From Lachnospiraceae bacterium (GTDB lineage: Bacteria > Bacillota > Clostridia > Lachnospirales > Lachnospiraceae): a DNA stretch of 64,000 nucleotides. The notes beneath the pieces are model-generated. The model was not told the DNA's origin. It saw only the letters and a list, made by a program, of their open reading frames with translations, and searched no databases. Position numbers and translations under genes: made by a program. Location of the stretch: contig JAILRH010000083.1 of assembly GCA_024698345.1 (NCBI GenBank), forward strand, positions 27,430 through 91,429, given 5' to 3'. Position 1 is the first letter of the stretch, and the number at the start of each line of letters is the position of its first letter. Positions 1-64,000 of this stretch are shown one piece after another.

Positions 1-90
1 GAATCTCTATCGCATTAAGCAAATGTTTTTTTTAAATTGAGTCATTACTTAAAGGACTATTTTCAAAAGCAAGGTAGGGAATTTTGTTGC

Positions 91-332
91 AAAAGTTATA
101 TCTGGCAACCCATGTGAAGAAAATCCAAAATGGGATGTAAGGTATTTCCGAGAAAAAAGTTATGGCTGGCAACCCATGTGAAGATAATTCAAAATGGGAT
201 GTAAGGTATTTCCGAGAAAAAAGTTAGGGCTAACAACCCATGTGAAGAAAATCCAAAAAGGGATGCAAGAAATTTCTGACAGAAAAGTTATGCCTGGCAA
301 CCCATGTGAAGAAAATCCCAAAAGGGATGTAA
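91..332. repeat. 64-bp tandem repeat, about 3.8 copies
   Basis: Motif ggcaacccatgtgaagaaaatccaaaa starts at 104, 168, 232 (as aacaaccc) and 296: exact 64-bp period; copies diverge by a few bases. Confidence 0.95.
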
Positions 333-478
333 GCATAATGAAATCAAGTTTAATAAGCATACATCCCCAAATGAATTTTGCCAAAAGGGATATATAATGT
401 AGAAGTCCTTAGGTGTAACTAAAAATTAGATTATGTGCCCGTTTCAAAAAGTATACTTTTTAAATTCCTTACCATATG

Positions 479-530
479 AAAAGCAGGGTACGAAATGTAG
501 AATTTCTACATTTCGTACCCTGCTTTTATA
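479..530. terminator. Rho-independent (bidirectional) terminator
   Basis: 23-bp perfect stem aaaagcagggtacgaaatgtaga / tctacatttcgtaccctgctttt with 3-nt loop, downstream of the minus-strand MFS gene. Confidence 0.93.
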
Positions 531-562
531 TTATAAATATTTTGATAACTTTAATTATAAAA

Positions 563-1936
563 TTATTTTGCCGCCTTTTCAGCTGCGATAGCCTTATCAC
601 TCTTCTTTACAAGGAATAATGACATACATAAAGCTACACAGTAAAGTGCGATTGTTGCATACAATACATACTGGTATCCTGTTGGGTTAACAACCACAGG
701 ATCACCGTGTAATGATCCGTTTACAGGTGTTCCAAACTTACCTACAATCCAGGTTGCCATCTGGTTTCCTGATAATCCTGCAAAAGCCCAAGCAGAAAGT
801 GTGATACCATGGATAGCACTGATGTTACCCATTCCATAGTGGTCTGATAACAATGTTGGAACATTTGAGAAACCACCACCGTATCCTGCATTTACCATAA
901 AGATTAACGCTAATACTAAAATAACAAGAATAGTATTCTTTGTATCAATTGATGTAAATCCTTCAACAGGACTAGCTGCATTCTTAATAGCTCCTGTAAG
1001 CATTACAATACCTGTTAATGCTATTGAAAGAACAAATATTAATTTGTAAATTGTATTTCTGTCTTTCAAACTGTCAGCCCATGCTGAAAATCCTAAACGT
1101 CCACCTGCATTGAAAATAGCAGAAAATGTCGAAATAATACCTGCAAATGCTGCAAGACCTACACACTTAACAATCATCTTCTCCTGAGAGATAAGTGCAA
1201 GACCACAAGTAATGTTGATGTAGAACATTACCCAGATACCAATGTAGTTTGCCCAACCTTTTGTCTTGATTGTAGCAACAATACCTTCGCTCTTATCTTT
1301 GTTTGTAGGCTCAACCCAACCTTCAGGTTTTTTAAGCAGTAAGTGTCCAACAAACATCATGCAGAAATATACTACTGCTAAGATGTAGAACATTTTGCTT
1401 GTTCCAAATTTTGGCTGTAACCACTCCATAATTGGAGATGCGATAGCTTTAGCACCACCAAATCCTGCTACTGCAAGACCTGTTGCCAAACCTTTTCTGT
1501 CTTCAAACCAGAGCATTAATGTCTTAACAGGTGATAAATAACCAGTACCAAGACCAACACCCATAATAAATCCATAACAGATATAAATTCCAAGTAATGC
1601 CACAAGATTATGCTTGTGAGTAGAACCATAATATATAAAGAAACCTGTTCCTGCCATACCTGTTGCAAAACAAATAGTTGCGATTAATGATGAAAGATGA
1701 ATGTTCTTTTCAACAATACCACCAAGAAATGCTGCTGACATTCCAAGGAAGAAAATAGCAAAACTAAATGCCCACTCTACAGCCGGCTTGTCCCAACCGA
1801 TGTCATTTGAAATTGCTTCACTAAATAATGACCAGCAATACACTGTACCGATACTAAAATGTAATAATAATGCAGGGATCGCTGCACGAACCCATTTGTT
1901 GGCTCTCCAACCTTTTGAACTACTACTGTTTCCCAT
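563..1936 (-). CDS. MFS transporter, OFA (oxalate/formate antiporter-like) family
   Basis: 457-aa ORF with about 12 hydrophobic segments; N-terminal HFSIGTVYCWSLF and GYLSPVKTLMLWFEDRKGLATGLAVAGFGGAKAIASP typical of OFA MFS. Confidence 0.9.
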   Translation of the reverse strand: MGNSSSSKGWRANKWVRAAIPALLLHFSIGTVYCWSLFSEAISNDIGWDKPAVEWAFSFAIFFLGMSAAFLGGIVEKNIHLSSLIATICFATGMAGTGFFIYYGSTHKHNLVALLGIYICYGFIMGVGLGTGYLSPVKTLMLWFEDRKGLATGLAVAGFGGAKAIASPIMEWLQPKFGTSKMFYILAVVYFCMMFVGHLLLKKPEGWVEPTNKDKSEGIVATIKTKGWANYIGIWVMFYINITCGLALISQEKMIVKCVGLAAFAGIISTFSAIFNAGGRLGFSAWADSLKDRNTIYKLIFVLSIALTGIVMLTGAIKNAASPVEGFTSIDTKNTILVILVLALIFMVNAGYGGGFSNVPTLLSDHYGMGNISAIHGITLSAWAFAGLSGNQMATWIVGKFGTPVNGSLHGDPVVVNPTGYQYVLYATIALYCVALCMSLFLVKKSDKAIAAEKAAK

Positions 1937-2036
1937 AATTCAAATCTCTACCTTTCTTTTTCTGATGTATCTGCAAGTGCAAAAAATGCACGCAAACACG
2001 AATATTATAACTCCTCAATCAGAAAGTTTCAATATA

Positions 2037-2102
2037 AAAAAATAGGATATTAAAGAAATTTGTCTATTTATAAGAAAGATTTCTTCAACATCCTATTTTA
2101 TG
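2037..2102. terminator. Interrupted-stem terminator downstream of metH
   Basis: aaaataggat..aaagaaat ... atttcttc..atcctatttta inverted repeat. Confidence 0.7.
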
Positions 2103-2135
2103 TTATATTTTATGTTATTTTTTTTGCTCATAAAT

Positions 2136-4565
2136 TTAGCCTAATACTATCTTTGCGATATCTGCGCTTTCCTTTGCATCTTTTGCATAATAATCAGCCC
2201 CAATACTCATCGCATAATCAGGAGTAAGCACCGCTCCTCCTACCATCACCTTGCAGTCAACATTGTTTTCTCTGAGAAGTCTGATTGTTTCTTCCATAGA
2301 ACAAAGGGTTGTTGTCATAAGCGCTGACAATCCAACAAGTTTAACATTATGCTTAATCGCTTCATCAACAACAAGCTGGCAGTCAACGTCTCTTCCGAGA
2401 TCAATTACATCATATCCGTAATTTTCAAGAATTACCTTTACGATATTCTTTCCGATATCATGAATATCTCCCTTTACTGTCGCAAGGATTATTTTTCCTT
2501 TCGACTCTGTATCTCCACCCTTGTTTGCCATATATGTCTTTATTTCTTCAAAACAAACTTTTGCAACATCAGCTGCAAGAATGAGCTGTGGGAGGAAGAT
2601 TATATTCTTTTCAAACTTTTCACCCACAACGTCAAGGGCGGGAATAAGCATATCATTAATAATGACCATGGCATCTGTATCTTCAAGATACTCTTTTGTC
2701 AGTCTGCTTCCGTCATTCTTCATTCCTGTTTCCATTGCACGAAGAATTGACAATCCTCTGTCATCTAACTTTTCTAAAGATTTGATATCCTTGTTTAAAG
2801 GAGCAGAAACTGATTTGCTTTCAGATTTAACCACTTCTTTTTGAATCTCAACTTTAGATGATTCCTCAATGAATTCCATTGCATTCTTATCAATATCCGC
2901 AAGAACATTGTAGGTTCTTACTGCCCACACCATGGATGATACATTCGGATTAATAATAGGAAGATCAAGCCCCATTGTAAGAGCCATTGTGAGGAATGTC
3001 TTATTTACAAGTTCTCTGTTTGGAAGTCCGAATGAAATATTAGATACTCCCAGAACATTTTTAAGTCCCAGTTCATCTCTGATAATACTCATTGCTTTAA
3101 GTGTTTCTTTGGCAGCTTTTTGCTCCGCAGATACTGTCAGTGTAAGACAATCAATAATGACATTTTCTTTTCTGATTCCATATGACAATGCCTTATCAAG
3201 TATTCTCTTTGCAATCTCAACACGTCCTTCTGCTGAATCCGGAATTCCGTTTTCATCCAATGCAAGTCCTATAACGGCAGCACCGTATTTTTTTACCAAA
3301 GGAAGTATTCTGTCTAAGACTTCCTCTTCTCCGTTTACTGAATTTACTATTGGCTTTCCGTTATAAACTCGAAGCGCAGCTTCAAGTACTTCCGGCTTAG
3401 TCGAATCAATCTGAAGCGGAGTGTCCACAATCCCCTGTAAGGCTTTTATGGTTCTAATCATCATATCCCGCTCATCAATTTCAGGAAGACCCACATTTAC
3501 ATCAAGAATATTTGCTCCTCCGTCAATCTGTTCAATTGCCTGAGACAAAATATAATCAATATCATTATTTATCAGAGCTTCTTTAAATCTCTTCTTTCCT
3601 GTAGGATTAATTCTCTCACCGATAATCTGTGGCCTGTCCACAACAACTGTATTTGTAGAAGAACAAACAGCAAGAGGTACCTCCACTTTCCTCTCCTCAA
3701 AAAGTCCGTCTCTTCTAGCTTCGTCAAGCATCTTAGCAACTTCTCTGATATAATCCGGATTAGTTCCACAGCATCCACCGAATACATGAACGCCAAGTTC
3801 GGCCATCTTTCTCATGGACTGAGCAAACTCTTCAGGCGACACATCATACAAATTAGTAACAGGATCAGGCAATCCGGCATTAGGCTTGACCATAACCGGT
3901 ATATCAGTCCACTCTGTGATTTTTGCCACAACGTCAATAAGTTCATCAGGACCCAATGAGCAGTTAACTCCGATTGCATCCACTCCAAGACCCCCGATTG
4001 TAAGAACCATTGACGGAACCGAACAACCGGTAAATGTTCTCATATTTCTTTCAAATGTCATTGTACAAAATACAGGTAAATCAGAGTTTTCCTTTGCTGC
4101 AAGAACTGCAGCCTTTGTCTCAAGAAGGTCTGTCATAGTTTCTATAACAATAAGGTCCGCTCCTTCTGCTGCAAGAATCTCCTCTTTAAACATATCATAA
4201 GCCTCATCAAAAGTAAGACTTCCGGTAGGTTCAAGCAACTGTCCTATTGGTCCAAGATCCAGTGCCACCTTACAATCAGTTCCTTCACAGGCTTTTTTTG
4301 CATTTGCAATTGCCGCACCGATAAGTTCTTTAACACTATACCCTGAATCTGCCATCTTATATCTGTTTGCACCAAATGTGTTTGCATACACAACCATTGA
4401 GCCGGCTGCAATATAACTGGAATGAATGTCAACAATCCATTCAGGCTTTGTAATGTTAAGAGTTTCGGGTATAGTTCCCATCTCCATACCTTTTCCCTGG
4501 AGCATGGTTCCCATCGCACCGTCTAATATAATATAGTCACTTTTCAGCAATTCCCTAATTTCCAT
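2136..4565 (-). CDS. metH: B12-dependent methionine synthase core (Hcy-, CH3-H4folate- and B12-binding modules; no activation domain)
   Basis: 809 aa; homocysteine methyltransferase N-terminus (GAMGTMLQ, GGCCGTNPDYI), pterin-binding IIGERINPTGKKRFKEAL, B12-binding DIHDIGKNIV; ends after B12 domain. Confidence 0.93.
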   Translation of the reverse strand: MEIRELLKSDYIILDGAMGTMLQGKGMEMGTIPETLNITKPEWIVDIHSSYIAAGSMVVYANTFGANRYKMADSGYSVKELIGAAIANAKKACEGTDCKVALDLGPIGQLLEPTGSLTFDEAYDMFKEEILAAEGADLIVIETMTDLLETKAAVLAAKENSDLPVFCTMTFERNMRTFTGCSVPSMVLTIGGLGVDAIGVNCSLGPDELIDVVAKITEWTDIPVMVKPNAGLPDPVTNLYDVSPEEFAQSMRKMAELGVHVFGGCCGTNPDYIREVAKMLDEARRDGLFEERKVEVPLAVCSSTNTVVVDRPQIIGERINPTGKKRFKEALINNDIDYILSQAIEQIDGGANILDVNVGLPEIDERDMMIRTIKALQGIVDTPLQIDSTKPEVLEAALRVYNGKPIVNSVNGEEEVLDRILPLVKKYGAAVIGLALDENGIPDSAEGRVEIAKRILDKALSYGIRKENVIIDCLTLTVSAEQKAAKETLKAMSIIRDELGLKNVLGVSNISFGLPNRELVNKTFLTMALTMGLDLPIINPNVSSMVWAVRTYNVLADIDKNAMEFIEESSKVEIQKEVVKSESKSVSAPLNKDIKSLEKLDDRGLSILRAMETGMKNDGSRLTKEYLEDTDAMVIINDMLIPALDVVGEKFEKNIIFLPQLILAADVAKVCFEEIKTYMANKGGDTESKGKIILATVKGDIHDIGKNIVKVILENYGYDVIDLGRDVDCQLVVDEAIKHNVKLVGLSALMTTTLCSMEETIRLLRENNVDCKVMVGGAVLTPDYAMSIGADYYAKDAKESADIAKIVLG

Positions 4566-5292
4566 TGCATCTGTCTCCTCTCACCCTGTATTCACACACA
4601 TCTTTCATATTACAGTATTCACAGCGATTTTCATTACTTCGCTTATCATTCCCGTGATTTCCACTATTATGAACTTTTCCGGTTACTTCGTCAAGACTGT
4701 TTTCTTTATTTTTCAATCCAATAATACAGGTAACAGACTTTGTAGGAGTAAGCATCATACTGTCGTTGACACACACACCTATTCTCTTTGGTGCCTGCAA
4801 TACTTCAAGGAACTTTTTTTGAAGTTCCAATGGAAAATCACCATATCCAAGACCAAATCGCCAGGTCATCTCCATATCAGGAAAATCATCCTGAATAAAC
4901 TCTTCGACCTCATCACAAATCTGTTCAACCATAGCGCTGGCCATACTGTCTATAACCGTCGCCTCAGCCATATTTCCTATCTGTTTAATCCTGATAAGTC
5001 TGTCTGTTCCCATCCCTGCTGTAACACACATAAAAACTGCTTTCTCACACCCTTCAAGATGTTTCTTTATATCATGACCTGCCAGTTCAAAATCGCATCC
5101 TTCAAGAGTATAATCATTATTCAATTTAAAAACACTGTAAATATAGTCAGGTCTGGCCGCTGACAACAAATCGCTCTCACAATGTGAAAGAAGCTCTTTC
5201 ATATTGGGATCAATATCATTATTATTGTATCCCAAGTAACGAAGAGCCTCTTTTACATTGATAGAATCTATTAATATTTCTTTCTTTTCCAT
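4555..5292 (-). CDS. Stand-alone methionine synthase activation (AdoMet-binding) domain protein
   Basis: 245 aa between metF and metH, overlapping metH start; FRFGLGYGDFPLELQKKFLEVLQ-type activation-domain motif (here WRFGLGYGDFPLELQKKF). Confidence 0.85.
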   Translation of the reverse strand: MEKKEILIDSINVKEALRYLGYNNNDIDPNMKELLSHCESDLLSAARPDYIYSVFKLNNDYTLEGCDFELAGHDIKKHLEGCEKAVFMCVTAGMGTDRLIRIKQIGNMAEATVIDSMASAMVEQICDEVEEFIQDDFPDMEMTWRFGLGYGDFPLELQKKFLEVLQAPKRIGVCVNDSMMLTPTKSVTCIIGLKNKENSLDEVTGKVHNSGNHGNDKRSNENRCEYCNMKDVCEYRVRGDRCNGN

Positions 5293-5295
5293 ATT

Positions 5296-6168
5296 TTAAA
5301 TATCGTGACCTATCACGTTCTTAACACCTTCTGATATTTTTCTTGCAATATAAGGATTGTTCATAGTGTAGATGTGGATTCCGTCAACACCGTTCGCAAC
5401 CAAATCTACAATCTGATTAATAGCATATGCTATTCCTGCATCTCTTAAGGCTTCAGGATTATTCTCAAATCGTTGCATAACTTTTGAGAACTTCGCCGGA
5501 AGTGACGCTCCACACATAGATACCATTCTTTCTATCTGTTTCTTGTTAGTTACAGGCATAATTCCTGCCTCAACCGGAACATTAATTCCCGCAATTCTGA
5601 CCTTTTCGATAAAATCGTAGAAACAGTTATTGTCAAAGAACAACTGTGATACCAGATGCTCTGCTCCAGCTTCAACCTTTGTCTTGAGATTTGCAATATC
5701 TTCTCTCATACTTTCTGCATCCATGTGAACCTCAGGATAACAAGCTCCTGATACGCCAAAATCCCCTTTGGATTTGATGTATGATGTCAAATCCGATGCG
5801 TGAAGGAAATCTTTTTGAGGTTCTAAGCCCTCAACAATATCTCCTCTCAGCGCAAGAATATTGTTGACATTACGTTTTCTCAAGTCATCAAGTATAATAT
5901 CAACACTCTCTTTAGTCGCATGAACACATGTGAGATGAGCCATAGACTCTATTCCATACTTTTCTTTTATACCTGCGCAAATATCTATTGTATCAGTATT
6001 TGCAACATTTCCTGCCGCACCATAAGTAACACTGATAAAATCCGGTTTTAATTGTCCCAGTTCATCAAGAACCTCATATATACTTTCAATCGGGCTTGTC
6101 CTTTTTGGCGGAAAAACCTCAAAAGAAAATACCGGTCTGCCATTATTGAACATTTCTGAAATCTTCAT
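5296..6168 (-). CDS. metF: Methylenetetrahydrofolate reductase
   Basis: 290 aa; FSFEVFPPKR, SVTYGAAG, NILALRGD, SQLFFDNNCFYDF motifs. Confidence 0.95.
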   Translation of the reverse strand: MKISEMFNNGRPVFSFEVFPPKRTSPIESIYEVLDELGQLKPDFISVTYGAAGNVANTDTIDICAGIKEKYGIESMAHLTCVHATKESVDIILDDLRKRNVNNILALRGDIVEGLEPQKDFLHASDLTSYIKSKGDFGVSGACYPEVHMDAESMREDIANLKTKVEAGAEHLVSQLFFDNNCFYDFIEKVRIAGINVPVEAGIMPVTNKKQIERMVSMCGASLPAKFSKVMQRFENNPEALRDAGIAYAINQIVDLVANGVDGIHIYTMNNPYIARKISEGVKNVIGHDI

Positions 6169-6192
6169 CTTCTGCCTCCATAATATGAAATA

Positions 6193-6333
6193 TCATCTAC
6201 AGAAAAACAAATTATATCCTACAACAAGACATACTACAATAATGCTGACCGTTAAAAACGTAGTCTTAATCAAAAGAGCCACTCCCATTCCAATTGCAAA
6301 ACAAAACAGAGCAAAACCTATCAATCTATGCAT
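6193..6333 (-). CDS. 46-aa small membrane protein (not in ORF track)
   Basis: Hand translation: MHRLIGFALFCFAIGMGVALLIKTTFLTVSIIVVCLVVGYNLFFCR*; fits the gap upstream of metF. Confidence 0.7.
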   Translation of the reverse strand: MHRLIGFALFCFAIGMGVALLIKTTFLTVSIIVVCLVVGYNLFFCR

Positions 6334-6379
6334 ATAACACCAAATAGCATTTTGTATATCTTATGGTATATCTATAATT

Positions 6380-6721
6380 TTATTCTACTGTAATATCATC
6401 TTCTTTGCTTGTAAACTTATCAACAATATCAGGAACCATATCCAAAATCTTTGTCATACTGTCCTGAGAATTAACGCTGACAACCTTTGACATTCCATCT
6501 TTTATGATAAGTACAGCTGCAGGTTTGAGTTTTCCACCCATACCACCTGCATTATTTGCATCTTTAGAAAAAGCACCAAGCCCCATTCCAAAGGAAACAT
6601 CTGCTAATGGGAGAATAATAGTATCTCCTATTTTAATTGGTTCACCAACAGTTGTTTTTGTTGTTATATAACTTTCCATCCCCTTGAGTAATGCCTCAAT
6701 AGTTTCATTTCTTTCTGCCAT
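6380..6721 (-). CDS. GerW/YtfJ family sporulation protein
   Basis: VGEPIKIGDTIILPLADVSFGMGLGAF and C-terminal VDKFTSK typical of YtfJ/GerW. Confidence 0.9.
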   Translation of the reverse strand: MAERNETIEALLKGMESYITTKTTVGEPIKIGDTIILPLADVSFGMGLGAFSKDANNAGGMGGKLKPAAVLIIKDGMSKVVSVNSQDSMTKILDMVPDIVDKFTSKEDDITVE

Positions 6722-6733
6722 AAAAAACTCCTC

Positions 6734-7663
6734 CTATACCCTTTTAATTCCATTAACGACATCTCTTACTTCTTTTTTGAAATATATCTTTATGGCGTTT
6801 ATTAAAATAACTGCCAGTAAGAACTTTCCATAGATTATCCCTTTCCCCTCAAATCTCTTTTCAGTGAAATCAGGAACAACTCTAAATTTTTGGGAATCTA
6901 TCTTAACCGTACCACATGCAACTGCCAGCACAGCCAAAGCCTTTCCCGTAACATCAGGTTCTTCAAACCCGAAAACAATATCCGCCTCCAGTTTAGATGG
7001 TTTTATATGATTGTATACTTTAATCAGAATATCCTTTGAATAAGCAAAAGCGACTTTAAACCTCTTACTTTTCAAAATCTTCTTTAGCCTCTTTGCCTTA
7101 TTCTTGTATACCTCAAAAATCTCTTTTACTTTTCTGTATTTTTCAGGAATATCTTTTATCAAGTATATAACATTTTTGATTTTTTCTTTAACTTTATCAA
7201 ATCTACTCTCAGACTTCTCTGCATTATTCTGATTTGAATGTTGCGAATTCCCACTTTGATGAATAGGAGTATCATCCTGTAACACTTTTAAAAGCGACTC
7301 AAATACATCCTCATCTTCTTCCACCAGCTCTTCATCATCCTCTTTTAATGCCTTTCCTTTCTTTTTATTCCTTTTTTTTGCGTTTTTCTCATCACTATCG
7401 TCATCATCCGTGATGCTTCCCTTTAAGAATGGTATACCAAAAATCTTAAGAACATACAAAATATCACCCTCTTTATTGTATATTCTAAACAATATTATCC
7501 TTGCTATCCATCTTATGTCAAAAACGCCTCTAACCTCTTTTCCTTTGGCTTCAATAGAGCCATCGTAAATAAAAGGGATAAATAGAATCATCAAGGCTAA
7601 AGTCACAATAACAGCCAATAAAATGCCAATTATCTTTAGTATAATCAACAAAATATGTACCAT
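6734..7663 (-). CDS. DUF2953-type membrane-associated protein
   Basis: 309 aa, N-terminal TM, charged linker, upstream of gerW as in other Firmicutes. Confidence 0.75.
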   Translation of the reverse strand: MVHILLIILKIIGILLAVIVTLALMILFIPFIYDGSIEAKGKEVRGVFDIRWIARIILFRIYNKEGDILYVLKIFGIPFLKGSITDDDDSDEKNAKKRNKKKGKALKEDDEELVEEDEDVFESLLKVLQDDTPIHQSGNSQHSNQNNAEKSESRFDKVKEKIKNVIYLIKDIPEKYRKVKEIFEVYKNKAKRLKKILKSKRFKVAFAYSKDILIKVYNHIKPSKLEADIVFGFEEPDVTGKALAVLAVACGTVKIDSQKFRVVPDFTEKRFEGKGIIYGKFLLAVILINAIKIYFKKEVRDVVNGIKRV

Positions 7664-7679
7664 AAATGTTACCCCTCAA

Positions 7680-8003
7680 TCAGCTACTAACGCCACCTTC
7701 AAAAATGTATGATTTCAAATCAAATCCTTTCGTATTGTTATAGCATTCCATTATTATGTCCTGCATCAAATCCATTGCTTCTGATTTGCCATCCGCAATT
7801 CCCACAATAACCAGATCTGAATCAAGATATCTTTTTTGCATTAAAACAATCGTAGGAATAATATCCAAAATATCACTGTCATTAAACGGAAGAGCAAGCG
7901 CAAACTTATTTACCTGCATCTTTCCGGCATTTATCTTTTCGATAATATCCTCACTTGTTTTCTTCGCCTTTTCTCCTACGTATAAATAATTATACCATCT
8001 CAT
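7680..8003 (-). CDS. Hypothetical protein
   Basis: 107-aa ORF in co-directional cluster. Confidence 0.65.
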   Translation of the reverse strand: MRWYNYLYVGEKAKKTSEDIIEKINAGKMQVNKFALALPFNDSDILDIIPTIVLMQKRYLDSDLVIVGIADGKSEAMDLMQDIIMECYNNTKGFDLKSYIFEGGVSS

Positions 8004-8016
8004 AAGGCCTCCTGTC

Positions 8017-9402
8017 CTACTCCTCCATTATCACATGAAGTACGTCAACACACGCATTCTTTTCAGCACTATCTTTGCAGTTGTACAGGGTCTGATAAAT
8101 AAAATCCTGTAATTCACTAATATTATTAAAGAATACCGGCAACTGTGATAAAACCGAATTCATAACTGCTCTGTTTACCGCTTTTGGATTATTTTCAAAA
8201 AGCTGCCTGAAATCAGATATCAACGAATCTGTAACTGCTGTGAGCATATCATCATCAACCACAGCATCATCTGCTGTATTATCAAGTGTAACAAAAATAC
8301 TGTCTGATGACAGAACAGATAATTTCTCTAAATCCCTAAATTCCTCAACCAACTGTTCCTGACTCAACACTTCTGCATATGAAGAAGTAATCTCATCCAC
8401 AATATTATAAAGGGAAATCTTCTGATACATACTCTCCTGGCTTCCCTCAAGAATTGAAAACATATCTTCAGTATCCTCATCTATCTCGGAACCCAGAACA
8501 AAATGATCATTAACAGCAATCACAATCTCCTCACAAGCCTTCATCACTTTGTCTTTTTCGTCATCGTTCTGAGTTAGAACGATAGAATAAGTATCATTCA
8601 TAATCTCCATAATCATCATGCAGATGTTCATTGCATCTTCTATAAAAACAGATACATCTTCAATATTTCTGATTGAGAACTTATATTCTTCTTCAGAAAT
8701 ATTTGAATAATCAATATTCTTTAACGACTCTGCAACCTCTTCAAGTTCCGGAAATAATGAAGCAAAATCTTTATTGTCTGAAATCATCGAAGAGGTCTTT
8801 ATCATATAAACGAAATCATCCAAAGTCTTTTTATCCGATCCTTTGTAAATAGAAAGACCGTTAGTCACATGCTCAAAGAACTTTGTCTTTGTCATCCTTA
8901 TAGGAAGTTCTGCTATAACTTCAGAAATCTTACTGTTAATTACAGTATTGTCCTCATCCGATAAAATATACTGCATAAGCATTCTGCAAAGATCCTCGTC
9001 ATTGTAATTCTTATCCAGTGTACTTTCTTTAAATCTGTATTCTACTCTGTTTAGTGCATGTTCATAGGCTCTAAAAACATCAACATAATATGTCAGGGCT
9101 CCAACTTCATCAAGAATATACTTTCTTCCCTCATCAAGGGTACGTGTTGCCTCATCTTTTGACAAATTACGTTCCAAAACACCATTTCTGATAACCTTGT
9201 GAACTGAATCAGCTACTTCCTTAACTCCCTGCCTCTTAATGTCACCATCTTCTCTCATCTGATAATATGTATAGTAATTAAGTGCCAATCTGACAAATGC
9301 AAATCTGTTGTTGAGTTGCTTGTACTGTTTAAGATACTCCTTAATATTGTCATTTACATTTGTTCCTTTTGATATTTCATTTATAATGCGTCTCATCATC
9401 AA
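8017..9402 (-). CDS. Hypothetical protein
   Basis: 461-aa acidic helical ORF; no family recognised. Confidence 0.75.
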   Translation of the reverse strand: MMMRRIINEISKGTNVNDNIKEYLKQYKQLNNRFAFVRLALNYYTYYQMREDGDIKRQGVKEVADSVHKVIRNGVLERNLSKDEATRTLDEGRKYILDEVGALTYYVDVFRAYEHALNRVEYRFKESTLDKNYNDEDLCRMLMQYILSDEDNTVINSKISEVIAELPIRMTKTKFFEHVTNGLSIYKGSDKKTLDDFVYMIKTSSMISDNKDFASLFPELEEVAESLKNIDYSNISEEEYKFSIRNIEDVSVFIEDAMNICMMIMEIMNDTYSIVLTQNDDEKDKVMKACEEIVIAVNDHFVLGSEIDEDTEDMFSILEGSQESMYQKISLYNIVDEITSSYAEVLSQEQLVEEFRDLEKLSVLSSDSIFVTLDNTADDAVVDDDMLTAVTDSLISDFRQLFENNPKAVNRAVMNSVLSQLPVFFNNISELQDFIYQTLYNCKDSAEKNACVDVLHVIMEE

Positions 9403-9530
9403 CCTCTAACATAATTATCATTTATCAGATGAATATCCTCATACATCTGATATACATTGTCTTCCATTATACCAAAATTAAGAGGATATGTAAATCAACT
9501 TCACATATCTCCTGCTATTTGCATATTTCT

Positions 9531-10865
9531 TTACACATTTACTTTTTTCAAACTCAATTCGACAATAATTGCAAACTCATTATCTTTTACTTCTGTCTTA
9601 AATACTCCGTCATACTTATCCGCAACTTTCTTTATATTCTTTGTTCCGATACCGTGAGATTTTTTATCTTCTTTAGTAGTTTCAAGTTTCTGTGCGCTCT
9701 CAACCTGTGACTTGTCAATTGAATTGTGTTCTTCAATCCTGAGATATTTTTTACCTACGATAAAATTCAGTTTTATATATTTCGCACTCTCATCTGCCTG
9801 ACTGTTAACAGCCTCAACAGCATTCTTCAAAATATTTGAAATAACCACAACCAAATCATAATCTTCGATACTCAGATTCTCCTTTAAATTACCTGTAACG
9901 CTTACTTTGACATCTTCTTTTTTATTTGCGAGTATATTAGTTAACATTACATCGGCAATCCTGTTTCCTGTATGGAAAAGCTGCTTTCTGTTCCTATTCA
10001 GTTCTTCCGTCATCGTCGAGAGATACCTCTTACACTGTTCCACATCTCCGTTATCAAGATAATTTTCCAGGCACATAATATGATTGAGAACGTCATGTCT
10101 AAATCTTCTTGTATCCTCTTCATTCTTCAACACAAGTTCATAATAACTCTTTTGTTGCTCATTATATTTCTGAAGGATTCCGTTTTCATTTTCCAAAGAC
10201 ATTCTTGAAACTTCCAACATTATACCCTCTGCAGAAATAATAAATATACCGATACAGATTATTACAGCTACCGCAGTAATAATCTGATTAAGATTATGCA
10301 CTCCCTTGCCGTTTACAAAGACAACAATACCTACAATCAAAAACATCAGCATAAACAGAAGTATAGCCACTTCTATCAGTAGTTTCTTTGGTAGTTCCGA
10401 AAAATTAATATTGAACTTGAATCCTCTGATTGCTATAACTCCGCAACATATTATAACAATAAACGCTATAACTTTTTTGAAGATAAACATGTCCGCAATT
10501 CCCGGAACCAGCAAAATAACGAAGCCCTCAACCACACCTGCGATAATCTGACTTCCAATAAAAGATACAAAATATTCCTTTGCAGACAATTCACAGCAAA
10601 TTGCCAGCGCAACCATGTATACAACAATCTTTATTATTGCGGTCAGTCCCTCATTAGTTTTTATAAAGAGTAACTCTCTTATGTCCACAATCATCTGACC
10701 TGTATGGAAAGAAATGATAACTCCTCCAACGACCACAATCATTATAGCAACGATATTTCTCCATAGTGTCTTAGGCAGGAACTCTCTTTCTATCATACAC
10801 ATCAATACCAGTGCTGACATAAAATCTAACAATAATCCCAGTGTATCAACCATAGACCTCACCAT
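9531..10865 (-). CDS. AgrC-like GHKL sensor histidine kinase
   Basis: N-terminal multi-TM, RRFRHDVLNHIMCLENYLDNG (H-box), GHKL C-terminus SHGIGTKNIKKVADKYDGVF. Confidence 0.9.
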   Translation of the reverse strand: MVRSMVDTLGLLLDFMSALVLMCMIEREFLPKTLWRNIVAIMIVVVGGVIISFHTGQMIVDIRELLFIKTNEGLTAIIKIVVYMVALAICCELSAKEYFVSFIGSQIIAGVVEGFVILLVPGIADMFIFKKVIAFIVIICCGVIAIRGFKFNINFSELPKKLLIEVAILLFMLMFLIVGIVVFVNGKGVHNLNQIITAVAVIICIGIFIISAEGIMLEVSRMSLENENGILQKYNEQQKSYYELVLKNEEDTRRFRHDVLNHIMCLENYLDNGDVEQCKRYLSTMTEELNRNRKQLFHTGNRIADVMLTNILANKKEDVKVSVTGNLKENLSIEDYDLVVVISNILKNAVEAVNSQADESAKYIKLNFIVGKKYLRIEEHNSIDKSQVESAQKLETTKEDKKSHGIGTKNIKKVADKYDGVFKTEVKDNEFAIIVELSLKKVNV

Positions 10866-11568
10866 ACATCAGGTCAAATTCTCTGACCTTGTCTTTAAAC
10901 TCATTTTTCTTTCTTCTGGAAACAGGGATAACCTCCCCGTTATCAAGATAAGCTCCTTTGTCATTTATATCATCAATAAATCTCACATTAACTATATATC
11001 CCTTGTGACATCTAAAAAACATCTTGTCATTCAAAAGATTTTCCCACTCCTCCATGGAACTCTCACTTCTGAATTTCATGTCATTGGAATTAGTATATAT
11101 CACCGTATCCCCGCTTTCCTTACAGACATATCTGATTTCTCTTTGCGGAATCTGATATGGTGTACCATATGACTTAAGTTCGATAACTTCATAACCTATT
11201 CTGCTTCTGGTAAAAGTATCGAGTCCCTCTTTTATTTCATCAAAATCTACAGGCTTTGTCATATATCTGAAAGCATTCACTCTATACCCTTCTTTGATTC
11301 GCTCAACATGAGTAGTCATGATAATAATATTGCAATTCTCCCATTTTTTCTGAAGATTTGCTGCTACTTCAATACCATCAATAGTAGGCATTTCCAAATC
11401 GAGAAAATACAAATCCATTCTGTTCTCCTCATCTATAAGCTTATTACCATCTGAATACTCATATATTTCCCATTTTTCAGTATTACAATTATCCTCATGA
11501 TACATCTTAAGATTCTCTTTTATACTCTCTCTAAAATGTTTCTGATCATCACAAATTGCTATCTTCAT
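10846..11568 (-). CDS. LytTR (AgrA-like) response regulator
   Basis: REC MKIAICDD..YFLDLEMPTIDGIEVA plus LytTR domain (IRYVCKESGD..FFRCHKGYIVNVRFI..VSRRKKNEF). Start moved to MKIAICDD (11568), preceded by GGAG. Confidence 0.9.
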   Translation of the reverse strand: MKIAICDDQKHFRESIKENLKMYHEDNCNTEKWEIYEYSDGNKLIDEENRMDLYFLDLEMPTIDGIEVAANLQKKWENCNIIIMTTHVERIKEGYRVNAFRYMTKPVDFDEIKEGLDTFTRSRIGYEVIELKSYGTPYQIPQREIRYVCKESGDTVIYTNSNDMKFRSESSMEEWENLLNDKMFFRCHKGYIVNVRFIDDINDKGAYLDNGEVIPVSRRKKNEFKDKVREFDLMYGEVYG

Positions 11569-11696
11569 ATTAACTCCATAATTCCCATTCAATTTCTCCG
11601 TCATTTGATAACCCCCATACAAATATATTTTATACTTTCAAACAAAACCCACATCAAAAATACGGAGAAGCATAATTCGTACACGATATTTCTATT

Positions 11697-11726
11697 ATTA
11701 TACCACACCACACGAAAAAAGGACAA
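11697..11726 (-). promoter_or_regulatory. Putative promoter for the LytTR/GHKL operon
   Basis: Minus strand TTGTCC-18 bp-TATAAT; the -35 lies in the 3' arm of the terminator at 11715-11747. Confidence 0.5.
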
Positions 11727-11747
11727 GCACCAACACCTGCCCTTTTT
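11715..11747 (-). terminator. Rho-independent terminator after the 19-aa micro-ORF
   Basis: Minus strand AAAAAGGGCAGGTG...GCTTGTCCTTTTTT, stem with G.U wobbles and T-tract. Confidence 0.75.
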
Positions 11748-11773
11748 ACCTTTTTCGATTTTTCCTCATAATA

Positions 11774-11833
11774 CTACTTCTTTCCGTGTATAATGTAGTA
11801 AAGAAAATCAAGAACACTAAATGTAGAAAGCAT
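11774..11833 (-). CDS. 19-aa micropeptide MLSTFSVLDFLYYIIHGKK
   Basis: ATG..TAG, strong SD (AAGGAGGT, about 7 nt upstream); hand translated; followed directly by terminator. Confidence 0.55.
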   Translation of the reverse strand: MLSTFSVLDFLYYIIHGKK

Positions 11834-12159
11834 AAGCAATACCTCCTTATCATTCTTAAATAAATCCGTCCAAACCAACTAATACAAATGTATCAGAAGC
11901 CCCCTGCCAATACAATTGCCTATTTTTTCTACACCTATAAAAAATGAATACCCTCTTTAATTCAAATATCATCTTCTTATCTTGCTAGCGTTCCCCGCGC
12001 CTTATAGATTCGGCGCAGGAAATAAATAAGAATACAGTTTCTAATATACGGCTACCCCATGCCGTGATTAGAAGGTCAATACATATAGATATCTTCTCCA
12101 TATCTTTATGTTACTACAATTATATAATTATATTTTCCAAGCAATCAACCGTCTCCCCC

Positions 12160-12189
12160 ACAAACGGTATCATTTACCCCGTGAACGGT
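12160..12189 (-). promoter_or_regulatory. Pair of LytTR/VirR-box-like direct repeats
   Basis: Minus strand ACCGTTTGT and ACCGTTCAC, 21 bp apart start to start; fit the known LytTR half-site [TA][AC][CA]GTTN[AG][TG] (9/9 and 8/9), just upstream of a -35. Confidence 0.6.
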
Positions 12190-12228
12190 ATTAATTTCCC
12201 CTCGAATGACAACATATCCTTTCCAAAT

Positions 12229-13722
12229 TCATCGATAATAAATATCGCATAAATATCTCAATCTCTCTATATGCTTGTCATCGAACTGATTCTTACTCAT
12301 TCTCCATCGCCAGTTTGTTCCCATTGATGAAGGAAGATTCATCCTTCCTCTGTTACCAACTTTTAAAACGTCCTGCATCTGGAATATTACAACATCAGCA
12401 ACACTCATATATGCCAGTCTGAATAATTCATCCACCAGTTCATCCAGGCTGTTATTTCTAACCCTCAAAAACTCTCGGATATATCCCAGTTCCCAATCCT
12501 GTTTCTGACTGTAATAACCTATCAATGTATCATTATCGTGTGTTCCACCGTATACAACCGAATTCTTCTTCCAAAAATATGGAAGATGACTGTTCTTTCT
12601 GTCTCCATCGAAAGCAAACTCAATTACTTTCATTCCTGGATATCCACTCTTCTCAAGAACTTCCACAGCCTCCGGCATTTCCACTCCCAAATCCTCAGCA
12701 ATAATTTTTTTATCGCCAACAGCTTCATTTATTGCCTTTACAAGTTTCATTCCCGGTCCAAGAATATATTCACCCTTCACTGCATCCTCATACTCTGCAG
12801 GAATTGAGTAATATTTTACCATTCCAAGGAAATGATCAATCCTAATGATGTCATAAAGAGCTGCTGAATGACTCATTCGCATTCTCCACCATTTAAAATC
12901 ATCTGCCTCCATCTTCTTCCAATCATAAAGCGGATTTCCCCATCTCTGACCTAGTGCCGAAAACATATCAGGCGGTACTCCCGCAACACTCTTAGGATTC
13001 AAATCCTTGTCCATCTGGAACATAGATGTATTTGCCCATACATCCGCAGAATCAAGGGCAACATATATCGGAATATCGCCAATGATTGATATATTCAACT
13101 TATTGGTGTATTCCTTTAATTTGTTCCACTGTTCAAAGAATTTAAACTGAAGGAACTTCCAGAATTCAGTATCTTCCGCCAAAATTTTCTTATACTTAGC
13201 CATCGCTTCAGGCTTGCGTCTTTTAATATCTTCATCCCACTTTTGCCAGGAAACATTGTCGAAGTGATTTTTACATGCCATATAAAGCGCATAATCATCC
13301 AACCATTCTTTGTTTTTTTGAAGAAATGTATTGTACTCTTTTGTTCCTGAATGTTTACTATTTTCAAATGCCTTTCTTAGAACCGAAAATCTGTAATAGT
13401 ACATATTTCCGAAATCAACAAGGTCTTCGTCATACACCCATCTAATACATTCAACGTCTGCTTTTTCTAACAATCCCTCCTCAATCAACGTATCGATATC
13501 AATAAAGTAGGGATTTCCCGCAAATGCGGAAAAAGAAGAATATGGACTGTCCCCATAACTAGTAGGACCAAGGGGCAAAACCTGCCAATACTTCTGTCCC
13601 GCTTTAGAAAGCTGTTCTGCGAACTTATACGCTTCCTTCCCAAATGTTCCAATACCGTATGGTGATGGTAAACTGCTTATGTGCAGTAGAACACCTGCAC
13701 CTCTCTCTAAATAACTGCTCAT
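12229..13722 (-). CDS. malQ: 4-alpha-glucanotransferase (amylomaltase)
   Basis: MSSYLERGAGVLLHISSLPSPYGIGTFG, FAGNPYFID, RIDHF, VYGGTHDNDT; start adjusted from 13779. Confidence 0.95.
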   Translation of the reverse strand: MSSYLERGAGVLLHISSLPSPYGIGTFGKEAYKFAEQLSKAGQKYWQVLPLGPTSYGDSPYSSFSAFAGNPYFIDIDTLIEEGLLEKADVECIRWVYDEDLVDFGNMYYYRFSVLRKAFENSKHSGTKEYNTFLQKNKEWLDDYALYMACKNHFDNVSWQKWDEDIKRRKPEAMAKYKKILAEDTEFWKFLQFKFFEQWNKLKEYTNKLNISIIGDIPIYVALDSADVWANTSMFQMDKDLNPKSVAGVPPDMFSALGQRWGNPLYDWKKMEADDFKWWRMRMSHSAALYDIIRIDHFLGMVKYYSIPAEYEDAVKGEYILGPGMKLVKAINEAVGDKKIIAEDLGVEMPEAVEVLEKSGYPGMKVIEFAFDGDRKNSHLPYFWKKNSVVYGGTHDNDTLIGYYSQKQDWELGYIREFLRVRNNSLDELVDELFRLAYMSVADVVIFQMQDVLKVGNRGRMNLPSSMGTNWRWRMSKNQFDDKHIERLRYLCDIYYR

Positions 13723-13830
13723 CAAATTTATCTCCTGTCTCACTTTTAAGAATAATATAAAACGCTTCACATTTTTCACATTTCATTGTATTTGCATGTA
13801 TGGCTTTCGTGATTATTTTTAACAATCACT

Positions 13831-14757
13831 TTAGTTATGTGTATGTGTAAATAAATGATCCTGACAATACTCTTTTCCACCTGAACATTTCGAACAATAT
13901 CTGAATGTCAGATTCGGGTCATCGAGTTCCGTTCTGCCACATATAGCACATTTATGTCTGGCTCCGTTTTCGTAAGTAAAAGCCTTATTTGCCTCTTTAA
14001 TTTTTCGCTTGTATTCATGTTTTCTTTTTATGTTGCCCGGGCTCACTTTTGAGTAATTTCTAGTTGTAAGGAAAAATACCAAAAAGTTTAACAATGAAAA
14101 TACTATCATTATTTTTCTTGGCCATGGAGATGTTATAAAATCAAATATAATTTCAGCTCCATACAAAAATCCAAGCCATTTTATTTTAAGCGGTAACACA
14201 AAATATAAGAGAATTTCCATGTCAGGATATGTCGCTGCAAATGCCAGCAATATAGAAGTTGTAACATAATAAGTACTCACAACCTGTCCGACAACCTGTC
14301 CTGATGCACTTGCAACTTCGGCAATCCCAACATCAGCTCCCGCACCGCCAAACTCTCCCTGCAAATATAGAATGACTAAAAAATAAGTTATAATTGCTCC
14401 TATTATTGTAAATATAACGCCGGAAAAAATATATAAATTATATCTGAAAGCTCCCCATGTGTGTTCAAGAGATGTGCCTAGCTGATAATAAAAATATAAC
14501 ATAATGGCAGCAAACAGTACATTGTAGCCTTCCGGTATCAACAACATCCAGGTAACAATTCTCCAAACCTGTCCGTGAATAATCAGGTATGGATTAAACG
14601 CCATAAGTTCATATAAATTAGGACTGAACATTGTTGCAACATAGCCAATAATATAACCTACAATCAAATACAGTGAAAGGTTACTTATTGCATATTTTCC
14701 GTATTTTCTTTCTAATTTATTCAACCACATATATTTTCTCCTTCCAATATCTCCCAT
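13831..14757 (-). CDS. Rhomboid-fold membrane protein with C-terminal zinc-ribbon-like tail (probably non-catalytic)
   Basis: LGTSLEHTWGAFRYNLYIFSG rhomboid-like; no GxSG Ser seen; tail HKCAICGRTEL..YCSKCSGGKEYCQDH. Confidence 0.65.
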   Translation of the reverse strand: MGDIGRRKYMWLNKLERKYGKYAISNLSLYLIVGYIIGYVATMFSPNLYELMAFNPYLIIHGQVWRIVTWMLLIPEGYNVLFAAIMLYFYYQLGTSLEHTWGAFRYNLYIFSGVIFTIIGAIITYFLVILYLQGEFGGAGADVGIAEVASASGQVVGQVVSTYYVTTSILLAFAATYPDMEILLYFVLPLKIKWLGFLYGAEIIFDFITSPWPRKIMIVFSLLNFLVFFLTTRNYSKVSPGNIKRKHEYKRKIKEANKAFTYENGARHKCAICGRTELDDPNLTFRYCSKCSGGKEYCQDHLFTHTHN

Positions 14758-15140
14758 TTCTAAAATTATTATTACAAACTATTATTAACAGCTTTTAGAA
14801 TCGGGAGTCTTCCCATTCTGAGAAAAAACATTTTAACTCTGTGTTCTTGAAACTCTTTTATAATATCAAAAAAAGTATGTCGGATTCAAGTCATTCTCGT
14901 TTTTTCTTATTTCTTTTTTATCTTTTTACTTAACACCATATTATTTTTTTATGCTTTGCTTTTTTCACTTTATCACTCTACTGAAATTCCATTTTATTTA
15001 TGCAAAAAAATGTTTTTAATACTTTTACAATTATCAAACAACTTCTTATTAAGATGTTGTTTTTTTACAATCTTGTGATATAATGTGCAATGGCGTATTA
15101 TTTATGCCAATCATTTAGATAAGAAGAAAGGTATAAACCT

Positions 15141-18100
15141 ATGAATTCACAAAAGAATTATAGTCTCGGAATTGATATCGGCTCTACCACTGTTAAGATT
15201 GCCATTTTGGATTCCGAAAAAAAGATACTATTTTCAGATTACGAAAGACATTATGCGAACATTCAGGAAACACTCGCATCACTTTTAAAAAAGGCCAAGG
15301 ATTCTCTTGGTTCAATAATGCTTTCACCTATGATTACAGGTTCAGGTGGACTTACTCTTTCAAAACACTTAGAGGTTCCGTTTGTTCAGGAGGTTGTCGC
15401 TGTATCTACAGCCCTTGAAGACTACGCTCCTCAGACAGACGTTGCCATTGAGCTTGGTGGAGAAGATGCGAAAATCATATATTTTTCTAACGGAATCGAA
15501 CAACGTATGAATGGTATCTGTGCCGGTGGTACAGGTTCTTTTATAGACCAGATGGCTTCTCTTTTACAGACAGATGCCGCCGGTCTTAATGAGTACGCCA
15601 AAAATTATCAGGCAATTTATCCAATTGCTGCAAGATGTGGTGTCTTTGCTAAAACAGACATTCAGCCACTTATAAATGAAGGTGCGACAAAAGAAGACCT
15701 TGCCGCTTCTATTTTCCAGGCAGTTGTAAACCAAACAATATCAGGTCTGGCCTGCGGTAAGCCAATTCGTGGTACTGTCGCATTTTTGGGTGGCCCTCTT
15801 CACTTCCTTACAGAATTGAAGAACGCTTTTATAAGAACACTCAAATTGGATGATGAACACATTGTTGCTCCTGATCATTCCCATCTTTTTGCAGCTACAG
15901 GGGCAGCTCTCAATCACGATGAAAAGATCACTGTTTCCATCGACGATTTATACCGTAAATTATCTGAAGGTGTAAGCATGGAAATGGAAATCAAACGAAT
16001 GGAGCCACTTTTTGAAAACCAGGCTGCATATGATGAATTTACAAAACGCCATGAGAAACACTGTGTAAAAAAAGCTGACCTTGAGACTTACAAAGGTGAT
16101 TGTTTCCTCGGTATAGACTCAGGTTCCACAACAACAAAAGCTGCCGTTGTAGGTGAGGACGGAACTCTTCTCTACTCATTTTACAGCAGCAACAATGGTA
16201 ATCCTTTAGCTACTATTATAGGAGCTATCAAAGATATTTATTCAAAATTACCTGAAGGTTCAAAAATTGTACATTCTTGCTCAACAGGTTATGGAGAAGC
16301 ACTTATCAAAGCCGCTCTCATGCTGGATGAAGGCGAGGTTGAGACTGTAGCTCACTACTATGCTGCAGCATTCTTTGAGCCTGACGTTGACTGCATCCTA
16401 GACATCGGCGGACAGGACATGAAATGTATCAAGATAAAAGAGAACACAGTTGACAGCGTTCAGCTTAATGAAGCATGTTCTTCCGGATGTGGTTCTTTCA
16501 TTGAGACTTTTGCAAAATCTCTTAATTATTCGGTACAGGACTTTGCTAAAGAAGCTTTATTTGCAAAAAATCCAACCGACCTCGGAACAAGATGTACTGT
16601 ATTTATGAATTCAAATGTTAAGCAGGCTCAAAAAGAAGGTGCTTCAGTTGCCGACATTTCTTCAGGTCTCGCTTATTCGGTTATAAAGAATGCCTTATAT
16701 AAGGTTATAAAAATTACTGACGCATCAGACCTTGGTAAGAAGGTTGTTGTTCAAGGTGGTACTTTCTACAATGATGCTGTACTTAGAAGTTTTGAGAAGA
16801 TTGCAGGCTGTGAAGCCATAAGACCTGACATTGCAGGTATCATGGGTGCCTTCGGTGCTGCTCTTATTGCAAGAGAACGCTATAAAGGCGAAGCATCTAC
16901 TATGCTTTCTATAGACGCAATCAACAACTTTGAATACACAACATCCATGACAAGATGTAAGGGATGCACAAACAACTGTCTCCTTACAATCAACAAATTC
17001 AGTGATAACAGACGCTTTATCAGCGGAAATCGTTGTGAAAAAGGAATTGGTGGTCAGAAGAACAAAGAAAATATACCAAATCTTTTTGAATATAAATACG
17101 AGAGAATGTTTGATTATAAACCTCTTGATCCTGACACTGCAAAGCGTGGTGTTGTTGGTATTCCAAGAGTTCTTAACATGTATGAAAACTTCCCATTCTG
17201 GGCTGTTTTCTTCAAGGAGTTAGGTTACAGTGTTAAATTATCTCCGAAGTCGACACGAAAGATTTACGAACTTGGTATCGAATCAATTCCAAGTGAATCC
17301 GAATGCTATCCTGCAAAGATAGTTCACGGTCATGTTATGTGGCTTTTACAGGAAGGTGTCAAATTCATTTTCTATCCTTGTATTCCATACGAGAGAAAAG
17401 AAACTCCTGACGCCAACAACCACTACAACTGCCCTATCGTTACATCTTATGCAGAGAATATCAAAAATAACGTTGAAGAATTAAATGATCCGGAAATAAG
17501 ATTTATGAATCCTTTCATGGCTCTTACTGATGAAGATACAATCACAGCAAGACTCGTTGAAGTGTTTACAAAGAAATGTGATATTCCGGAAGATGAAATA
17601 AAAGCCGCAGCTCACAGAGGCTGGAAAGAATTGCTGAAGTCAAGAGCTGACATGAGACAGAAGGGTGAAGAAGTTCTCAAGTATCTGAAGGACAACAACA
17701 AACGCGGTATCGTTCTTGCCGGTCGCCCATACCACATCGACCCTGAGATTAACCACGGTATTCCTGAGATGATTAATTCATACGGTATTGCAGTTTTAAC
17801 TGAAGATTCAATTTCTCATCTTGCAAAGGTTGAACGTCCTCTTATCGTATCAGATCAGTGGATGTATCACTCAAGACTTTATGCTGCAGCAAACTACGTC
17901 AAAACAAGAGATGACTTGGATCTTATTCAGTTGAACTCATTCGGATGCGGTCTTGACGCTGTTACTACAGACTGTGTAAGCGATATCCTTTCTCGTTCAG
18001 GAAAGATTTACACTGTACTTAAGATTGACGAAGTAAACAACTTAGGTGCTGCACGCATCAGAATACGTTCTCTTCTTTCCGCCATAAGAGTTAGAGAAGA

Positions 18101-19478
18101 AAAGAATTATTCAAGACAGATTGCTCCTTCAGCCATCAAAAAAGTTGAATTCACAAAGCAAATGTTTGATGATAAGTATACAATTCTCACACCACAGATG
18201 AGTCCAATTCACTTTACAATGCTTGAGAGTGCACTGAATTCATGCGGATTCAATTTCGAAGTATTGCCAAGTGACAATTCATGTGTAGATGTGGGATTAA
18301 AGTATGTTAACAACGATGCATGTTATCCATCTCTTATTGTTGTAGGTCAGATTATGGAAGCTCTTCTTTCCGGAAAATATGACTTAAATAAGACTGCCGT
18401 AATCATCACTCAGACAGGTGGTGGTTGTCGTGCAACCAACTATATCGGATTTATCAGACGTGCCCTTGAAAAGGCAGGCCTTGAACACATTCCTGTAGTT
18501 TCATTAAGTTTTTCGGGAATAGAAAAAAACAGCGGATTCAAGCTCACACCTACTTTTGCTGTCAAAGCAGTTCAGGCAGTTCTCTACGGCGACTTATTTA
18601 TGAGAGTTGTATATAGAACACGTCCTTATGAGTTAAACAAAGGTGAGACAGATGCCCTTCACAAAAAATGGGAAGAAAAGCTCTGCAAGGAATTAGCTCA
18701 AAAAGGTATGCACATGGGACGTTTCAAGAGAAACATGAGAAAGATTGTTGAGGAATTTGACAAAATTCCTGTATCAGATGAAAAGAAACCACGTGTTGGT
18801 ATTGTAGGAGAAATCTTAGTTAAGTTCTCTCCTACAGCCAATAACGACTTAGTTGCCCTGTTGGAAAAAGAAGGAGCTGAAGCAGTTATGCCTGATCTTA
18901 TTGACTTCTTCCTATACGGTTTCAGAAACGCTTCATTTAAGGTTGCAAAACTCGGTTTTGATCCAAAGATTCTGAGACTTAACAACTTGGGAATAAAGGC
19001 AATTGAGTGGGCAAGAGGTTCTGCCAAAAAGGCTCTTATTAAGAGTAAACACTTCTACCCTACTGCAGACATCTGGGATATGGCAGATATGACAAAAGAT
19101 ATCGTATCAATCGGAAACCAGACAGGTGAAGGCTGGTTCTTAACCGGTGAAATGCTTCACCTAATTCACGATGATGTTCCAAATATCGTTTGTACACAGC
19201 CTTTTGCATGCCTTCCTAACCACATTGTTGGTAAAGGCGTAATCAAGAAATTGAGAAACCTTCATCCAGAGGCAAATATTGTAGCCGTTGACTACGATCC
19301 GGGTGCCAGTGAAGTAAATCAGCTTAACCGTATCAAACTTATGCTTGCAACTGCAAATAAACGTTTGAAATCAAATAATGACAACACTTCCGGCAACAGC
19401 ACAAATGATGTAACTTCAAAAGATAATATAATCCACAAAGATTCAGTTAATAAATCTGAAAATTTGCAGGGTGCATAA
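15141..19478 (+). CDS. Acyl-CoA dehydratase activase-related protein (two BcrAD/BadF-type ATPase modules + dehydratase D-like region)
   Basis: 1445 aa; repeated [14 protein letters not shown] / [28 protein letters not shown]-terminal 2-hydroxyacyl-CoA dehydratase-like. Confidence 0.92.
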
Positions 19479-19519
19479 TTTCAATAATTCTCTCGGCATT
19501 CCTCAATGCGACAGAGATA

Positions 19520-19562
19520 AAAAATGTCAGGAACCATAAAACGTGTTCCTGACATTTTTAAC
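19520..19562. terminator. Rho-independent bidirectional terminator
   Basis: aaaaatgtcaggaac ... gttcctgacattttt 15-bp stem. Confidence 0.92.
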
Positions 19563-19599
19563 ATTATATATATTTTTTGTTGCTAACAACTCATCCAAC

Positions 19600-19735
19600 A
19601 TCTACTTGAAGTGGTACCAATCTCACATCTGATATTTACTTGAAGTGGTACCAGTCTCACATCTGATATTTATTTGAAATGATACCAATCTCACATCTGG
19701 TATTTATTTGAAATAGAGGTCATCTAACATTTGAA
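19600..19735. repeat. 34-bp tandem repeat, about 4 copies
   Basis: acttgaagtggtaccaatctcacatctgatattt: starts at 19604, 19638, 19672, 19706 (34-bp period); last copy reaches the 3' end of the next gene. Confidence 0.95.
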
Positions 19736-20311
19736 ATACCTTCCGTTCACATACTTAAAAATAGTACTTTCACAATTCTTCTGAAGTCCGTCTTTCCAAA
19801 AATCTTCTATTCCATGATTTTGAATATAACACATTATCGCTTTGTTCATTGCTCCGTGTCCTACTATCATCACTCTGTTCATCTCTCCTTCAAGAGGTTC
19901 TATCACTTCTTTCATGAAGTCTTTTGTTCTCTGACAGAGTTCTTCAAAAGACTCCCCATTTTCAGGCGGAAAATACTTTTCCGGAGCATTAAAGAAATAA
20001 TTGAAAGGATTTGTTCCATCCTTTTCCATTTCAGTTTTACACTGTCCTTCATTCACTCCAAAGTTCATTTCTCTTAACCTGTCATCTCTGATTATAGGAA
20101 TATTCTTTCTTCCTCTTATCAGACATGCAGTCTCATATGCTCTGATTAACGGTGAGCTGTAGATGGCATCAAATGTCACATTATCAAGTCTGTTTCCTGC
20201 ATCTATCGCAACCGCTCGTCCATTTTCATTAAGCGGAATATCAATTGAACCCTGCAAGCGTTTTTTACTGTTCCACCTTGTTTCTCCATGTCTAACAATG
20301 TATATTTCCAT
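19724..20311 (-). CDS. Histidine phosphatase (phosphoglycerate mutase-like)
   Basis: MEIYIVRHGETRWN, REMNFG, VGHGAMNKAI. Confidence 0.92.
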   Translation of the reverse strand: MEIYIVRHGETRWNSKKRLQGSIDIPLNENGRAVAIDAGNRLDNVTFDAIYSSPLIRAYETACLIRGRKNIPIIRDDRLREMNFGVNEGQCKTEMEKDGTNPFNYFFNAPEKYFPPENGESFEELCQRTKDFMKEVIEPLEGEMNRVMIVGHGAMNKAIMCYIQNHGIEDFWKDGLQKNCESTIFKYVNGRYFKC

Positions 20312-20389
20312 TTCTGTTTCCTTTTGTTTGTTTTTTTATAATCACTTTGTATTCCACACTATGTCATTAGTATTTTCACTGCAATACAA

Positions 20390-21946
20390 TTACAATTCCT
20401 TTGTGGTCCACTCGCTGACATCCCAGATTTTTGTTGCAAAATCTGCGTAGAAATCCGGCTCATGGCAAACCATGAGAACACTTCCCTTATATGCCTTGAG
20501 TGCTCTTTTCAGCTCATCTTTTGCATCAACATCCAGATGGTTTGTAGGCTCATCAAGGATGAGGATATTAGTTTCTCTGTTAATAAGTTTACATAGTCTT
20601 ACCTTTGCCTGCTCACCACCGGACAACACTCTCACCTGACTCTCAATATGTTTTGTTGTCAGTCCACATTTTGCAAGCGCACTTCTAACTTCATACTGTG
20701 AAAAAGATGGAAATTCACTCCATATTTCTTCTATACATGTATTCTTCTGTTCTTCTTTAATCTCCTGCTCAAAATAACCAATACTCAGATAATCTCCAAG
20801 TTCAGCTTTTCCGCTGATTGGCTTAATGAGACCAAGAATACTCTTCAAAAGAGTTGTCTTTCCTATTCCGTTAGTTCCAACAACTGCGATTTTTTCGCCT
20901 CTCTCCATTCTGACATTTATTGGCTTTGAAAGCGGTTCATCATAACCGATAACCAGATCTGTTGTCTCAACAATAACTTTTCCCGGAGTTCTTGCTTCTT
21001 TGAAATTAAATTCAGGCTTTGGTTTTTCACCGGCCAGTTCAATTATGTCCATATTATCAAGCTTCTTCTGACGTGACATTGCCATATTCCTTGTAGCAAC
21101 ACGAGCTTTATTTCTTGCAACAAAATCCTTGAGTTCGGCAATCTCTTTTTGCTGCTTGTTATATGCCGCCTCAAGCTGTGCTTTCTTGACAGCATAAACT
21201 TCCTGAAACTTATCATAATCCCCAACATATCTGTCAAGTTTCTGATTTTCCATATGATATACCAGGTTAATAACACTATTTAAAAACGGAATATCATGGG
21301 AAATAAGAATAAATGCATTCTCGTAATCAAGCAGATATCTCTTAAGCCATTCAATATGCTCCGCATCCAGATAGTTTGTAGGCTCATCAAGAAGCAAAAT
21401 ATCAGGCTTTTCAAGAAGAAGTTTTCCAAGCAATATCTTTGTTCTCTGTCCACCACTCAAATCATTTACATCCTTATCAAGTCCTAAATCAAGAAGACCA
21501 AGCGCTCTTGCCACTTCTTCAACCTTTGAATCAATAAGATAGAAATCATGCATTGTGAGCATATCCTGAATAACTGCAAGTTCTTCCATATACTCTTCCA
21601 GTTCTTTTTCTGACGCCTCTCCCATCTTGTCACAAATCTGATTCATTCTCTCTTCCATCTCAAAAAGAAAGTCAAAAGCAGATGCCAACGCCTCTCTGAT
21701 GGTAATTCCTTTTTGAAGGACAGTATGCTGATCAAGGTATCCAACTCTGACATTTTTGGCCCACTCAATCTTTCCTTCGTCCGGCATCAGCTTACCTGTA
21801 ACAATATTCATAAATGTAGACTTGCCTTCACCGTTTGCTCCCACAAGTCCTATATGTTCTCCCTTTAACAATCTGAATGACACATCATCAAAAATGGCTC
21901 TGTCTCCAAAGCCATGTGTCAAATGTTCAACATTAAGAATACTCAT
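20390..21946 (-). CDS. ABC-F family ATP-binding protein
   Basis: Two ABC domains, Walker A GANGEGKS/GTNGIGKT, LSGGQ/LSGGEQ, no TM. Confidence 0.95.
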   Translation of the reverse strand: MSILNVEHLTHGFGDRAIFDDVSFRLLKGEHIGLVGANGEGKSTFMNIVTGKLMPDEGKIEWAKNVRVGYLDQHTVLQKGITIREALASAFDFLFEMEERMNQICDKMGEASEKELEEYMEELAVIQDMLTMHDFYLIDSKVEEVARALGLLDLGLDKDVNDLSGGQRTKILLGKLLLEKPDILLLDEPTNYLDAEHIEWLKRYLLDYENAFILISHDIPFLNSVINLVYHMENQKLDRYVGDYDKFQEVYAVKKAQLEAAYNKQQKEIAELKDFVARNKARVATRNMAMSRQKKLDNMDIIELAGEKPKPEFNFKEARTPGKVIVETTDLVIGYDEPLSKPINVRMERGEKIAVVGTNGIGKTTLLKSILGLIKPISGKAELGDYLSIGYFEQEIKEEQKNTCIEEIWSEFPSFSQYEVRSALAKCGLTTKHIESQVRVLSGGEQAKVRLCKLINRETNILILDEPTNHLDVDAKDELKRALKAYKGSVLMVCHEPDFYADFATKIWDVSEWTTKEL

Positions 21947-22099
21947 ATATCTCCAATCTCAATATATTATTGTCTATTATATTATTCTCTGTTTCTTCTT
22001 CGCAGCACATTTACTATATACCCAATGCAGGATTCATTTTACATCCGAAATGCTTATTATTTATTCCCTGCACAGTTTCAAAAAGAAGATTATCAGATA

Positions 22100-22771
22100 T
22101 CAGATGTTCTCAATCTGCCAGTCAATAGGTTCTAAACCATGTGCCTTTAAGAACTCATTTGTCTGACTGAAATGTTTGCATCCAAAAAATCCTCTGTAAG
22201 CAGACAGCGGACTTGGATGAGGAGCTGTAAGCACAAGATGATTAGGATTAGTCAACATCTTGGCTTTTTTACCTGCAGGTGCTCCCCACAAAAGAAAGAC
22301 TACAGGCTCTTCTTTTGCATTAACCGCCTCTATTACTGCATCAGTAAACTTTTCCCATCCTCTGTTCTGATGTGAGTTGGCCTGATGAGCCCTTACAGTC
22401 AGCACAGTATTGAGAAGCAACACTCCCTGATCTGCCCATTTTTTTAAATATCCGTTGTTTGGGATATAACATCCCAAATCGTCATTAAGTTCTTTGTAAA
22501 TATTCTGCAGAGAAGGTGGTGTGTCATTTCCCGGAAGCACCGAAAAACTGAGTCCGTGAGCCTGTCTCTCATTATGATAAGGATCCTGGCCTAATATAAC
22601 AACTTTCACCTTGCTGAGAGGCGTAAAGTGAAAAGCGTTAAATATATCATCTGCCGGAGGATATATCACTGTAGTATTGTATTCATTTACAATAAACTTA
22701 TATAATTCTTTATAATACGGCTTCCTGAATTCCTCTTCAACTGCCGGAAGCCAGTCATTTTCAATCATCAT
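22100..22771 (-). CDS. ung: Uracil-DNA glycosylase
   Basis: VVILGQDPYHNERQAHGLSFSV, LLLNTVLTVRAHQANSH, HPSPLSAYRGFFGCKHFS. Confidence 0.97.
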   Translation of the reverse strand: MMIENDWLPAVEEEFRKPYYKELYKFIVNEYNTTVIYPPADDIFNAFHFTPLSKVKVVILGQDPYHNERQAHGLSFSVLPGNDTPPSLQNIYKELNDDLGCYIPNNGYLKKWADQGVLLLNTVLTVRAHQANSHQNRGWEKFTDAVIEAVNAKEEPVVFLLWGAPAGKKAKMLTNPNHLVLTAPHPSPLSAYRGFFGCKHFSQTNEFLKAHGLEPIDWQIENI

Positions 22772-23646
22772 TCTTCAATTCCCAACGCCTTAATAAAATC
22801 TGTATTTCTATGAACCATTATGGCATTTCTAATAAGCTCAATCTTGAAATGATCGTCGTACATTCTCTCTCCATCTACATTACATACAACCGGATCATCA
22901 GATATTATCTCAAGATTACCGTCAGTGTATCTGACAACTCTGCTGTCATTTTCATGTTCTCCCTTGAGGAGTTTCATAATCAGTCGCGGTATCCTAATCT
23001 TTGCTGTTTTGTCAACAATATAAATTTCAAACTGACTGTCATCTATGAAAGCATGGGGAGCAATCTTCTTTCCTCCTCCATAGTACCTTCCGTTGCAAAC
23101 TGTAACTATGGTAAATTTGCCACGCTTCGAATAATCTCCAAACTTTATCTGAAGTTTTTTTGCCTTGAACTTAAAAAATGTATAAATTATGCTCACACCA
23201 TATCTGTGCTTAACAGGAACAAATGGCCATTTTCTTATTGTGTAAATATTGTCTGCCACTTCTGCATCAAGTCCTATGCAGGCAACATTAATAAAATATC
23301 TGTTGTTAATCTTACCTACATCTATTCCGATGAAATCCTTCTTGTACTGCTTTAGTGTTCTGTAAAAATCATTGCCACCACCGGTAGGTATAACCGACAG
23401 GATATGATCCGAACCTGCTATGCCGTTTAAGACTTCATTGAGTGTTCCATCTCCTCCCACGGCATATACAATGGATGTATCTTCATTTTCCAAACTCTTT
23501 GCAACTCTTTCTGCTTCACCGGGGGCACCGGTGATATAGAGTTTGTAGTCCATATTCATTTCCTCACACAGATCAGTAATCTTTTCCGCTATATGGTTCT
23601 TCTTATTATCTCCGGAGTTGGGATTAATAATAAATACATGCTTCAT
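22768..23646 (-). CDS. Diacylglycerol kinase / lipid kinase family (YegS-like)
   Basis: FIINPNSG, VYAVGGDGTLNEVLNG, GGGNDFYRT. Confidence 0.92.
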   Translation of the reverse strand: MKHVFIINPNSGDNKKNHIAEKITDLCEEMNMDYKLYITGAPGEAERVAKSLENEDTSIVYAVGGDGTLNEVLNGIAGSDHILSVIPTGGGNDFYRTLKQYKKDFIGIDVGKINNRYFINVACIGLDAEVADNIYTIRKWPFVPVKHRYGVSIIYTFFKFKAKKLQIKFGDYSKRGKFTIVTVCNGRYYGGGKKIAPHAFIDDSQFEIYIVDKTAKIRIPRLIMKLLKGEHENDSRVVRYTDGNLEIISDDPVVCNVDGERMYDDHFKIELIRNAIMVHRNTDFIKALGIEE

Positions 23647-24407
23647 TACAATCTTACCGCCACATCTTTTTCTTTGAGATAATTTTTAAGTTCCATTATT
23701 TCTAACTCTTTAAAATGGAAAAGAGAAGCCGCAAGTGCTGCATCTGCCTTTCCCTCTGTAAGTGCATCATAGAAATGCTCACAGGTTCCTGCTCCACCGG
23801 AAGCAATTACAGGTATAGATACATTCTCGGAAATCATTCTTGTAAGCTCTATGTCATAACCTGCCTTAGTCCCATCACAATCCATGCTGGTAAGCAGAAT
23901 CTCGCCTGCACCAAGCTTATCACATTTCATTGCCCACTCAACAGCATCAATCCCCATATCTACTCTTCCGCCGTTTTTGTAGATATTCCATCCACTTCCA
24001 TCAGCTCTGCGCTTTGCATCAATTGCAACAACCACACACTGACTTCCAAACTTATCAGCTGCTTCACTGATGAGATTAGGATTCATTATTGCAGCTGAAT
24101 TAACTGATATCTTATCTGCTCCTTCTCGGAGCAATTCCTTGAAATTATCAACTGTTCTTATTCCTCCACCAACAGTAAATGGAATAAAAACCTGTTCAGC
24201 TACCCTTCTTACCATATCAACTACGGTATTTCTATTATCTGAAGATGCAGTAATATCAAGAAAAACCAGTTCATCTGCTCCCGCTTTATTATATGCTTTT
24301 GCAACTTCAACAGGATCTCCTGCATCTATCAGGTCAACAAAATTGACTCCTTTAACCACTCTATTGTTATCAACATCCAAACACGGAATAATACGTTTTG
24401 TATGCAT
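23646..24407 (-). CDS. hisF: Imidazole glycerol phosphate synthase cyclase subunit
   Basis: [44 protein letters not shown]. Confidence 0.97.
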
Positions 24408-24438
24408 ATTTCCACCTCATTATTTAATAGATTTTTAA

Positions 24439-25044
24439 TTACAAATTTGCAAAATTCTTAAGAATTGCCAGTCCTACATCCCCGCTTTTTTCCGGATGGA
24501 ACTGACATGCAAAGATATTGTCTTTCTCAACTGATGCATGGACATTCACACCATATTCAGTTGTAGCCTTAACTATATCCATATCTTTTGATTTTAAATA
24601 ATAGGAATGGACAAAATAGACGTAGGAATGTTCAGGTACTCCTTCAAAAAGTCTTCCTTTAGATGGATACTCCAGTGAATTCCATCCAATCTGAGGAATC
24701 TTAAGGCCTGCCTCTTCCGGAAAACGCACAATGTCTCCTCCAAGAATACCAAGTCCCGAAACACCTTCACTCTCCTCACTGTTTTCAAAGAGAAGCTGTA
24801 GACCAAGACAAATCCCCATAAAAGGTGTCTTTTTGTCTACAACATCGTAGATAGTATTGACAAGGTTATATTTCTTTAGTTTCTCCATGGCATCTCCAAA
24901 AGCACCGACGCCAGGTAAAATAACCTTATCAGCCGCTAAAATTTCATCTCTATCGCTGGTCAATATCGTCTTCTCGCCAAGGTAAGCAAAAGCCTTCTCA
25001 ACACTCTTGATATTGCCGGCATCATAATCGATAATTGCTATCAT
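24439..25044 (-). CDS. hisH: Imidazole glycerol phosphate synthase glutamine amidotransferase subunit
   Basis: DYDAGNIKSVEKAF, LPGVGAFGDAM, MGICLGLQLLF, CQFHPEKSGDVG. Confidence 0.97.
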   Translation of the reverse strand: MIAIIDYDAGNIKSVEKAFAYLGEKTILTSDRDEILAADKVILPGVGAFGDAMEKLKKYNLVNTIYDVVDKKTPFMGICLGLQLLFENSEESEGVSGLGILGGDIVRFPEEAGLKIPQIGWNSLEYPSKGRLFEGVPEHSYVYFVHSYYLKSKDMDIVKATTEYGVNVHASVEKDNIFACQFHPEKSGDVGLAILKNFANL

Positions 25045-25062
25045 TTACAAATCCTCACATGA

Positions 25063-26613
25063 TTATTTTGATTTTGTATCCAGTTCAAACCAAAACTCAA
25101 CTCCGTCAGCCTTGTTATCAACTCCGCAGTTGCCATCATACTTATCGATAATAGCCTTAACAATAGACAATCCAATACCATTTCCACCATATTCTCTGGT
25201 ATGGGCTTTGTCCACTTTGTAGAACTTCTCCCAGATGAAATCCAAATCTTCTTTTGGAATCTGAGCTCCGGTATTAAACACAGACACTCTTACTATATCA
25301 TCTTTTGGAGCAATTTGCACTCTAATTATATTAGGATCTTTAATATGATTAAACGCATTACTGATATAATTTGTAATTACTTCTTCAATCTGGAACTCAT
25401 CCGCCCACACAAATACATCTTCTGAACCAATAATTTCTATATTGACACCAGTCTGTTCTGCCCTTAAACGCTGAGCATTAACAACATCTTTCACAAGTTC
25501 AGTCAAATTGAATCTGTCAACATTATATGGAGTGTCTCCAAACTCAATCTGATTAAGCGTCAACAGATTCTTTACCATTTTGTTCATTTTGGAAGCTTCA
25601 TCAATAATTACATCACAATAAAATGCCATACTGTCAGGATCATCTGTGATTCCATCCTTCAAACCCTCCGCATATCCCTGAATTAATGCTATTGGAGTCT
25701 TTAATTCATGAGACACATTATCAAGAAAGTCCGTACGCATCTTATCTATTTCATTTTTCTTTTTGATATCATTCTGGAGTTCCATATTGGCGTACTTCAA
25801 TTCGCGAATCGCCTTTTCCAACTCTTCTGACATCTCATTCATATTCTTACCAAGAACACCTATTTCGTCTTCTCTTTTTTCATCGTACTTAACATCAAAA
25901 TTCAAAGATGCCATCTTCTTTGATATATCAGCAAGTTCAAGTATTGGTCTTGTATATCTGTTAGTGATAAAATACATTGCCAATAAAACAGCGCAAATCA
26001 TAAGAATACCCACCAAGGTATAAAACTTGGATGCAATCACTATGGACTCTCTGATATTTTCAACGTCCACTCTGATAACAAATCTGTAAACATCGCTGAT
26101 TGTTCCTGACATTACAAGATGAGTCGCATTTCGGGTTTCTTTTTTAGAAGTGTTATTAACCACTTCACCATCTTCCTGAAGTTCTTTTTCTATCTTGCTC
26201 TTAAGATTCTCAATAGCCTGTTCAGAATCAGGCACCATCATAATTGTATAATTACGGTTTTGTTGTAATACAGTATTCTCTCCGCTTATACGCCCAATAA
26301 TGTCATCTGTTATGTATTCTCTCATCTCCTTCTCAGAGCCGTAATTATAGAGAGATTCATATCCTTCCTGCACCTGAAGAGAAACTCCGTATTTCTCACA
26401 GTAGTTGTCAAGAAGTTCACTGTACACCTGAAGACTCGGATCTTCTTTTAGTATTGAACAAAGTTCATTATACACAGAAATAAGTGAATTCTGTTTATGC
26501 TGCAGATAATAATCTTCAATAACAGTCTTACCCAAAACTGTACCCAGTAATGTAACTATCCCCATTACAAGCGTAATAGCAACTGTCAGTTTATGTCTAA
26601 TAGATGTTTTCAA
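25063..26613 (-). CDS. Sensor histidine kinase (HAMP + HisKA + HATPase)
   Basis: FLDNVSHELKTPIALIQGYAEGLKDG, GGNGIGLSIVKAI. Confidence 0.95.
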   Translation of the reverse strand: MKTSIRHKLTVAITLVMGIVTLLGTVLGKTVIEDYYLQHKQNSLISVYNELCSILKEDPSLQVYSELLDNYCEKYGVSLQVQEGYESLYNYGSEKEMREYITDDIIGRISGENTVLQQNRNYTIMMVPDSEQAIENLKSKIEKELQEDGEVVNNTSKKETRNATHLVMSGTISDVYRFVIRVDVENIRESIVIASKFYTLVGILMICAVLLAMYFITNRYTRPILELADISKKMASLNFDVKYDEKREDEIGVLGKNMNEMSEELEKAIRELKYANMELQNDIKKKNEIDKMRTDFLDNVSHELKTPIALIQGYAEGLKDGITDDPDSMAFYCDVIIDEASKMNKMVKNLLTLNQIEFGDTPYNVDRFNLTELVKDVVNAQRLRAEQTGVNIEIIGSEDVFVWADEFQIEEVITNYISNAFNHIKDPNIIRVQIAPKDDIVRVSVFNTGAQIPKEDLDFIWEKFYKVDKAHTREYGGNGIGLSIVKAIIDKYDGNCGVDNKADGVEFWFELDTKSK

Positions 26614-27293
26614 TCTTCTTCCACCTCAAACTTATATCCCATTCCCCAAATGGTCTTAATGTAGGAACCACATTCACCCATCTTACTTCTGAGTTTCTTT
26701 ACGTGGGTATCAATAGTTCTTGCATCTCCGAAATAATCATAATTCCAAACATTATTCAGAATCTTCTCTCTGGAAAGTGCAAGTCCTGCATTCTCAACAA
26801 AATAAGTTAACAGTTCAAATTCCTTGTAGCTCAGATCAATATTTTTGTCACCAACCGATACAATATGAGCATCCTTATTAATTACAAGTTTTCCTGCTTC
26901 AATAACTGCATCCTTTGAAATATTAGAAGTTCTTCTCAATATTGCGTCTACTCTCGCAACTAAAATCTTAGGGCTGAATGGTTTTGTAATGTACTCATCA
27001 ACACCAAGATTAAAACCAAGCAGTTCGTCACTCTCAGTACTCTTAGCAGTAAGCATAATAACAGGTACCTTTGACAACTTTCTAATCTCCTTGCAAGTCT
27101 CCCACCCATCCATTCTAGGCATCATAACGTCCAAAATAACAAGTGCTATATTCTTTGTGGAAACAAAAATCTCCAATGCTTTCTCTCCGTCCTCGGCTTC
27201 GATGACATCATATTCCTGCTTTACAAGGAAATCCTTTACAAGTTTTCTCATTCTAGCCTCATCATCAACAACTAGTATTTTTAATTTTTCCAT
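26610..27293 (-). CDS. OmpR-type response regulator
   Basis: MEKLKILVVDDEARMRKLV; C-terminal winged helix SYKEFELLTYFVENAG; start moved to 27293 (AAGGAGG upstream). Confidence 0.95.
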   Translation of the reverse strand: MEKLKILVVDDEARMRKLVKDFLVKQEYDVIEAEDGEKALEIFVSTKNIALVILDVMMPRMDGWETCKEIRKLSKVPVIMLTAKSTESDELLGFNLGVDEYITKPFSPKILVARVDAILRRTSNISKDAVIEAGKLVINKDAHIVSVGDKNIDLSYKEFELLTYFVENAGLALSREKILNNVWNYDYFGDARTIDTHVKKLRSKMGECGSYIKTIWGMGYKFEVEED

Positions 27294-27322
27294 AACTGCC
27301 TCCTTATTAAAAACGAGAATAA

Positions 27323-27406
27323 ACATCTCTGATCAATATACATCTCTGATTAATATACATCTCTGATTAATATACATCTCTGATTAATAAACATTTTTGA
27401 TTATAT
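27323..27406. repeat. 17-bp tandem repeat, 5 copies, upstream of the response-regulator gene
   Basis: acatctctgattaatat starts at 27323, 27340, 27357, 27374, 27391 (last copy degenerate). Confidence 0.95.
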
Positions 27407-27521
27407 TTATACAATTATTTTACCAAATATATTATGTATTTTCTATGAACCTGTAATATCTTTCATAAAAAATACATAATTTCTGCCACTAAAAATGCTG
27501 CGAATTTTTTAATAATGTAAC

Positions 27522-27563
27522 TAAAAAGAAGACTTTCGAATCACAACATCCAAAAGTCTCCTT
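27522..27563 (-). terminator. Rho-independent terminator
   Basis: Minus GGAGACTTTTGGAT..ATTCGAAAGTCTTCTTTTT. Confidence 0.7.
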
Positions 27564-27623
27564 TATAATTATGCAAACACACGAAGAAATTCAATCCATT
27601 TCCCAGTTCGTGTGCTAATATCA

Positions 27624-27881
27624 TCAACACTTTTTGTACAAGTCAAGATCACCCAGATACTCTTTAATAGCATCAATACCCTCTGCTAATATGCAGTCAT
27701 CTCTGTCTGCAAGGAAATATCTGTCTGTATCAAAACCATAACCTTTGTAAAGAAAAATACATTCTTTTGACTCGTAAATCTTCTCTTCTTCTTCAGTTAA
27801 GCCAATCTCTTTTCCATCAATACCTGTAACATTGATATACTTGTCAACACTGTCCGGATTACCTTTTATCAATCTCTTCAT
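27624..27881 (-). CDS. Hypothetical protein
   Basis: Start adjusted to MKRLIKGNPDSVDKYIN with AAGGAGGG SD. Confidence 0.75.
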   Translation of the reverse strand: MKRLIKGNPDSVDKYINVTGIDGKEIGLTEEEEKIYESKECIFLYKGYGFDTDRYFLADRDDCILAEGIDAIKEYLGDLDLYKKC

Positions 27882-28189
27882 CAATGCACCCTCCTTTAAT
27901 TTATTATTCCGCTCAAACAAAGAACTCATTCAACTAAAAATGAAAAATTCCAGCATATTGAAATCGCTCTCTCTTATATTATTATTATACTCCTCAAAGG
28001 GTGAATCCTCAACTAAAAATTAAGAAATCTTGCAAAGGAATAGGATTGCTAATTAGCTTAACTACATTTCCCTCCGTACTCTGCGCGAACTCATATAATA
28101 AATATTTCTCCTGACGTTTTCTCAAAAAGATTTATTGACCAATAAATGATTATTTTTCAAATATACAACGCTAGATGCAACTTTTTTTT

Positions 28190-28230
28190 AATAAAAAACT
28201 CGGAAGCCCTTTAATTTCGGTGCTTCCGAG
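28190..28230 (-). terminator. Terminator following the tRNA/tmRNA 3' fragment
   Basis: Minus CTCGGAAGC..GCTTCCGAGTTTTTT. Confidence 0.85.
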
Positions 28231-28231
28231 A

Positions 28232-28253
28232 TGGAGTAGACGGGAGTCGAACC
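28232..28253 (-). other. 3' end of a tRNA or tmRNA (T-arm + acceptor), candidate prophage att site
   Basis: Minus strand GGTTCGACTCCCGTCTACTCCA: T-loop TTCGACT, T-stem 3' arm CCCGT, acceptor CTACTCC, discriminator A; 5' part of gene absent here. Confidence 0.75.
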
Positions 28254-28378
28254 TAATATAGTAAAATCGTTGAAATACTGATATAATAAGGATTTCCTTA
28301 TTTTATCGGTTTTTCTTCCTTATTATAATAATGTAGATTTTATAATTTTAAAGTTAATTATATAATGTTTCTTGCAAA

Positions 28379-28470
28379 ACTTGACACGAAACTTGACACG
28401 AAAAGGCACTAGGATTATTCCCGGTGCCTTATCTCGTGCTATCTTGTGATTATCTCGTGTTTATCTCGTG
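28379..28470. repeat. Clustered short repeats next to att (possible integrase arm sites)
   Basis: acttgacacgaa at 28379 and 28391 (12 bp); atctcgtg/atcttgtg at 28431, 28441, 28452, 28463 (10-11 bp). Confidence 0.75.
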
Positions 28471-29159
28471 ACTAATTTCTTAGTATATTTCAACCTGAAG
28501 AATATACCTTTTTTTGATTTCGCATAAAGATGTTCGTTTTGGAGATATACTTCTGTTATCGTTATCTTCTTTCCTAACTCGAACTTGTCTACCACTGCTC
28601 CGCCAATCTTAGAATAGGCTTTTACTCCCTCTTTAGTAGTCTTTACTTTGAAAGGAGTCTGCAGATTGTACTTGAAGCACTTCCAAGCTGCAGCATCTTC
28701 AACAAGTGGTGCAGGACAGTTCTTGCCACACACATCATAATGGCGGACTACATGATCAGCATCAATATTATACTCCTTCATCAGCTGCTTAGTCAGAATG
28801 ATTGCATTATTAATTGTTGGGTTCCTCAAATCGAGAATCTTATCATCCTTCAAGGCGCACATTTCGATTCCGATAGAGTTGTAATTCGTACATTTGCCCC
28901 AATATGGAGCTTTTCCGTTCGAATAGTCTACTCCACAGTGATATGCTACGTCATTGTAAGGGACTGAGTGGCCAACTGAAAAATCATCTACAAAATCGTG
29001 TGCCGATACTCCCACGTTTTCACGAGCAAAATAATCCAACTCATTCTGTGTGGTATCCTTAGTCCCGGCAGAGTAGTGCTCTACCAGGAACTCGATATTT
29101 CTTTTTTTTGAACTCTTCTTGTAGTTCAACTTATTTGATATTTTTTCAAGAATTTTCAT
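28461..29159 (-). CDS. N-acetylmuramoyl-L-alanine amidase (endolysin)
   Basis: Amidase_2 features: VEHYSAGT, AYHCG, SIGIEMC, VVRHYDVCGKNCPAPL; next to holin. Confidence 0.9.
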   Translation of the reverse strand: MKILEKISNKLNYKKSSKKRNIEFLVEHYSAGTKDTTQNELDYFARENVGVSAHDFVDDFSVGHSVPYNDVAYHCGVDYSNGKAPYWGKCTNYNSIGIEMCALKDDKILDLRNPTINNAIILTKQLMKEYNIDADHVVRHYDVCGKNCPAPLVEDAAAWKCFKYNLQTPFKVKTTKEGVKAYSKIGGAVVDKFELGKKITITEVYLQNEHLYAKSKKGIFFRLKYTKKLVTR

Positions 29160-29583
29160 TAGCTCCACCTTCCTGATCTGCTTTAGTTTGGAGCAAATCA
29201 ATAGCTCTTGCAATTACTGCCGGAACAGGTAACCCCATCAATCCCGCATTCTCAACTATGGAGATTAACTCATTCAGAACAAAGCCGATACAAACACAAT
29301 CCTTTATGTAGTTGGACCCAATCATCAGATCTAATCTATAAGCTATTAAAACAAATGCCAATGTCATTCCTTTTCTGCAAAGGCCTTTCCATCCTGTTCT
29401 ACTTTCAAGTCCGCCTGACTTTGTCTTTTCGCTCTTTCTGAATACACCTGCCACTACAAGACCACTTATGTAGTCAACACTCATAAATATTAATAATGTC
29501 GTCATCCCTGCTGTCCAACCCCCAAACAATGTAGTCACTCCTGCTCCGATAATGCCTGTGACCGTGCAAATTAATTCCTTCAT
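29146..29583 (-). CDS. Phage holin family protein
   Basis: 145 aa, SVDYISGLVVAGVFRKSEKTKSGGLESRTGWKGLCRKG typical of holin_4-type. Confidence 0.9.
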   Translation of the reverse strand: MKELICTVTGIIGAGVTTLFGGWTAGMTTLLIFMSVDYISGLVVAGVFRKSEKTKSGGLESRTGWKGLCRKGMTLAFVLIAYRLDLMIGSNYIKDCVCIGFVLNELISIVENAGLMGLPVPAVIARAIDLLQTKADQEGGANENS

Positions 29584-29640
29584 CCTAAGTATTGCTCCTT
29601 TCTACATATAAAATAAAAAAAAAACAGATTAACTGTCTCT

Positions 29641-30852
29641 CTATAACTTCATATTATAATAATTCGCTATTTTATTAGCATTGTAATTTCCTATCTTCTT
29701 AGCACCGCTTTCTAATGGATGAAGACCATCTTTTAAATCTCTACCTTCTTGCATTGATACTTCATATACACCAGTTATCCCACATTCAAATGTGTCTATG
29801 AATTGTATACTAATTCTGTCAGCAGCATCATGTAATAATTTTCTTACTTTTTTAATATTATCAAGTGTGCGAACAGTCTCAGCTGCTTGAATCGGTGAAC
29901 AAACAAAAAATATTGCATTAGGATATGCGGCTGCCAAAGTTTCAATAGCATATCTCATAATACCTGCAAATGTCTTCCTATCTGCATCAGTTAATGGTAT
30001 CAACAGGTTGTTGTTATCATAAAACTGAGCGTTAACATTCTCGCTATCAATGTTTCCATATGGAATATCATTTGTTCCGGCCGCAAATATAATTATGTCA
30101 AAGTCTTGAACATCAGGATCATCATTAGCTTTAGCATTTAATACTTTCTGAATCTGATTTCCTATACAATTATTAGTAGGATTAGATTCTTGCGGATTAC
30201 CATCATAAACAGTTCCTTCTTTATCTCTCCATGTAGCACCATTTACTGCTGAAATGTAATAATTATAAGGTTGTAAAATACCATTACACCAATTTGGCCA
30301 TCCTCTGTTTCCACCAGTCACACCAAGGTATGTAATACTGTCTCCCAAATAAAGTATTTTCTTGTTCATATAATTAGTATATGGTTTACAGTCAAAATGT
30401 GTTGGTGGGACATAATAATCAAATATTTCATTTCCAAAAGAAAGTACAATATCCGATAACGGCAACGTATTAAGTATTGAAAATCTATAGTAAGATGCTC
30501 CATTTGGGACTGTGACTTCATAATTTTTGACGGAACCCGGCTTCATATTGATAATAAAATTACCGTTTGAATTATAAAATGCAAGTGTAAACCTCGAATT
30601 TAAATTTGGAGCCTGTGATGTGTTAATCAGCGAACATATCATTGTTGTAGCTCCATTAACAGGTCTCATATCTTCTGTAGCTGACCATGAAGTTAAATCT
30701 ATTACATTTCCGGTAGAGTTACTAATACCTTTCCCAACTGTTACATTACATGCAAGATTTGCTTTTTTAAAATGTGTATTATTCGCCAAACTCTCATAAT
30801 CGTACTTTGCAACTCCGTTCTGTGTCCTTATCCCTTTAATTACTTCTGACAT
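29641..30852 (-). CDS. SGNH/GDSL hydrolase, tail-associated
   Basis: ILYLGDSITYLG (block I), AAGTNDIPYGN, DGLHPLESGAKKIG. Confidence 0.85.
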   Translation of the reverse strand: MSEVIKGIRTQNGVAKYDYESLANNTHFKKANLACNVTVGKGISNSTGNVIDLTSWSATEDMRPVNGATTMICSLINTSQAPNLNSRFTLAFYNSNGNFIINMKPGSVKNYEVTVPNGASYYRFSILNTLPLSDIVLSFGNEIFDYYVPPTHFDCKPYTNYMNKKILYLGDSITYLGVTGGNRGWPNWCNGILQPYNYYISAVNGATWRDKEGTVYDGNPQESNPTNNCIGNQIQKVLNAKANDDPDVQDFDIIIFAAGTNDIPYGNIDSENVNAQFYDNNNLLIPLTDADRKTFAGIMRYAIETLAAAYPNAIFFVCSPIQAAETVRTLDNIKKVRKLLHDAADRISIQFIDTFECGITGVYEVSMQEGRDLKDGLHPLESGAKKIGNYNANKIANYYNMKL

Positions 30853-30876
30853 ATTTCTCCTTTCTGGGAAATCAAA

Positions 30877-30909
30877 AAGCAGGGAATCACATCATCATAA
30901 TCCCTGCTT
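30877..30909 (-). terminator. Terminator between tail genes
   Basis: Minus AAGCAGGGA...TCCCTGCTTTTT. Confidence 0.7.
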
Positions 30910-30928
30910 AATCACTATTTCTTTTCAA

Positions 30929-31132
30929 TTAATGTTCATATCCATCAGACCTGATGAATCCACCTTCGGCATCAAGTAGAACTGCTGCATGCTTTTTCAC
31001 ATTACTTATCGCTGCCGCTGCTAATACAGTATAATACTTGCTTTCTGCCTGATTGATGTCGTTATAGCTTGTGACTATGTTGGAAGTTTGTCCTTCCTCG
31101 TTTGTTTGTAATTCAATAACAAGATAATTCAT
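30929..31132 (-). CDS. Small phage hypothetical protein
   Basis: 67 aa in tail module. Confidence 0.65.
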   Translation of the reverse strand: MNYLVIELQTNEEGQTSNIVTSYNDINQAESKYYTVLAAAAISNVKKHAAVLLDAEGGFIRSDGYEH

Positions 31133-31145
31133 TGTTTCTCCTCCT

Positions 31146-32795
31146 TTATCCGATTCTTTCTACTTTGACAAATCCTTTATTTGAGTTTACCGGGTATAAT
31201 TCTAATCTATACATCTTTCCTTGCACAGGAGTAAATACATTGTTAGCACAGTCATCACCATAATAATTAGCCCATTTTGATGCGTATGTTCCTGCAAACA
31301 CAATCGTACAGTTCGCACCTGCCGTAAAATAAACGAAGCAACGTGTATATGATAAACCAGAGCCTGGATTAAAACTTCCTGTATTAATAGTTATCTTCGT
31401 TACCCCTGCACTGGTAAAGAAGTTTTGCTCGATTCTTCCAGCGTAGGGGGTTATGGCTGGTTGTGACGAACTTACGTTGAATCTTTTTGGTGCTTCCATA
31501 TATGTTGGAGCTGTTGTTGAAGAAACTCCGTATAACATCTTTACAGAAACCGACAATTGTGTTCTTCCTTGACTGAAATATTTATACACATAATATACAA
31601 AGTATAAATTATAGTAGCCATCAATAATCAAGTCTCCCTTTTTTATTCCTTTTAAGTCGATGTTTTCGTCTTCATATATCGCAAAACTAGGTGAAGACAT
31701 TGAAGAATTTAATATGAAGATGTGTGGGTATCCTTGAATAAACTCTTCACCTACCCTATAATAATTCTTATACTCGGGAGTTGGTTCGTTATAACTTGTT
31801 GAGCCATGCAGTTCGTACTCTTTGATTGTTGAGTCATCTTTCTTGTAAGTAATGGACATATGATCTGCGTTTGCTGGAATTGCCGAAGTGGCAAGCTGAT
31901 AATATGGTGTATTCGTACCACTACTGGTAAATATTCTTTTTTCAATAAACTGATTGTCCTCTGTATAATATGCAACCATTCCATTTAATAGGGCATTCGG
32001 TAATGATTTCCTATAAAAGTAGTAACTTGATAAACTATGGTCAATCTTTATATCTGTGTAAGTATTATAAATAGGTGCATATGCTAAGTTACCTTCATCA
32101 TCAACATATTTATCAACTTCCAAATTATTAGGGTTAAGCAGGTTTTCTTTGCCTACTTCTAACATCCCATAATCCTTAAGCAACTTATCTGCTAGAGGTA
32201 ACGTCCCCACATCCTCTGTTAATGGATACCCAGCTATTGTTCGTGTATCAGGAGTCAATCCCTCTCTTACTTCATTCACATCTTCTGGAGTAAAGTAGTC
32301 AACGTATTTTTCAGGAGTTTTTCCAGGATTTCCTTGTGGCCCCATTTCCCCATCTTTTCCGTTAAACCTTCCAGCATCAGCATCATCCCTTACTGATTGT
32401 GCGACAGCTTCTGTTTGTTCCATTATTTGTTCCATCTGTTCTCGGAATGTCTGTTCGTCTTCAGGAGCAATGTAATCATCCGGCTTGATTCTGTTTCTTA
32501 TTGGAATGTGGATTATCTTAATTGTCTCACTGGAATCCTCGCCAACCATATAAACATAAGCCACTATTCTTTTTCCTGTTTCCAATAAAGAATCCGGAAT
32601 TGTCACAGACTGATCAATTATTATCTTATTAAGAGTTGCCTGATCCCCCTCATTTGTAAAATGCACTTCCACTCCATTATCAATGTCTTCAAACTGAATA
32701 ACCTGTCCTGTGTCATACTGAGTAAGTTCAGGAGTGGTCACTATTGCTTTTCCATTAAAACGGACTGTAAGGACATTTTCGTTTCTTGTCACCAT
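31146..32795 (-). CDS. Baseplate upper protein (BppU-like) / receptor-binding tail protein
   Basis: N-terminal BppU-like domain, coiled coil, collagen-like GKDGEMGPQGNPGKTP. Confidence 0.75.
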   Translation of the reverse strand: MVTRNENVLTVRFNGKAIVTTPELTQYDTGQVIQFEDIDNGVEVHFTNEGDQATLNKIIIDQSVTIPDSLLETGKRIVAYVYMVGEDSSETIKIIHIPIRNRIKPDDYIAPEDEQTFREQMEQIMEQTEAVAQSVRDDADAGRFNGKDGEMGPQGNPGKTPEKYVDYFTPEDVNEVREGLTPDTRTIAGYPLTEDVGTLPLADKLLKDYGMLEVGKENLLNPNNLEVDKYVDDEGNLAYAPIYNTYTDIKIDHSLSSYYFYRKSLPNALLNGMVAYYTEDNQFIEKRIFTSSGTNTPYYQLATSAIPANADHMSITYKKDDSTIKEYELHGSTSYNEPTPEYKNYYRVGEEFIQGYPHIFILNSSMSSPSFAIYEDENIDLKGIKKGDLIIDGYYNLYFVYYVYKYFSQGRTQLSVSVKMLYGVSSTTAPTYMEAPKRFNVSSSQPAITPYAGRIEQNFFTSAGVTKITINTGSFNPGSGLSYTRCFVYFTAGANCTIVFAGTYASKWANYYGDDCANNVFTPVQGKMYRLELYPVNSNKGFVKVERIG

Positions 32796-32812
32796 TTTTT
32801 ATTTCCTCCCCT

Positions 32813-34822
32813 CTATTCGTATCTCGATTCTATTTCGTCTGTCAGCATATTAATGCCGCTTAATACTCTCTTAAGTATTGGAGTCTTTTTGTTTTTTATC
32901 TCAACTCCATTTTCATGATACTCTTCGACATCGTAAGTAATCCAATCTCCTACCTCAACAAACGGAAGTCCTAAAGCAACGATATTTGTCGGATCATACA
33001 CATATGAAGCACTTCCCAATTGAGAGTTAACATATGCAAGAAAATCGCTAGGTGATTCATCATAATCCTTAATTGCTCCCGGAACGATTGAAAGAACATT
33101 ATCTGCGTTAGTTCCAACTATAACATCTCCATTATCATCAACGTATTTACGTTCGTTGCACCTATAAACGTTATCGGAGTATTCCAACGAATCATACTCA
33201 TATAATCTCGAATAATTTATTCTTCCACTTGGGTGATACAATTCGCTCATTCGCTCCCAATATTCAGAATCATCATTAGGTGGACTAGTGTAAACAGCAT
33301 CAAATAAACATTTGTAATATACCGTTCCTTCATCTGTCCTAACACATACCACTTGATTTTCCACATAGGTTGTTCCCGGAACAAATTCGCCATTATAATA
33401 TGTATCCTCTTCCGGAACAGCCAATGACTTAAAAATGATATGTGCGTTAATCGGATTGATAACCGCACATACTTCGTTAATATTACAGATTGTCTTTAGT
33501 AATTCAACAGCTCCATAATAATCAGAATTAGGGACCATCGTTGATACATACCCATTAAAATGCAATTGATTACTTGAATCGAATATAATACCTAAAGTAG
33601 TGCTCAAAGAACTAACAAAAGTATTTAACACTGTTCTTGTAACACTTGAAGTTTCCCACCCCACAGATCCTGATGATGGTTGAGCATTAGGATTATACTG
33701 GGCTGATCCATCATAAGATTTTCGTTTATAATATTCATATCCAGGATTCGGGGAAAATTCATTGTTAAATCGCACTATTTCTCCGACATTGTAGTACTTC
33801 CCTCTAACCCAGTCTCCAACGTAAGATTTATTACTAACAGGAATAAGTGAAGTTCCATCTATTTTTGCTGCCTTATATAACGCATCATACGCAATTATAT
33901 CTTTTAATCTCCTATCCTTTTGTCGATTTGCTGATACTATTTTCCCCCTAAACAATACAATATCATCCGTAAGACTTGTATCAATATATCCAAAATTGTG
34001 TTCCCTATAGTTATTTACTGAATCAAATCTATCAGTAAGACATATCCTACTATGCAAAGCATTACTTTCATCTTCCAATTGTGAAGAGATTCTTATCTGA
34101 TATGACTCAACGTCATCCTCTATATTTTCCACTACATAATTATCTTCAAAAGATGCTTCAACATTATTTGTCCTAATTATTGTTGGGAATTCCAAAATAT
34201 CATCATTAACTAATGGGGCATTATAATACTCAATCACATCATTTGAAAAGCTGCTTTGATTTTCATGAACCACTAATACTTCATCTTCTATCTGAGGAGG
34301 AACTATAGTTTCCAACAGTTGAATTGTCATTTCATCAAAATCGTTATTTTCAAAATATATACGAGTCCCATTTCCACTGTTATTAATAGAATCGCTTGTA
34401 AAAACTACTGTACTTCCTGAAGTAGTCCTAATCCAAGAACTAATACTCAAATCACTTCCCCATGGGATTAAAAAACTATAGTAATTTCTAGATTGTATAA
34501 CTACATCATTCTCTTTATATGCTCTCCCATTTACATAAAATCCCTTATAATGAGGATCCTTAACAGAAATATTCACCACAATATCTTTATCTGACAAATC
34601 CTCTTCAACATCAAGGACTGTCAGTTCAAACTGTGCAGCATTACAGCCTCCAAATGAAAGAGTATTATCCTCGCATATACTCTGCGTCAACTTCATTGAT
34701 TCGCCATATATATTCTCATTAGTGATGTCCGGAATGTTATCATTAGGAAAAGAGACTGTCAGGTACTTCGGAACATTGTACTCTGAATATACCTTTTTAG
34801 TGAAATCCGATACGTTAATCAC
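32813..34822 (-). CDS. Phage tail/baseplate protein with chitin-binding-like modules
   Basis: 669 aa; two W..Y..G..V....YYK/YYKCL modules (WVRGKYYNVGEIVRFNN..YEYYKRKS; FVPGTTYVENQVVCV..VYYKCL). Confidence 0.75.
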   Translation of the reverse strand: MINVSDFTKKVYSEYNVPKYLTVSFPNDNIPDITNENIYGESMKLTQSICEDNTLSFGGCNAAQFELTVLDVEEDLSDKDIVVNISVKDPHYKGFYVNGRAYKENDVVIQSRNYYSFLIPWGSDLSISSWIRTTSGSTVVFTSDSINNSGNGTRIYFENNDFDEMTIQLLETIVPPQIEDEVLVVHENQSSFSNDVIEYYNAPLVNDDILEFPTIIRTNNVEASFEDNYVVENIEDDVESYQIRISSQLEDESNALHSRICLTDRFDSVNNYREHNFGYIDTSLTDDIVLFRGKIVSANRQKDRRLKDIIAYDALYKAAKIDGTSLIPVSNKSYVGDWVRGKYYNVGEIVRFNNEFSPNPGYEYYKRKSYDGSAQYNPNAQPSSGSVGWETSSVTRTVLNTFVSSLSTTLGIIFDSSNQLHFNGYVSTMVPNSDYYGAVELLKTICNINEVCAVINPINAHIIFKSLAVPEEDTYYNGEFVPGTTYVENQVVCVRTDEGTVYYKCLFDAVYTSPPNDDSEYWERMSELYHPSGRINYSRLYEYDSLEYSDNVYRCNERKYVDDNGDVIVGTNADNVLSIVPGAIKDYDESPSDFLAYVNSQLGSASYVYDPTNIVALGLPFVEVGDWITYDVEEYHENGVEIKNKKTPILKRVLSGINMLTDEIESRYE

Positions 34823-34840
34823 TTCTTTCCATCTCCCTTC

Positions 34841-35248
34841 CTAATACTGTATAAATGCTATTCTGATACCGTTATAGGTTATGTCGTTTCCTTTAATTGA
34901 CTTAATCGTGTAATCTATATCCGGAACGTATACCGTTGCTTTCTTGTAACAAAGATTCTCATTATTCCAGTATTCAATAACCATCTTTCGCTGAATCGTA
35001 TCGATAAAATTAGAGCTAAGGAGTGCTTGTATCTCACTTAGCTCTGCTAATGATAACGGACATGTTTCAAACTCTATCTTTGTCTTGTAATTCTTACTTG
35101 TCTGTCTGTGAAGCAGGTTATTCGCATCACGATATGCTTTTAACTCAGTTCTCTGATTATCTGTCGATTTGTACGTTTCAGCTTTTATATACTTAAGAGG
35201 AAATTCAGTATTTCCACATTTAAGTAGCCATCCGCTAAAATTTGCCAT
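34841..35248 (-). CDS. DUF6711-like phage protein
   Basis: Position between tape measure and baseplate genes. Confidence 0.6.
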   Translation of the reverse strand: MANFSGWLLKCGNTEFPLKYIKAETYKSTDNQRTELKAYRDANNLLHRQTSKNYKTKIEFETCPLSLAELSEIQALLSSNFIDTIQRKMVIEYWNNENLCYKKATVYVPDIDYTIKSIKGNDITYNGIRIAFIQY

Positions 35249-35261
35249 ACTTTATTCCCTC

Positions 35262-38159
35262 CTATCTGCAAAATGCTGGGTCAGGTTTTCCTGTTCTGTT
35301 TTTCTGCTTCTGAGCTTCTGTTCGAACTACTTTGTATAATCCTCTGGCATCACCTTCAAGATATACGTTAACGGCTACTTCTCCTGCTCCACCAACTCCT
35401 TCTTCAGCAAGTGCTGTCTTGAATGCCTGAATCATAGTATCAAGTGGTGTCTCAATGTTAGTCCCATGTTGCTGATCACCGAGCATAGCAAGGAATGGTG
35501 CTTTTGGTGGAATGACAGCTCCTTTGGCGAGATGTGGAATTCTAGGCACTGGAAGTGGATTCTCGCCCCATAGTCCTGAGAACGGTTTAACATTTAACAC
35601 TTCTACACCTCTTATAGTATTAAGCATGTCATTGATTTTGCTAAATGGCTTTTCAACGATAACGTTAATTCCATCAACAAGCTTATTAACTATTCCTTTG
35701 AAAGTATTCGCTATTCCATCCTTGATTCCGTCAAATATCTTTCCACCTGCAGAGAATACATTCTTAACTCTTGTCCATGCATCTGTAAATTTCTGTTCAA
35801 ACCAAGTAGCAACATTTCCAAATACTCCTTTTATGCCTTCCCAGACATCAATAAATACTTTTTTAAGAGTTGTTACAACAGCTTTTATTCTTTTTACTGC
35901 AGAAGTAAATTTATCAGCAATTCCAGGAATAAATAAGTCCAAAGTATTAAGAATGCCGTTTATTATTCCTACAAATATCTTTTTAATGCCATCCCATGCT
36001 TTCTTCCAATCACCTGTAATAGCACCACTTATGGTATCGATTACTCCCTCAACAACTGTTACTATTGAATCAATAGCTTTAACTATTCTATTGATTACTT
36101 TCGAAAATTCCTTCCAAAGCAATACAAGAACTATTGATATTTTTTCAATCGCTTCTTTTACAATCCAATCAATCACCGGCTGAAGGAATACCAAAAGCTG
36201 ACTTACGCACTCCACAATCTTTGCAATCACATCAATGACATGCGATGCAAGAGGTTGAATAGTTTCATTTAAAAGTTTACCTATTTCTGTTGCTAAATAA
36301 TCAAGAACCGGTGCCAAATACCGGTTATATGCATCAAGCATTGTTGAAAAAGTATCAGTCAACACCTGCTTCATGTTATTGAATGCAGGCTCAATATGTT
36401 CACTATAACTTTTATTAATTGAAGCAAATGTATTTTCAACAAATTTCTTTATTTCTGAAATCACTTTGCTTACAGGCTTCAATGTATTTTCTAAAGATTT
36501 CTTTATCTTATCTGAATTGTTTATGATTGGCGATGTAATAAGGTCCCACAAATCAGTCCCAAATCTTGTAGCAAGTTCGTTGACTTCCAAGAATGCCGTA
36601 GAAAAAATATCTATCAGATCAGCGACTATCTGCTGAGCTGATTCCCCTTCAAACACAGTGAAAATATCAGCTACTGCAACCGCAAAGTTGCCTGAAATAT
36701 CCCTTGACCGTTTTGAAAGGTCAAACAAATTAACAATTTTGTCTTTAATATATTCACTATTCTCTCCAAGATACTTATCAATTCCACCAAGCAACATCGT
36801 TCCAATACTTGTTGCTACACTGGCAACCGAGCCACTAACTCTTCCCCAATTATATATAACATTATCTGCCCAAGACGAAGCACTGTTTAAAACTCCCTTG
36901 TCTGTGAATATTCCGATTGCTTTATTCTTAATTCCATCAAGATATCCACCTATCTTTGTTAGTCCGTCAGACTTGAAGCCTTCCGAAAAGCCCTGTTTGA
37001 AAATACCAAATAGCTGTTTAGCTTTTCCGGTTATTTTATCCAAAGTCTTTTCAAATTTCTTAAATGACTTATCTCCGGCTTCTGCTGTACTTCCAAAGTC
37101 AACAGATGGTATTTCAGTACTTCCACTTCCGGATGAACTATCTGACGAATCATTCTGCTCCATAACTTTTAGTTCATCAAATACAGCTAACGAACTCTTT
37201 GCCTTTTTGGCAGCCTTCTTTGCAGCATCTCCAATCCCTTCTACATTATCAGAAGCAGCTCCTGCGCTATCTGCTATGGCATCAACGCTTTTCTTTGTCT
37301 TATCTGTTCCATCTGTTTTTTTCTTTGAGAACATCTCTGTAAAAGCTTTGAATGACTCTGCCAGTACAGCTAACCGCCCTATAAGTGTATTTACAACCTT
37401 GATAATCGGTGTAAACAGATTAATAAGACCTTGTCCTATATTTGCCTTCAAGCTATCTATCTGAAGATTAAGGATACGCATCTGATTTGCCCATCCGTCA
37501 GATGTTCTAGCAAAGTCTCCGGACGCATCTGCAAGTTGCTTTTGAACAAATGAATATCTAAGAGCAACCTTTTCCTGCTCGGTCATCTTGGAGGTTGTTT
37601 TTCCGAATCCGTTAGCAAGCGCGTACTGATCCAGAGCAGTTTGAGTCATTACAACACCCAAATCTTTGAGCGATTCTGTCTCTCCGCTAAATACAGCTTT
37701 TAATTTTGTATATGCTGCATCCTGGTCAATGTTGTAGAATGATGCCACATCTCCGGCTAATCCTGTAAGCGTTGTACTCATATCAGCCGCTGCCTTTTCA
37801 GAGAATCCAAAAGCTTTTGCCATACTTCCCAAAGTACCTGCATATCTCTTGGCCATTGTTTCTGACAAGCCAAATTTTGTAGCCGCGTTGCTTGCGAATT
37901 GGTCAATAGTCTTGTTCATCTTTGGAAATGCCACATCAACTACGTTCTGCACTTCTGCCAAATCACTACCAAGCTCTACACACTGACTTCCTAGCTTTGC
38001 AAGAGCTTTTACAGCAAATGCTCCGGCTATTATCTTTCCCGCTTTCTTTGCAAGATTTGTAACTCCCTTAAGCTGTGAATCAAATTTCTTCTGATTCAAG
38101 ACCAAATCAAGACTTACCTGTCCTACGCTTGTTCCACCACTATTTCCTGGCATATACAA
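35262..38159 (-). CDS. Phage tail tape measure protein
   Basis: 965 aa, helical with hydrophobic segments, tape-measure N-terminus (SDLAEVQNVVDVAFPKMNKTIDQFASNAATKFGLSE). Confidence 0.9.
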   Translation of the reverse strand: MYMPGNSGGTSVGQVSLDLVLNQKKFDSQLKGVTNLAKKAGKIIAGAFAVKALAKLGSQCVELGSDLAEVQNVVDVAFPKMNKTIDQFASNAATKFGLSETMAKRYAGTLGSMAKAFGFSEKAAADMSTTLTGLAGDVASFYNIDQDAAYTKLKAVFSGETESLKDLGVVMTQTALDQYALANGFGKTTSKMTEQEKVALRYSFVQKQLADASGDFARTSDGWANQMRILNLQIDSLKANIGQGLINLFTPIIKVVNTLIGRLAVLAESFKAFTEMFSKKKTDGTDKTKKSVDAIADSAGAASDNVEGIGDAAKKAAKKAKSSLAVFDELKVMEQNDSSDSSSGSGSTEIPSVDFGSTAEAGDKSFKKFEKTLDKITGKAKQLFGIFKQGFSEGFKSDGLTKIGGYLDGIKNKAIGIFTDKGVLNSASSWADNVIYNWGRVSGSVASVATSIGTMLLGGIDKYLGENSEYIKDKIVNLFDLSKRSRDISGNFAVAVADIFTVFEGESAQQIVADLIDIFSTAFLEVNELATRFGTDLWDLITSPIINNSDKIKKSLENTLKPVSKVISEIKKFVENTFASINKSYSEHIEPAFNNMKQVLTDTFSTMLDAYNRYLAPVLDYLATEIGKLLNETIQPLASHVIDVIAKIVECVSQLLVFLQPVIDWIVKEAIEKISIVLVLLWKEFSKVINRIVKAIDSIVTVVEGVIDTISGAITGDWKKAWDGIKKIFVGIINGILNTLDLFIPGIADKFTSAVKRIKAVVTTLKKVFIDVWEGIKGVFGNVATWFEQKFTDAWTRVKNVFSAGGKIFDGIKDGIANTFKGIVNKLVDGINVIVEKPFSKINDMLNTIRGVEVLNVKPFSGLWGENPLPVPRIPHLAKGAVIPPKAPFLAMLGDQQHGTNIETPLDTMIQAFKTALAEEGVGGAGEVAVNVYLEGDARGLYKVVRTEAQKQKNRTGKPDPAFCR

Positions 38160-38169
38160 CCTCCTTTCC

Positions 38170-38514
38170 CTAATTCATCTGAATACCTGCCATTGCTAAA
38201 AAGATGTTTTTAAAGTTATCAAGCACTTCATTCATGTCTGCAGTGCTTAATTTTGGAGAATGTTTGCTTCTCCACTCGTTTCTTATTCTGTGCTGGTCAG
38301 CTGTAAAGCTCTTTAAGGTGTCTGTATCTTCTTCAGCTCTTATTGTGACTATTCTGCCAAGAACTGTATCAGGAGATAATCCTATAAGAAGAGTCCTAAA
38401 CTCTGACCACCTCATATTCTTAATGTCTGAAATCCTTAGTCCATACTGTGTGGTAAAAGATGCAACTATCAAGTCGAAATCTTCTATCAGGTCATAGTAT
38501 GGATCTGAGTTTAC
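38170..38514 (-). CDS. Tail assembly chaperone, C-terminal part, probably made by -1 frameshift
   Basis: Frame is open without ATG back to 38514 at a GGGG|TAA slip site (VNSDPYYDLIEDFDLIVASFTTQYG...). Confidence 0.65.
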   Translation of the reverse strand, partial: VNSDPYYDLIEDFDLIVASFTTQYGLRISDIKNMRWSEFRTLLIGLSPDTVLGRIVTIRAEEDTDTLKSFTADQHRIRNEWRSKHSPKLSTADMNEVLDNFKNIFLAMAGIQMN

Positions 38515-38810
38515 CCCAACTCTTCATCCTCTTCATCTGTTCCTGATGCCACTCCAATAGCTGTCATAACTACTGTTGAGTAATCATCAAAATTGAGATT
38601 GAGTTCTCTTAATTTAAGAGATGATTCCTCAGTAAAAACCGTCTTGCACATTTCTTCAACATCCTGAATTGATGGTGAGTCAGAAGCCAATCCCATAACT
38701 TTTAATACATTTTCAGCTGATGCATCAACTTCCAAATCAACACCCTTAACTCTGATAACAGGATTCTCTTCGAAATTTAATTTATCTGTAATATCAATAA
38801 TTTTTGACAT
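38511..38810 (-). CDS. Tail assembly chaperone (gpG-like)
   Basis: MSKIIDITDKLNFEENPVIRVKGVDLEV; small acidic protein before tape measure; start adjusted. Confidence 0.75.
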   Translation of the reverse strand: MSKIIDITDKLNFEENPVIRVKGVDLEVDASAENVLKVMGLASDSPSIQDVEEMCKTVFTEESSLKLRELNLNFDDYSTVVMTAIGVASGTDEEDEELG

Positions 38811-38834
38811 ATTATTTTCTTCCTCTCTTGCCAA

Positions 38835-38880
38835 AATAAGGAGCAAGGCTTATTCCCTGCTCCTATCTTCCAATTTTCAT
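38835..38880 (-). terminator. Terminator after the major tail protein
   Basis: Minus AGGAGCA..TGCTCCTTATTTT. Confidence 0.65.
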
Positions 38881-38881
38881 A

Positions 38882-39328
38882 TTAAACAGCCGGTGTAACT
38901 GTTGGCTTGCCATTTGACATTACGTCAAATTCAAGCGGCGCTACATTTGTACTGTCTGCGGCTCCAATTGCTGTAACGTTAATAACAGCATTTGCAAATG
39001 TAACTACTGTCCCATCAGGGAAAGTCCATGCAAAATCTGCCTCTGCTTCTCTACCGTTTTTGAATGCAAGACCTGCAATATAATCATTGCCATCATCACC
39101 AACATTTCTCTTTCCTTTAACGGAAATAGTAACTGATTTGGCAGTCATTAATCTTCTTGTCCAACCTTCACTATTCATAGGTGTCCACTCTTCAACTCCG
39201 TTGTCAAACGAAACAGAAAAGCCTTCCATATCTGCAATTGCGTCTAAATTTGATGCTGTTGTTCCCGGAGCACCTACTTTAAACTGATTTTCGTAAACAG
39301 GATATACTCCTGTGAATGGATCTGACAT
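38882..39328 (-). CDS. Major tail protein
   Basis: 148 aa; tail-tube-type fold pattern (GFSVSFDNGVEEWTPMNSEGWTRRLMTAKSVTISVKGKRNVGDDGNDYI). Confidence 0.8.
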   Translation of the reverse strand: MSDPFTGVYPVYENQFKVGAPGTTASNLDAIADMEGFSVSFDNGVEEWTPMNSEGWTRRLMTAKSVTISVKGKRNVGDDGNDYIAGLAFKNGREAEADFAWTFPDGTVVTFANAVINVTAIGAADSTNVAPLEFDVMSNGKPTVTPAV

Positions 39329-39330
39329 AT

Positions 39331-39732
39331 CTATTCTCCTTTCGTGTAATACATATCTAATTCAATAACTCTCTCATAAACTCCGTTGTCATCAGTTCCT
39401 ACATCAATAGGCTCTGCGTTTAAAAGTCTGATAAAAGGTATTTGAACATTATTAATTGTTACATTGTTACTATTTTTAATCGCTTCAAACAGCTCCCATG
39501 CTGCCTGTTCGGTTTCATCAGCATCTAAATTCCAATGAACCAGGATAGAAATTGGTTTCACGTCATAGCTAGCCAAATCATAACCACCAATACATATTCT
39601 TGGCTCGTAGGAATTCTTTCGCTGATATACACCGATTGACTTTTTCTGCTTTGCGTCTAACTTTCCCATATAAAAGTGTTCGCCTACTTCCAAAGTCTTA
39701 AGCCAATCTTTGACATCTTTTAGTAGTATCAT
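39331..39732 (-). CDS. Phage minor capsid/tail completion protein
   Basis: Position and size. Confidence 0.65.
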   Translation of the reverse strand: MILLKDVKDWLKTLEVGEHFYMGKLDAKQKKSIGVYQRKNSYEPRICIGGYDLASYDVKPISILVHWNLDADETEQAAWELFEAIKNSNNVTINNVQIPFIRLLNAEPIDVGTDDNGVYERVIELDMYYTKGE

Positions 39733-40109
39733 TACAAACCTCCTAATGCTTTCATTCGCTCTTTGAATACTTGTCTTGCAAAATCTTTCTTTTCACCTTC
39801 AATATACGGTTCAAACCATTTACCTCCGGCATCTGAGTTCTCTGCTTTGCTGAAGTTGTATTCCGGATGAAAATATAAACGTCTTGCATATGGAGTGCTG
39901 GATACTATCGTGCAGGATCCCTTTTGACTGTTCCTATAATCAACGAATGTTTGAGTATTCTGAAGAGTTCCTGACCTACGTGGCATAGTCTGTGATTGGA
40001 CCAAATCAGTATGCAGCGCTTCTGCAGTCTGCTCTAATGCTGTAACCTTAGCAGCTGTAATTCTATTGATTAACCCTGAATTAATTCGTACTGTTGAATC
40101 TGCATGCAT
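39732..40109 (-). CDS. Phage minor capsid protein (HK97 gp10-like)
   Basis: Position; SQTMPRRSGTLQNTQTFVDY, YARRLYFHPEYNFS. Confidence 0.75.
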   Translation of the reverse strand: MHADSTVRINSGLINRITAAKVTALEQTAEALHTDLVQSQTMPRRSGTLQNTQTFVDYRNSQKGSCTIVSSTPYARRLYFHPEYNFSKAENSDAGGKWFEPYIEGEKKDFARQVFKERMKALGGL

Positions 40110-40110
40110 G

Positions 40111-40458
40111 TTACTCCACCTCCAGCTTCGTGTAATTCACTGTTCCATCCGGATTGCGTGCTTTAGTGCCCTTGTAGAGCTTTCTTTCCACTCCATTAAC
40201 AATTACTACTCCACTGCTCAAAACTGCTAAATCAGGGGCAATATCCCCTCGTATCAAAGCTGTTCCGCTTAAGGTTACAAGCTTCTTATCAGCTGTTAGA
40301 ACTGTATGGGCATTATCTTGCCAATTACATAGCAGTTCGCCCTCAAAAGCAATAACGGGACCACCTGTCTCGGTAAGTCCCTCTCCATACACCGTCACTT
40401 CAACAGGTGTTTTGCACATCGATTTTGGAATTAATTCTGGATATTTCATAATAATCAC
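40111..40458 (-). CDS. Phage minor capsid / head closure protein
   Basis: 115 aa; position. Confidence 0.65.
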   Translation of the reverse strand: MIIMKYPELIPKSMCKTPVEVTVYGEGLTETGGPVIAFEGELLCNWQDNAHTVLTADKKLVTLSGTALIRGDIAPDLAVLSSGVVIVNGVERKLYKGTKARNPDGTVNYTKLEVE

Positions 40459-40461
40459 CGC

Positions 40462-40851
40462 CTATAATAATCTGCAGCACAGACCTGTCTGTTTTAATTT
40501 ACTGTAAATATCTGTCTTCATGGCCACTCCATTTTCTACATGAACATTCCAGGAAGCACCAAAAGACATTGAAACTCCATTAATACTGTAACTTGTAAGT
40601 ATAGTATCAATAACATCAGCATTCTCATATTCGAACTCAGCCTGCTCACAAACTACTTCTTTGATAAGGTCCTGTTGATACACAGCGAGATTATCAATCC
40701 CCTTGCCAACAATTCGATTGAAGGTAAGGGAATCAATGTGCCTGCTCGCTGTCAAAAGAGCTTTATCTCTATCTTCTTGAGGAATAATGTCATAACCTAA
40801 AGAAAGATATTCGTCAGAGTTTACATATGGTTCATAAGCCATACAAATCAC
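40462..40851 (-). CDS. Head-tail connector (gp6-like)
   Basis: 129 aa, after capsid gene. Confidence 0.65.
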   Translation of the reverse strand: MICMAYEPYVNSDEYLSLGYDIIPQEDRDKALLTASRHIDSLTFNRIVGKGIDNLAVYQQDLIKEVVCEQAEFEYENADVIDTILTSYSINGVSMSFGASWNVHVENGVAMKTDIYSKLKQTGLCCRLL

Positions 40852-40858
40852 TCCTTAT

Positions 40859-41938
40859 CTACTCTGTAACTTCAACTGTATCTGTATCAACATAAACAGA
40901 GTCAATCTGACCATTCTTTCCGTTAGGGAATACGAATGTGTCTGATAACTGTCTGTTCTGATACAAGTAACCGTCACCCTCTGTATGTGCTCCAGGATTG
41001 AAGTAATAAATACTTGAAATCTTTGGAACTGTCTTACATGTTAACGGAGATGCAATAAGAACATTAATCTTCTTAGATCCATCTGTCTTTTCATAGTAGT
41101 TTGCAATATTCGCTGTTGTAGGCTCTGCAACTGCAGAATATGTGCTTCCGCTCTTTGTGTAGTATGTCTTTCCGTCAACCACGGCTGTATCTTCTGTTTT
41201 TGCGTAAGACTGAACTACAGGAACAAATCCACCCTCAGCTGATGCGAAATTGAACTTATCATAGAATCTCTCATCATCAATAACTTCCATTACCGGTACA
41301 CCGTCAATGTCAGTTACTCTTGTTTCAAGACCCATTCCTCCTTCAGCAATCTGAGTCATCTCAATCTTTCTGGTAAATTCTGAAGACTGTTCAAGTAAAT
41401 CCATAATAAATGAATCTACATAGCAGATAAGTGCTCCCATAGATTTGTATCTACGAAGTTTTCCTGCTCCAATCATAGTCTTTAACTTAGAAAATACATT
41501 TGATTTAGTCCAAGCGCCTGTGCTTGTTCTTGGAGTCTCTGAATGATAACCCTCAAGTCCTTTTGCAACAGTTGCAATTTTAGAGAAGAAAAGTGCATCT
41601 GTCTCAGGAGCAACCTGTGTCTGCTCAAATGTCTTTGTAATGTTCTGAATAGAAGCTGTAGCATTTGTTTCATCAACATCTGCCTTATCTACTAAGAACT
41701 CAACATCTCTGTCGTGTGTTACAGTAAACGGTACATCTGTCTGAACAAAGCTTCCTCTGTTCCATCCACCGTTTCTGCTATGGTTCTTAAATCCTGATGT
41801 ACTCATCTGAGTAAAGTGGAATGTTCTTGCTCCCACCCATTTTACATTGGAAGTAATGAATGGAGATGTAATTGTCTCCTGGTTAAGAATTTCTAATAAT
41901 TCAGGAGCCCACTGCTCCGCATAATTTAAATTAGGCAT
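40859..41938 (-). CDS. Major capsid protein
   Basis: 359 aa between scaffold and connector; contains extra YAKTEDTAVVDGKTYYTKSGSTYSAVAEPTTANIANYYEKT insertion. Confidence 0.82.
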   Translation of the reverse strand: MPNLNYAEQWAPELLEILNQETITSPFITSNVKWVGARTFHFTQMSTSGFKNHSRNGGWNRGSFVQTDVPFTVTHDRDVEFLVDKADVDETNATASIQNITKTFEQTQVAPETDALFFSKIATVAKGLEGYHSETPRTSTGAWTKSNVFSKLKTMIGAGKLRRYKSMGALICYVDSFIMDLLEQSSEFTRKIEMTQIAEGGMGLETRVTDIDGVPVMEVIDDERFYDKFNFASAEGGFVPVVQSYAKTEDTAVVDGKTYYTKSGSTYSAVAEPTTANIANYYEKTDGSKKINVLIASPLTCKTVPKISSIYYFNPGAHTEGDGYLYQNRQLSDTFVFPNGKNGQIDSVYVDTDTVEVTE

Positions 41939-41961
41939 ATCATCACCTTTTTAACCTTTCT

Positions 41962-42708
41962 TTAATTGAATCTGTTCCAACGCTTTGTCACTGTCTTGTT
42001 AACATTGTTAGAACTGTTACTATTGTTGCTATTATTAGTGCCGGCATTACTGCTGTTATTAGGAGCACCAAAGGAAAATCCTTTAGCTGCTTCATTTGAT
42101 GGCTTAAGAGCCGGAACATCTTCCAAAACCTTGTCAATGGCATTCTTGATTTCATCATCAACTATTTTGCCGTCTGTTCCTACAGCTTTACTAAAATCAG
42201 CCATCTTAAGTACGTATGGAACTGTATCAATCGAAATTCCCGACTTAATGGCCTGTGTTGTTGCAGCTTTCTCTAACAGTAACTGCTGTTTTTCCTGCTG
42301 ATACTGTGTCAGCTGAGACTGCATTCCTGCTACATCAGGCTCATTTGCCTTTTTCTGTGCCTTATAAGCGCTTATGGCATTGTTAATTTCCTCTTCGCTC
42401 ATTCCCTGCTGTTCAAAGAACGACTTGAGTGCTGCCTTTTCAGCTCTTGTAACACGAGTATTCACGATTCCGTCTAACTGTTCCTGTGTGTAAGTAGCAG
42501 CTGTGTTGCCACTACCGTTGTTATTGTTGTTATTATTGCTCTGTCCAGCATTTTGGTTGCTGTTACCCTCTCCGGCAGAATTAGAAGAATTATTCTGTGC
42601 GTTCTGTCCATCTCCACCGTTGTTACTGTTTCCGTCTGCAAAGAACTGCAGATTTAATGGATGTTTGAATTTTCTCATAAAAACCTCTCGTTTACCGTCC
42701 GTCGACAT
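41962..42708 (-). CDS. Phage scaffolding protein
   Basis: Asn-rich N-terminus, coiled coil, directly before capsid. Confidence 0.75.
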   Translation of the reverse strand: MSTDGKREVFMRKFKHPLNLQFFADGNSNNGGDGQNAQNNSSNSAGEGNSNQNAGQSNNNNNNNGSGNTAATYTQEQLDGIVNTRVTRAEKAALKSFFEQQGMSEEEINNAISAYKAQKKANEPDVAGMQSQLTQYQQEKQQLLLEKAATTQAIKSGISIDTVPYVLKMADFSKAVGTDGKIVDDEIKNAIDKVLEDVPALKPSNEAAKGFSFGAPNNSSNAGTNNSNNSNSSNNVNKTVTKRWNRFN

Positions 42709-42751
42709 CCGAGCTTTTTAAGCCTTCACGTTTTGGGCATATAAAAAGCAT

Positions 42752-42922
42752 CTACTTTTCAGCAGATGCCTTTGGTTCTTTCTTTGGTTCTTCTACTTCA
42801 TATGCTACTTTCATATCAAGCAGAAGTTTTATTCTGTCCTTATTCTTTGTTGGAATCACTTCGTCTTTCTCGATGATTCTATCAAGTTCTTTGTCTTTGT
42901 AACGAATTCTTGCTTTAAGCAT
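42752..42922 (-). CDS. 56-aa phage protein (not in ORF track)
   Basis: MLKARIRYKDKELDRIIEKDEVIPTKNKDRIKLLLDMKVAYEVEEPKKEPKASAEK*; terminator hairpin overlaps the stop. Confidence 0.75.
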   Translation of the reverse strand: MLKARIRYKDKELDRIIEKDEVIPTKNKDRIKLLLDMKVAYEVEEPKKEPKASAEK

Positions 42923-42925
42923 TGT

Positions 42926-43537
42926 TTATTCCTCCTCTTTAATCTTATATTTTTCATAAACAGATTTACAGTGTTCAATCCATTTATCATATTCCTTTTT
43001 GAGTTCATCTGTGTTGTATGGTACAGATGAATTATAAGGGTCCATCTTAGAAACATATAAATCTATCCAATCATTCTCTTCTGCTCCCCAGATAAAAATA
43101 CCATTATCATCCTCAGCTGCTATGCAACTTGCAATATCTTGGATTTTAACTTCCAATTCCTCATCAAGTATTCCGGAATTGATAATCTCATACAATATTT
43201 CAACTGCTTTTTCCCTTGTAGGCATTGGAGATTTTTTATTTTCCTCAACAACTGTTATTTCATAAGCCAAAGCACAATCGTGCTCAATCTTACAGCCTCT
43301 TGCTTCTTCCCAACCTTTAGCACAGTACAGGATGTCTGCATCTGCTAAGAGTTCCAATGACTTAGATAAGTACTTCAAAGGTATGCATCCGTTCTGTGGA
43401 TCATAATCTTCAAAGAACGAATCAATTATTACAGCTTCCTCATCCTCTTCTTTGATTGCTGCTATAATCTGTTCTCTCTGTTCTTTAATTTCTTCCTGTG
43501 CCTTGTCCTTCATCGGCTGACTGATAAAATATTTCAT
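42926..43537 (-). CDS. DUF4406/nucleoside deoxyribosyltransferase-like protein
   Basis: MKYFISQPMKDK..LLADADILYCAKGWEEARGCKIEHDCALAYEI. Confidence 0.75.
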   Translation of the reverse strand: MKYFISQPMKDKAQEEIKEQREQIIAAIKEEDEEAVIIDSFFEDYDPQNGCIPLKYLSKSLELLADADILYCAKGWEEARGCKIEHDCALAYEITVVEENKKSPMPTREKAVEILYEIINSGILDEELEVKIQDIASCIAAEDDNGIFIWGAEENDWIDLYVSKMDPYNSSVPYNTDELKKEYDKWIEHCKSVYEKYKIKEEE

Positions 43538-43568
43538 GTTATTCCTCCTTAAATTTGGGTATAAAAAA

Positions 43569-43591
43569 AGACCATGATTTTATCATGATCT
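43569..43591 (-). terminator. Terminator
   Basis: Minus AGATCATGATAAAATCATGGTCTTTTTTT. Confidence 0.8.
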
Positions 43592-43598
43592 AAACTCT

Positions 43599-43925
43599 CT
43601 AATGTATTTTTGTAACTACTTCTGTAATACCTTTAGCCGCATCTGCTATCTTTCTCATTGTGCTGTTCTCTTCAAGGTACTCTAATCCTTTGAGTGTAAT
43701 CTCCGGTCTGACAAGGGTAACTTTTGGATAATCACAATCAAATGTATTTCTGACATCAACTCCACTAATCAGTCCATTGCTAACCATCATTGCTATTATT
43801 CTGTTCCAACGTGGTTCTGTCAGATTCAGTTCCTGGTATCCAATTAATTTCTTATCAAACTCTTCTAAATCCATCGATTTTTCAAGGATTTTTAAGATTT
43901 TGTATATTACTTTGAAATTGTCCAT
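43599..43925 (-). CDS. YjcQ-like protein
   Basis: MDNFKVIYKILKILEKSMDLEEFD..ITLKGLEYLEENS. Confidence 0.75.
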   Translation of the reverse strand: MDNFKVIYKILKILEKSMDLEEFDKKLIGYQELNLTEPRWNRIIAMMVSNGLISGVDVRNTFDCDYPKVTLVRPEITLKGLEYLEENSTMRKIADAAKGITEVVTKIH

Positions 43926-43945
43926 ATAGTCTCCTTAATGGCAAA

Positions 43946-43972
43946 ATATAAGCACCCTATTTCTAGGATGCT
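43946..43972 (-). terminator. Terminator after the putative immunity gene
   Basis: Minus TAAGCATCCTAGAAATAGGGTGCTTATATTTT. Confidence 0.7.
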
Positions 43973-43974
43973 TA

Positions 43975-44256
43975 TTAGTTATTTCCTAAATAATCAATGA
44001 TATCTTTTGCTGGTTCAAAACTCATCCCATCCGGTGTTTTTCTAATCACTAACAATATTTTGGCTGGAACGTCACATTTCAAATTATTTGCTTTTTTTTC
44101 AGTATTACGATATTGCACATAAAGTTCATTTTTATTATAACACCTTGGTGATTTTAATATTTTATCAACAGAAAGATTATTTTCTAGACAATATTTTTTG
44201 AGAATCTCGATATTATCATGAATATAATCAAGCATATTTTTATTTCTATTCTCCAT
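43975..44256 (-). CDS. Small protein overlapping minor-capsid gene 3' end; putative immunity/antitoxin
   Basis: 93 aa; start overlaps upstream stop by about 11 bp. Confidence 0.6.
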   Translation of the reverse strand: MENRNKNMLDYIHDNIEILKKYCLENNLSVDKILKSPRCYNKNELYVQYRNTEKKANNLKCDVPAKILLVIRKTPDGMSFEPAKDIIDYLGNN

Positions 44257-45784
44257 ATGTCATGTAATCTCCTTTCGAATTATATGTAACACTTGTTTTT
44301 TGATTAAAAGCTTCTAAAATTTCATAGTCTCCATCCGATGCAGTCAAACAAAAACTATCAATCCCTGGATGTGTATGCCCCGTAAATTTATATCCTTGTT
44401 TTGCCATTTCCCTTGCCATTTCAACATCGACATTTACTGAATGTGCGTCTCCACGAATGATTAAACGCTCGCTTCCTCGTGTAAACAATGCAAATTCATC
44501 TCCTGTCTTTGCGGTTAATGCTGCTAAGTCAGACATTTTTACCTCTTTCTTTTTAACTGTAATTCTACTATCAAAATTTGGTAAAGCGCTAAGAATTTTA
44601 TTTTGCCTATTATTTAAGTTTACATCAAATTGTAATATTGCATTGGGATTACCTTTACCAGTATTCCTTTGTTTGATTGGACTGTTTATCTTTAATTTAA
44701 TTATATCATTTTCTGCACTCTTTTCAAGTGCTCTTACTCTTTCTCTCCACTCCTTAGCCTTCTTCATATACTTCGCCTTATCATCCGGATCCAATGCTCC
44801 ATCAGCTAATCGCTTGAACTTATCTTTCTGCCTGTTAGCATAATTAATCTCCTGTTCACGCATGTAATCCGCTTTAGACTCTTCCACTTCCTGTCTTGTA
44901 AGTGGCTTAGGCTCCTCGGTTATTCCTGGAAAGAATGTTGTATGTATGTCTTTGCAGTTTGGATGGTACAGTCCCTGTTCCATTGCAAAACTCATTAAAG
45001 GATAATCGCCATCTTCTTTCTTGCCACCACTCCACACATCATCGATAAGCACTCTGCCTGTCCATTTAAGACATCTTAGACATGCATGCCCACGTTTATT
45101 CACTATAACTGTGGAAATGCCCCATTCCTGTCTTTTTTCGCCCTCTCCTGTGAGATAAGCACGTGTATCTGCTGTCTTTATAGCCATTGCAGCATAACTC
45201 GCTATGTTGACTCTTGCACCATTCTTGTACTGGATACAGTTAATACCTCGGCTCAAATAATCCTTTGTTGCCATATCAACTGCTTTTTCGTATGTACCGG
45301 CTCCTGTGTTGGCATATACCTGAGCGTTGAAGATAACCTGCCTGTACTGATCATCAGCCATCCTAAGCATTGCTCTTTCAGCTGTCGCCATATCTTTCTT
45401 TGTGGCTTCTATCAGTGCATCAAGTTTTCTATCGTTTACTCTAAAGAACTCAGCTTGCAATCCCGGAGCTATCTTGCTTGCTTTGAATCCTTTCTTGATT
45501 GCTTCAAGAATCTCTATCTCTGCATCCATATTGCCGGTTAATCGTGATTGCCTGATACCTTCCTCAATCTTTGCATTGATATCAGCAAACTGCTTTGTGA
45601 ATTTTTTCCTGTTATTAGCCGAATACTCTCTCAACGCATTCAGCTGCAATGTCTGCCAGGAAGTCCATTCAAAGCCTTCTCTCAGTTCTTCTGCTCTGTG
45701 GTGCTTCATGTTCCTGATCATGGAGTCTATCAGCTCATCCTCTATAGCTTTAAATGCATCTTCAATTTCATAAGCCATAATCAA
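44246..45784 (-). CDS. Phage minor capsid protein (minor capsid 2 / MuF-like) with C-terminal JAB/MPN-like domain
   Basis: ARCLRCLKWTGR-like (ACLRCLKWTGRVLIDD), YHPNCKDIHTTFFPG capsid region; C-terminus GYKFTGHTHPGIDSFCLTASDGDYEILEAFNQKTSVTYNSKGDYMTYGE. Confidence 0.82.
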   Translation of the reverse strand: MIMAYEIEDAFKAIEDELIDSMIRNMKHHRAEELREGFEWTSWQTLQLNALREYSANNRKKFTKQFADINAKIEEGIRQSRLTGNMDAEIEILEAIKKGFKASKIAPGLQAEFFRVNDRKLDALIEATKKDMATAERAMLRMADDQYRQVIFNAQVYANTGAGTYEKAVDMATKDYLSRGINCIQYKNGARVNIASYAAMAIKTADTRAYLTGEGEKRQEWGISTVIVNKRGHACLRCLKWTGRVLIDDVWSGGKKEDGDYPLMSFAMEQGLYHPNCKDIHTTFFPGITEEPKPLTRQEVEESKADYMREQEINYANRQKDKFKRLADGALDPDDKAKYMKKAKEWRERVRALEKSAENDIIKLKINSPIKQRNTGKGNPNAILQFDVNLNNRQNKILSALPNFDSRITVKKKEVKMSDLAALTAKTGDEFALFTRGSERLIIRGDAHSVNVDVEMAREMAKQGYKFTGHTHPGIDSFCLTASDGDYEILEAFNQKTSVTYNSKGDYMTYGE

Positions 45785-46005
45785 TCAGCTCCATTCGCAT
45801 ACACTCTGTATCCTGCCTTTTTGAATTGCCTCTTAAGGTCCTTGAGTTGTGTTATGCTCTTGCACTTGTCATTCCTAAGTTCAAGAGTCTTGTCTTTTTC
45901 AATGGCATATATACCAAAAGGTACTTGCTCCTTAGCTAGCTGAAGAAGGTTCAATGCCTTGTTCTTTGACATCTGGTAGACTCGGTTCATTACTATAACC
46001 TTCAT
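45781..46005 (-). CDS. Small phage protein overlapping the portal 3' end
   Basis: MKVIVMNRVYQMSKNKALNLLQLAKEQVPFGIYAIEKDKTLELRNDKCK; exact start uncertain. Confidence 0.6.
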   Translation of the reverse strand: MKVIVMNRVYQMSKNKALNLLQLAKEQVPFGIYAIEKDKTLELRNDKCKSITQLKDLKRQFKKAGYRVYANGAD

Positions 46006-47476
46006 CAATAACCGCTCCTTCCTCATTTACTGCAGGCTCTTCAATCTCCATAATGCCTTGTTCTCTCTTAAGCCTTGCAACTTCCTCTCTCTTCCACTCT
46101 TCATCCTTGGTATCGCCGTACATTTCTTCGACACAGGCTTCAATACTCATTACTCCGGCTTGTTTGCCTTTGCCGATAGTCTCAACCTGTGACTCAAAAG
46201 ATGGGTTAGCATACTCTCCAAAGCTTACTGTACACTTTGTATCAGTTAGTGCCTGTCCATCTCTGATAGCAATACACTTGAACACTTTATCAATGAATCT
46301 TGGAAGCTGCTTCTGTATCGCATCTATAATGTTTCCTCGTGTATAAAGAGTTGTTTTCTCTTTTTCTCTCTGTGCTTCTGCGTTATCAAGTTTTTTAACA
46401 TCAATACCTAATGTTGATGGCGAGATAATTCCCTGTAAGCACAAATCAAGAACAGTTGTATACGTTGCAAGATAACTTTCATGAGGTATTTCCGGCTGAA
46501 CCAATTCTATTTTGTTCTGCGCTCCCTCATTCATGTTGTCTCCTGAAGCTATATATCTGTTATCAAACGAATTAGGTAACAACAGTTCTCCTGTATCTGG
46601 ATTACGTGGAATTAGTGACTCAGGAATATACTCTTTGGTTCTTCCGGCTCTTAATGCGTCCATCCACTGTGAGAGCACCTCGTCCAATGCGTCAAAGGAG
46701 TCCGTTTTCTTGTCAAATACTGACTGTCCTCTGCCTGTCCACTTAGAACTGTTATTAAACTTCAATCTGTGAGCCAATATAACGCTCTTGTCAAAGGTTA
46801 TTGATTTGTAATCAGCTAATACCGGAACTCTGTCTAACGGTACCTCTCTGTCGCTTTCATAAAGGTTATAAGTAATATAGCCATATCCATATGTTTCAAC
46901 CAAATGATATGTTCTGTCTTTTTCCTTGAACTCTGACTTGAATTTAATCTCTTTGACACGTCCTCTTGATTGAACATAATCGACCTGATCAGCACCATAG
47001 AATTCCAAGATTGGATATTCGCTGGTATCGGAATCGAAACTAATCTTAAATGCACCGTCTCCCAAAGATAAGCAATCAATAATGGCTTTTTTCAGTACCT
47101 CATCAAACTCATTGTCCTCAGCGATACTTTCCCAATCCTTTGACTGAACATCCTCTTTAAACTCAATCTGATTGAAGTCATTGATAACGATATCTGCAAG
47201 TCTGTCTACGATTATTGAAGGAAGACCTGTGTGAATCTTTCGCATTGCTCTGTTCTTGGTCTGCATTGCTCCCCAGAACTTAACTCCATCAGAGCCACCG
47301 TCAATCGATTTATAAAACTGGTCCAGTTCGTAGCTGTCACCTCTATACCATATTTTGTTTTTTGCTACATTTCCCTCAAACGAAAGAAGCTCTGATATTG
47401 TGACTGTCAGATTTCCTGCTTCTTGAATCTCAAGGAAATTTCTTAATCCTGCTCTGATTTTGTCCATAATGCTCAT
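45932..47476 (-). CDS. Phage portal protein (SPP1 gp6-like)
   Basis: 514 aa, between terminase and minor capsid; LGIDVKKLDNAEAQREKEKTTLYTRGN. Confidence 0.88.
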   Translation of the reverse strand: MSIMDKIRAGLRNFLEIQEAGNLTVTISELLSFEGNVAKNKIWYRGDSYELDQFYKSIDGGSDGVKFWGAMQTKNRAMRKIHTGLPSIIVDRLADIVINDFNQIEFKEDVQSKDWESIAEDNEFDEVLKKAIIDCLSLGDGAFKISFDSDTSEYPILEFYGADQVDYVQSRGRVKEIKFKSEFKEKDRTYHLVETYGYGYITYNLYESDREVPLDRVPVLADYKSITFDKSVILAHRLKFNNSSKWTGRGQSVFDKKTDSFDALDEVLSQWMDALRAGRTKEYIPESLIPRNPDTGELLLPNSFDNRYIASGDNMNEGAQNKIELVQPEIPHESYLATYTTVLDLCLQGIISPSTLGIDVKKLDNAEAQREKEKTTLYTRGNIIDAIQKQLPRFIDKVFKCIAIRDGQALTDTKCTVSFGEYANPSFESQVETIGKGKQAGVMSIEACVEEMYGDTKDEEWKREEVARLKREQGIMEIEEPAVNEEGAVIDEGYSNEPSLPDVKEQGIEPSSAS

Positions 47477-48861
47477 TATTTCACTCCTATTTTGGTCTTA
47501 TATGGCAACCAAGCATACTGAACGCTGTTGACCATATGGTCGTTGCCGTCTTCCGGTTCCTGGTCCTTATCTTCTTTCCAACTGTACGTATCTAATTCTT
47601 TTTGATACACATTGCAGCTGTCGACAATATAAAAGCTCGGCATGACGTCCCTCTCAATTACGAAGTTCATCCAGCCAAGCTGTAAATTAATTCTGTCTAT
47701 AATCTTTGTCTGCTTCCATGCATCATTAAACACATAGATACATGTAGCATGATTTCTTTTGTATTTCTTAAGTTCAGTGATTGTGGCCTGATCTGCATTA
47801 TCTATAAACACATTCTTGGCCAATCCCCACTCTTCTCTGTTTCTCTCTAAAAAGGCTATATAATTCTCAACTGTATCTGATGGAGCAATAGGCACTCCAA
47901 GTTCAGCATTGTTGTAAACCTTCTCATCAAGGAGAATGAATTTGCCTTTATTGGTTATTCCTCCAAAGCTCATTGCAATCGTATCAGGACTCTTGGTTGA
48001 GTAAGCAGTATCAAGACCTGATGTGAACACTTCGAAGTACTCTTCCTGGTTCCTTGCTTCTCTGATGTACTGCTTTGCCTGACTCTTTGGTATACAGTGA
48101 ATCTTTCTGTCAAAAATGCTGAATACAAGACCTGTGGCCTTACCTCTAAGACCTAGTATCTTGTTCTTATACATCTTTGTTCCAACAGGAACAGCATCTA
48201 TCTTCTCTTGAATGTCCTGTTCTGTCAGAGCTGCATTATCTCTAAATGTGAAATACCAGTGCACCCATCCAACTTTAGGCGTCTCACATAACTCACTTAA
48301 TAACTCTTCAGGATAATCAGCTATATATCGTTTAAGAGGTCTACTGTGGTTTATGAATTCCTTGTACACTGGAATATCAGGACTGTCCGGATTGGATGTT
48401 GTCATCATATACTTGCATCTATGGGTTATCTCTCTCATAAACTCCATATCTGCAATGTTAACCTCATCAATGTACACGCATCCCATTTGTGATCCGAGAA
48501 CCTTTTGCCAGCGCTTTTTGTTGTCAAACCCGGCAATATAGATTATCTTGGTTCCGCTTGGAGTGTCATACTCGATATGTGGCAATCTTATCTTACCCTT
48601 ACCGTTCGAGTTGTACTCTGCTACTCCGTCAAACTGCTCTAACAGTCCTCTTTCAGCATTGATAATGTTCTTTTCAACTGTTCCGTTGTCAGCTCCTGCA
48701 ATAACGTGATATTTAAGCTCACTCTTTGCAACCATCATCATGAATTTAAAGATACCGACAGTCGTCTTTCCTGCAGCTGTAGTCCCTTCCAGGAAGTCTC
48801 GCTTTGTTTCGGTTAGTATGAAATCAATAAATTTAGGGGATAGCACAAGCATATCTGCCAT
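47476..48861 (-). CDS. Terminase large subunit
   Basis: Walker A-like EGTTAAGKTT, VYIDEVNIADMEF, nuclease GLDTAYS. Confidence 0.92.
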   Translation of the reverse strand: MADMLVLSPKFIDFILTETKRDFLEGTTAAGKTTVGIFKFMMMVAKSELKYHVIAGADNGTVEKNIINAERGLLEQFDGVAEYNSNGKGKIRLPHIEYDTPSGTKIIYIAGFDNKKRWQKVLGSQMGCVYIDEVNIADMEFMREITHRCKYMMTTSNPDSPDIPVYKEFINHSRPLKRYIADYPEELLSELCETPKVGWVHWYFTFRDNAALTEQDIQEKIDAVPVGTKMYKNKILGLRGKATGLVFSIFDRKIHCIPKSQAKQYIREARNQEEYFEVFTSGLDTAYSTKSPDTIAMSFGGITNKGKFILLDEKVYNNAELGVPIAPSDTVENYIAFLERNREEWGLAKNVFIDNADQATITELKKYKRNHATCIYVFNDAWKQTKIIDRINLQLGWMNFVIERDVMPSFYIVDSCNVYQKELDTYSWKEDKDQEPEDGNDHMVNSVQYAWLPYKTKIGVK

Positions 48862-48863
48862 AG

Positions 48864-49346
48864 CTACTCACCTTCTTTAATCGGTCGCATCTGTCCAAGA
48901 ATGGAAGCAATATTATCAATCTTTTTAATTTTCTCGTCTTCTGCCGGATTATCTACTTTCATTTTGTCTGTGTACAATCCGTATCTCTTGCCAAGAAGCT
49001 CTGCAGCCTTTAACTTGTCCTTTTCTGATGGAGCCTTATAAACCTTTCTCGCTTCACTGCAACCATCACCACAACCTTCAACTACAATCTCTTCCGAAAG
49101 GCTTTCTCCTCTAAGTACTGACGTAAGGTATTCCATGACTTCCTGTGCGTCTGCTACTTTTTCGGATTTGATTTTCTCGAGTTGCTCGTCAACATACTTT
49201 TTGACGTTAGCATTTGTTAGCATTCTCGAACCATTAACTCTTGCCACTTCATCCTTCTTAACATTCGGATAAGCAACTTTATAAGCTCTGGTAGCATTGC
49301 AATCAATCAGATATTCATCTGCAAATCTTTTCTGCTTCTCAGTCAT
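48864..49346 (-). CDS. Terminase small subunit
   Basis: MTEKQKRFADEYLIDCNATRAYKVAYPNVKKDEVARVNGSRMLTNANVKKYVDEQL. Confidence 0.92.
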   Translation of the reverse strand: MTEKQKRFADEYLIDCNATRAYKVAYPNVKKDEVARVNGSRMLTNANVKKYVDEQLEKIKSEKVADAQEVMEYLTSVLRGESLSEEIVVEGCGDGCSEARKVYKAPSEKDKLKAAELLGKRYGLYTDKMKVDNPAEDEKIKKIDNIASILGQMRPIKEGE

Positions 49347-49632
49347 GGAATCACCTGCCTTTCACTATAATTTATGCCCTTTAGGCTACGTTTTCTCAAC
49401 CAAAAAGGACACCGACTAATCGATGCCCTTCAGGAGGTATGAAACCGTATGGAAAACGTATATGGTTCAAATTAATAACTCTTCTTTATCTTGGAGCAGA
49501 TATAACCCGAACATATCTGCCCCTTGTCATACTATGAGGAACAAAAGAAGATTGAAATGAAAAATATCTCTTTGATACTCTTTCACCACTTACACTTTAT
49601 CACATTGTCAATATGACATTCCATGACATGAT

Positions 49633-50052
49633 TCAATTTTTTTCAATTATTTTTTGAACCTCCTGTAATGCCTTTCCATGAAGCCTAAGAGTGTGCCTCC
49701 ATGATTTTTTCATTTCAGCTGCAATATTCTCGAATCTATCGCCAAGTATGTATTTTTTTGTCAATATACGTCTTAAATCACTATCATCCACTTGAGATAT
49801 TGTATATTCAATTTCCCTTTGTATCTCATCTCTAACTGCAATCTTGTCATATAATTCTTGCTCTAAAGTGATCATCTTTACAATAGCATCTCCAAGTGGA
49901 TCTTGACTTCCGCTTGACTTTATCTTTTCACAATCACTTTTGATAGCAGTTACCTGGGTTATTTCATCTCTTAGCTTCTCAAGTTCTTCTTGTATATCAT
50001 TCTTACTATCGTTAGCTTCCTTGTATCTCAGTAAGTATTCTTTAGCTGTCAA
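49633..50052 (-). CDS. DUF1492/ArpU-like phage transcriptional regulator
   Basis: ISQVDDSDLRRILTKKYILGDRFENIAAEMKKSWRHTLRLHGKALQEV sigma-like HTH. Confidence 0.78.
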   Translation of the reverse strand: MTAKEYLLRYKEANDSKNDIQEELEKLRDEITQVTAIKSDCEKIKSSGSQDPLGDAIVKMITLEQELYDKIAVRDEIQREIEYTISQVDDSDLRRILTKKYILGDRFENIAAEMKKSWRHTLRLHGKALQEVQKIIEKN

Positions 50053-50073
50053 ATTATAACCCCCTTGTTGTTA

Positions 50074-50493
50074 TTATTTAATGTCTCCAGTCGTTCTGCG
50101 GTAATGTATGTACTTGCTCATTGTTTCGGACGAAACACCAAACTCCAATGCAATCTGTTTAACGCCCCATCCTGCGTTTAATAGTGCTTGGATTTTTGGA
50201 ATATCATATTTTGATTTTTTGGGCTTCTTTTCTTCTACCGGTTCCTCGTAAACATCTTCCGGAATAGCATCTAAGCTCATAAGTTCTTCTGATATTTCAT
50301 CAATTGGAGTCGGCTCAGGTTCCTCTTTAACTGCAGTCTCTTTTTCATCATCCTCAATCAAGTAGAATGCATCTGCAAAGTTGAGTTCTGCTATCGTTGT
50401 GTCGCTGCTAATTGCTACGAGCATGCAAACCTTTCCCATTTCTATTGCTGGACTAGTTATTGCTTTTTCCATTGTTATCTCTTTTAATTTCAT
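50074..50493 (-). CDS. HTH-containing phage protein
   Basis: C-terminal KYDIPKIQALLNAGWGVKQIALEFGVSSETMSKYIHYRR. Confidence 0.65.
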   Translation of the reverse strand: MKLKEITMEKAITSPAIEMGKVCMLVAISSDTTIAELNFADAFYLIEDDEKETAVKEEPEPTPIDEISEELMSLDAIPEDVYEEPVEEKKPKKSKYDIPKIQALLNAGWGVKQIALEFGVSSETMSKYIHYRRTTGDIK

Positions 50494-50657
50494 CTCTTCT
50501 TATCCTTTCCTACCCTTGAATCTTCATCAAGTGTTCTGCTCCACTTTTCGCGCTTTCTGTATTCGTCTGTATCAGATAACAAAACCAAAACTGTTCCGAT
50601 AACTGAACAAATGACAATACAGATTGTAAGCAATCCGATAAATGCTAATATTTTCAT
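50490..50657 (-). CDS. 55-aa single-TM protein (not in ORF track)
   Basis: MKILAFIGLLTICIVICSVIGTVLVLLSDTDEYRKREKWSRTLDEDSRVGKDKKR*, ATGA overlap with next gene. Confidence 0.7.
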   Translation of the reverse strand: MKILAFIGLLTICIVICSVIGTVLVLLSDTDEYRKREKWSRTLDEDSRVGKDKKR

Positions 50658-51008
50658 TTACTCCTCCTCTATTTCGACTGCTCCGTCTTTAAGTAATTGA
50701 GTGTATACTTTGTTAGTAAGATATATTGTATATCCCCAATCTTCTATAACCTCGTTCCTTTTACTCATTTCGACATAATCTATATCTTTCTTTACTTTGA
50801 TTATATCGTCCTTGTTTTCTGCGACGACTTCGACATACTCCTCTTTTTTGTGATAAGATTTTAAGCGTTTACTTTCGCCTACCTGCTTAAGTTCGTCGTA
50901 TTCATCAACTATGTACCTTGCTGATACTATCCTGTAATGCTTTGGCTCTTGCTTTTTGCACCCTACTAACAATAATGCTAATATGCTAATTAATACTATC
51001 TTTTTCAT
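50658..51008 (-). CDS. Small lipoprotein
   Basis: MKKIVLISILALLLVGCKKQEPKHY: signal peptide with lipobox LLVGC; start adjusted, ATGA-coupled. Confidence 0.75.
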   Translation of the reverse strand: MKKIVLISILALLLVGCKKQEPKHYRIVSARYIVDEYDELKQVGESKRLKSYHKKEEYVEVVAENKDDIIKVKKDIDYVEMSKRNEVIEDWGYTIYLTNKVYTQLLKDGAVEIEEE

Positions 51009-51235
51009 TCGTCCACAACCTTTCTCCCACACTCTGGGCAATACTTCGGAGTATATTCCCACTCGTATACTTCTCCCGTGTACTCGTCAACTTCTCGCCT
51101 TGAATAATCAATTATTTCCGTTCCGCATTTTTCACACTTAAAGCCGTCAACTATATTCCATTCTGATATATTTCGTGTCTCCTCAATAATTTTAACTTTT
51201 GAAAAATCGGTCAAATTGTTTGTTTTCTTTTTCAT
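51005..51235 (-). CDS. Zinc-ribbon small protein
   Basis: CEKCGTEIIDYSRREVDEYTGEVYEWEYTPKYCPECGRKV. Confidence 0.7.
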   Translation of the reverse strand: MKKKTNNLTDFSKVKIIEETRNISEWNIVDGFKCEKCGTEIIDYSRREVDEYTGEVYEWEYTPKYCPECGRKVVDE

Positions 51236-51425
51236 TTGTTGCCTCCTCGTAATGCTCACAACTATGCTTTCCTTCATCCGTTAAAATGTTTTCAATATGA
51301 ACCATCACTTGTTCTATGATTTCAATTTCTCCGTTGCACTCATCAATTTTGCATTTTAATATTTGTTTTTTTAATTTCAATTTGTCGTTCAGTTGAACTA
51401 ATTGATTATACATTGTATCTTTCAT
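51192..51425 (-). CDS. Coiled-coil small phage protein
   Basis: MKDTMYNQLVQLNDKLKLKKQILKCKIDECNGEIEIIEQVMVHIE; ATGA overlap. Confidence 0.6.
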   Translation of the reverse strand: MKDTMYNQLVQLNDKLKLKKQILKCKIDECNGEIEIIEQVMVHIENILTDEGKHSCEHYEEATNEKENKQFDRFFKS

Positions 51426-51589
51426 TCTTCCGCCTCCTGCTCTAGCCATTCTTTTATTGATGTTTTACAATTATGATGATTGCACATATTATCGACATTA
51501 ATAAAACAGTCCTCACAAGATAAAATATCATAGAAAAAATTAACTAACTCTTCTTTACTCATTTCTTTTATTTTTTCAAAATTCGTCAT
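51422..51589 (-). CDS. Cys/His-rich small protein
   Basis: MTNFEKIKEMSKEELVNFFYDILSCEDCFINVDNMCNHHNCKTSIKEWL. Confidence 0.65.
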   Translation of the reverse strand: MTNFEKIKEMSKEELVNFFYDILSCEDCFINVDNMCNHHNCKTSIKEWLEQEAEE

Positions 51590-51729
51590 TGTTCCACCTC
51601 TATTTTGCACTTATGCCCTAAAGATGGCTTAAAAAATAGTCCGCATTTTTCGCACTTCATAACCGTTGTCTGTTGTGCAAGATTTTTTTCAAACCATCTT
51701 TGTGTTTCTTTGTCATATTTCACTTTCAT
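51586..51729 (-). CDS. 47-aa zinc-knuckle protein (not in ORF track)
   Basis: MKVKYDKETQRWFEKNLAQQTTVMKCEKCGLFFKPSLGHKCKIEVEQ*; ATGA overlaps both neighbours. Confidence 0.7.
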   Translation of the reverse strand: MKVKYDKETQRWFEKNLAQQTTVMKCEKCGLFFKPSLGHKCKIEVEQ

Positions 51730-51998
51730 TCTTCCTTATTACCTCCCTGGAAGTGCTTTCCTACAACCTTTGCAATATCCTCAAATGTGCCCTCTCTTTG
51801 CTTGGCATATTTAAACTCGCCCCAGTCTTCATTATTTAACTCCTTTACTGCTCTAATCATAGAATCAAGGTCTCTTTCATTTATCACCTTGCTCTTCAGG
51901 AGTCCTGCTATAATCATTGACGCTTCAGTCATTAATGTGATTTTATTTCCCTCCATGTGCAAGTCATTCCCGTTTCTATTCTCGTTAATACTAATCAT
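51726..51998 (-). CDS. Hypothetical phage protein
   Basis: 90-aa ORF in coupled chain. Confidence 0.6.
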   Translation of the reverse strand: MISINENRNGNDLHMEGNKITLMTEASMIIAGLLKSKVINERDLDSMIRAVKELNNEDWGEFKYAKQREGTFEDIAKVVGKHFQGGNKEE

Positions 51999-52102
51999 CT
52001 CTAGTTCCTCCTCATAAATCTGTTCATAATATGCTTCCTGTGTTCTGTTGGGACAGTGTTCCCGACATTTGTGTCGGGAGCTTCCATCCCTAATTCCCTA
52101 AC

Positions 52103-52222
52103 TCAATCATAAATCTCATTGCATGCATCATCCCATCCTTTGCTGTACTCATCTGATGCATCACAACCACCTGTTCTATGAATTATCTCTAGTACTGTTT
52201 GAATCTTTATCGTCTCGCTCAT
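52103..52222 (-). CDS. 39-aa hypothetical protein (not in ORF track)
   Basis: MSETIKIQTVLEIIHRTGGCDASDEYSKGWDDACNEIYD* with SD. Confidence 0.55.
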   Translation of the reverse strand: MSETIKIQTVLEIIHRTGGCDASDEYSKGWDDACNEIYD

Positions 52223-52373
52223 CTGTCTCCTCTCTGGTAGTGACATTAATGTCCTTACCACACTTTCCATAAGCAGGTCGCTTGAATCTTTTCAGAGCTT
52301 TCTTGTCTATCCTGCCCTTATCAACGTCCGTTCCGATCTGCTCGATTACTACATAGTTTTTGTTTACACTCAT
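52176..52373 (-). CDS. Hypothetical phage protein
   Basis: 65-aa ORF. Confidence 0.5.
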   Translation of the reverse strand: MSVNKNYVVIEQIGTDVDKGRIDKKALKRFKRPAYGKCGKDINVTTREETDERDDKDSNSTRDNS

Positions 52374-52391
52374 ATTTCGCCTCTCCTTTAA

Positions 52392-53783
52392 TTACTTCTT
52401 GTAAGCTTCATGAGTTCCGTCCAGATACCGTTCTTCTTCTTTTGTTAAAGAAAAGCCAAACATTTTGAGAATATTTACAATGGCATTTGCCTTTTTAGCT
52501 CTTTCGTTATCAAATTCATTATTGTAATTATGCGCTTCACCAAAATCGCAGCCATCATACATAGCTAAAAGCATTTGGTAAGGTACAGGATAACCATTTA
52601 TTATCTCTACCAGGTTTTCTTTTTCCTCATCTGTCAAGTTCCAATAATTCTTGTCTTCTCCATAAACCAAATTGTTTAGCGCACATAAAACAACAGCTCT
52701 CCTACAAGATGGACTGTAGAGAGTAAACACTCCCCACATCTTCTCTGTAAGTTCTTCAGCTTTCACCCATTCAATATTTTTGAGAAGAATCTGTTCAATT
52801 GTTGTAGTGATTTTTTCTGACAAATCATCTTTTAAAGCATTAAGCACCTTTTTATTTTTTCTTTTGAGCTTTTCTTCTTCCGAAAGACCTTTCTGCTTTT
52901 CTTCTTTTTTTGTTTTTTCTGCAATAATAATTTTTGAAAAGGACCTGCTATAGTAAAGAATTCCGTCCACTTTTTTCAACTTGATTTTGTCCGGGACGTC
53001 TTTGTCCAAATCAATTTCTTTGATAACCTTCCACTTATCTTCCCAGCTGTAAATCCTGTCCGCCTCTTTAACAATTAAGTAATTCTTGTTGAGCTGTTCC
53101 AAAATCTTTTTATAGTTTTCTTCTCGTTTTTCCTCAACAGCTGCAGTATTGGCCATGTATTTTAAACTCTTACTATCTCTTGCATTCTTAAGTATTTCAT
53201 TTCGCTTTTTTAAGTCCTTAACTTTTTCCAACGATATCAGGTCTTGAATGTTCAGCTGAAAGTTATCGTCCTCTTCCTTTTTCTTTAATTCTTCCTGGTT
53301 AAGTTTGGCTATATTGATACGGTGATAGATAGTTGTCTTTGAAAATCCTGTTTTTTCGGATACACTTTCTACCGTCTCTCCTAGATCCAACATCAGCTGA
53401 AAGCTTTGTGCCTGCTCATATACAGTCAAATTATTTCGCTGCATATTCTCTTCAAGCATTATGCTTATCTGATCACTCTTGCTTATTCCGCTGACAACTT
53501 TACACGGGACCTTATCAAGTCCGGCTGCTTTTGCCGCAGCTAATCTTCTATGACCAATCAAAACTACGTATTTCTTTAATGCAGCTTTTCGAATGTCCGG
53601 TTGCTCATCAGCTGGTAGTTTCAAACACTCTTCAGGCATTACTGTCAAATTTTGCATTATGCCATTCTTTTTAATTGACTCAATTAACTCGCTTATATCC
53701 CCCACATCCAATCTCGGATTGTCCGGATGTGGATTAATCTTGAAGATATCAAGCATCGTAATCATTCTCATTTCTTGCTTCAT
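52392..53783 (-). CDS. ParB/Spo0J-family nuclease-domain protein
   Basis: FKINPHPDNPRLDVGDISELIESIKKNGIMQNLTV, IGHRRLAAAKAAGLDKVPC, HTH QSFQLMLDLGETVESVSEKTGFSKTTIYHR; start adjusted. Confidence 0.88.
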   Translation of the reverse strand: MKQEMRMITMLDIFKINPHPDNPRLDVGDISELIESIKKNGIMQNLTVMPEECLKLPADEQPDIRKAALKKYVVLIGHRRLAAAKAAGLDKVPCKVVSGISKSDQISIMLEENMQRNNLTVYEQAQSFQLMLDLGETVESVSEKTGFSKTTIYHRINIAKLNQEELKKKEEDDNFQLNIQDLISLEKVKDLKKRNEILKNARDSKSLKYMANTAAVEEKREENYKKILEQLNKNYLIVKEADRIYSWEDKWKVIKEIDLDKDVPDKIKLKKVDGILYYSRSFSKIIIAEKTKKEEKQKGLSEEEKLKRKNKKVLNALKDDLSEKITTTIEQILLKNIEWVKAEELTEKMWGVFTLYSPSCRRAVVLCALNNLVYGEDKNYWNLTDEEKENLVEIINGYPVPYQMLLAMYDGCDFGEAHNYNNEFDNERAKKANAIVNILKMFGFSLTKEEERYLDGTHEAYKK

Positions 53784-53803
53784 TTCAATCTCCTTTCTCT
53801 TCT

Positions 53804-53968
53804 CTACATTCTCATCTTCCAACTGCACTTATCGCACTGTGCAGCCGAAAGCCTTCCGTTGGTGGTCCTGTAAGTAATACTTCCACCACATTCACATTTG
53901 GCTGTTTTCTCGCCGTTCTTTATTGCTGCAAGAATCATCTGCAGCTTATTAATTGAATTCATCATCAT
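53804..53968 (-). CDS. About 54-aa zinc-ribbon protein (not in ORF track)
   Basis: M(M)MNSINKLQMILAAIKNGEKTAKCECGGSITYRTTNGRLSAAQCDKCSWKMRM*. Confidence 0.65.
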   Translation of the reverse strand: MMMNSINKLQMILAAIKNGEKTAKCECGGSITYRTTNGRLSAAQCDKCSWKMRM

Positions 53969-54236
53969 TGTTTATCCTCTTTTTTTCAAAGTATATTTTT
54001 TCTAACTCCAACACTACTTGCAGAGTTATTTTTCTAACAAATTCTGTATTCCCATATTTGAGTGTTAGCTTTTCTGCTTCATCCATTAACAATTCCCAAT
54101 ACGAGTCATTGTCTCTTGGATTTCTGTATTTAAAAAATAATTTCCAAACATCGCAGACAAACTGATAATATAGCTTTAATCTTTTTTCGGTCATATCACT
54201 CCACTTCTTCCACGTAGATATATATTCCTGGTACAT
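53949..54236 (-). CDS. Hypothetical phage protein
   Basis: 95-aa ORF. Confidence 0.6.
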   Translation of the reverse strand: MYQEYISTWKKWSDMTEKRLKLYYQFVCDVWKLFFKYRNPRDNDSYWELLMDEAEKLTLKYGNTEFVRKITLQVVLELEKIYFEKKRINNDDEFN

Positions 54237-54594
54237 CCGCCCAAAATTTTTCTATGATTTCCGAAACCACCAATGCATCATCCTTCCAATAATGCAACTT
54301 AGTCATTACGTCCTTGAGCATCTTTTGGAGGTTATCTGTATCAGGCTTGCTTGATTTCCATTCTCCGTTTATATGATTTCCTTTGATTGGGAAGCACCAT
54401 TTCACTAACAGCCTTACCGGTCCTGTATATTCTATTTCCGGAACGTACTTTCCTAAATGTGCTTCCAGTTTCTGTTTAGCTGCTTTCAGTTCTGGTGGAT
54501 CATAAAAAACAACCCTACCATTTTTTGTTGATACTTTATGTTCCTGATGAGTTACCGTTGGTGGTATCATCGGAATGAAAAATTTAATTTCCAA
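54196..54594 (-). CDS. RusA-family Holliday junction resolvase
   Basis: IPPTVTHQEHKV, KPDTDNLQKMLKDVMTKLHYWKDDALV; TTG start proposed after AAAGGAGAT because the N-terminal extension overlaps a cruciform. Confidence 0.8.
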   Translation of the reverse strand: MEIKFFIPMIPPTVTHQEHKVSTKNGRVVFYDPPELKAAKQKLEAHLGKYVPEIEYTGPVRLLVKWCFPIKGNHINGEWKSSKPDTDNLQKMLKDVMTKLHYWKDDALVVSEIIEKFWADVPGIYIYVEEVE

Positions 54595-54618
54595 TTCAAA
54601 ATCTCCTTTCGCCTTTAA

Positions 54619-54684
54619 GTCAATGTCAGTGGAAGGAGTTGTGTTGTGCGTGAGCGTAAACGCACAACTACTTTCCACATTGAC
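54619..54684. repeat. Long imperfect inverted repeat (cruciform)
   Basis: gtcaatg..tggaa..gttgtgcgt[8 nt]acgcacaac..ttcca-cattgac: 21 paired positions. Confidence 0.85.
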
Positions 54685-54731
54685 GTTTACGGAAATGCCA
54701 ATATATATATGAAATATATATATGTGTTTTC

Positions 54732-54870
54732 TTCCAAATCGGAAAATATCGATAAATAATCGAGAATTTCCAAGTTTTTTTCCAAATCGGAAAATATCGA
54801 TAAATAATCGAGAATTTCCAAATCGGAAAATATCGATAAATAATCGAGAATTTCCAAATCGGAAAAAAGA
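54732..54870. repeat. 36-bp iteron-like tandem repeats, about 3.5 copies
   Basis: tttccaaatcggaaaatatcgataaataatcgagaa at 54732, 54780, 54816, 54852; one 12-bp expansion between copies 1 and 2. Confidence 0.93.
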
Positions 54871-54900
54871 AAATCATTCGAGTTTTTCCATTTCCATTTT

Positions 54901-57117
54901 TTATTTTTTTACGATTTCACCGCTGCTTAATACTAAGAATCCGCCATGCTCTTTTAATCTATTTTTCACAGTTTTTTCTGTCACTCCCATCGCTTCTGCC
55001 ATATTCGCAAGAGTGACTTTTCCACCTTCAAATGACTTTAAACTTTCATAATTTTGTTCTACTGTTTTAATTCGTTCCTTCTTTTTATCTTCCGGAGTCT
55101 TTTTATTATTAAAATTTTTCTTCCAAGGACTCCCCTTGCTGTTCTCAATAACGATATCTCCCAGTGCTCCTGATTTGTCCTGCTTATGTATTGGATAATC
55201 AAACCACAGGTTTACCGGACTGAATTTTGGAAACTCTCTAAGAGTCCCTTCGATTCGCCATGCTGTCCTATTTAAAACTTCGGCGCTCTTTTCTGTTAAT
55301 CTTTCCAGTAATTCATCATATTGGTCATCACTAAGCATCTCTTTGCAAGCTTTCTTCATCTGGGCACTGCTACATATATCGTCCTGAGATACATGGAATT
55401 TCCAATCGTTTACATACTCTTCCAGAACTCCCATACACACTTCACATGCTGCATTATTTATTGCATTTTCATTTATTGCATCTGTTGTTTCAAGTTCAAT
55501 TAAGTCAAGTAGCGCGTCCGGATCACGTGCAAACACTCCGGAACCTGAAGCCCTGTCCATTGATTTCTTACCGCCTTGGGAACCCTTTGAATGATGATGG
55601 CAATATATAACCGCGCATCCAAGCTCCGTACATACCTTGTCGAATTGGTTGCAAAAATGAGCCATTTGGTCAGCTGAGTTTTCATCGCCAGTAATGATTT
55701 TGTAAATAGGGTCGATAACAATAGCCAAATAATCCTTTTTAGCAGCTCTTCTAATCAACTTTGGAGCTAGCTTATCCATTGGTATCGAACGTCCTCTCAG
55801 ATTCCATATGTCTATATTGGCCAAGTTGCTAGGCTTCAATCCTAAAGCGTTATATACGTCCTTAAATCTATGTAAGCAGGACGCTCTGTCTAATTCCAGA
55901 TTCACGTATAGCACCTTACCTTGTGTGCAGTTCCATTCAAGCCATTTAGAGCCTTCTGCAATAGCGATACACATCTCTATTAATGCGAATGACTTACCTG
56001 CTTTTGATGGTCCTGCAATAAGCATTTTATGGCCTTTTCTAAGTACTCCTTCAATTAACGGTTCTGCGAGCTCCGGCATATCTTCCCATTGTTCCGATAA
56101 ACTTTCTGGATCAGGAAGGTCATCATTGATTGATTCAATCCATTCTTTCCATTCGTCCCAGGACTCTTTTCCGATATTGGTATCGATAAGAAACTGTTTA
56201 CTGTCTCCACGAACTACTCCAGGCATTCTTGAAAGTCTACTTGGATTCTTATTCTGCGTGTCTACAACTAATCCATTTTTCTTGCAGACAGAATAAAGAT
56301 ATTCAACTCGCTTTCTGTATTCATCATATGTTGGAGCATCAACCTTCACGATGGCATGTATACTCTTTTTTCCACTGAATACCAAGCACGCTATAGGCAG
56401 CTCTAATTCTCTGAGAATGGCATTCTGCTTATCAAGCTCCATTGCGTCTGATTCTACAAGTGCATATTTATATTCGGTCACATTATCATTTCTGACACCT
56501 TTGCCATCAAGTGGATTGAATCTAATCCATGCTCCAGCTTCTTTTTTGTAATCTCCAAGAACGGCTCCTATATCGCCTTTACATTTATTTAATGCCTGAA
56601 TAAGCTCCCCTGCTGTTCTGTCCCAATTTCCTTTTGTTGGCAGGTATTTACCATCTTTCTCCCATGTCTCTGTTACATACCCAACTATTTCGGTTGAATC
56701 AAATAATGTTTCTATGTATGTTATTAAGTCTTTAACAGGATCCCAATTGGTAGGGACATGTATGTCCTTACCTTCAATCCACGCGGAGTCGACCACCACT
56801 AAATCATCTTTTGCACCAATTAAGTCATTCCAACCCAACTCATGATACTCTTTACGTTGTGGTATCCATCCATTATCCTTTGCCATTTGAACTATAGTAC
56901 CGGCTGTAACCGGAACGGCAGTACCTCTGAACGTTTCCCATTTGCGAAAACATTCACCCTTGTGGTATCTGCCGTCTTGCTTGCTCCAATTATCCCAATC
57001 ATAAGCAGTGTAACCTGCTTCCTTGAGTGCCATACCAACATTAATCCATTCTTGATAATCAAGAGAGCTAGGTTGGATATATTCAAGTAATTCAATTAAA
57101 TTAATGTTATTTTCCAT
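54901..57117 (-). CDS. Phage primase/helicase-like replication protein (PriCT + primase-pol + AAA_25)
   Basis: QEWINVGMALKEAGYTAYDWDNWSKQDGRYHKGECFRKWETF; FSGKKSIHAIVKVDA; Walker A LIAGPSKAGKSFALIEM. Confidence 0.88.
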   Translation of the reverse strand: MENNINLIELLEYIQPSSLDYQEWINVGMALKEAGYTAYDWDNWSKQDGRYHKGECFRKWETFRGTAVPVTAGTIVQMAKDNGWIPQRKEYHELGWNDLIGAKDDLVVVDSAWIEGKDIHVPTNWDPVKDLITYIETLFDSTEIVGYVTETWEKDGKYLPTKGNWDRTAGELIQALNKCKGDIGAVLGDYKKEAGAWIRFNPLDGKGVRNDNVTEYKYALVESDAMELDKQNAILRELELPIACLVFSGKKSIHAIVKVDAPTYDEYRKRVEYLYSVCKKNGLVVDTQNKNPSRLSRMPGVVRGDSKQFLIDTNIGKESWDEWKEWIESINDDLPDPESLSEQWEDMPELAEPLIEGVLRKGHKMLIAGPSKAGKSFALIEMCIAIAEGSKWLEWNCTQGKVLYVNLELDRASCLHRFKDVYNALGLKPSNLANIDIWNLRGRSIPMDKLAPKLIRRAAKKDYLAIVIDPIYKIITGDENSADQMAHFCNQFDKVCTELGCAVIYCHHHSKGSQGGKKSMDRASGSGVFARDPDALLDLIELETTDAINENAINNAACEVCMGVLEEYVNDWKFHVSQDDICSSAQMKKACKEMLSDDQYDELLERLTEKSAEVLNRTAWRIEGTLREFPKFSPVNLWFDYPIHKQDKSGALGDIVIENSKGSPWKKNFNNKKTPEDKKKERIKTVEQNYESLKSFEGGKVTLANMAEAMGVTEKTVKNRLKEHGGFLVLSSGEIVKK

Positions 57118-57119
57118 AT

Positions 57120-58703
57120 CTATTCCTCAGGGCAGAATGTAGCCGGATTAATACCGGTTGGAATTTTCCAGCCGTTTGCTGCTATTCTGTCTATTATTTT
57201 TTTTGCTGTTTCAAACTGCCAGGTACCTACTTTTACGAATCCTTTACTTTCTAAAAATCTAATTTGTTTAGGAGTAGTAAGACCTGCTTCTCTTCTTGCT
57301 GATAATTTATCAAGAATTAATTTAGCTTTACCTGCATTGTCAATTTCATCCGGATAAATTCCCAGTTTTTCAAGTGTTTTTATCTGATTTTTAGTTGCTG
57401 GTCCCATCTCCCAACCAAAAGCTGGAACATAATTTGCCAAGTCCTCTGCTTGTATGCTCATTTCAAATTGCAATGGATCAACCAGCTTACGTTTTCTGTG
57501 TCTCATTTCTTTCAGCTGCTGTGCCAGTGCTTCTTCTCTTTGAGCAATGACGTCCTGCTGTGCTGTTTGCTCAGCTTCTTCCAAATCAACCGGGCACGCT
57601 GCATCTGCAATATTCTCTGTCATCTTCTTTGCTACTTCTTCATTTTCACAAATCAAATGAGCTGGGTGACACAATTCATGGCGTTCTGTATGCCACAAAA
57701 AATCTAACAAGAGTAAGTCTTGCTTTCCTGGATAAAGTCTTGTTCCACGCCCTACCATTTGCGAATATAAAGCTCTTACTTTTGTTGGTCTAAGAACAAC
57801 TACGCAATCAACTGATGGGCAATCCCATCCTTCTGTAAGAAGCATCGAATTACAAAGAACGTTGTATTTATCCTCTTCAAATTCTTTCAGAACCTCTGCT
57901 CTATTGTCGCTACTTCCATTTACTTCAGCTGCTTTAAAACCTTTTTCATTTAGAATGTCTCTAAATTTTTGACTTGTCTTAACCAGTGGTAGAAATACTA
58001 CCGTTTTTCTGTCGCTACAATATTTTTTCATCTCCTCAGCAATTTGGTACAAATAAGGATCCAGTGCTGTGTCAATATCACTTGTACTGAAATCTCCTGC
58101 CTGTTGCTTAACAGAGCTTAAATCTAAAGTTAATGGGATTGTTTGAGCTTTGATTGGCGTAAGATAGCCTTCTTTGATAGCTTTTGGTAATGTGTATTCG
58201 TAAGCCAAAGAATTGAAATAAGTTCCAAGATTTCGCATATCACCTCTGTCCGGAGTTGCGGTAACTCCAAGAACATTGGCTGTGTCAAAATGACTTAATA
58301 CCTTTTGATAGCCATCTGATATGCAATGATGTGCTTCATCAATAATGATTGTGTCAAAAAAATCTTTATTAAATTTAGCAAGTCTATTTTCTCGTTGCAG
58401 AGTCTGGACTGACCCAACTGTAATCCTAAACCAACTACCGATGCATGTTTGTTCTGCTTTTTCTGTCGAACACTCAAGTCCAGTTGCTTTTTTTATTTTA
58501 TCTGCAGCCTGTTCTAGCAATTCTCCTCTATGTGCAAGAATTAAAACTCTCTTCCCTTGTTTAACGCATTCTTCTGTTATTTTTGCGAATACAATAGTCT
58601 TTCCGCATCCTGTTGGAAGGACGAGCAATGTTTTAGCATTGCCCTCTTCCCACTCATTAAATACCGAATCCATTGCTTCATTCTGATAAGGTCTTAATTC
58701 CAT
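57120..58703 (-). CDS. DEAD/DEAH-box helicase
   Basis: LVLPTGCGKTIVFA, IIDEAHHCISDGYQ, VGRGTRLYPGK. Confidence 0.93.
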   Translation of the reverse strand: MELRPYQNEAMDSVFNEWEEGNAKTLLVLPTGCGKTIVFAKITEECVKQGKRVLILAHRGELLEQAADKIKKATGLECSTEKAEQTCIGSWFRITVGSVQTLQRENRLAKFNKDFFDTIIIDEAHHCISDGYQKVLSHFDTANVLGVTATPDRGDMRNLGTYFNSLAYEYTLPKAIKEGYLTPIKAQTIPLTLDLSSVKQQAGDFSTSDIDTALDPYLYQIAEEMKKYCSDRKTVVFLPLVKTSQKFRDILNEKGFKAAEVNGSSDNRAEVLKEFEEDKYNVLCNSMLLTEGWDCPSVDCVVVLRPTKVRALYSQMVGRGTRLYPGKQDLLLLDFLWHTERHELCHPAHLICENEEVAKKMTENIADAACPVDLEEAEQTAQQDVIAQREEALAQQLKEMRHRKRKLVDPLQFEMSIQAEDLANYVPAFGWEMGPATKNQIKTLEKLGIYPDEIDNAGKAKLILDKLSARREAGLTTPKQIRFLESKGFVKVGTWQFETAKKIIDRIAANGWKIPTGINPATFCPEE

Positions 58704-59164
58704 TAAAATTCACCAGCCTTAAACGTTGGTGCAGCTGCACTATCACCGTAAGATGGTTCTAAAAATCTAACAATCTGATTAGCCTGTCTTTCATCTCCAT
58801 CTTTATTTTTATATGTATGAATGCTTACTTTACATCTACCTCTAGAGCCAGGGACAAGATTCCAGTTCATTGATATCTTTTCGCCTTTCTTTCTCTGGCC
58901 AATTGATGTAAAGAACGCGCATAGCATTCCTTCCGTCTTGCTGTGTAAAAATAAGTTGTGATTAATAGTTGTACTCTTTCCATCCGGGGCTGTGATTTTA
59001 ATCGCAAGCACAGCTTTATTGCATGGTGGAAGCTTTTCACTTCCGTTATGTCTTGCCCTCTCAAAAGAAATAACCTCAAATGGATATTCGCCCTCCGGAA
59101 GAAGTACAAACTCCGAGTCATTTTCAATTGTGTCATCCCATCCAAATTCTCTTTCTAATTCCAT
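58703..59164 (-). CDS. DUF669 phage protein (SSB-like)
   Basis: FVLLPEGEYPFEVISFERARHNGSEKLPPCNKAVLAIKI. Confidence 0.85.
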   Translation of the reverse strand: MELEREFGWDDTIENDSEFVLLPEGEYPFEVISFERARHNGSEKLPPCNKAVLAIKITAPDGKSTTINHNLFLHSKTEGMLCAFFTSIGQRKKGEKISMNWNLVPGSRGRCKVSIHTYKNKDGDERQANQIVRFLEPSYGDSAAAPTFKAGEF

Positions 59165-59191
59165 ATTCTTATGTCTCCTTTTCTATTTGTA

Positions 59192-60292
59192 TTAATTAAA
59201 TGGTATTTCCATTTGCTCTCCAATTTTTACAAAGTCGCCTTTTGCGCTCTTCATTTCTGCAATCATTTTGTACACAGAATTCCATGCTCCGACCAAAACT
59301 CCATCAATAAAGTTCGCATCATAGTTTGAAATTGGAGTATCAATTGGGTAGTAACCTCTACTCGCTACAGCTGCCTGAATCTCTTCCTCCGCCACATTAT
59401 ATGCAATCATTAACTCCATCAATGATTTTGGAATATCATTCTTTGGCTGCACTGGAGTTTGAGCCTGAGATACAGTCTGTTTTGGTTCTTCCTGTTTTGG
59501 GGCTTCATTCGTAGTAGCCGGATTTTTCTCTTTGTCAACAGTAGGAACAGATGTAGCTTGTGCTGCACCTGATGGAATAAACTGACGAATGATTTCATAA
59601 TCAAAATCAACCTCATCTGCTAATTCCCATCTGTTTTTAGCATCCCAGCAAGGATGATGCTGGGTGTACATTACTCTTTTTCCACCCTGTGCCTTATTCT
59701 TACCCTTTTGCGCGCCCTGATTATCTACATTTATTACAACTGTCTTATAGTTTGCAAAAAGGACTGAATCCGCCCATTCTTTTAACAATGGTGCTGTTTT
59801 TTTGGCAAGCTTAAGTTCCCAGCGATCATAGGCTCCTAACTCGTCTGGCTGTTCAAATTTTCTCATTTGAGCATGTGCGGTAATTACAACATTAATGCCT
59901 TTGTTCACAACCTCTTCTAAAAGATTGAGCATCTTACCAAAATCTTCAGCTACGTAAACATAACCTTTTCCATAGCCTATATCCTCAATGCCTGATATCT
60001 GTTTTTTTGCACAAAATTCAGTCTCGCATAAATGCTCTGCCCAATCAGCTGTATCAATGACTAACGTTTTGCACAGCTCAACATGGTCACGGACATATTT
60101 AATCTGTTCCAATAACATAGTGAAGCTTGATGGCTTATCAAATCTTGAAATATCCATGTAACTTGTGCTTCCTTCTGTATCAATGAACAAAGGCTGTGGG
60201 AATTTAGAAGCAAATGTGCTTTTTCCTATTCCCTCTGGTCCGTAAATAACCACTTTTTGTGCTTTTTCAATTTTTCCCGTAGTAATATTCAT
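59192..60292 (-). CDS. AAA_24/Sak4-like phage ATPase
   Basis: VVIYGPEGIGKSTFASKFPQPLFIDTEGST. Confidence 0.88.
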   Translation of the reverse strand: MNITTGKIEKAQKVVIYGPEGIGKSTFASKFPQPLFIDTEGSTSYMDISRFDKPSSFTMLLEQIKYVRDHVELCKTLVIDTADWAEHLCETEFCAKKQISGIEDIGYGKGYVYVAEDFGKMLNLLEEVVNKGINVVITAHAQMRKFEQPDELGAYDRWELKLAKKTAPLLKEWADSVLFANYKTVVINVDNQGAQKGKNKAQGGKRVMYTQHHPCWDAKNRWELADEVDFDYEIIRQFIPSGAAQATSVPTVDKEKNPATTNEAPKQEEPKQTVSQAQTPVQPKNDIPKSLMELMIAYNVAEEEIQAAVASRGYYPIDTPISNYDANFIDGVLVGAWNSVYKMIAEMKSAKGDFVKIGEQMEIPFN

Positions 60293-61614
60293 TAAAATTC
60301 ACCTGCTTTCCAATTAGTTGATGGGGCTTGTGCTTCAGAAACTGATGGCTGTTCAACAACATATCCGTCTTCAATAATGATTGAGCACTCATCTCCTTTT
60401 GACACTCTTGTAGCAATAGCCTGTAAACCTTCATTGTTTAACCAGTTACCAAAATCTTTTAATGTATCCATGTCCATCTGCTCAAGCTTGTCCATCAACA
60501 CGAATCCACACTGTGGATTGAGTTTTCTTACAATAGCAGTGGATACAATAAGCTGCTCACTTCCAGACATATTCTCCCAAGGCTGTCCTTTATACATAAG
60601 CACGCCATCATCTACGCTCAATCCCTGAAGTGGAAGATTTGCATTTTCAAGAAGTTTTGTTTTTGCATTTCTAACCTCTTCAATTTTTGCAGATAACGCA
60701 TCATATTTACTTTTCTCTTCTTTCGCATCATCCTCAGCCTTTGCCTTGTCAAGATTAGCTCTTACCTTTCGATTAATTTCTTCAATCTGCTCGATATTTC
60801 TCTCAAGCTCTTCCGTTGATTCGTCAACAAGTGATAATGCGTCGGTCTGTGCAATAACCAAATCCTTATCAAGCTCTGCTTTGGCAGCTCTCTCTTCTTC
60901 CAATGCAGTAGTCAGCGTTGCAATCTGTGACTCAATCTGTGCTATTTTTCCGGCTTTGATAGTCTGCTGGCTTGTAATTAAATCTACTTTGTCTCTTTTT
61001 CTCTGATTCTCACCATTCTTAGCAAGAATTTCCTGCTGTTTTTTTATAAGTTCTGATGCAGAGACTAACTCTGACGGTGCGTCCTCGTAGAATTCCTGCT
61101 CTTTTGCGAATTTATCTTTCTGATCTGCAACACGACCAACCACAAGTCTTTCATTGTACAAACGTTTCTCTTCATCCTCCAACTTGTACAGTTCTTCCCC
61201 TACTCCGATGATTCGTAGTAATGTGTCTGCTTTTTCCTTATCGCTTGCATTCATGAATTTCGGCAAATCAAGTGCCAACTGCTCTATAAAGCTGTTAAGT
61301 AATGTCTGCCCTGCTTTCCCCCCTGTTGGGTCTGTTACTTTTAAATCGCTATTCTTTCCTTTTCTTTCCACTACTAATCCATTACTTAATGTAATGTGAA
61401 TATTAGGCGGAATGACCGACCCCTCTCTTGTGGCATTTGCCGGTCTGAAATTATTGCCGCCCAGCGCCCAGGCGATACTGTCTAAAACAGAAGTTTTACC
61501 CTGATTATTATTTCCACCAATGATTGTCAGTCCTGACTGAGATGGCTCTAATTTAACCGCCTTAATCCTTTTGACATTTTCAATTTCCAAGCTATTTATT
61601 TTTACATTTTCCAT
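60292..61614 (-). CDS. AAA (SMC/Rad50-like) recombination ATPase
   Basis: LTIIGGNNNQGKTSVLDSIAWALGG, coiled coil, MSGSEQLIVSTAI. Confidence 0.88.
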   Translation of the reverse strand: MENVKINSLEIENVKRIKAVKLEPSQSGLTIIGGNNNQGKTSVLDSIAWALGGNNFRPANATREGSVIPPNIHITLSNGLVVERKGKNSDLKVTDPTGGKAGQTLLNSFIEQLALDLPKFMNASDKEKADTLLRIIGVGEELYKLEDEEKRLYNERLVVGRVADQKDKFAKEQEFYEDAPSELVSASELIKKQQEILAKNGENQRKRDKVDLITSQQTIKAGKIAQIESQIATLTTALEEERAAKAELDKDLVIAQTDALSLVDESTEELERNIEQIEEINRKVRANLDKAKAEDDAKEEKSKYDALSAKIEEVRNAKTKLLENANLPLQGLSVDDGVLMYKGQPWENMSGSEQLIVSTAIVRKLNPQCGFVLMDKLEQMDMDTLKDFGNWLNNEGLQAIATRVSKGDECSIIIEDGYVVEQPSVSEAQAPSTNWKAGEF

Positions 61615-61692
61615 TAGCTATTTCCTCTCTTCTAATTATCTGATATTATTAAAATGTAATATTTTTACTTAAGGGCTTAGTAGAACTCCTAT

Positions 61693-61893
61693 TTACTTTG
61701 CCCTTTTTTCTTTTGATTCAACAAAGCAATCCAACGTAGTGACCATGCTCATCCCCCACCATAGATACACAATGGCCAGGATGATATACTGGAACACGTA
61801 CTCGCACTTAACAGGTGCAATTCTGTACATCACTATTCCGAATAAGATTGTTATTACTGCGTTCTTAATCAGTTCGTAAATTGTTTTCATCAA
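61693..61893 (-). CDS. Small membrane protein
   Basis: 66 aa with two TM segments. Confidence 0.6.
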   Translation of the reverse strand: MMKTIYELIKNAVITILFGIVMYRIAPVKCEYVFQYIILAIVYLWWGMSMVTTLDCFVESKEKRAK

Positions 61894-62126
61894 AACCTCC
61901 TTCCTAGAATCAACTCCATTTCGTATTGATTGAAATGAAGCAGTTCATTAAGTTTCCAGAAGTCCTCCAAAGTAAATAATCTTGGAGTTAATCTCTTCTT
62001 GTAGAATGTGCTTTCACACATTATCTTGTGTTTCTCGATATCTTTCGCAGTAACGTTATTCCGGAACATTGCATTACGTATCGCAGCTTCTGCGGAATGA
62101 TTTCTCTCTTTCATAGCTACTGCCAT
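61890..62126 (-). CDS. Small DNA-binding-like phage protein
   Basis: AAIRNAMFRNNVTAKDIEKHKIMCESTFYKKRLTPRLFTLEDFWKLNELL. Confidence 0.65.
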   Translation of the reverse strand: MAVAMKERNHSAEAAIRNAMFRNNVTAKDIEKHKIMCESTFYKKRLTPRLFTLEDFWKLNELLHFNQYEMELILGRRF

Positions 62127-62144
62127 ACTGTTTCCTCCTTCCCT

Positions 62145-62393
62145 CTAAAAATAATATTTTCCCAATTCATCTCTTAAGCTCTCCAGATACTCATCAAGTT
62201 CTTTGTATGTGTCAAAGCTAATCTCTTCATTCTCTGCCATAATCCTGAAAGTCATGCTTACTCCATTGGCATATGCGTTGAAGTACTCATAGTGGTCTTT
62301 CACATACTGTTCAGTTGGTGCTTCTTTAATCTTTTTTAAGTTGTATTCATATACTTTGTTTGCTGTATCCTTTATCACTTCCAAAGACTTCAT
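62145..62393 (-). CDS. Hypothetical phage protein
   Basis: 82-aa ORF with SD. Confidence 0.6.
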   Translation of the reverse strand: MKSLEVIKDTANKVYEYNLKKIKEAPTEQYVKDHYEYFNAYANGVSMTFRIMAENEEISFDTYKELDEYLESLRDELGKYYF

Positions 62394-62408
62394 AAGCTTT
62401 CACCTTCC

Positions 62409-62460
62409 TTTACATCCCCATTAATTTTTTCTACAATCGAATTACAGGTGTTGCAGCACC
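62409..62460 (+). promoter_or_regulatory. Promoter TTTACA-17-TACAAT plus downstream dyad ggtgttgcagcacc
   Basis: -35 62409-62414, -10 62432-62437, near-palindrome at 62447-62460. Confidence 0.6.
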
Positions 62461-62484
62461 GAGTAATACGAAAGGAGAAAAACT

Positions 62485-62949
62485 ATGAATTTAGATATAT
62501 CTTTTACAATCGCATCAATAGTTGCCATTACTTCAATCATCTCGCCTATATTTGTAGCATTGATAAACAATAGACATCATTCCAAAATTCGTAAATTAGA
62601 ATTAAGTTGTGAACTAAAGCAAAAACAACTTTCAACTTATTACAGAGACAAGTTTAATGCGTATAACCAACTAATCGACTTAGCTGGATCTTTTCTCGCT
62701 CATAATGGAAATCGCTCACAATACGGTGGATTAACTACTGCCATTCACAATGCATATTTGTTAAGTAATGATGATTCAAAATCAGTAATTCAAGATTTTT
62801 CCAATTACATTACCAATGATGCTTTTGGTAACGGAATGACCTTACAGCAAAGAAAAGAATATGAAAAAAAACTTTTTGCTCTATCTAGTGCTTTAAGGAA
62901 TGACTTAAGCATTACTATTGATGAAGATAGCAAATTGTATAAATTGTAA
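62485..62949 (+). CDS. Membrane-anchored hypothetical protein (moron candidate)
   Basis: SD aaaggag; N-terminal TM SFTIASIVAITSIISPIFVALI; only + strand gene in prophage segment. Confidence 0.75.
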   Translation: MNLDISFTIASIVAITSIISPIFVALINNRHHSKIRKLELSCELKQKQLSTYYRDKFNAYNQLIDLAGSFLAHNGNRSQYGGLTTAIHNAYLLSNDDSKSVIQDFSNYITNDAFGNGMTLQQRKEYEKKLFALSSALRNDLSITIDEDSKLYKL

Positions 62950-63070
62950 ATAAAACTCCATTAAATAGAGCCCACACAGCATATATCTTGTTGTCGGGTT
63001 CTATTTTTTTCATAATGGCTATTGCAATTATTGCAACTACCCAAACAACACACAAAATGATTATTTCCAT
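62915..63070 (-). CDS. 51-aa membrane protein, convergently overlapping the + gene (not in ORF track)
   Basis: MEIIILCVVWVVAIIAIAIMKKIEPDNKIYAVWALFNGVLFTIYTICYLHQ*, SD ggaaggagag. Confidence 0.65.
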   Translation of the reverse strand: MEIIILCVVWVVAIIAIAIMKKIEPDNKIYAVWALFNGVLFTIYTICYLHQ

Positions 63071-63134
63071 ATCTCTCCTTCCTACCGGCTACCGACAGGT
63101 AGCGGATTGTCAAGTATTAGTTATTCACATTACT

Positions 63135-63344
63135 TTAAGTTATATTTTGAGGTAAAAAAATATTATCTTTAGGTATTCCGTATAAATTCGACATCATCAA
63201 AAATTCTGCTGGTTTAAGTTCTGTTCTTCCTTTTTCCCAATTAACTACGGTTTGTTTTGTTACTTTCATTTCTCTTGCAACATCTTCTTGAGTCATTCCT
63301 GCATTTACCCTTGCTGCAGCTAAACTAATTTGTATTTTTTCCAA
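63135..63344 (-). CDS. XRE/Cro-type HTH regulator
   Basis: LAAARVNAGMTQEDVAREMKVTKQTVVNWEKGRTELKPAEFLMMSNLYGI; TTG start after gaggtgg. Confidence 0.88.
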   Translation of the reverse strand: MEKIQISLAAARVNAGMTQEDVAREMKVTKQTVVNWEKGRTELKPAEFLMMSNLYGIPKDNIFLPQNIT

Positions 63345-63434
63345 ATTCTACCACCTCTTTCTTTAAATATCGAACATTATTCCCAGCATTATTCATGTTC
63401 TATCCCTTTTACAGTTACTGATAGGACTGAATTA

Positions 63435-63530
63435 ATTAGTGACTAAACATTATTATTATCCCTACAACAATCACTACAAGAGTAATTATTGCGATAATTA
63501 ATTTAGCCGATTCTTTTAGTAACTCTTTCA
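63435..63530 (-). CDS. 31-aa hydrophobic peptide (not in ORF track)
   Basis: MKELLKESAKLIIAIITLVVIVVGIIIMFSH*. Confidence 0.5.
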
Positions 63531-63591
63531 TATTGTATTTACAGATGAACTATGTTATTATTCAGGTAGGAGGGGCTTTCGCCCCATCCCA

Positions 63592-63717
63592 TCAATTAAG
63601 GCTTTCAATAATCATTTTGATTACTGCGAGAAATGTTCCAATTTCTAAAGCCAGCCTAGTGAGTTCTGCAGTGACTCGCTGGGCTTTTTTAATTGTCTGA
63701 ATAATTTTCTTATCCAT
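63592..63717 (-). CDS. 41-aa small protein (not in ORF track)
   Basis: MDKKIIQTIKKAQRVTAELTRLALEIGTFLAVIKMIIESLN*, SD gaaaggaggt. Confidence 0.65.
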   Translation of the reverse strand: MDKKIIQTIKKAQRVTAELTRLALEIGTFLAVIKMIIESLN

Positions 63718-63757
63718 CTTACCTCCTTTCTCTTATCGCTTCCTCTCTGTTACTCTT

Positions 63758-63863
63758 ATAACTTATCATAACTTAAAGTTATTGTCAATACTAAAAGTTA
63801 TATTTTTTTACTTTCGGTATTGTGATTAATAACTTTTTGTTTTATAATATATTTATACTATAA
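63758..63863. promoter_or_regulatory. Lysis/lysogeny switch: divergent promoters with repeated operators
   Basis: ataactt-type half-sites at 63758, 63768-63782 (near-palindrome ataacttaaagttat), 63793, 63829; minus -35 TTGACA at 63783-63788; + strand TTGTTT-16-TATAAT nearby. Confidence 0.65.
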
Positions 63864-63970
63864 TCTCTCGGAATCCTGAGTGATTATGGACAGCGTAGCT
63901 GACAATGAACATTGAAAAGTAAATATTATCCGAAAAAGATAAAAAAAGACATGAGAAATAGACATAACGC

Positions 63971-64000
63971 TTGTCGCTATGCCGGGAAAGGGTGTATAAT
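63971..64000 (+). promoter_or_regulatory. Putative + strand promoter at right edge
   Basis: TTGTCG-18-TATAAT. Confidence 0.4.

What the first reader, a model, noticed from the sequence alone, without database searches (positions are those of the whole stretch)
11697..12189. LytTR-box-controlled RNA/micropeptide locus beside an AgrC/AgrA-like pair
Seen in sequence, minus strand: two 9-bp repeats ACCGTTCAC/ACCGTTTGT exactly 21 bp apart, then TTGATT-18-TATAAT, then about 280 nt with GC-rich hairpins, a strong SD and a 19-aa ORF (MLSTFSVLDFLYYIIHGKK), then a terminator whose 3' arm overlaps the promoter of the LytTR/GHKL operon. Established: LytTR regulators (AgrA, VirR) bind paired direct repeats about 21-22 bp apart just upstream of -35 and drive RNAs such as RNAIII and VR-RNA. 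Inference: this is an RNAIII/VR-RNA-like output and/or peptide-signal gene of the adjacent TCS. No agrB/agrD-like genes are visible, so it would be an unusual agr-like system. Nothing here is in the ORF track.
Basis: partly seen in the sequence, partly recalled or inferred. Interest (0 to 1): 0.8.

Follow-up and report, generated by a model that had tools for sequence, protein, structure and literature searches.

The report
LytTR-switched regulatory RNA, rumen bacterium
Next to a two-gene sensing system, a rumen-type gut bacterium and its two known sister species carry an almost unchanging ~400-base RNA gene with the on-switch such a system normally binds; it looks like an undescribed functional counterpart of the regulatory RNAs that Staphylococcus aureus and Clostridium switch on by chemical signalling.

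Summary
On the minus strand, ACCGTTCAC (12189-12181) and ACCGTTTGT (12168-12160) lie 21 bp apart, 11 bp before TTGATT-18-TATAAT. A ~400-nt structured RNA with a 19-codon ORF and a terminator follows. Both other held species of this Lachnospiraceae genus have the same layout beside the LytTR/GHKL pair. The first 101 nt of the RNA differ at one base, while fourfold sites of flanking genes are only about 44% identical. The paired box recurs at 3-5 promoters per genome, with none in reversed-pattern controls. Targets are a second conserved ~130-nt RNA, a third RNA in one species, and secreted proteins.

Best reading: a VirSR/RgaSR-like regulon whose direct outputs include regulatory RNAs. An orphan agrB plus agrD-like pair exists elsewhere in all three genomes, so the signal is more likely an AgrD peptide than the 19-mer. 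The 19-mer's start codon is buried in a conserved helix and its codons show no purifying selection. RNA A is complementary to the regulator's own mRNA leader. That feedback, and any peptide activity, are inferred.

The parts
12198..12210 (-). third, degenerate LytTR-box unit (GTCATTCGAGGGG), 21 bp upstream of the distal box; intact in both sister species
12181..12189 (-). distal LytTR box ACCGTTCAC
   Evidence: shared consensus at 3-5 promoters per genus genome
12160..12168 (-). proximal LytTR box ACCGTTTGT, ending 11 bp before the -35
12119..12148 (-). promoter of RNA A: TTGATT-18-TATAAT
   Evidence: kept in relatives
11715..12113 (-). RNA A, ~399 nt predicted transcript, no Rfam match
12082..12110 (-). 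hairpin 1 of RNA A with purine loop GGAGAAG; invariant but for one base in G002; complementary to the regulator's mRNA leader
12039..12073 (-). hairpin 2 (UUCUAAU/AUUAGAA and ACGGC/GCCGU) with loop AUGGGGUA
11994..12019 (-). hairpin 3 CCUGCGCC/GGCGC(G/A)GG, with a U-G to U-A change in G001
11915..11939 (-). conserved anti-start element that pairs with the ORF start
   Evidence: -20.8 to -22.9 kcal/mol, shuffled means -10 to -11
11774..11833 (-). 19-codon ORF MLSTFSVLDFLYYIIHGKK with SD at ~11842-11848; G001 MFSTFNVIDFLIGTLFGRK
11715..11747 (-). intrinsic terminator of RNA A (12-13-bp stem plus U-run), with a G-U to A-U change in relatives
11697..11726 (-). promoter of the LytTR/GHKL operon (TTGTCC-18-TATAAT, extended -10)
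11655..11670 (-). leader element CTTCTCCGTATTTTTG of the regulator mRNA; can pair with its own start region or with RNA A hairpin 1
10846..11604 (-). LytTR response regulator (inner ATG at 11568)
9531..10865 (-). AgrC-like GHKL histidine kinase, about 7 hydrophobic segments then HATPase_c_5

Best explanation
The locus is a regulatory-RNA gene (RNA A) that the adjacent LytTR response regulator switches on when its AgrC-like kinase is active. The phosphorylated regulator would bind the direct repeats on one face of the helix just upstream of the -35 and recruit RNA polymerase, as VirR and RgaR do. It belongs to a small regulon of 3-5 promoters whose products are RNAs (A and B in all three species, D in one) and secreted proteins. 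Shown here by sequence: repeats, spacing, promoter, conservation, predicted structure, terminator and recurrence. Inferred: that this regulator binds the repeats, that the RNAs are made, and that they act by base-pairing. The most specific inferred step is that hairpin 1 of RNA A pairs with the CUUCUCC element in the leader of the regulator's own mRNA, which is otherwise folded onto its start region, and so feeds back on the system. The signal is most plausibly the product of the orphan agrB/agrD-like locus. The 19-codon ORF is probably a conditional product of RNA A, held shut by the anti-start helix.
For: Repeat, promoter, RNA and terminator layout in all three species. One difference in the first 101 nt against ~44% fourfold-site identity between G000 and G001 (34/68, 19/50, 18/42). 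Paired-box pattern: 3-4 hits per genome, 0 in reversed controls; two more two-box promoters in G000. The gap from proximal box to -35 is 11 bp at all nine promoters that were found without asking for it. RNA B, ~131 nt, is conserved, with one terminator pair changed on both sides. In Ruminococcus, similar boxes lie beside related LytTR genes. The kinase's only PDB match is S. aureus AgrC. Hairpin 1 against the regulator leader is the best non-self complement among 4,264 window segments and in L041. Published RgaR sites on spoZ use G-51/G-72, 21 bp apart (PMC10602386); here the equivalent Gs lie at about -53/-74.
Against: No expression or binding data. Conservation could be tested only in three species, two of them close. 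Each genome has 5-9 LytTR genes, so another regulator could use the box. The leader pairing is weaker in G001 (-17.2; stronger non-target segments exist), and joint folding makes it optimal only in G002. RNA B's match to start regions of co-regulated genes is not clearly above background (ranks 2-5 of 46). No box lies near orphan agrBD, and a second kinase/LytTR pair is also in all three species.
Confidence: 0.7

Rival explanations
1. RNA A is mainly the mRNA of a small hydrophobic peptide (delta-haemolysin-like or type-I-toxin-like) whose long structured leader keeps translation off until the anti-start helix is opened.
For: SD, frame, length (19), hydrophobicity and C-terminal GKK/GRK are kept; the start codon is buried in a conserved long-range helix, as in many tightly controlled small-peptide mRNAs.
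Against: The most conserved part is the first ~100 nt, far from the ORF. All nine codon changes between G000 and G001 are replacements, giving no purifying signal. Hydrophobic moment is low (0.17-0.22). Only three sequences.
Confidence: 0.17
2. The 19-mer is the autoinducer sensed by the adjacent kinase.
For: It is encoded beside a polytopic AgrC-like kinase and its C-terminal half varies between species.
Against: An orphan agrB/agrD-like pair in all three species is a more ordinary source. The 19-mer has no Cys, no AgrB or ABC gene next to it, and a sequestered start.
Confidence: 0.05
3. RNA A is the leader/attenuator of the LytTR/GHKL operon, read through its terminator, rather than a trans-acting RNA.
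For: It lies directly upstream, co-directional, and its hairpin 1 is complementary to the operon leader.
Against: The operon has its own extended -10 promoter in all species, the terminator is kept, and RNAs B and D with the same box stand before unrelated genes.
Confidence: 0.08

Closest known systems
C. difficile RgaS-RgaR with the SpoZ small RNA (PMC10602386)
   Same: AgrC/VirS-like kinase plus LytTR-type (VirR-like) regulator; paired direct repeats 21 bp apart upstream of a small RNA; agrBD not beside the kinase gene.
   Different: Here kinase and regulator are together and the RNA is next to them; several RNAs are in the regulon; no box was found at agrBD, whereas RgaR activates agrB1D1; the RNAs have no Rfam match.
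C. perfringens VirS-VirR with VR-RNA, VirT, VirU (PMC2838878, PMC4963840)
   Same: Small direct regulon mixing regulatory RNAs and secreted proteins; paired boxes in fixed phase just before -35; agrBD unlinked; VR-RNA is 386 nt, RNA A ~399 nt.
   Different: Box is ACCGTTYRN plus a G-run; targets include a cellulose-binding-domain protein and no recognised toxin; organism is a rumen-type Lachnospiraceae.
S. aureus agr RNAIII
   Same: Structured RNA next to agrC/agrA-like genes, carrying a short hydrophobic-peptide ORF; LytTR control (own knowledge).
   Different: Co-directional rather than divergent, agrBD elsewhere, shorter RNA, no Rfam match, peptide of low amphipathicity.

Membership tests
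VirSR/RgaSR-type LytTR regulon | Response regulator with receiver plus LytTR domain and AgrC/VirS-like GHKL kinase | tested here: met
VirSR/RgaSR-type LytTR regulon | Paired direct repeats ~21 bp apart immediately upstream of -35 in fixed phase at several promoters | tested here: met
   (box spacing 19-22 bp; gap to -35 11 bp)
VirSR/RgaSR-type LytTR regulon | Direct targets include small regulatory RNAs | tested here: inconclusive
   conserved structured loci with promoters and terminators found, but no transcription or function tested
VirSR/RgaSR-type LytTR regulon | Regulator binds the boxes | not testable with these tools
   needs EMSA or footprint
agr quorum-sensing system | agrB and agrD present | tested here: met
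   orphan agrB (PF04647) with a 45-47-aa agrD-like ORF in all three genomes; the agrD call rests on position and motif, no HMM hit
agr quorum-sensing system | agrBDCA in one autoregulated operon | tested here: not met
   agrBD is elsewhere and has no box
agr quorum-sensing system | Kinase senses the AgrD peptide | not testable with these tools
   a second kinase/LytTR pair is also in all three species
known RNA families of Rfam, RNAIII included | Match to a known RNA covariance model | tested here: not met
   no Rfam match up to E=1 for RNA A, RNA B or RNA D

The most novel reading that the evidence does not exclude
A commensal rumen-type genus runs an agr/VirSR-type circuit whose main direct outputs are several new RNA families. 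One of them, encoded next to the sensor genes, pairs with the regulator's own mRNA leader to set the gain of the switch, and also carries a start-occluded micropeptide that is made only under a second condition.
Probability: 0.2. Interest if true: 0.75.

Novelty: new variant of a known kind. Interest (0 to 1): 0.55.

Why it matters
Regulatory RNAs driven by agr/VirSR-type systems are known mostly from pathogens. This would place the same logic in a rumen-type commensal, give RNA families absent from Rfam, and offer concrete RNA-mRNA pairings to test. It would also suggest that control of regulatory RNAs by LytTR regulators is a recurrent solution independent of virulence.

Tried and rejected
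Rfam for RNA A, B and D: nothing. BLASTn of RNA A in 397 family genomes: only the genus is convincing; the weak short hits were judged chance (L027 lies inside an ORF; none had a box like this one). BLASTn of RNA B: one 29-nt outside hit (L168), between what look like a sigma-54 activator gene and its target, not a homologue. The first family-wide box pattern was wrongly written (it missed the window site), so its 1/299 is not used. Regulator orthologues outside the genus: none at E<=1e-55 in 397 family genomes; the all-species scan gave only the two sisters. The single-box pattern also hit five places inside genes without a full G-run (L121, L125, L129, L130, L132), taken as chance; it demanded the 11-bp gap, so its two new sites are no evidence for that gap. 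RNA B antisense to start regions: no conserved trans target with full pairing and only suggestive ranks for co-regulated genes. LytTR box at orphan agrBD: none. The L004 box match lacks promoter context and is taken as chance. Two alignments with wrong ends (A1, A3) were replaced by A4.

Full report
What is there. The window lies in a 3.71-Mb draft genome whose genus has three held species; two sister records are unnamed Lachnospiraceae MAGs, one with a RUG name of the kind used for rumen genomes. On the minus strand, downstream of malQ, the order is: LytTR-type direct repeats, a sigma-70-type promoter, ~399 nt of structured sequence with a 19-codon ORF, a terminator, then the promoter, leader and genes of a LytTR regulator and an AgrC-like GHKL kinase. 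The spaced double ACCGTT has one match in the window, with 0.09 expected when up to one mismatch is allowed.

Conservation. The same arrangement stands in G002 and G001. G001 is a useful distance: fourfold-degenerate sites in malQ, the regulator and the kinase agree at 34/68, 19/50 and 18/42, near saturation, yet the first 101 nt of RNA A differ at one position. Other blocks are also unchanged, notably AAAGAGGGTATTCATTTTTTATAGGTGTAG. Changes inside the helices I checked keep pairing: hairpin 3 U-G to U-A and terminator G-U to A-U, anti-start helix G-U to A-U. With three sequences, two of them close, this is consistent with structure but does not prove it. The sisters have three good repeat units; spacing is 20-22 bp.

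A regulon. A paired-box pattern finds 3 sites in G000 and 4 each in G001 and G002 (overlapping pairs at RNA A count twice in the sisters), with none in reversed controls. All nine promoters found this way have 11 bp between the proximal ACCGTTYRN and TTGNNN. A pattern of one box plus that gap adds two promoters in G000, each with a second box upstream. Targets: RNA A (3/3 species); RNA B, ~131 nt, nearly identical in all three, before a gene for a Cys-cluster (YkgJ-like) protein and pfkA (3/3); a secreted protein with CBM2 domains (2/3; Pfam); RNA D, ~200 nt, before a gene with a response-regulator/GGDEF-like product (1/3); a secreted protein with SGHA and LAGCETARGG motifs typical of CHAT-type peptidases (1/3; motif reading only, no Pfam hit). 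One further site ends at a contig edge. In Ruminococcus, similar boxes next to related LytTR genes precede genes that read as CPBP-type membrane proteases (not tested by HMM), which supports the box as one used by this protein family.

Signal. AgrB exists elsewhere in the genomes. One agrB with a 45-47-aa agrD-like ORF (ending FSLCLFGEPEYKEE or similar) is in all three species with no kinase/LytTR pair beside it. The AgrD assignment rests on position, length, Cys and acidic tail; no HMM matched. Two kinase/LytTR pairs occur in all three species, so the partner is not settled. The unlinked layout resembles C. perfringens (PMC4963840). There is no box at agrBD, as in C. perfringens, where VirR does not activate agrBD (stated in PMC10602386), and unlike C. 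difficile.

The 19-codon ORF. It keeps SD, frame, length, hydrophobicity and a basic end, but all nine codon changes between G000 and G001 are replacements. Its start is paired with an upstream conserved element in all three species: -22.9, -22.2 and -20.8 kcal/mol against shuffled means of -11.0, -10.3 and -10.0. This helix can also explain why the ORF's first codons are conserved as nucleotides. A translated, tightly controlled peptide is possible; a secreted signal is unlikely.

A possible feedback. Hairpin 1 (UAAAGAUAUGGAGAAG) can pair with CUUCUCCGUAUUUUUG in the leader of the regulator mRNA: 16 contiguous pairs in G000, -20.6 (none of 300 shuffles reached it); -22.2 in G002; -17.2 in G001 (0.7% of shuffles). 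In the window the leader is the best non-self partner among 4,264 segments, likewise in L041, but not in L042. Alone, the leader element is predicted to pair with the GGAGA region just after the upstream start codon in all three species. Joint folding makes the RNA-RNA pairing optimal only in G002. I regard it as a testable lead, not a result. The direction (activation by opening the start region) is inferred.

Verdict. An unannotated RNA gene controlled by a LytTR box is very likely; that it works like VR-RNA, SpoZ or RNAIII is probable; that the 19-mer is a signal is unlikely. I found no report of this in the held papers, which do not cover most subscription journals.

Noticed in passing
L002:1501-1720 (+), L033, L037: RNA B: ~131-nt conserved candidate small RNA with a CU-rich unpaired linker (in form antisense to an SD-AUG region) and a terminator with a pair changed on both sides; no Rfam match.
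   Followed up: partly
L030:1268-1467 (-): RNA D in G001: LytTR-box-controlled ~200-nt structured sequence with G-rich hairpin loops before a response-regulator/GGDEF-like gene.
   Followed up: partly
L143, L142, L139: Orphan agrB plus agrD-like ORF in all three species; in G000 and G002 a response regulator with what reads as a SARP-like C-terminus follows downstream.
   Followed up: partly
L123:1608-2810 (+): Secreted protein with CHAT-like His/Cys motifs (SGHA, LAGCETARGG) but no Pfam or NCBIfam hit, under the same box.
   Followed up: partly
L044, L046, L047, L116 (minus strand): Ruminococcus: paired ACCGTTCA/GCCGTTCA boxes beside LytTR genes precede what read as CPBP-type membrane protease genes.
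   Followed up: partly
window 12160-12210 and all related sites: Each box unit in this genus carries a run of G right after ACCGTTYRN, absent from the Ruminococcus sites; its role is unknown.
   Followed up: no

Follow-up and report, generated by a model that had tools for sequence, protein, structure and literature searches.

Downstream of the gene for a 738-residue initiator protein, the stretch of DNA analysed here (64 kb, hereafter the window) carries a compact patch of repeats and hairpins, which raises the question of what the patch does and which protein reads it. The initial annotation had taken it for an origin-like element beside an initiator gene, a reading that comparison strongly supports: the layout in relatives, a covarying hairpin and the coevolution of the repeat word with a recognition helix all agree with it. 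The patch is very probably the start of DNA copying in this prophage, as judged from sequence and its comparison.

The intergenic gap and its putative initiator gene

The longest open reading frame of the neighbouring rusA starts at a GTG (54678) that falls in the hairpin; a TTG behind AAAGGAGA, at 54594, is more likely to be used. Since RusA very probably starts at this TTG, 306 bp (54595-54900) separate rusA from the stop codon of the 738-aa gene, and all elements are intergenic. In gene direction, degenerate half-sites come first, followed by three 31-bp palindromic units, then a perfect AT dyad and finally an imperfect stem of 66 nt (Table 1).

Table 1. Features of the putative origin and of the genes and protein domains next to it (window coordinates unless residues are given)
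Feature	Position	Strand	Basis or remark
RusA Holliday-junction resolvase, next gene	54196..54594	-	Pfam RusA; TTG start behind AAAGGAGA; outside origin
Long imperfect stem-loop	54619..54684		Folding and covariation in relatives; probable cruciform or single-strand priming site
AT dyad, probable unwinding element	54701..54723		Perfect inverted repeat
Iteron unit, 31-bp nested palindrome	54741..54771		
Iteron unit, 31-bp nested palindrome	54789..54819		
Iteron unit, 31-bp nested palindrome	54825..54855		Closest to initiator gene
Degenerate half-sites (TTTCC words)	54880..54899		Directly 3' of initiator stop codon
Initiator gene, 738 aa	54901..57117	-	Pfam, PHROG 2597 'DNA primase', structure models, Foldseek
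Recognition helix codons, residues 714-724 (E714 K715 T716 V717 K718 N719 R720 ...)	54946..54978	-	Helix in model
N668-F669 codons, basic arm, predicted reader of inner repeat part	55111..55116	-	Top two columns for inner type
PriCT_2	Residues 8-79		Pfam
AEP primase-polymerase fold	Residues ~120-335		Structure model, Foldseek
RepA-type helicase, AAA_25	Residues 348-513		Pfam, Foldseek to RSF1010 RepA
Basic arm	Residues ~664-680		
C-terminal winged helix	Residues ~681-738		Structure model

The stem, the AT dyad and the repeats named initially are all present in the window; the description of the repeats changes. They had been counted as 3.5 copies of a 36-bp unit, and three full copies with partial copies at the ends do exist, but the array is not a uniform 36-mer: the full copies lie at spacings of 48 and 36, with 12 bp between the first two. 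A better description is GGAAA-n3-TCGAT-n5-ATCGA-n3-TTTCC, one nested 31-bp palindrome, and the supposed tttcc-aaatc-ggaaa dyad is the junction between such units. The half-unit pattern occurs six times in the gap and once elsewhere in the window, there with 2 mismatches, and the 36-mer is unique to the gap in the whole genome assembly. Absence of the repeats from sister phages, which the initial annotation had named as evidence against its reading, is not borne out in the sense intended: the exact 40-bp repeat stretch occurs in none of the viral contigs, but the layout is present with other words.

The AT dyad consists of perfect 10-bp arms around a 3-nt spacer, and only three perfect inverted repeats in the window have longer arms. 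The stem pairs gtcaatg with cattgac, tggaa with ttcca and gttgtgcgt with acgcacaac; folded as DNA, it reaches z = -4.9, and none of 200 dinucleotide shuffles folds as well. GC skew has no inflection at the site and is uninformative, because the surrounding genes all run one way. Elsewhere, the window contains perfect inverted repeats at 479-527 (24-bp arms, 1-nt loop) and at 19520-19559 (15-bp arms), the latter close to a 34-bp tandem repeat (19603-19712), as well as tandem repeats of 64 bp (91-333; 3.8 copies, 87% matches) and of 17 bp (27318-27403; 5 copies).

The modelled helicase part of the 738-aa protein finds its best fold match in RSF1010 RepA (1olo/1nlf; Foldseek), with KaiC and DnaB also among the best matches. 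Residues 1-345, modelled apart, match S-2L PrimPol (2.4e-6) and RSF1010 RepB' (1.7e-4) in the fold search, whereas a sequence-profile search of the PDB with the primase region gave no match. The RepA and RepB' matches support the prediction of an RSF1010-like initiator fused into one chain. Domain order and the motif II histidine (H254, invariant, in SGKKSIH) fit the InversePrim family (AEP, PrimPol-PV1), in which likewise a PriCT domain precedes the AEP primase (PriCT-1 in the family paper, Pfam PriCT_2 here), motif II contains a histidine and a RepA-family helicase is fused (PMC5862659). This family is known from Firmicutes prophages and was described from proteins; the accessible parts of that description assign neither an origin nor an origin-reading domain, whereas both are proposed here (PMC5862659).

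The same kind of element in related phages

The region 3' of the initiator gene was read in 80 viral loci, 69 bacterial-genome loci and 12 named phages (including Bacillus BCJA1c, Enterococcus EFC-1 and Faecalibacterium FP_Lugh), the comparison covering about 140 related phages overall. A recurring layout emerged, composed of repeats, a short dyad and a long covarying hairpin. Of 126 loci, 124 have a best hairpin that folds better than every one of 10 shuffles, a count in which lowest-energy picks can confuse the stem proper with iteron dyads. The repeats stand out less often: in only 65 of these loci does the top 6-mer exceed all 100 shuffles, and some relatives have weak repeats. The AT dyad is flanked on both sides, head-to-head, by the phage's own word in 23/48 loci, compared to 2.9% for other words. 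Word-to-word spans peak near 21, 30, 41 and 49 bp, which may point to binding on one helix face.

Two automatic routes to the stem were abandoned: choosing the hairpin by lowest energy across the whole gap failed to separate the true stem from iteron dyads, and the RNAalifold structure on a MAFFT alignment comprised 4 pairs only, because the flanks were misaligned, so that the covariance model from it was set aside. Pair counts were instead based on a named structure. Across an alignment of 27 stems, 91.6% of cells are paired, with many double changes, as opposed to 39-59% when partners are slid, and covariation amounts to 0.242 vs 0.115 in shuffles.

Two side observations concern individual loci. 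In L001, a sister phage whose helicase domain is 99% identical, the inner repeat segment is the reverse complement of that at window 54725-54870 (TCGATAAATAATCGA for TCGATTATTTATCGA) in all complete copies, which hints at concerted change. A ParB_N-domain gene lies near the origin (52392-53828), and a ParB-like ORF directly follows the origin in the relatives L047 and L150.

Predicted reader residues, repeat words and cassette exchange

The repeat word varies by phage (GGAAA, GGACA, CGACA, TGACA, GTCAA, CGCAA and others), and the repeat sequence tracks the C-terminal winged helix of the initiator. The three columns most informative on the word, out of 738, are K715, N719 and K718, all in the predicted recognition helix. 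A rule for residue 719 (Asn or Ser with GGAAA, Arg with GGACA) was drawn from the viral loci and fixed before the genome loci were fetched; counted among non-identical loci with K715 and T/S716, it was right in 28/28 held-out genome loci (Fisher 3e-8), non-Arg residues going with GGAAA in 16/16 and Arg with GGACA in 12/12. In the discovery set, the source of the rule, the raw count is 29/33 with the majority word, and the four exceptions have at most 2 copies of either word each. At word position 1, K718 goes with T (6/6) and R718 with G (47/47), and in a distant Y/H718 clade TAAA accompanies Asn and TAAC accompanies Arg (11/11; another member carries Thr). Some loci, for example FP_Lugh and L078, carry a word other than the expected one. 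Arginine-guanine and asparagine-adenine contacts are known modes of base recognition. On a backbone tree (residues 1-650; loci with at least 3 word copies), there are 14 residue changes and 14 word changes, 55/55 loci are concordant and independent pairs stand at 12:0 (p = 0.0005).

The inner part of the repeat comes in two types, TCG..CGA and AAC..GTT, each shared across many phages. N668 and F669 are the top two of all columns for inner type, holding 0.75-0.78 of 0.985 bits, and inner type tracks N668 in 53/56 loci, with independent pairs at 8:0 on the tree, a link that was found after the fact. Because the inner half thus tracks basic-arm residues of the same protein, one protein, the 738-aa initiator, probably reads both halves.

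Domain and site also appear to travel together. Between L025 and L101, DNA identity is 93-100% until some 250 bp ahead of the stop codon, drops to 36-78% over the stretch that ends about 420 bp past it, and returns to 91-100% thereafter; L106/L148 and L092/L096 follow the same pattern. Judging from these alignments, near-identical phages have exchanged winged-helix domain and origin together as a cassette of ~0.5-0.8 kb. The stem is not tied to the word, since L060 and L073 differ in domain and repeats but are largely alike past the repeats. For the 89 pairs whose helicases are at least 88% identical, median identity falls from 92% in the helicase to 43% at residues 713-719, the remainder of the domain standing at 71%. 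Two pairs with 99% identical helicases, L055/L059 and L066/L070, have recognition helices (713-719) only 43% and 29% identical, a strong difference that suggests diversifying selection.

Cassette transfers account for some of the backbone-tree switches, so that independent inventions number fewer than 14, and the doubt that the swaps cast on the independence of the switches called for a recheck on the domain's own tree. This tree still gives 14:14, but only 3 well-supported pairs. Shared ancestry and cassette transfer might then account for the correlation of residues and words without any direct reading, as domain and repeats move together and well-supported contrasts on the domain tree are few; this is nevertheless very improbable, given that the signal concentrates in the recognition helix and the arm preceding it and that a given residue change is accompanied by the same base change in words that otherwise differ. 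Moreover, near-identical domains in which the residue has changed carry a changed word (L032/L034, 96%, and L061/L074, 93% identity outside 713-719), and these pairs argue for direct reading of the word by the domain. A division of labour, in which the phage initiator would occupy one dyad and a host factor the second, is somewhat less implausible, though still unlikely: the initial annotation had envisaged two different proteins on the double dyad, and the repeat does have two distinct parts, of which the inner one is common to many phages. Yet initiator residues 668/669 best predict the inner type and change together with it on the tree, so that both outer (715/718/719) and inner (668/669) correlates reside in the 738-aa protein.

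Proposed mechanism, known systems and meaning

As a whole, the data are best explained by an origin and a one-chain initiator that would read the iterons, open the dyad and prime at the stem, with cassette exchange between phages (probability roughly 0.88). The comparison supports the element, its position, the reader residues and the stem pairing, whereas we infer opening, loading, priming and direction. These elements could act together in the following manner: The initiator, presumably of InversePrim type, would be a single chain uniting a primase, a RepA-type helicase and a winged helix for origin binding. Copies of this last domain may bind the outer words GGAAA...TTTCC via residues 715, 718 and 719, while the basic arm in front of it (N668, F669) may read the inner TCGA part. 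Initiators bound head-to-head around the AT dyad would open it, and the RepA-type helicase would load. The long stem, then exposed, may serve the primase domain as a structured start site, similar to RepB' at the RSF1010 ssi hairpins. Movement of winged helix and repeats as one cassette would endow each phage with its own origin specificity.

Two other functions of the patch have to be weighed. Palindromic repeats and a stem in the intergenic gap of one operon, the stem just upstream of rusA in the window, could be operators, bound by the initiator or another protein, for the downstream genes, with the hairpin acting in the mRNA. This is improbable: promoter-like matches are at chance level, the scan found no terminator-like site, no Rfam family reaches its gathering score, and the next gene varies among relatives whereas the position of the element, 3' of the initiator, does not change. 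A recombination or resolution site, in which the stem is a cruciform cut by RusA rather than a priming or initiation element, is a little less remote, though still unlikely. RusA is often the next or a nearby gene in the named phages and the stem could extrude as a cruciform; however, other genes come next in some relatives, the primase fold resembles RepB', a hairpin user, and replication of pRN1 requires a stem-loop 3' of its primase-helicase gene (PMC4234260).

Known systems offer precedents for each step of the initiation mechanism proposed above, none of them, on this comparison, with the whole set. The RSF1010 (IncQ) replicon comprises RepC iterons, the RepA helicase and the RepB' primase acting on the ssiA/ssiB hairpins (PMC4234260). 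Its RepA and RepB' folds are matched here, and both origins have iterons, an AT-rich element and a hairpin. In RSF1010, these functions reside in separate proteins, RepC binding the iterons, whereas iteron binding, helicase and primase are predicted in one chain here, the reader mapping by coevolution to the initiator's own C-terminal domain; two short ssi hairpins contrast with one long covarying stem, and, unlike in RSF1010, the origin lies 3' of the initiator gene and its sequence specificity varies widely. In SaPI Rep/ori and SCCmec Cch2/ori, iterons that immediately follow the initiator helicase gene are recognised by the C-terminal domain of the encoded protein, a likeness seen here by coevolution only; these systems have a separate primase, and their description, in its accessible parts, mentions no large covarying hairpin or residue code (PMC7581432). 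The RecA-like best folds of the 738-aa helicase (RepA, KaiC, DnaB) suggest that it belongs to another helicase class than theirs. PLE RepA_N/ori resembles the present system in the joint exchange of origin-binding domain and origin and in semi-palindromic iterons of ~30 bp; its RepA_N domain is unrelated and N-terminal, and few replicon types are described, as opposed to many words here (PMC8263062, PMC7145576). The anti-origin nuclease Odn belongs to the same comparison (PMC8263062, PMC7145576). ORF904 of pRN1 is a primase-helicase with a C-terminal winged helix, and the large, structurally conserved stem-loop 3' of its gene is the origin, sufficient together with the replication operon; it has an SF3 helicase and no iterons, in contrast to the AAA_25/RepA fold and iterons here (PMC4234260). 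In lambda O-type origins, the iterons lie inside the initiator gene rather than 3' of its stop codon. The literature searched, mostly outside subscription journals, yielded no earlier description of the origin reported here.

It is likely, on the evidence of these sequences, that a family of Firmicutes prophages uses an initiator with a readable residue code in two parts (outer word by 715/718/719, inner part by 668/669), in which reader and origin are exchanged as a cassette and close relatives fall into many origin-specificity groups. The surprise is the legible, fast-changing link between initiator and site, together with its exchange as a cassette, rather than the origin itself. That reader and site are exchanged together suggests selection for divergence, which perhaps avoids titration by a resident prophage origin or origin-directed nucleases (PMC8263062); ectopic lambda origins are known to block lambda (PMC4488673). 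The comparison also provides a rule by which the origin can be located in many Firmicutes prophages, 3' of a single annotated gene, and dozens of natural matched pairs of reader and site, including near-identical proteins that differ at one or two predicted contact residues, which make an initiator's change of origin specificity directly testable. If the reading is correct, membership of such a specificity group could determine whether phages, prophages and satellites are able to share one another's replication, titrate it or hijack it.
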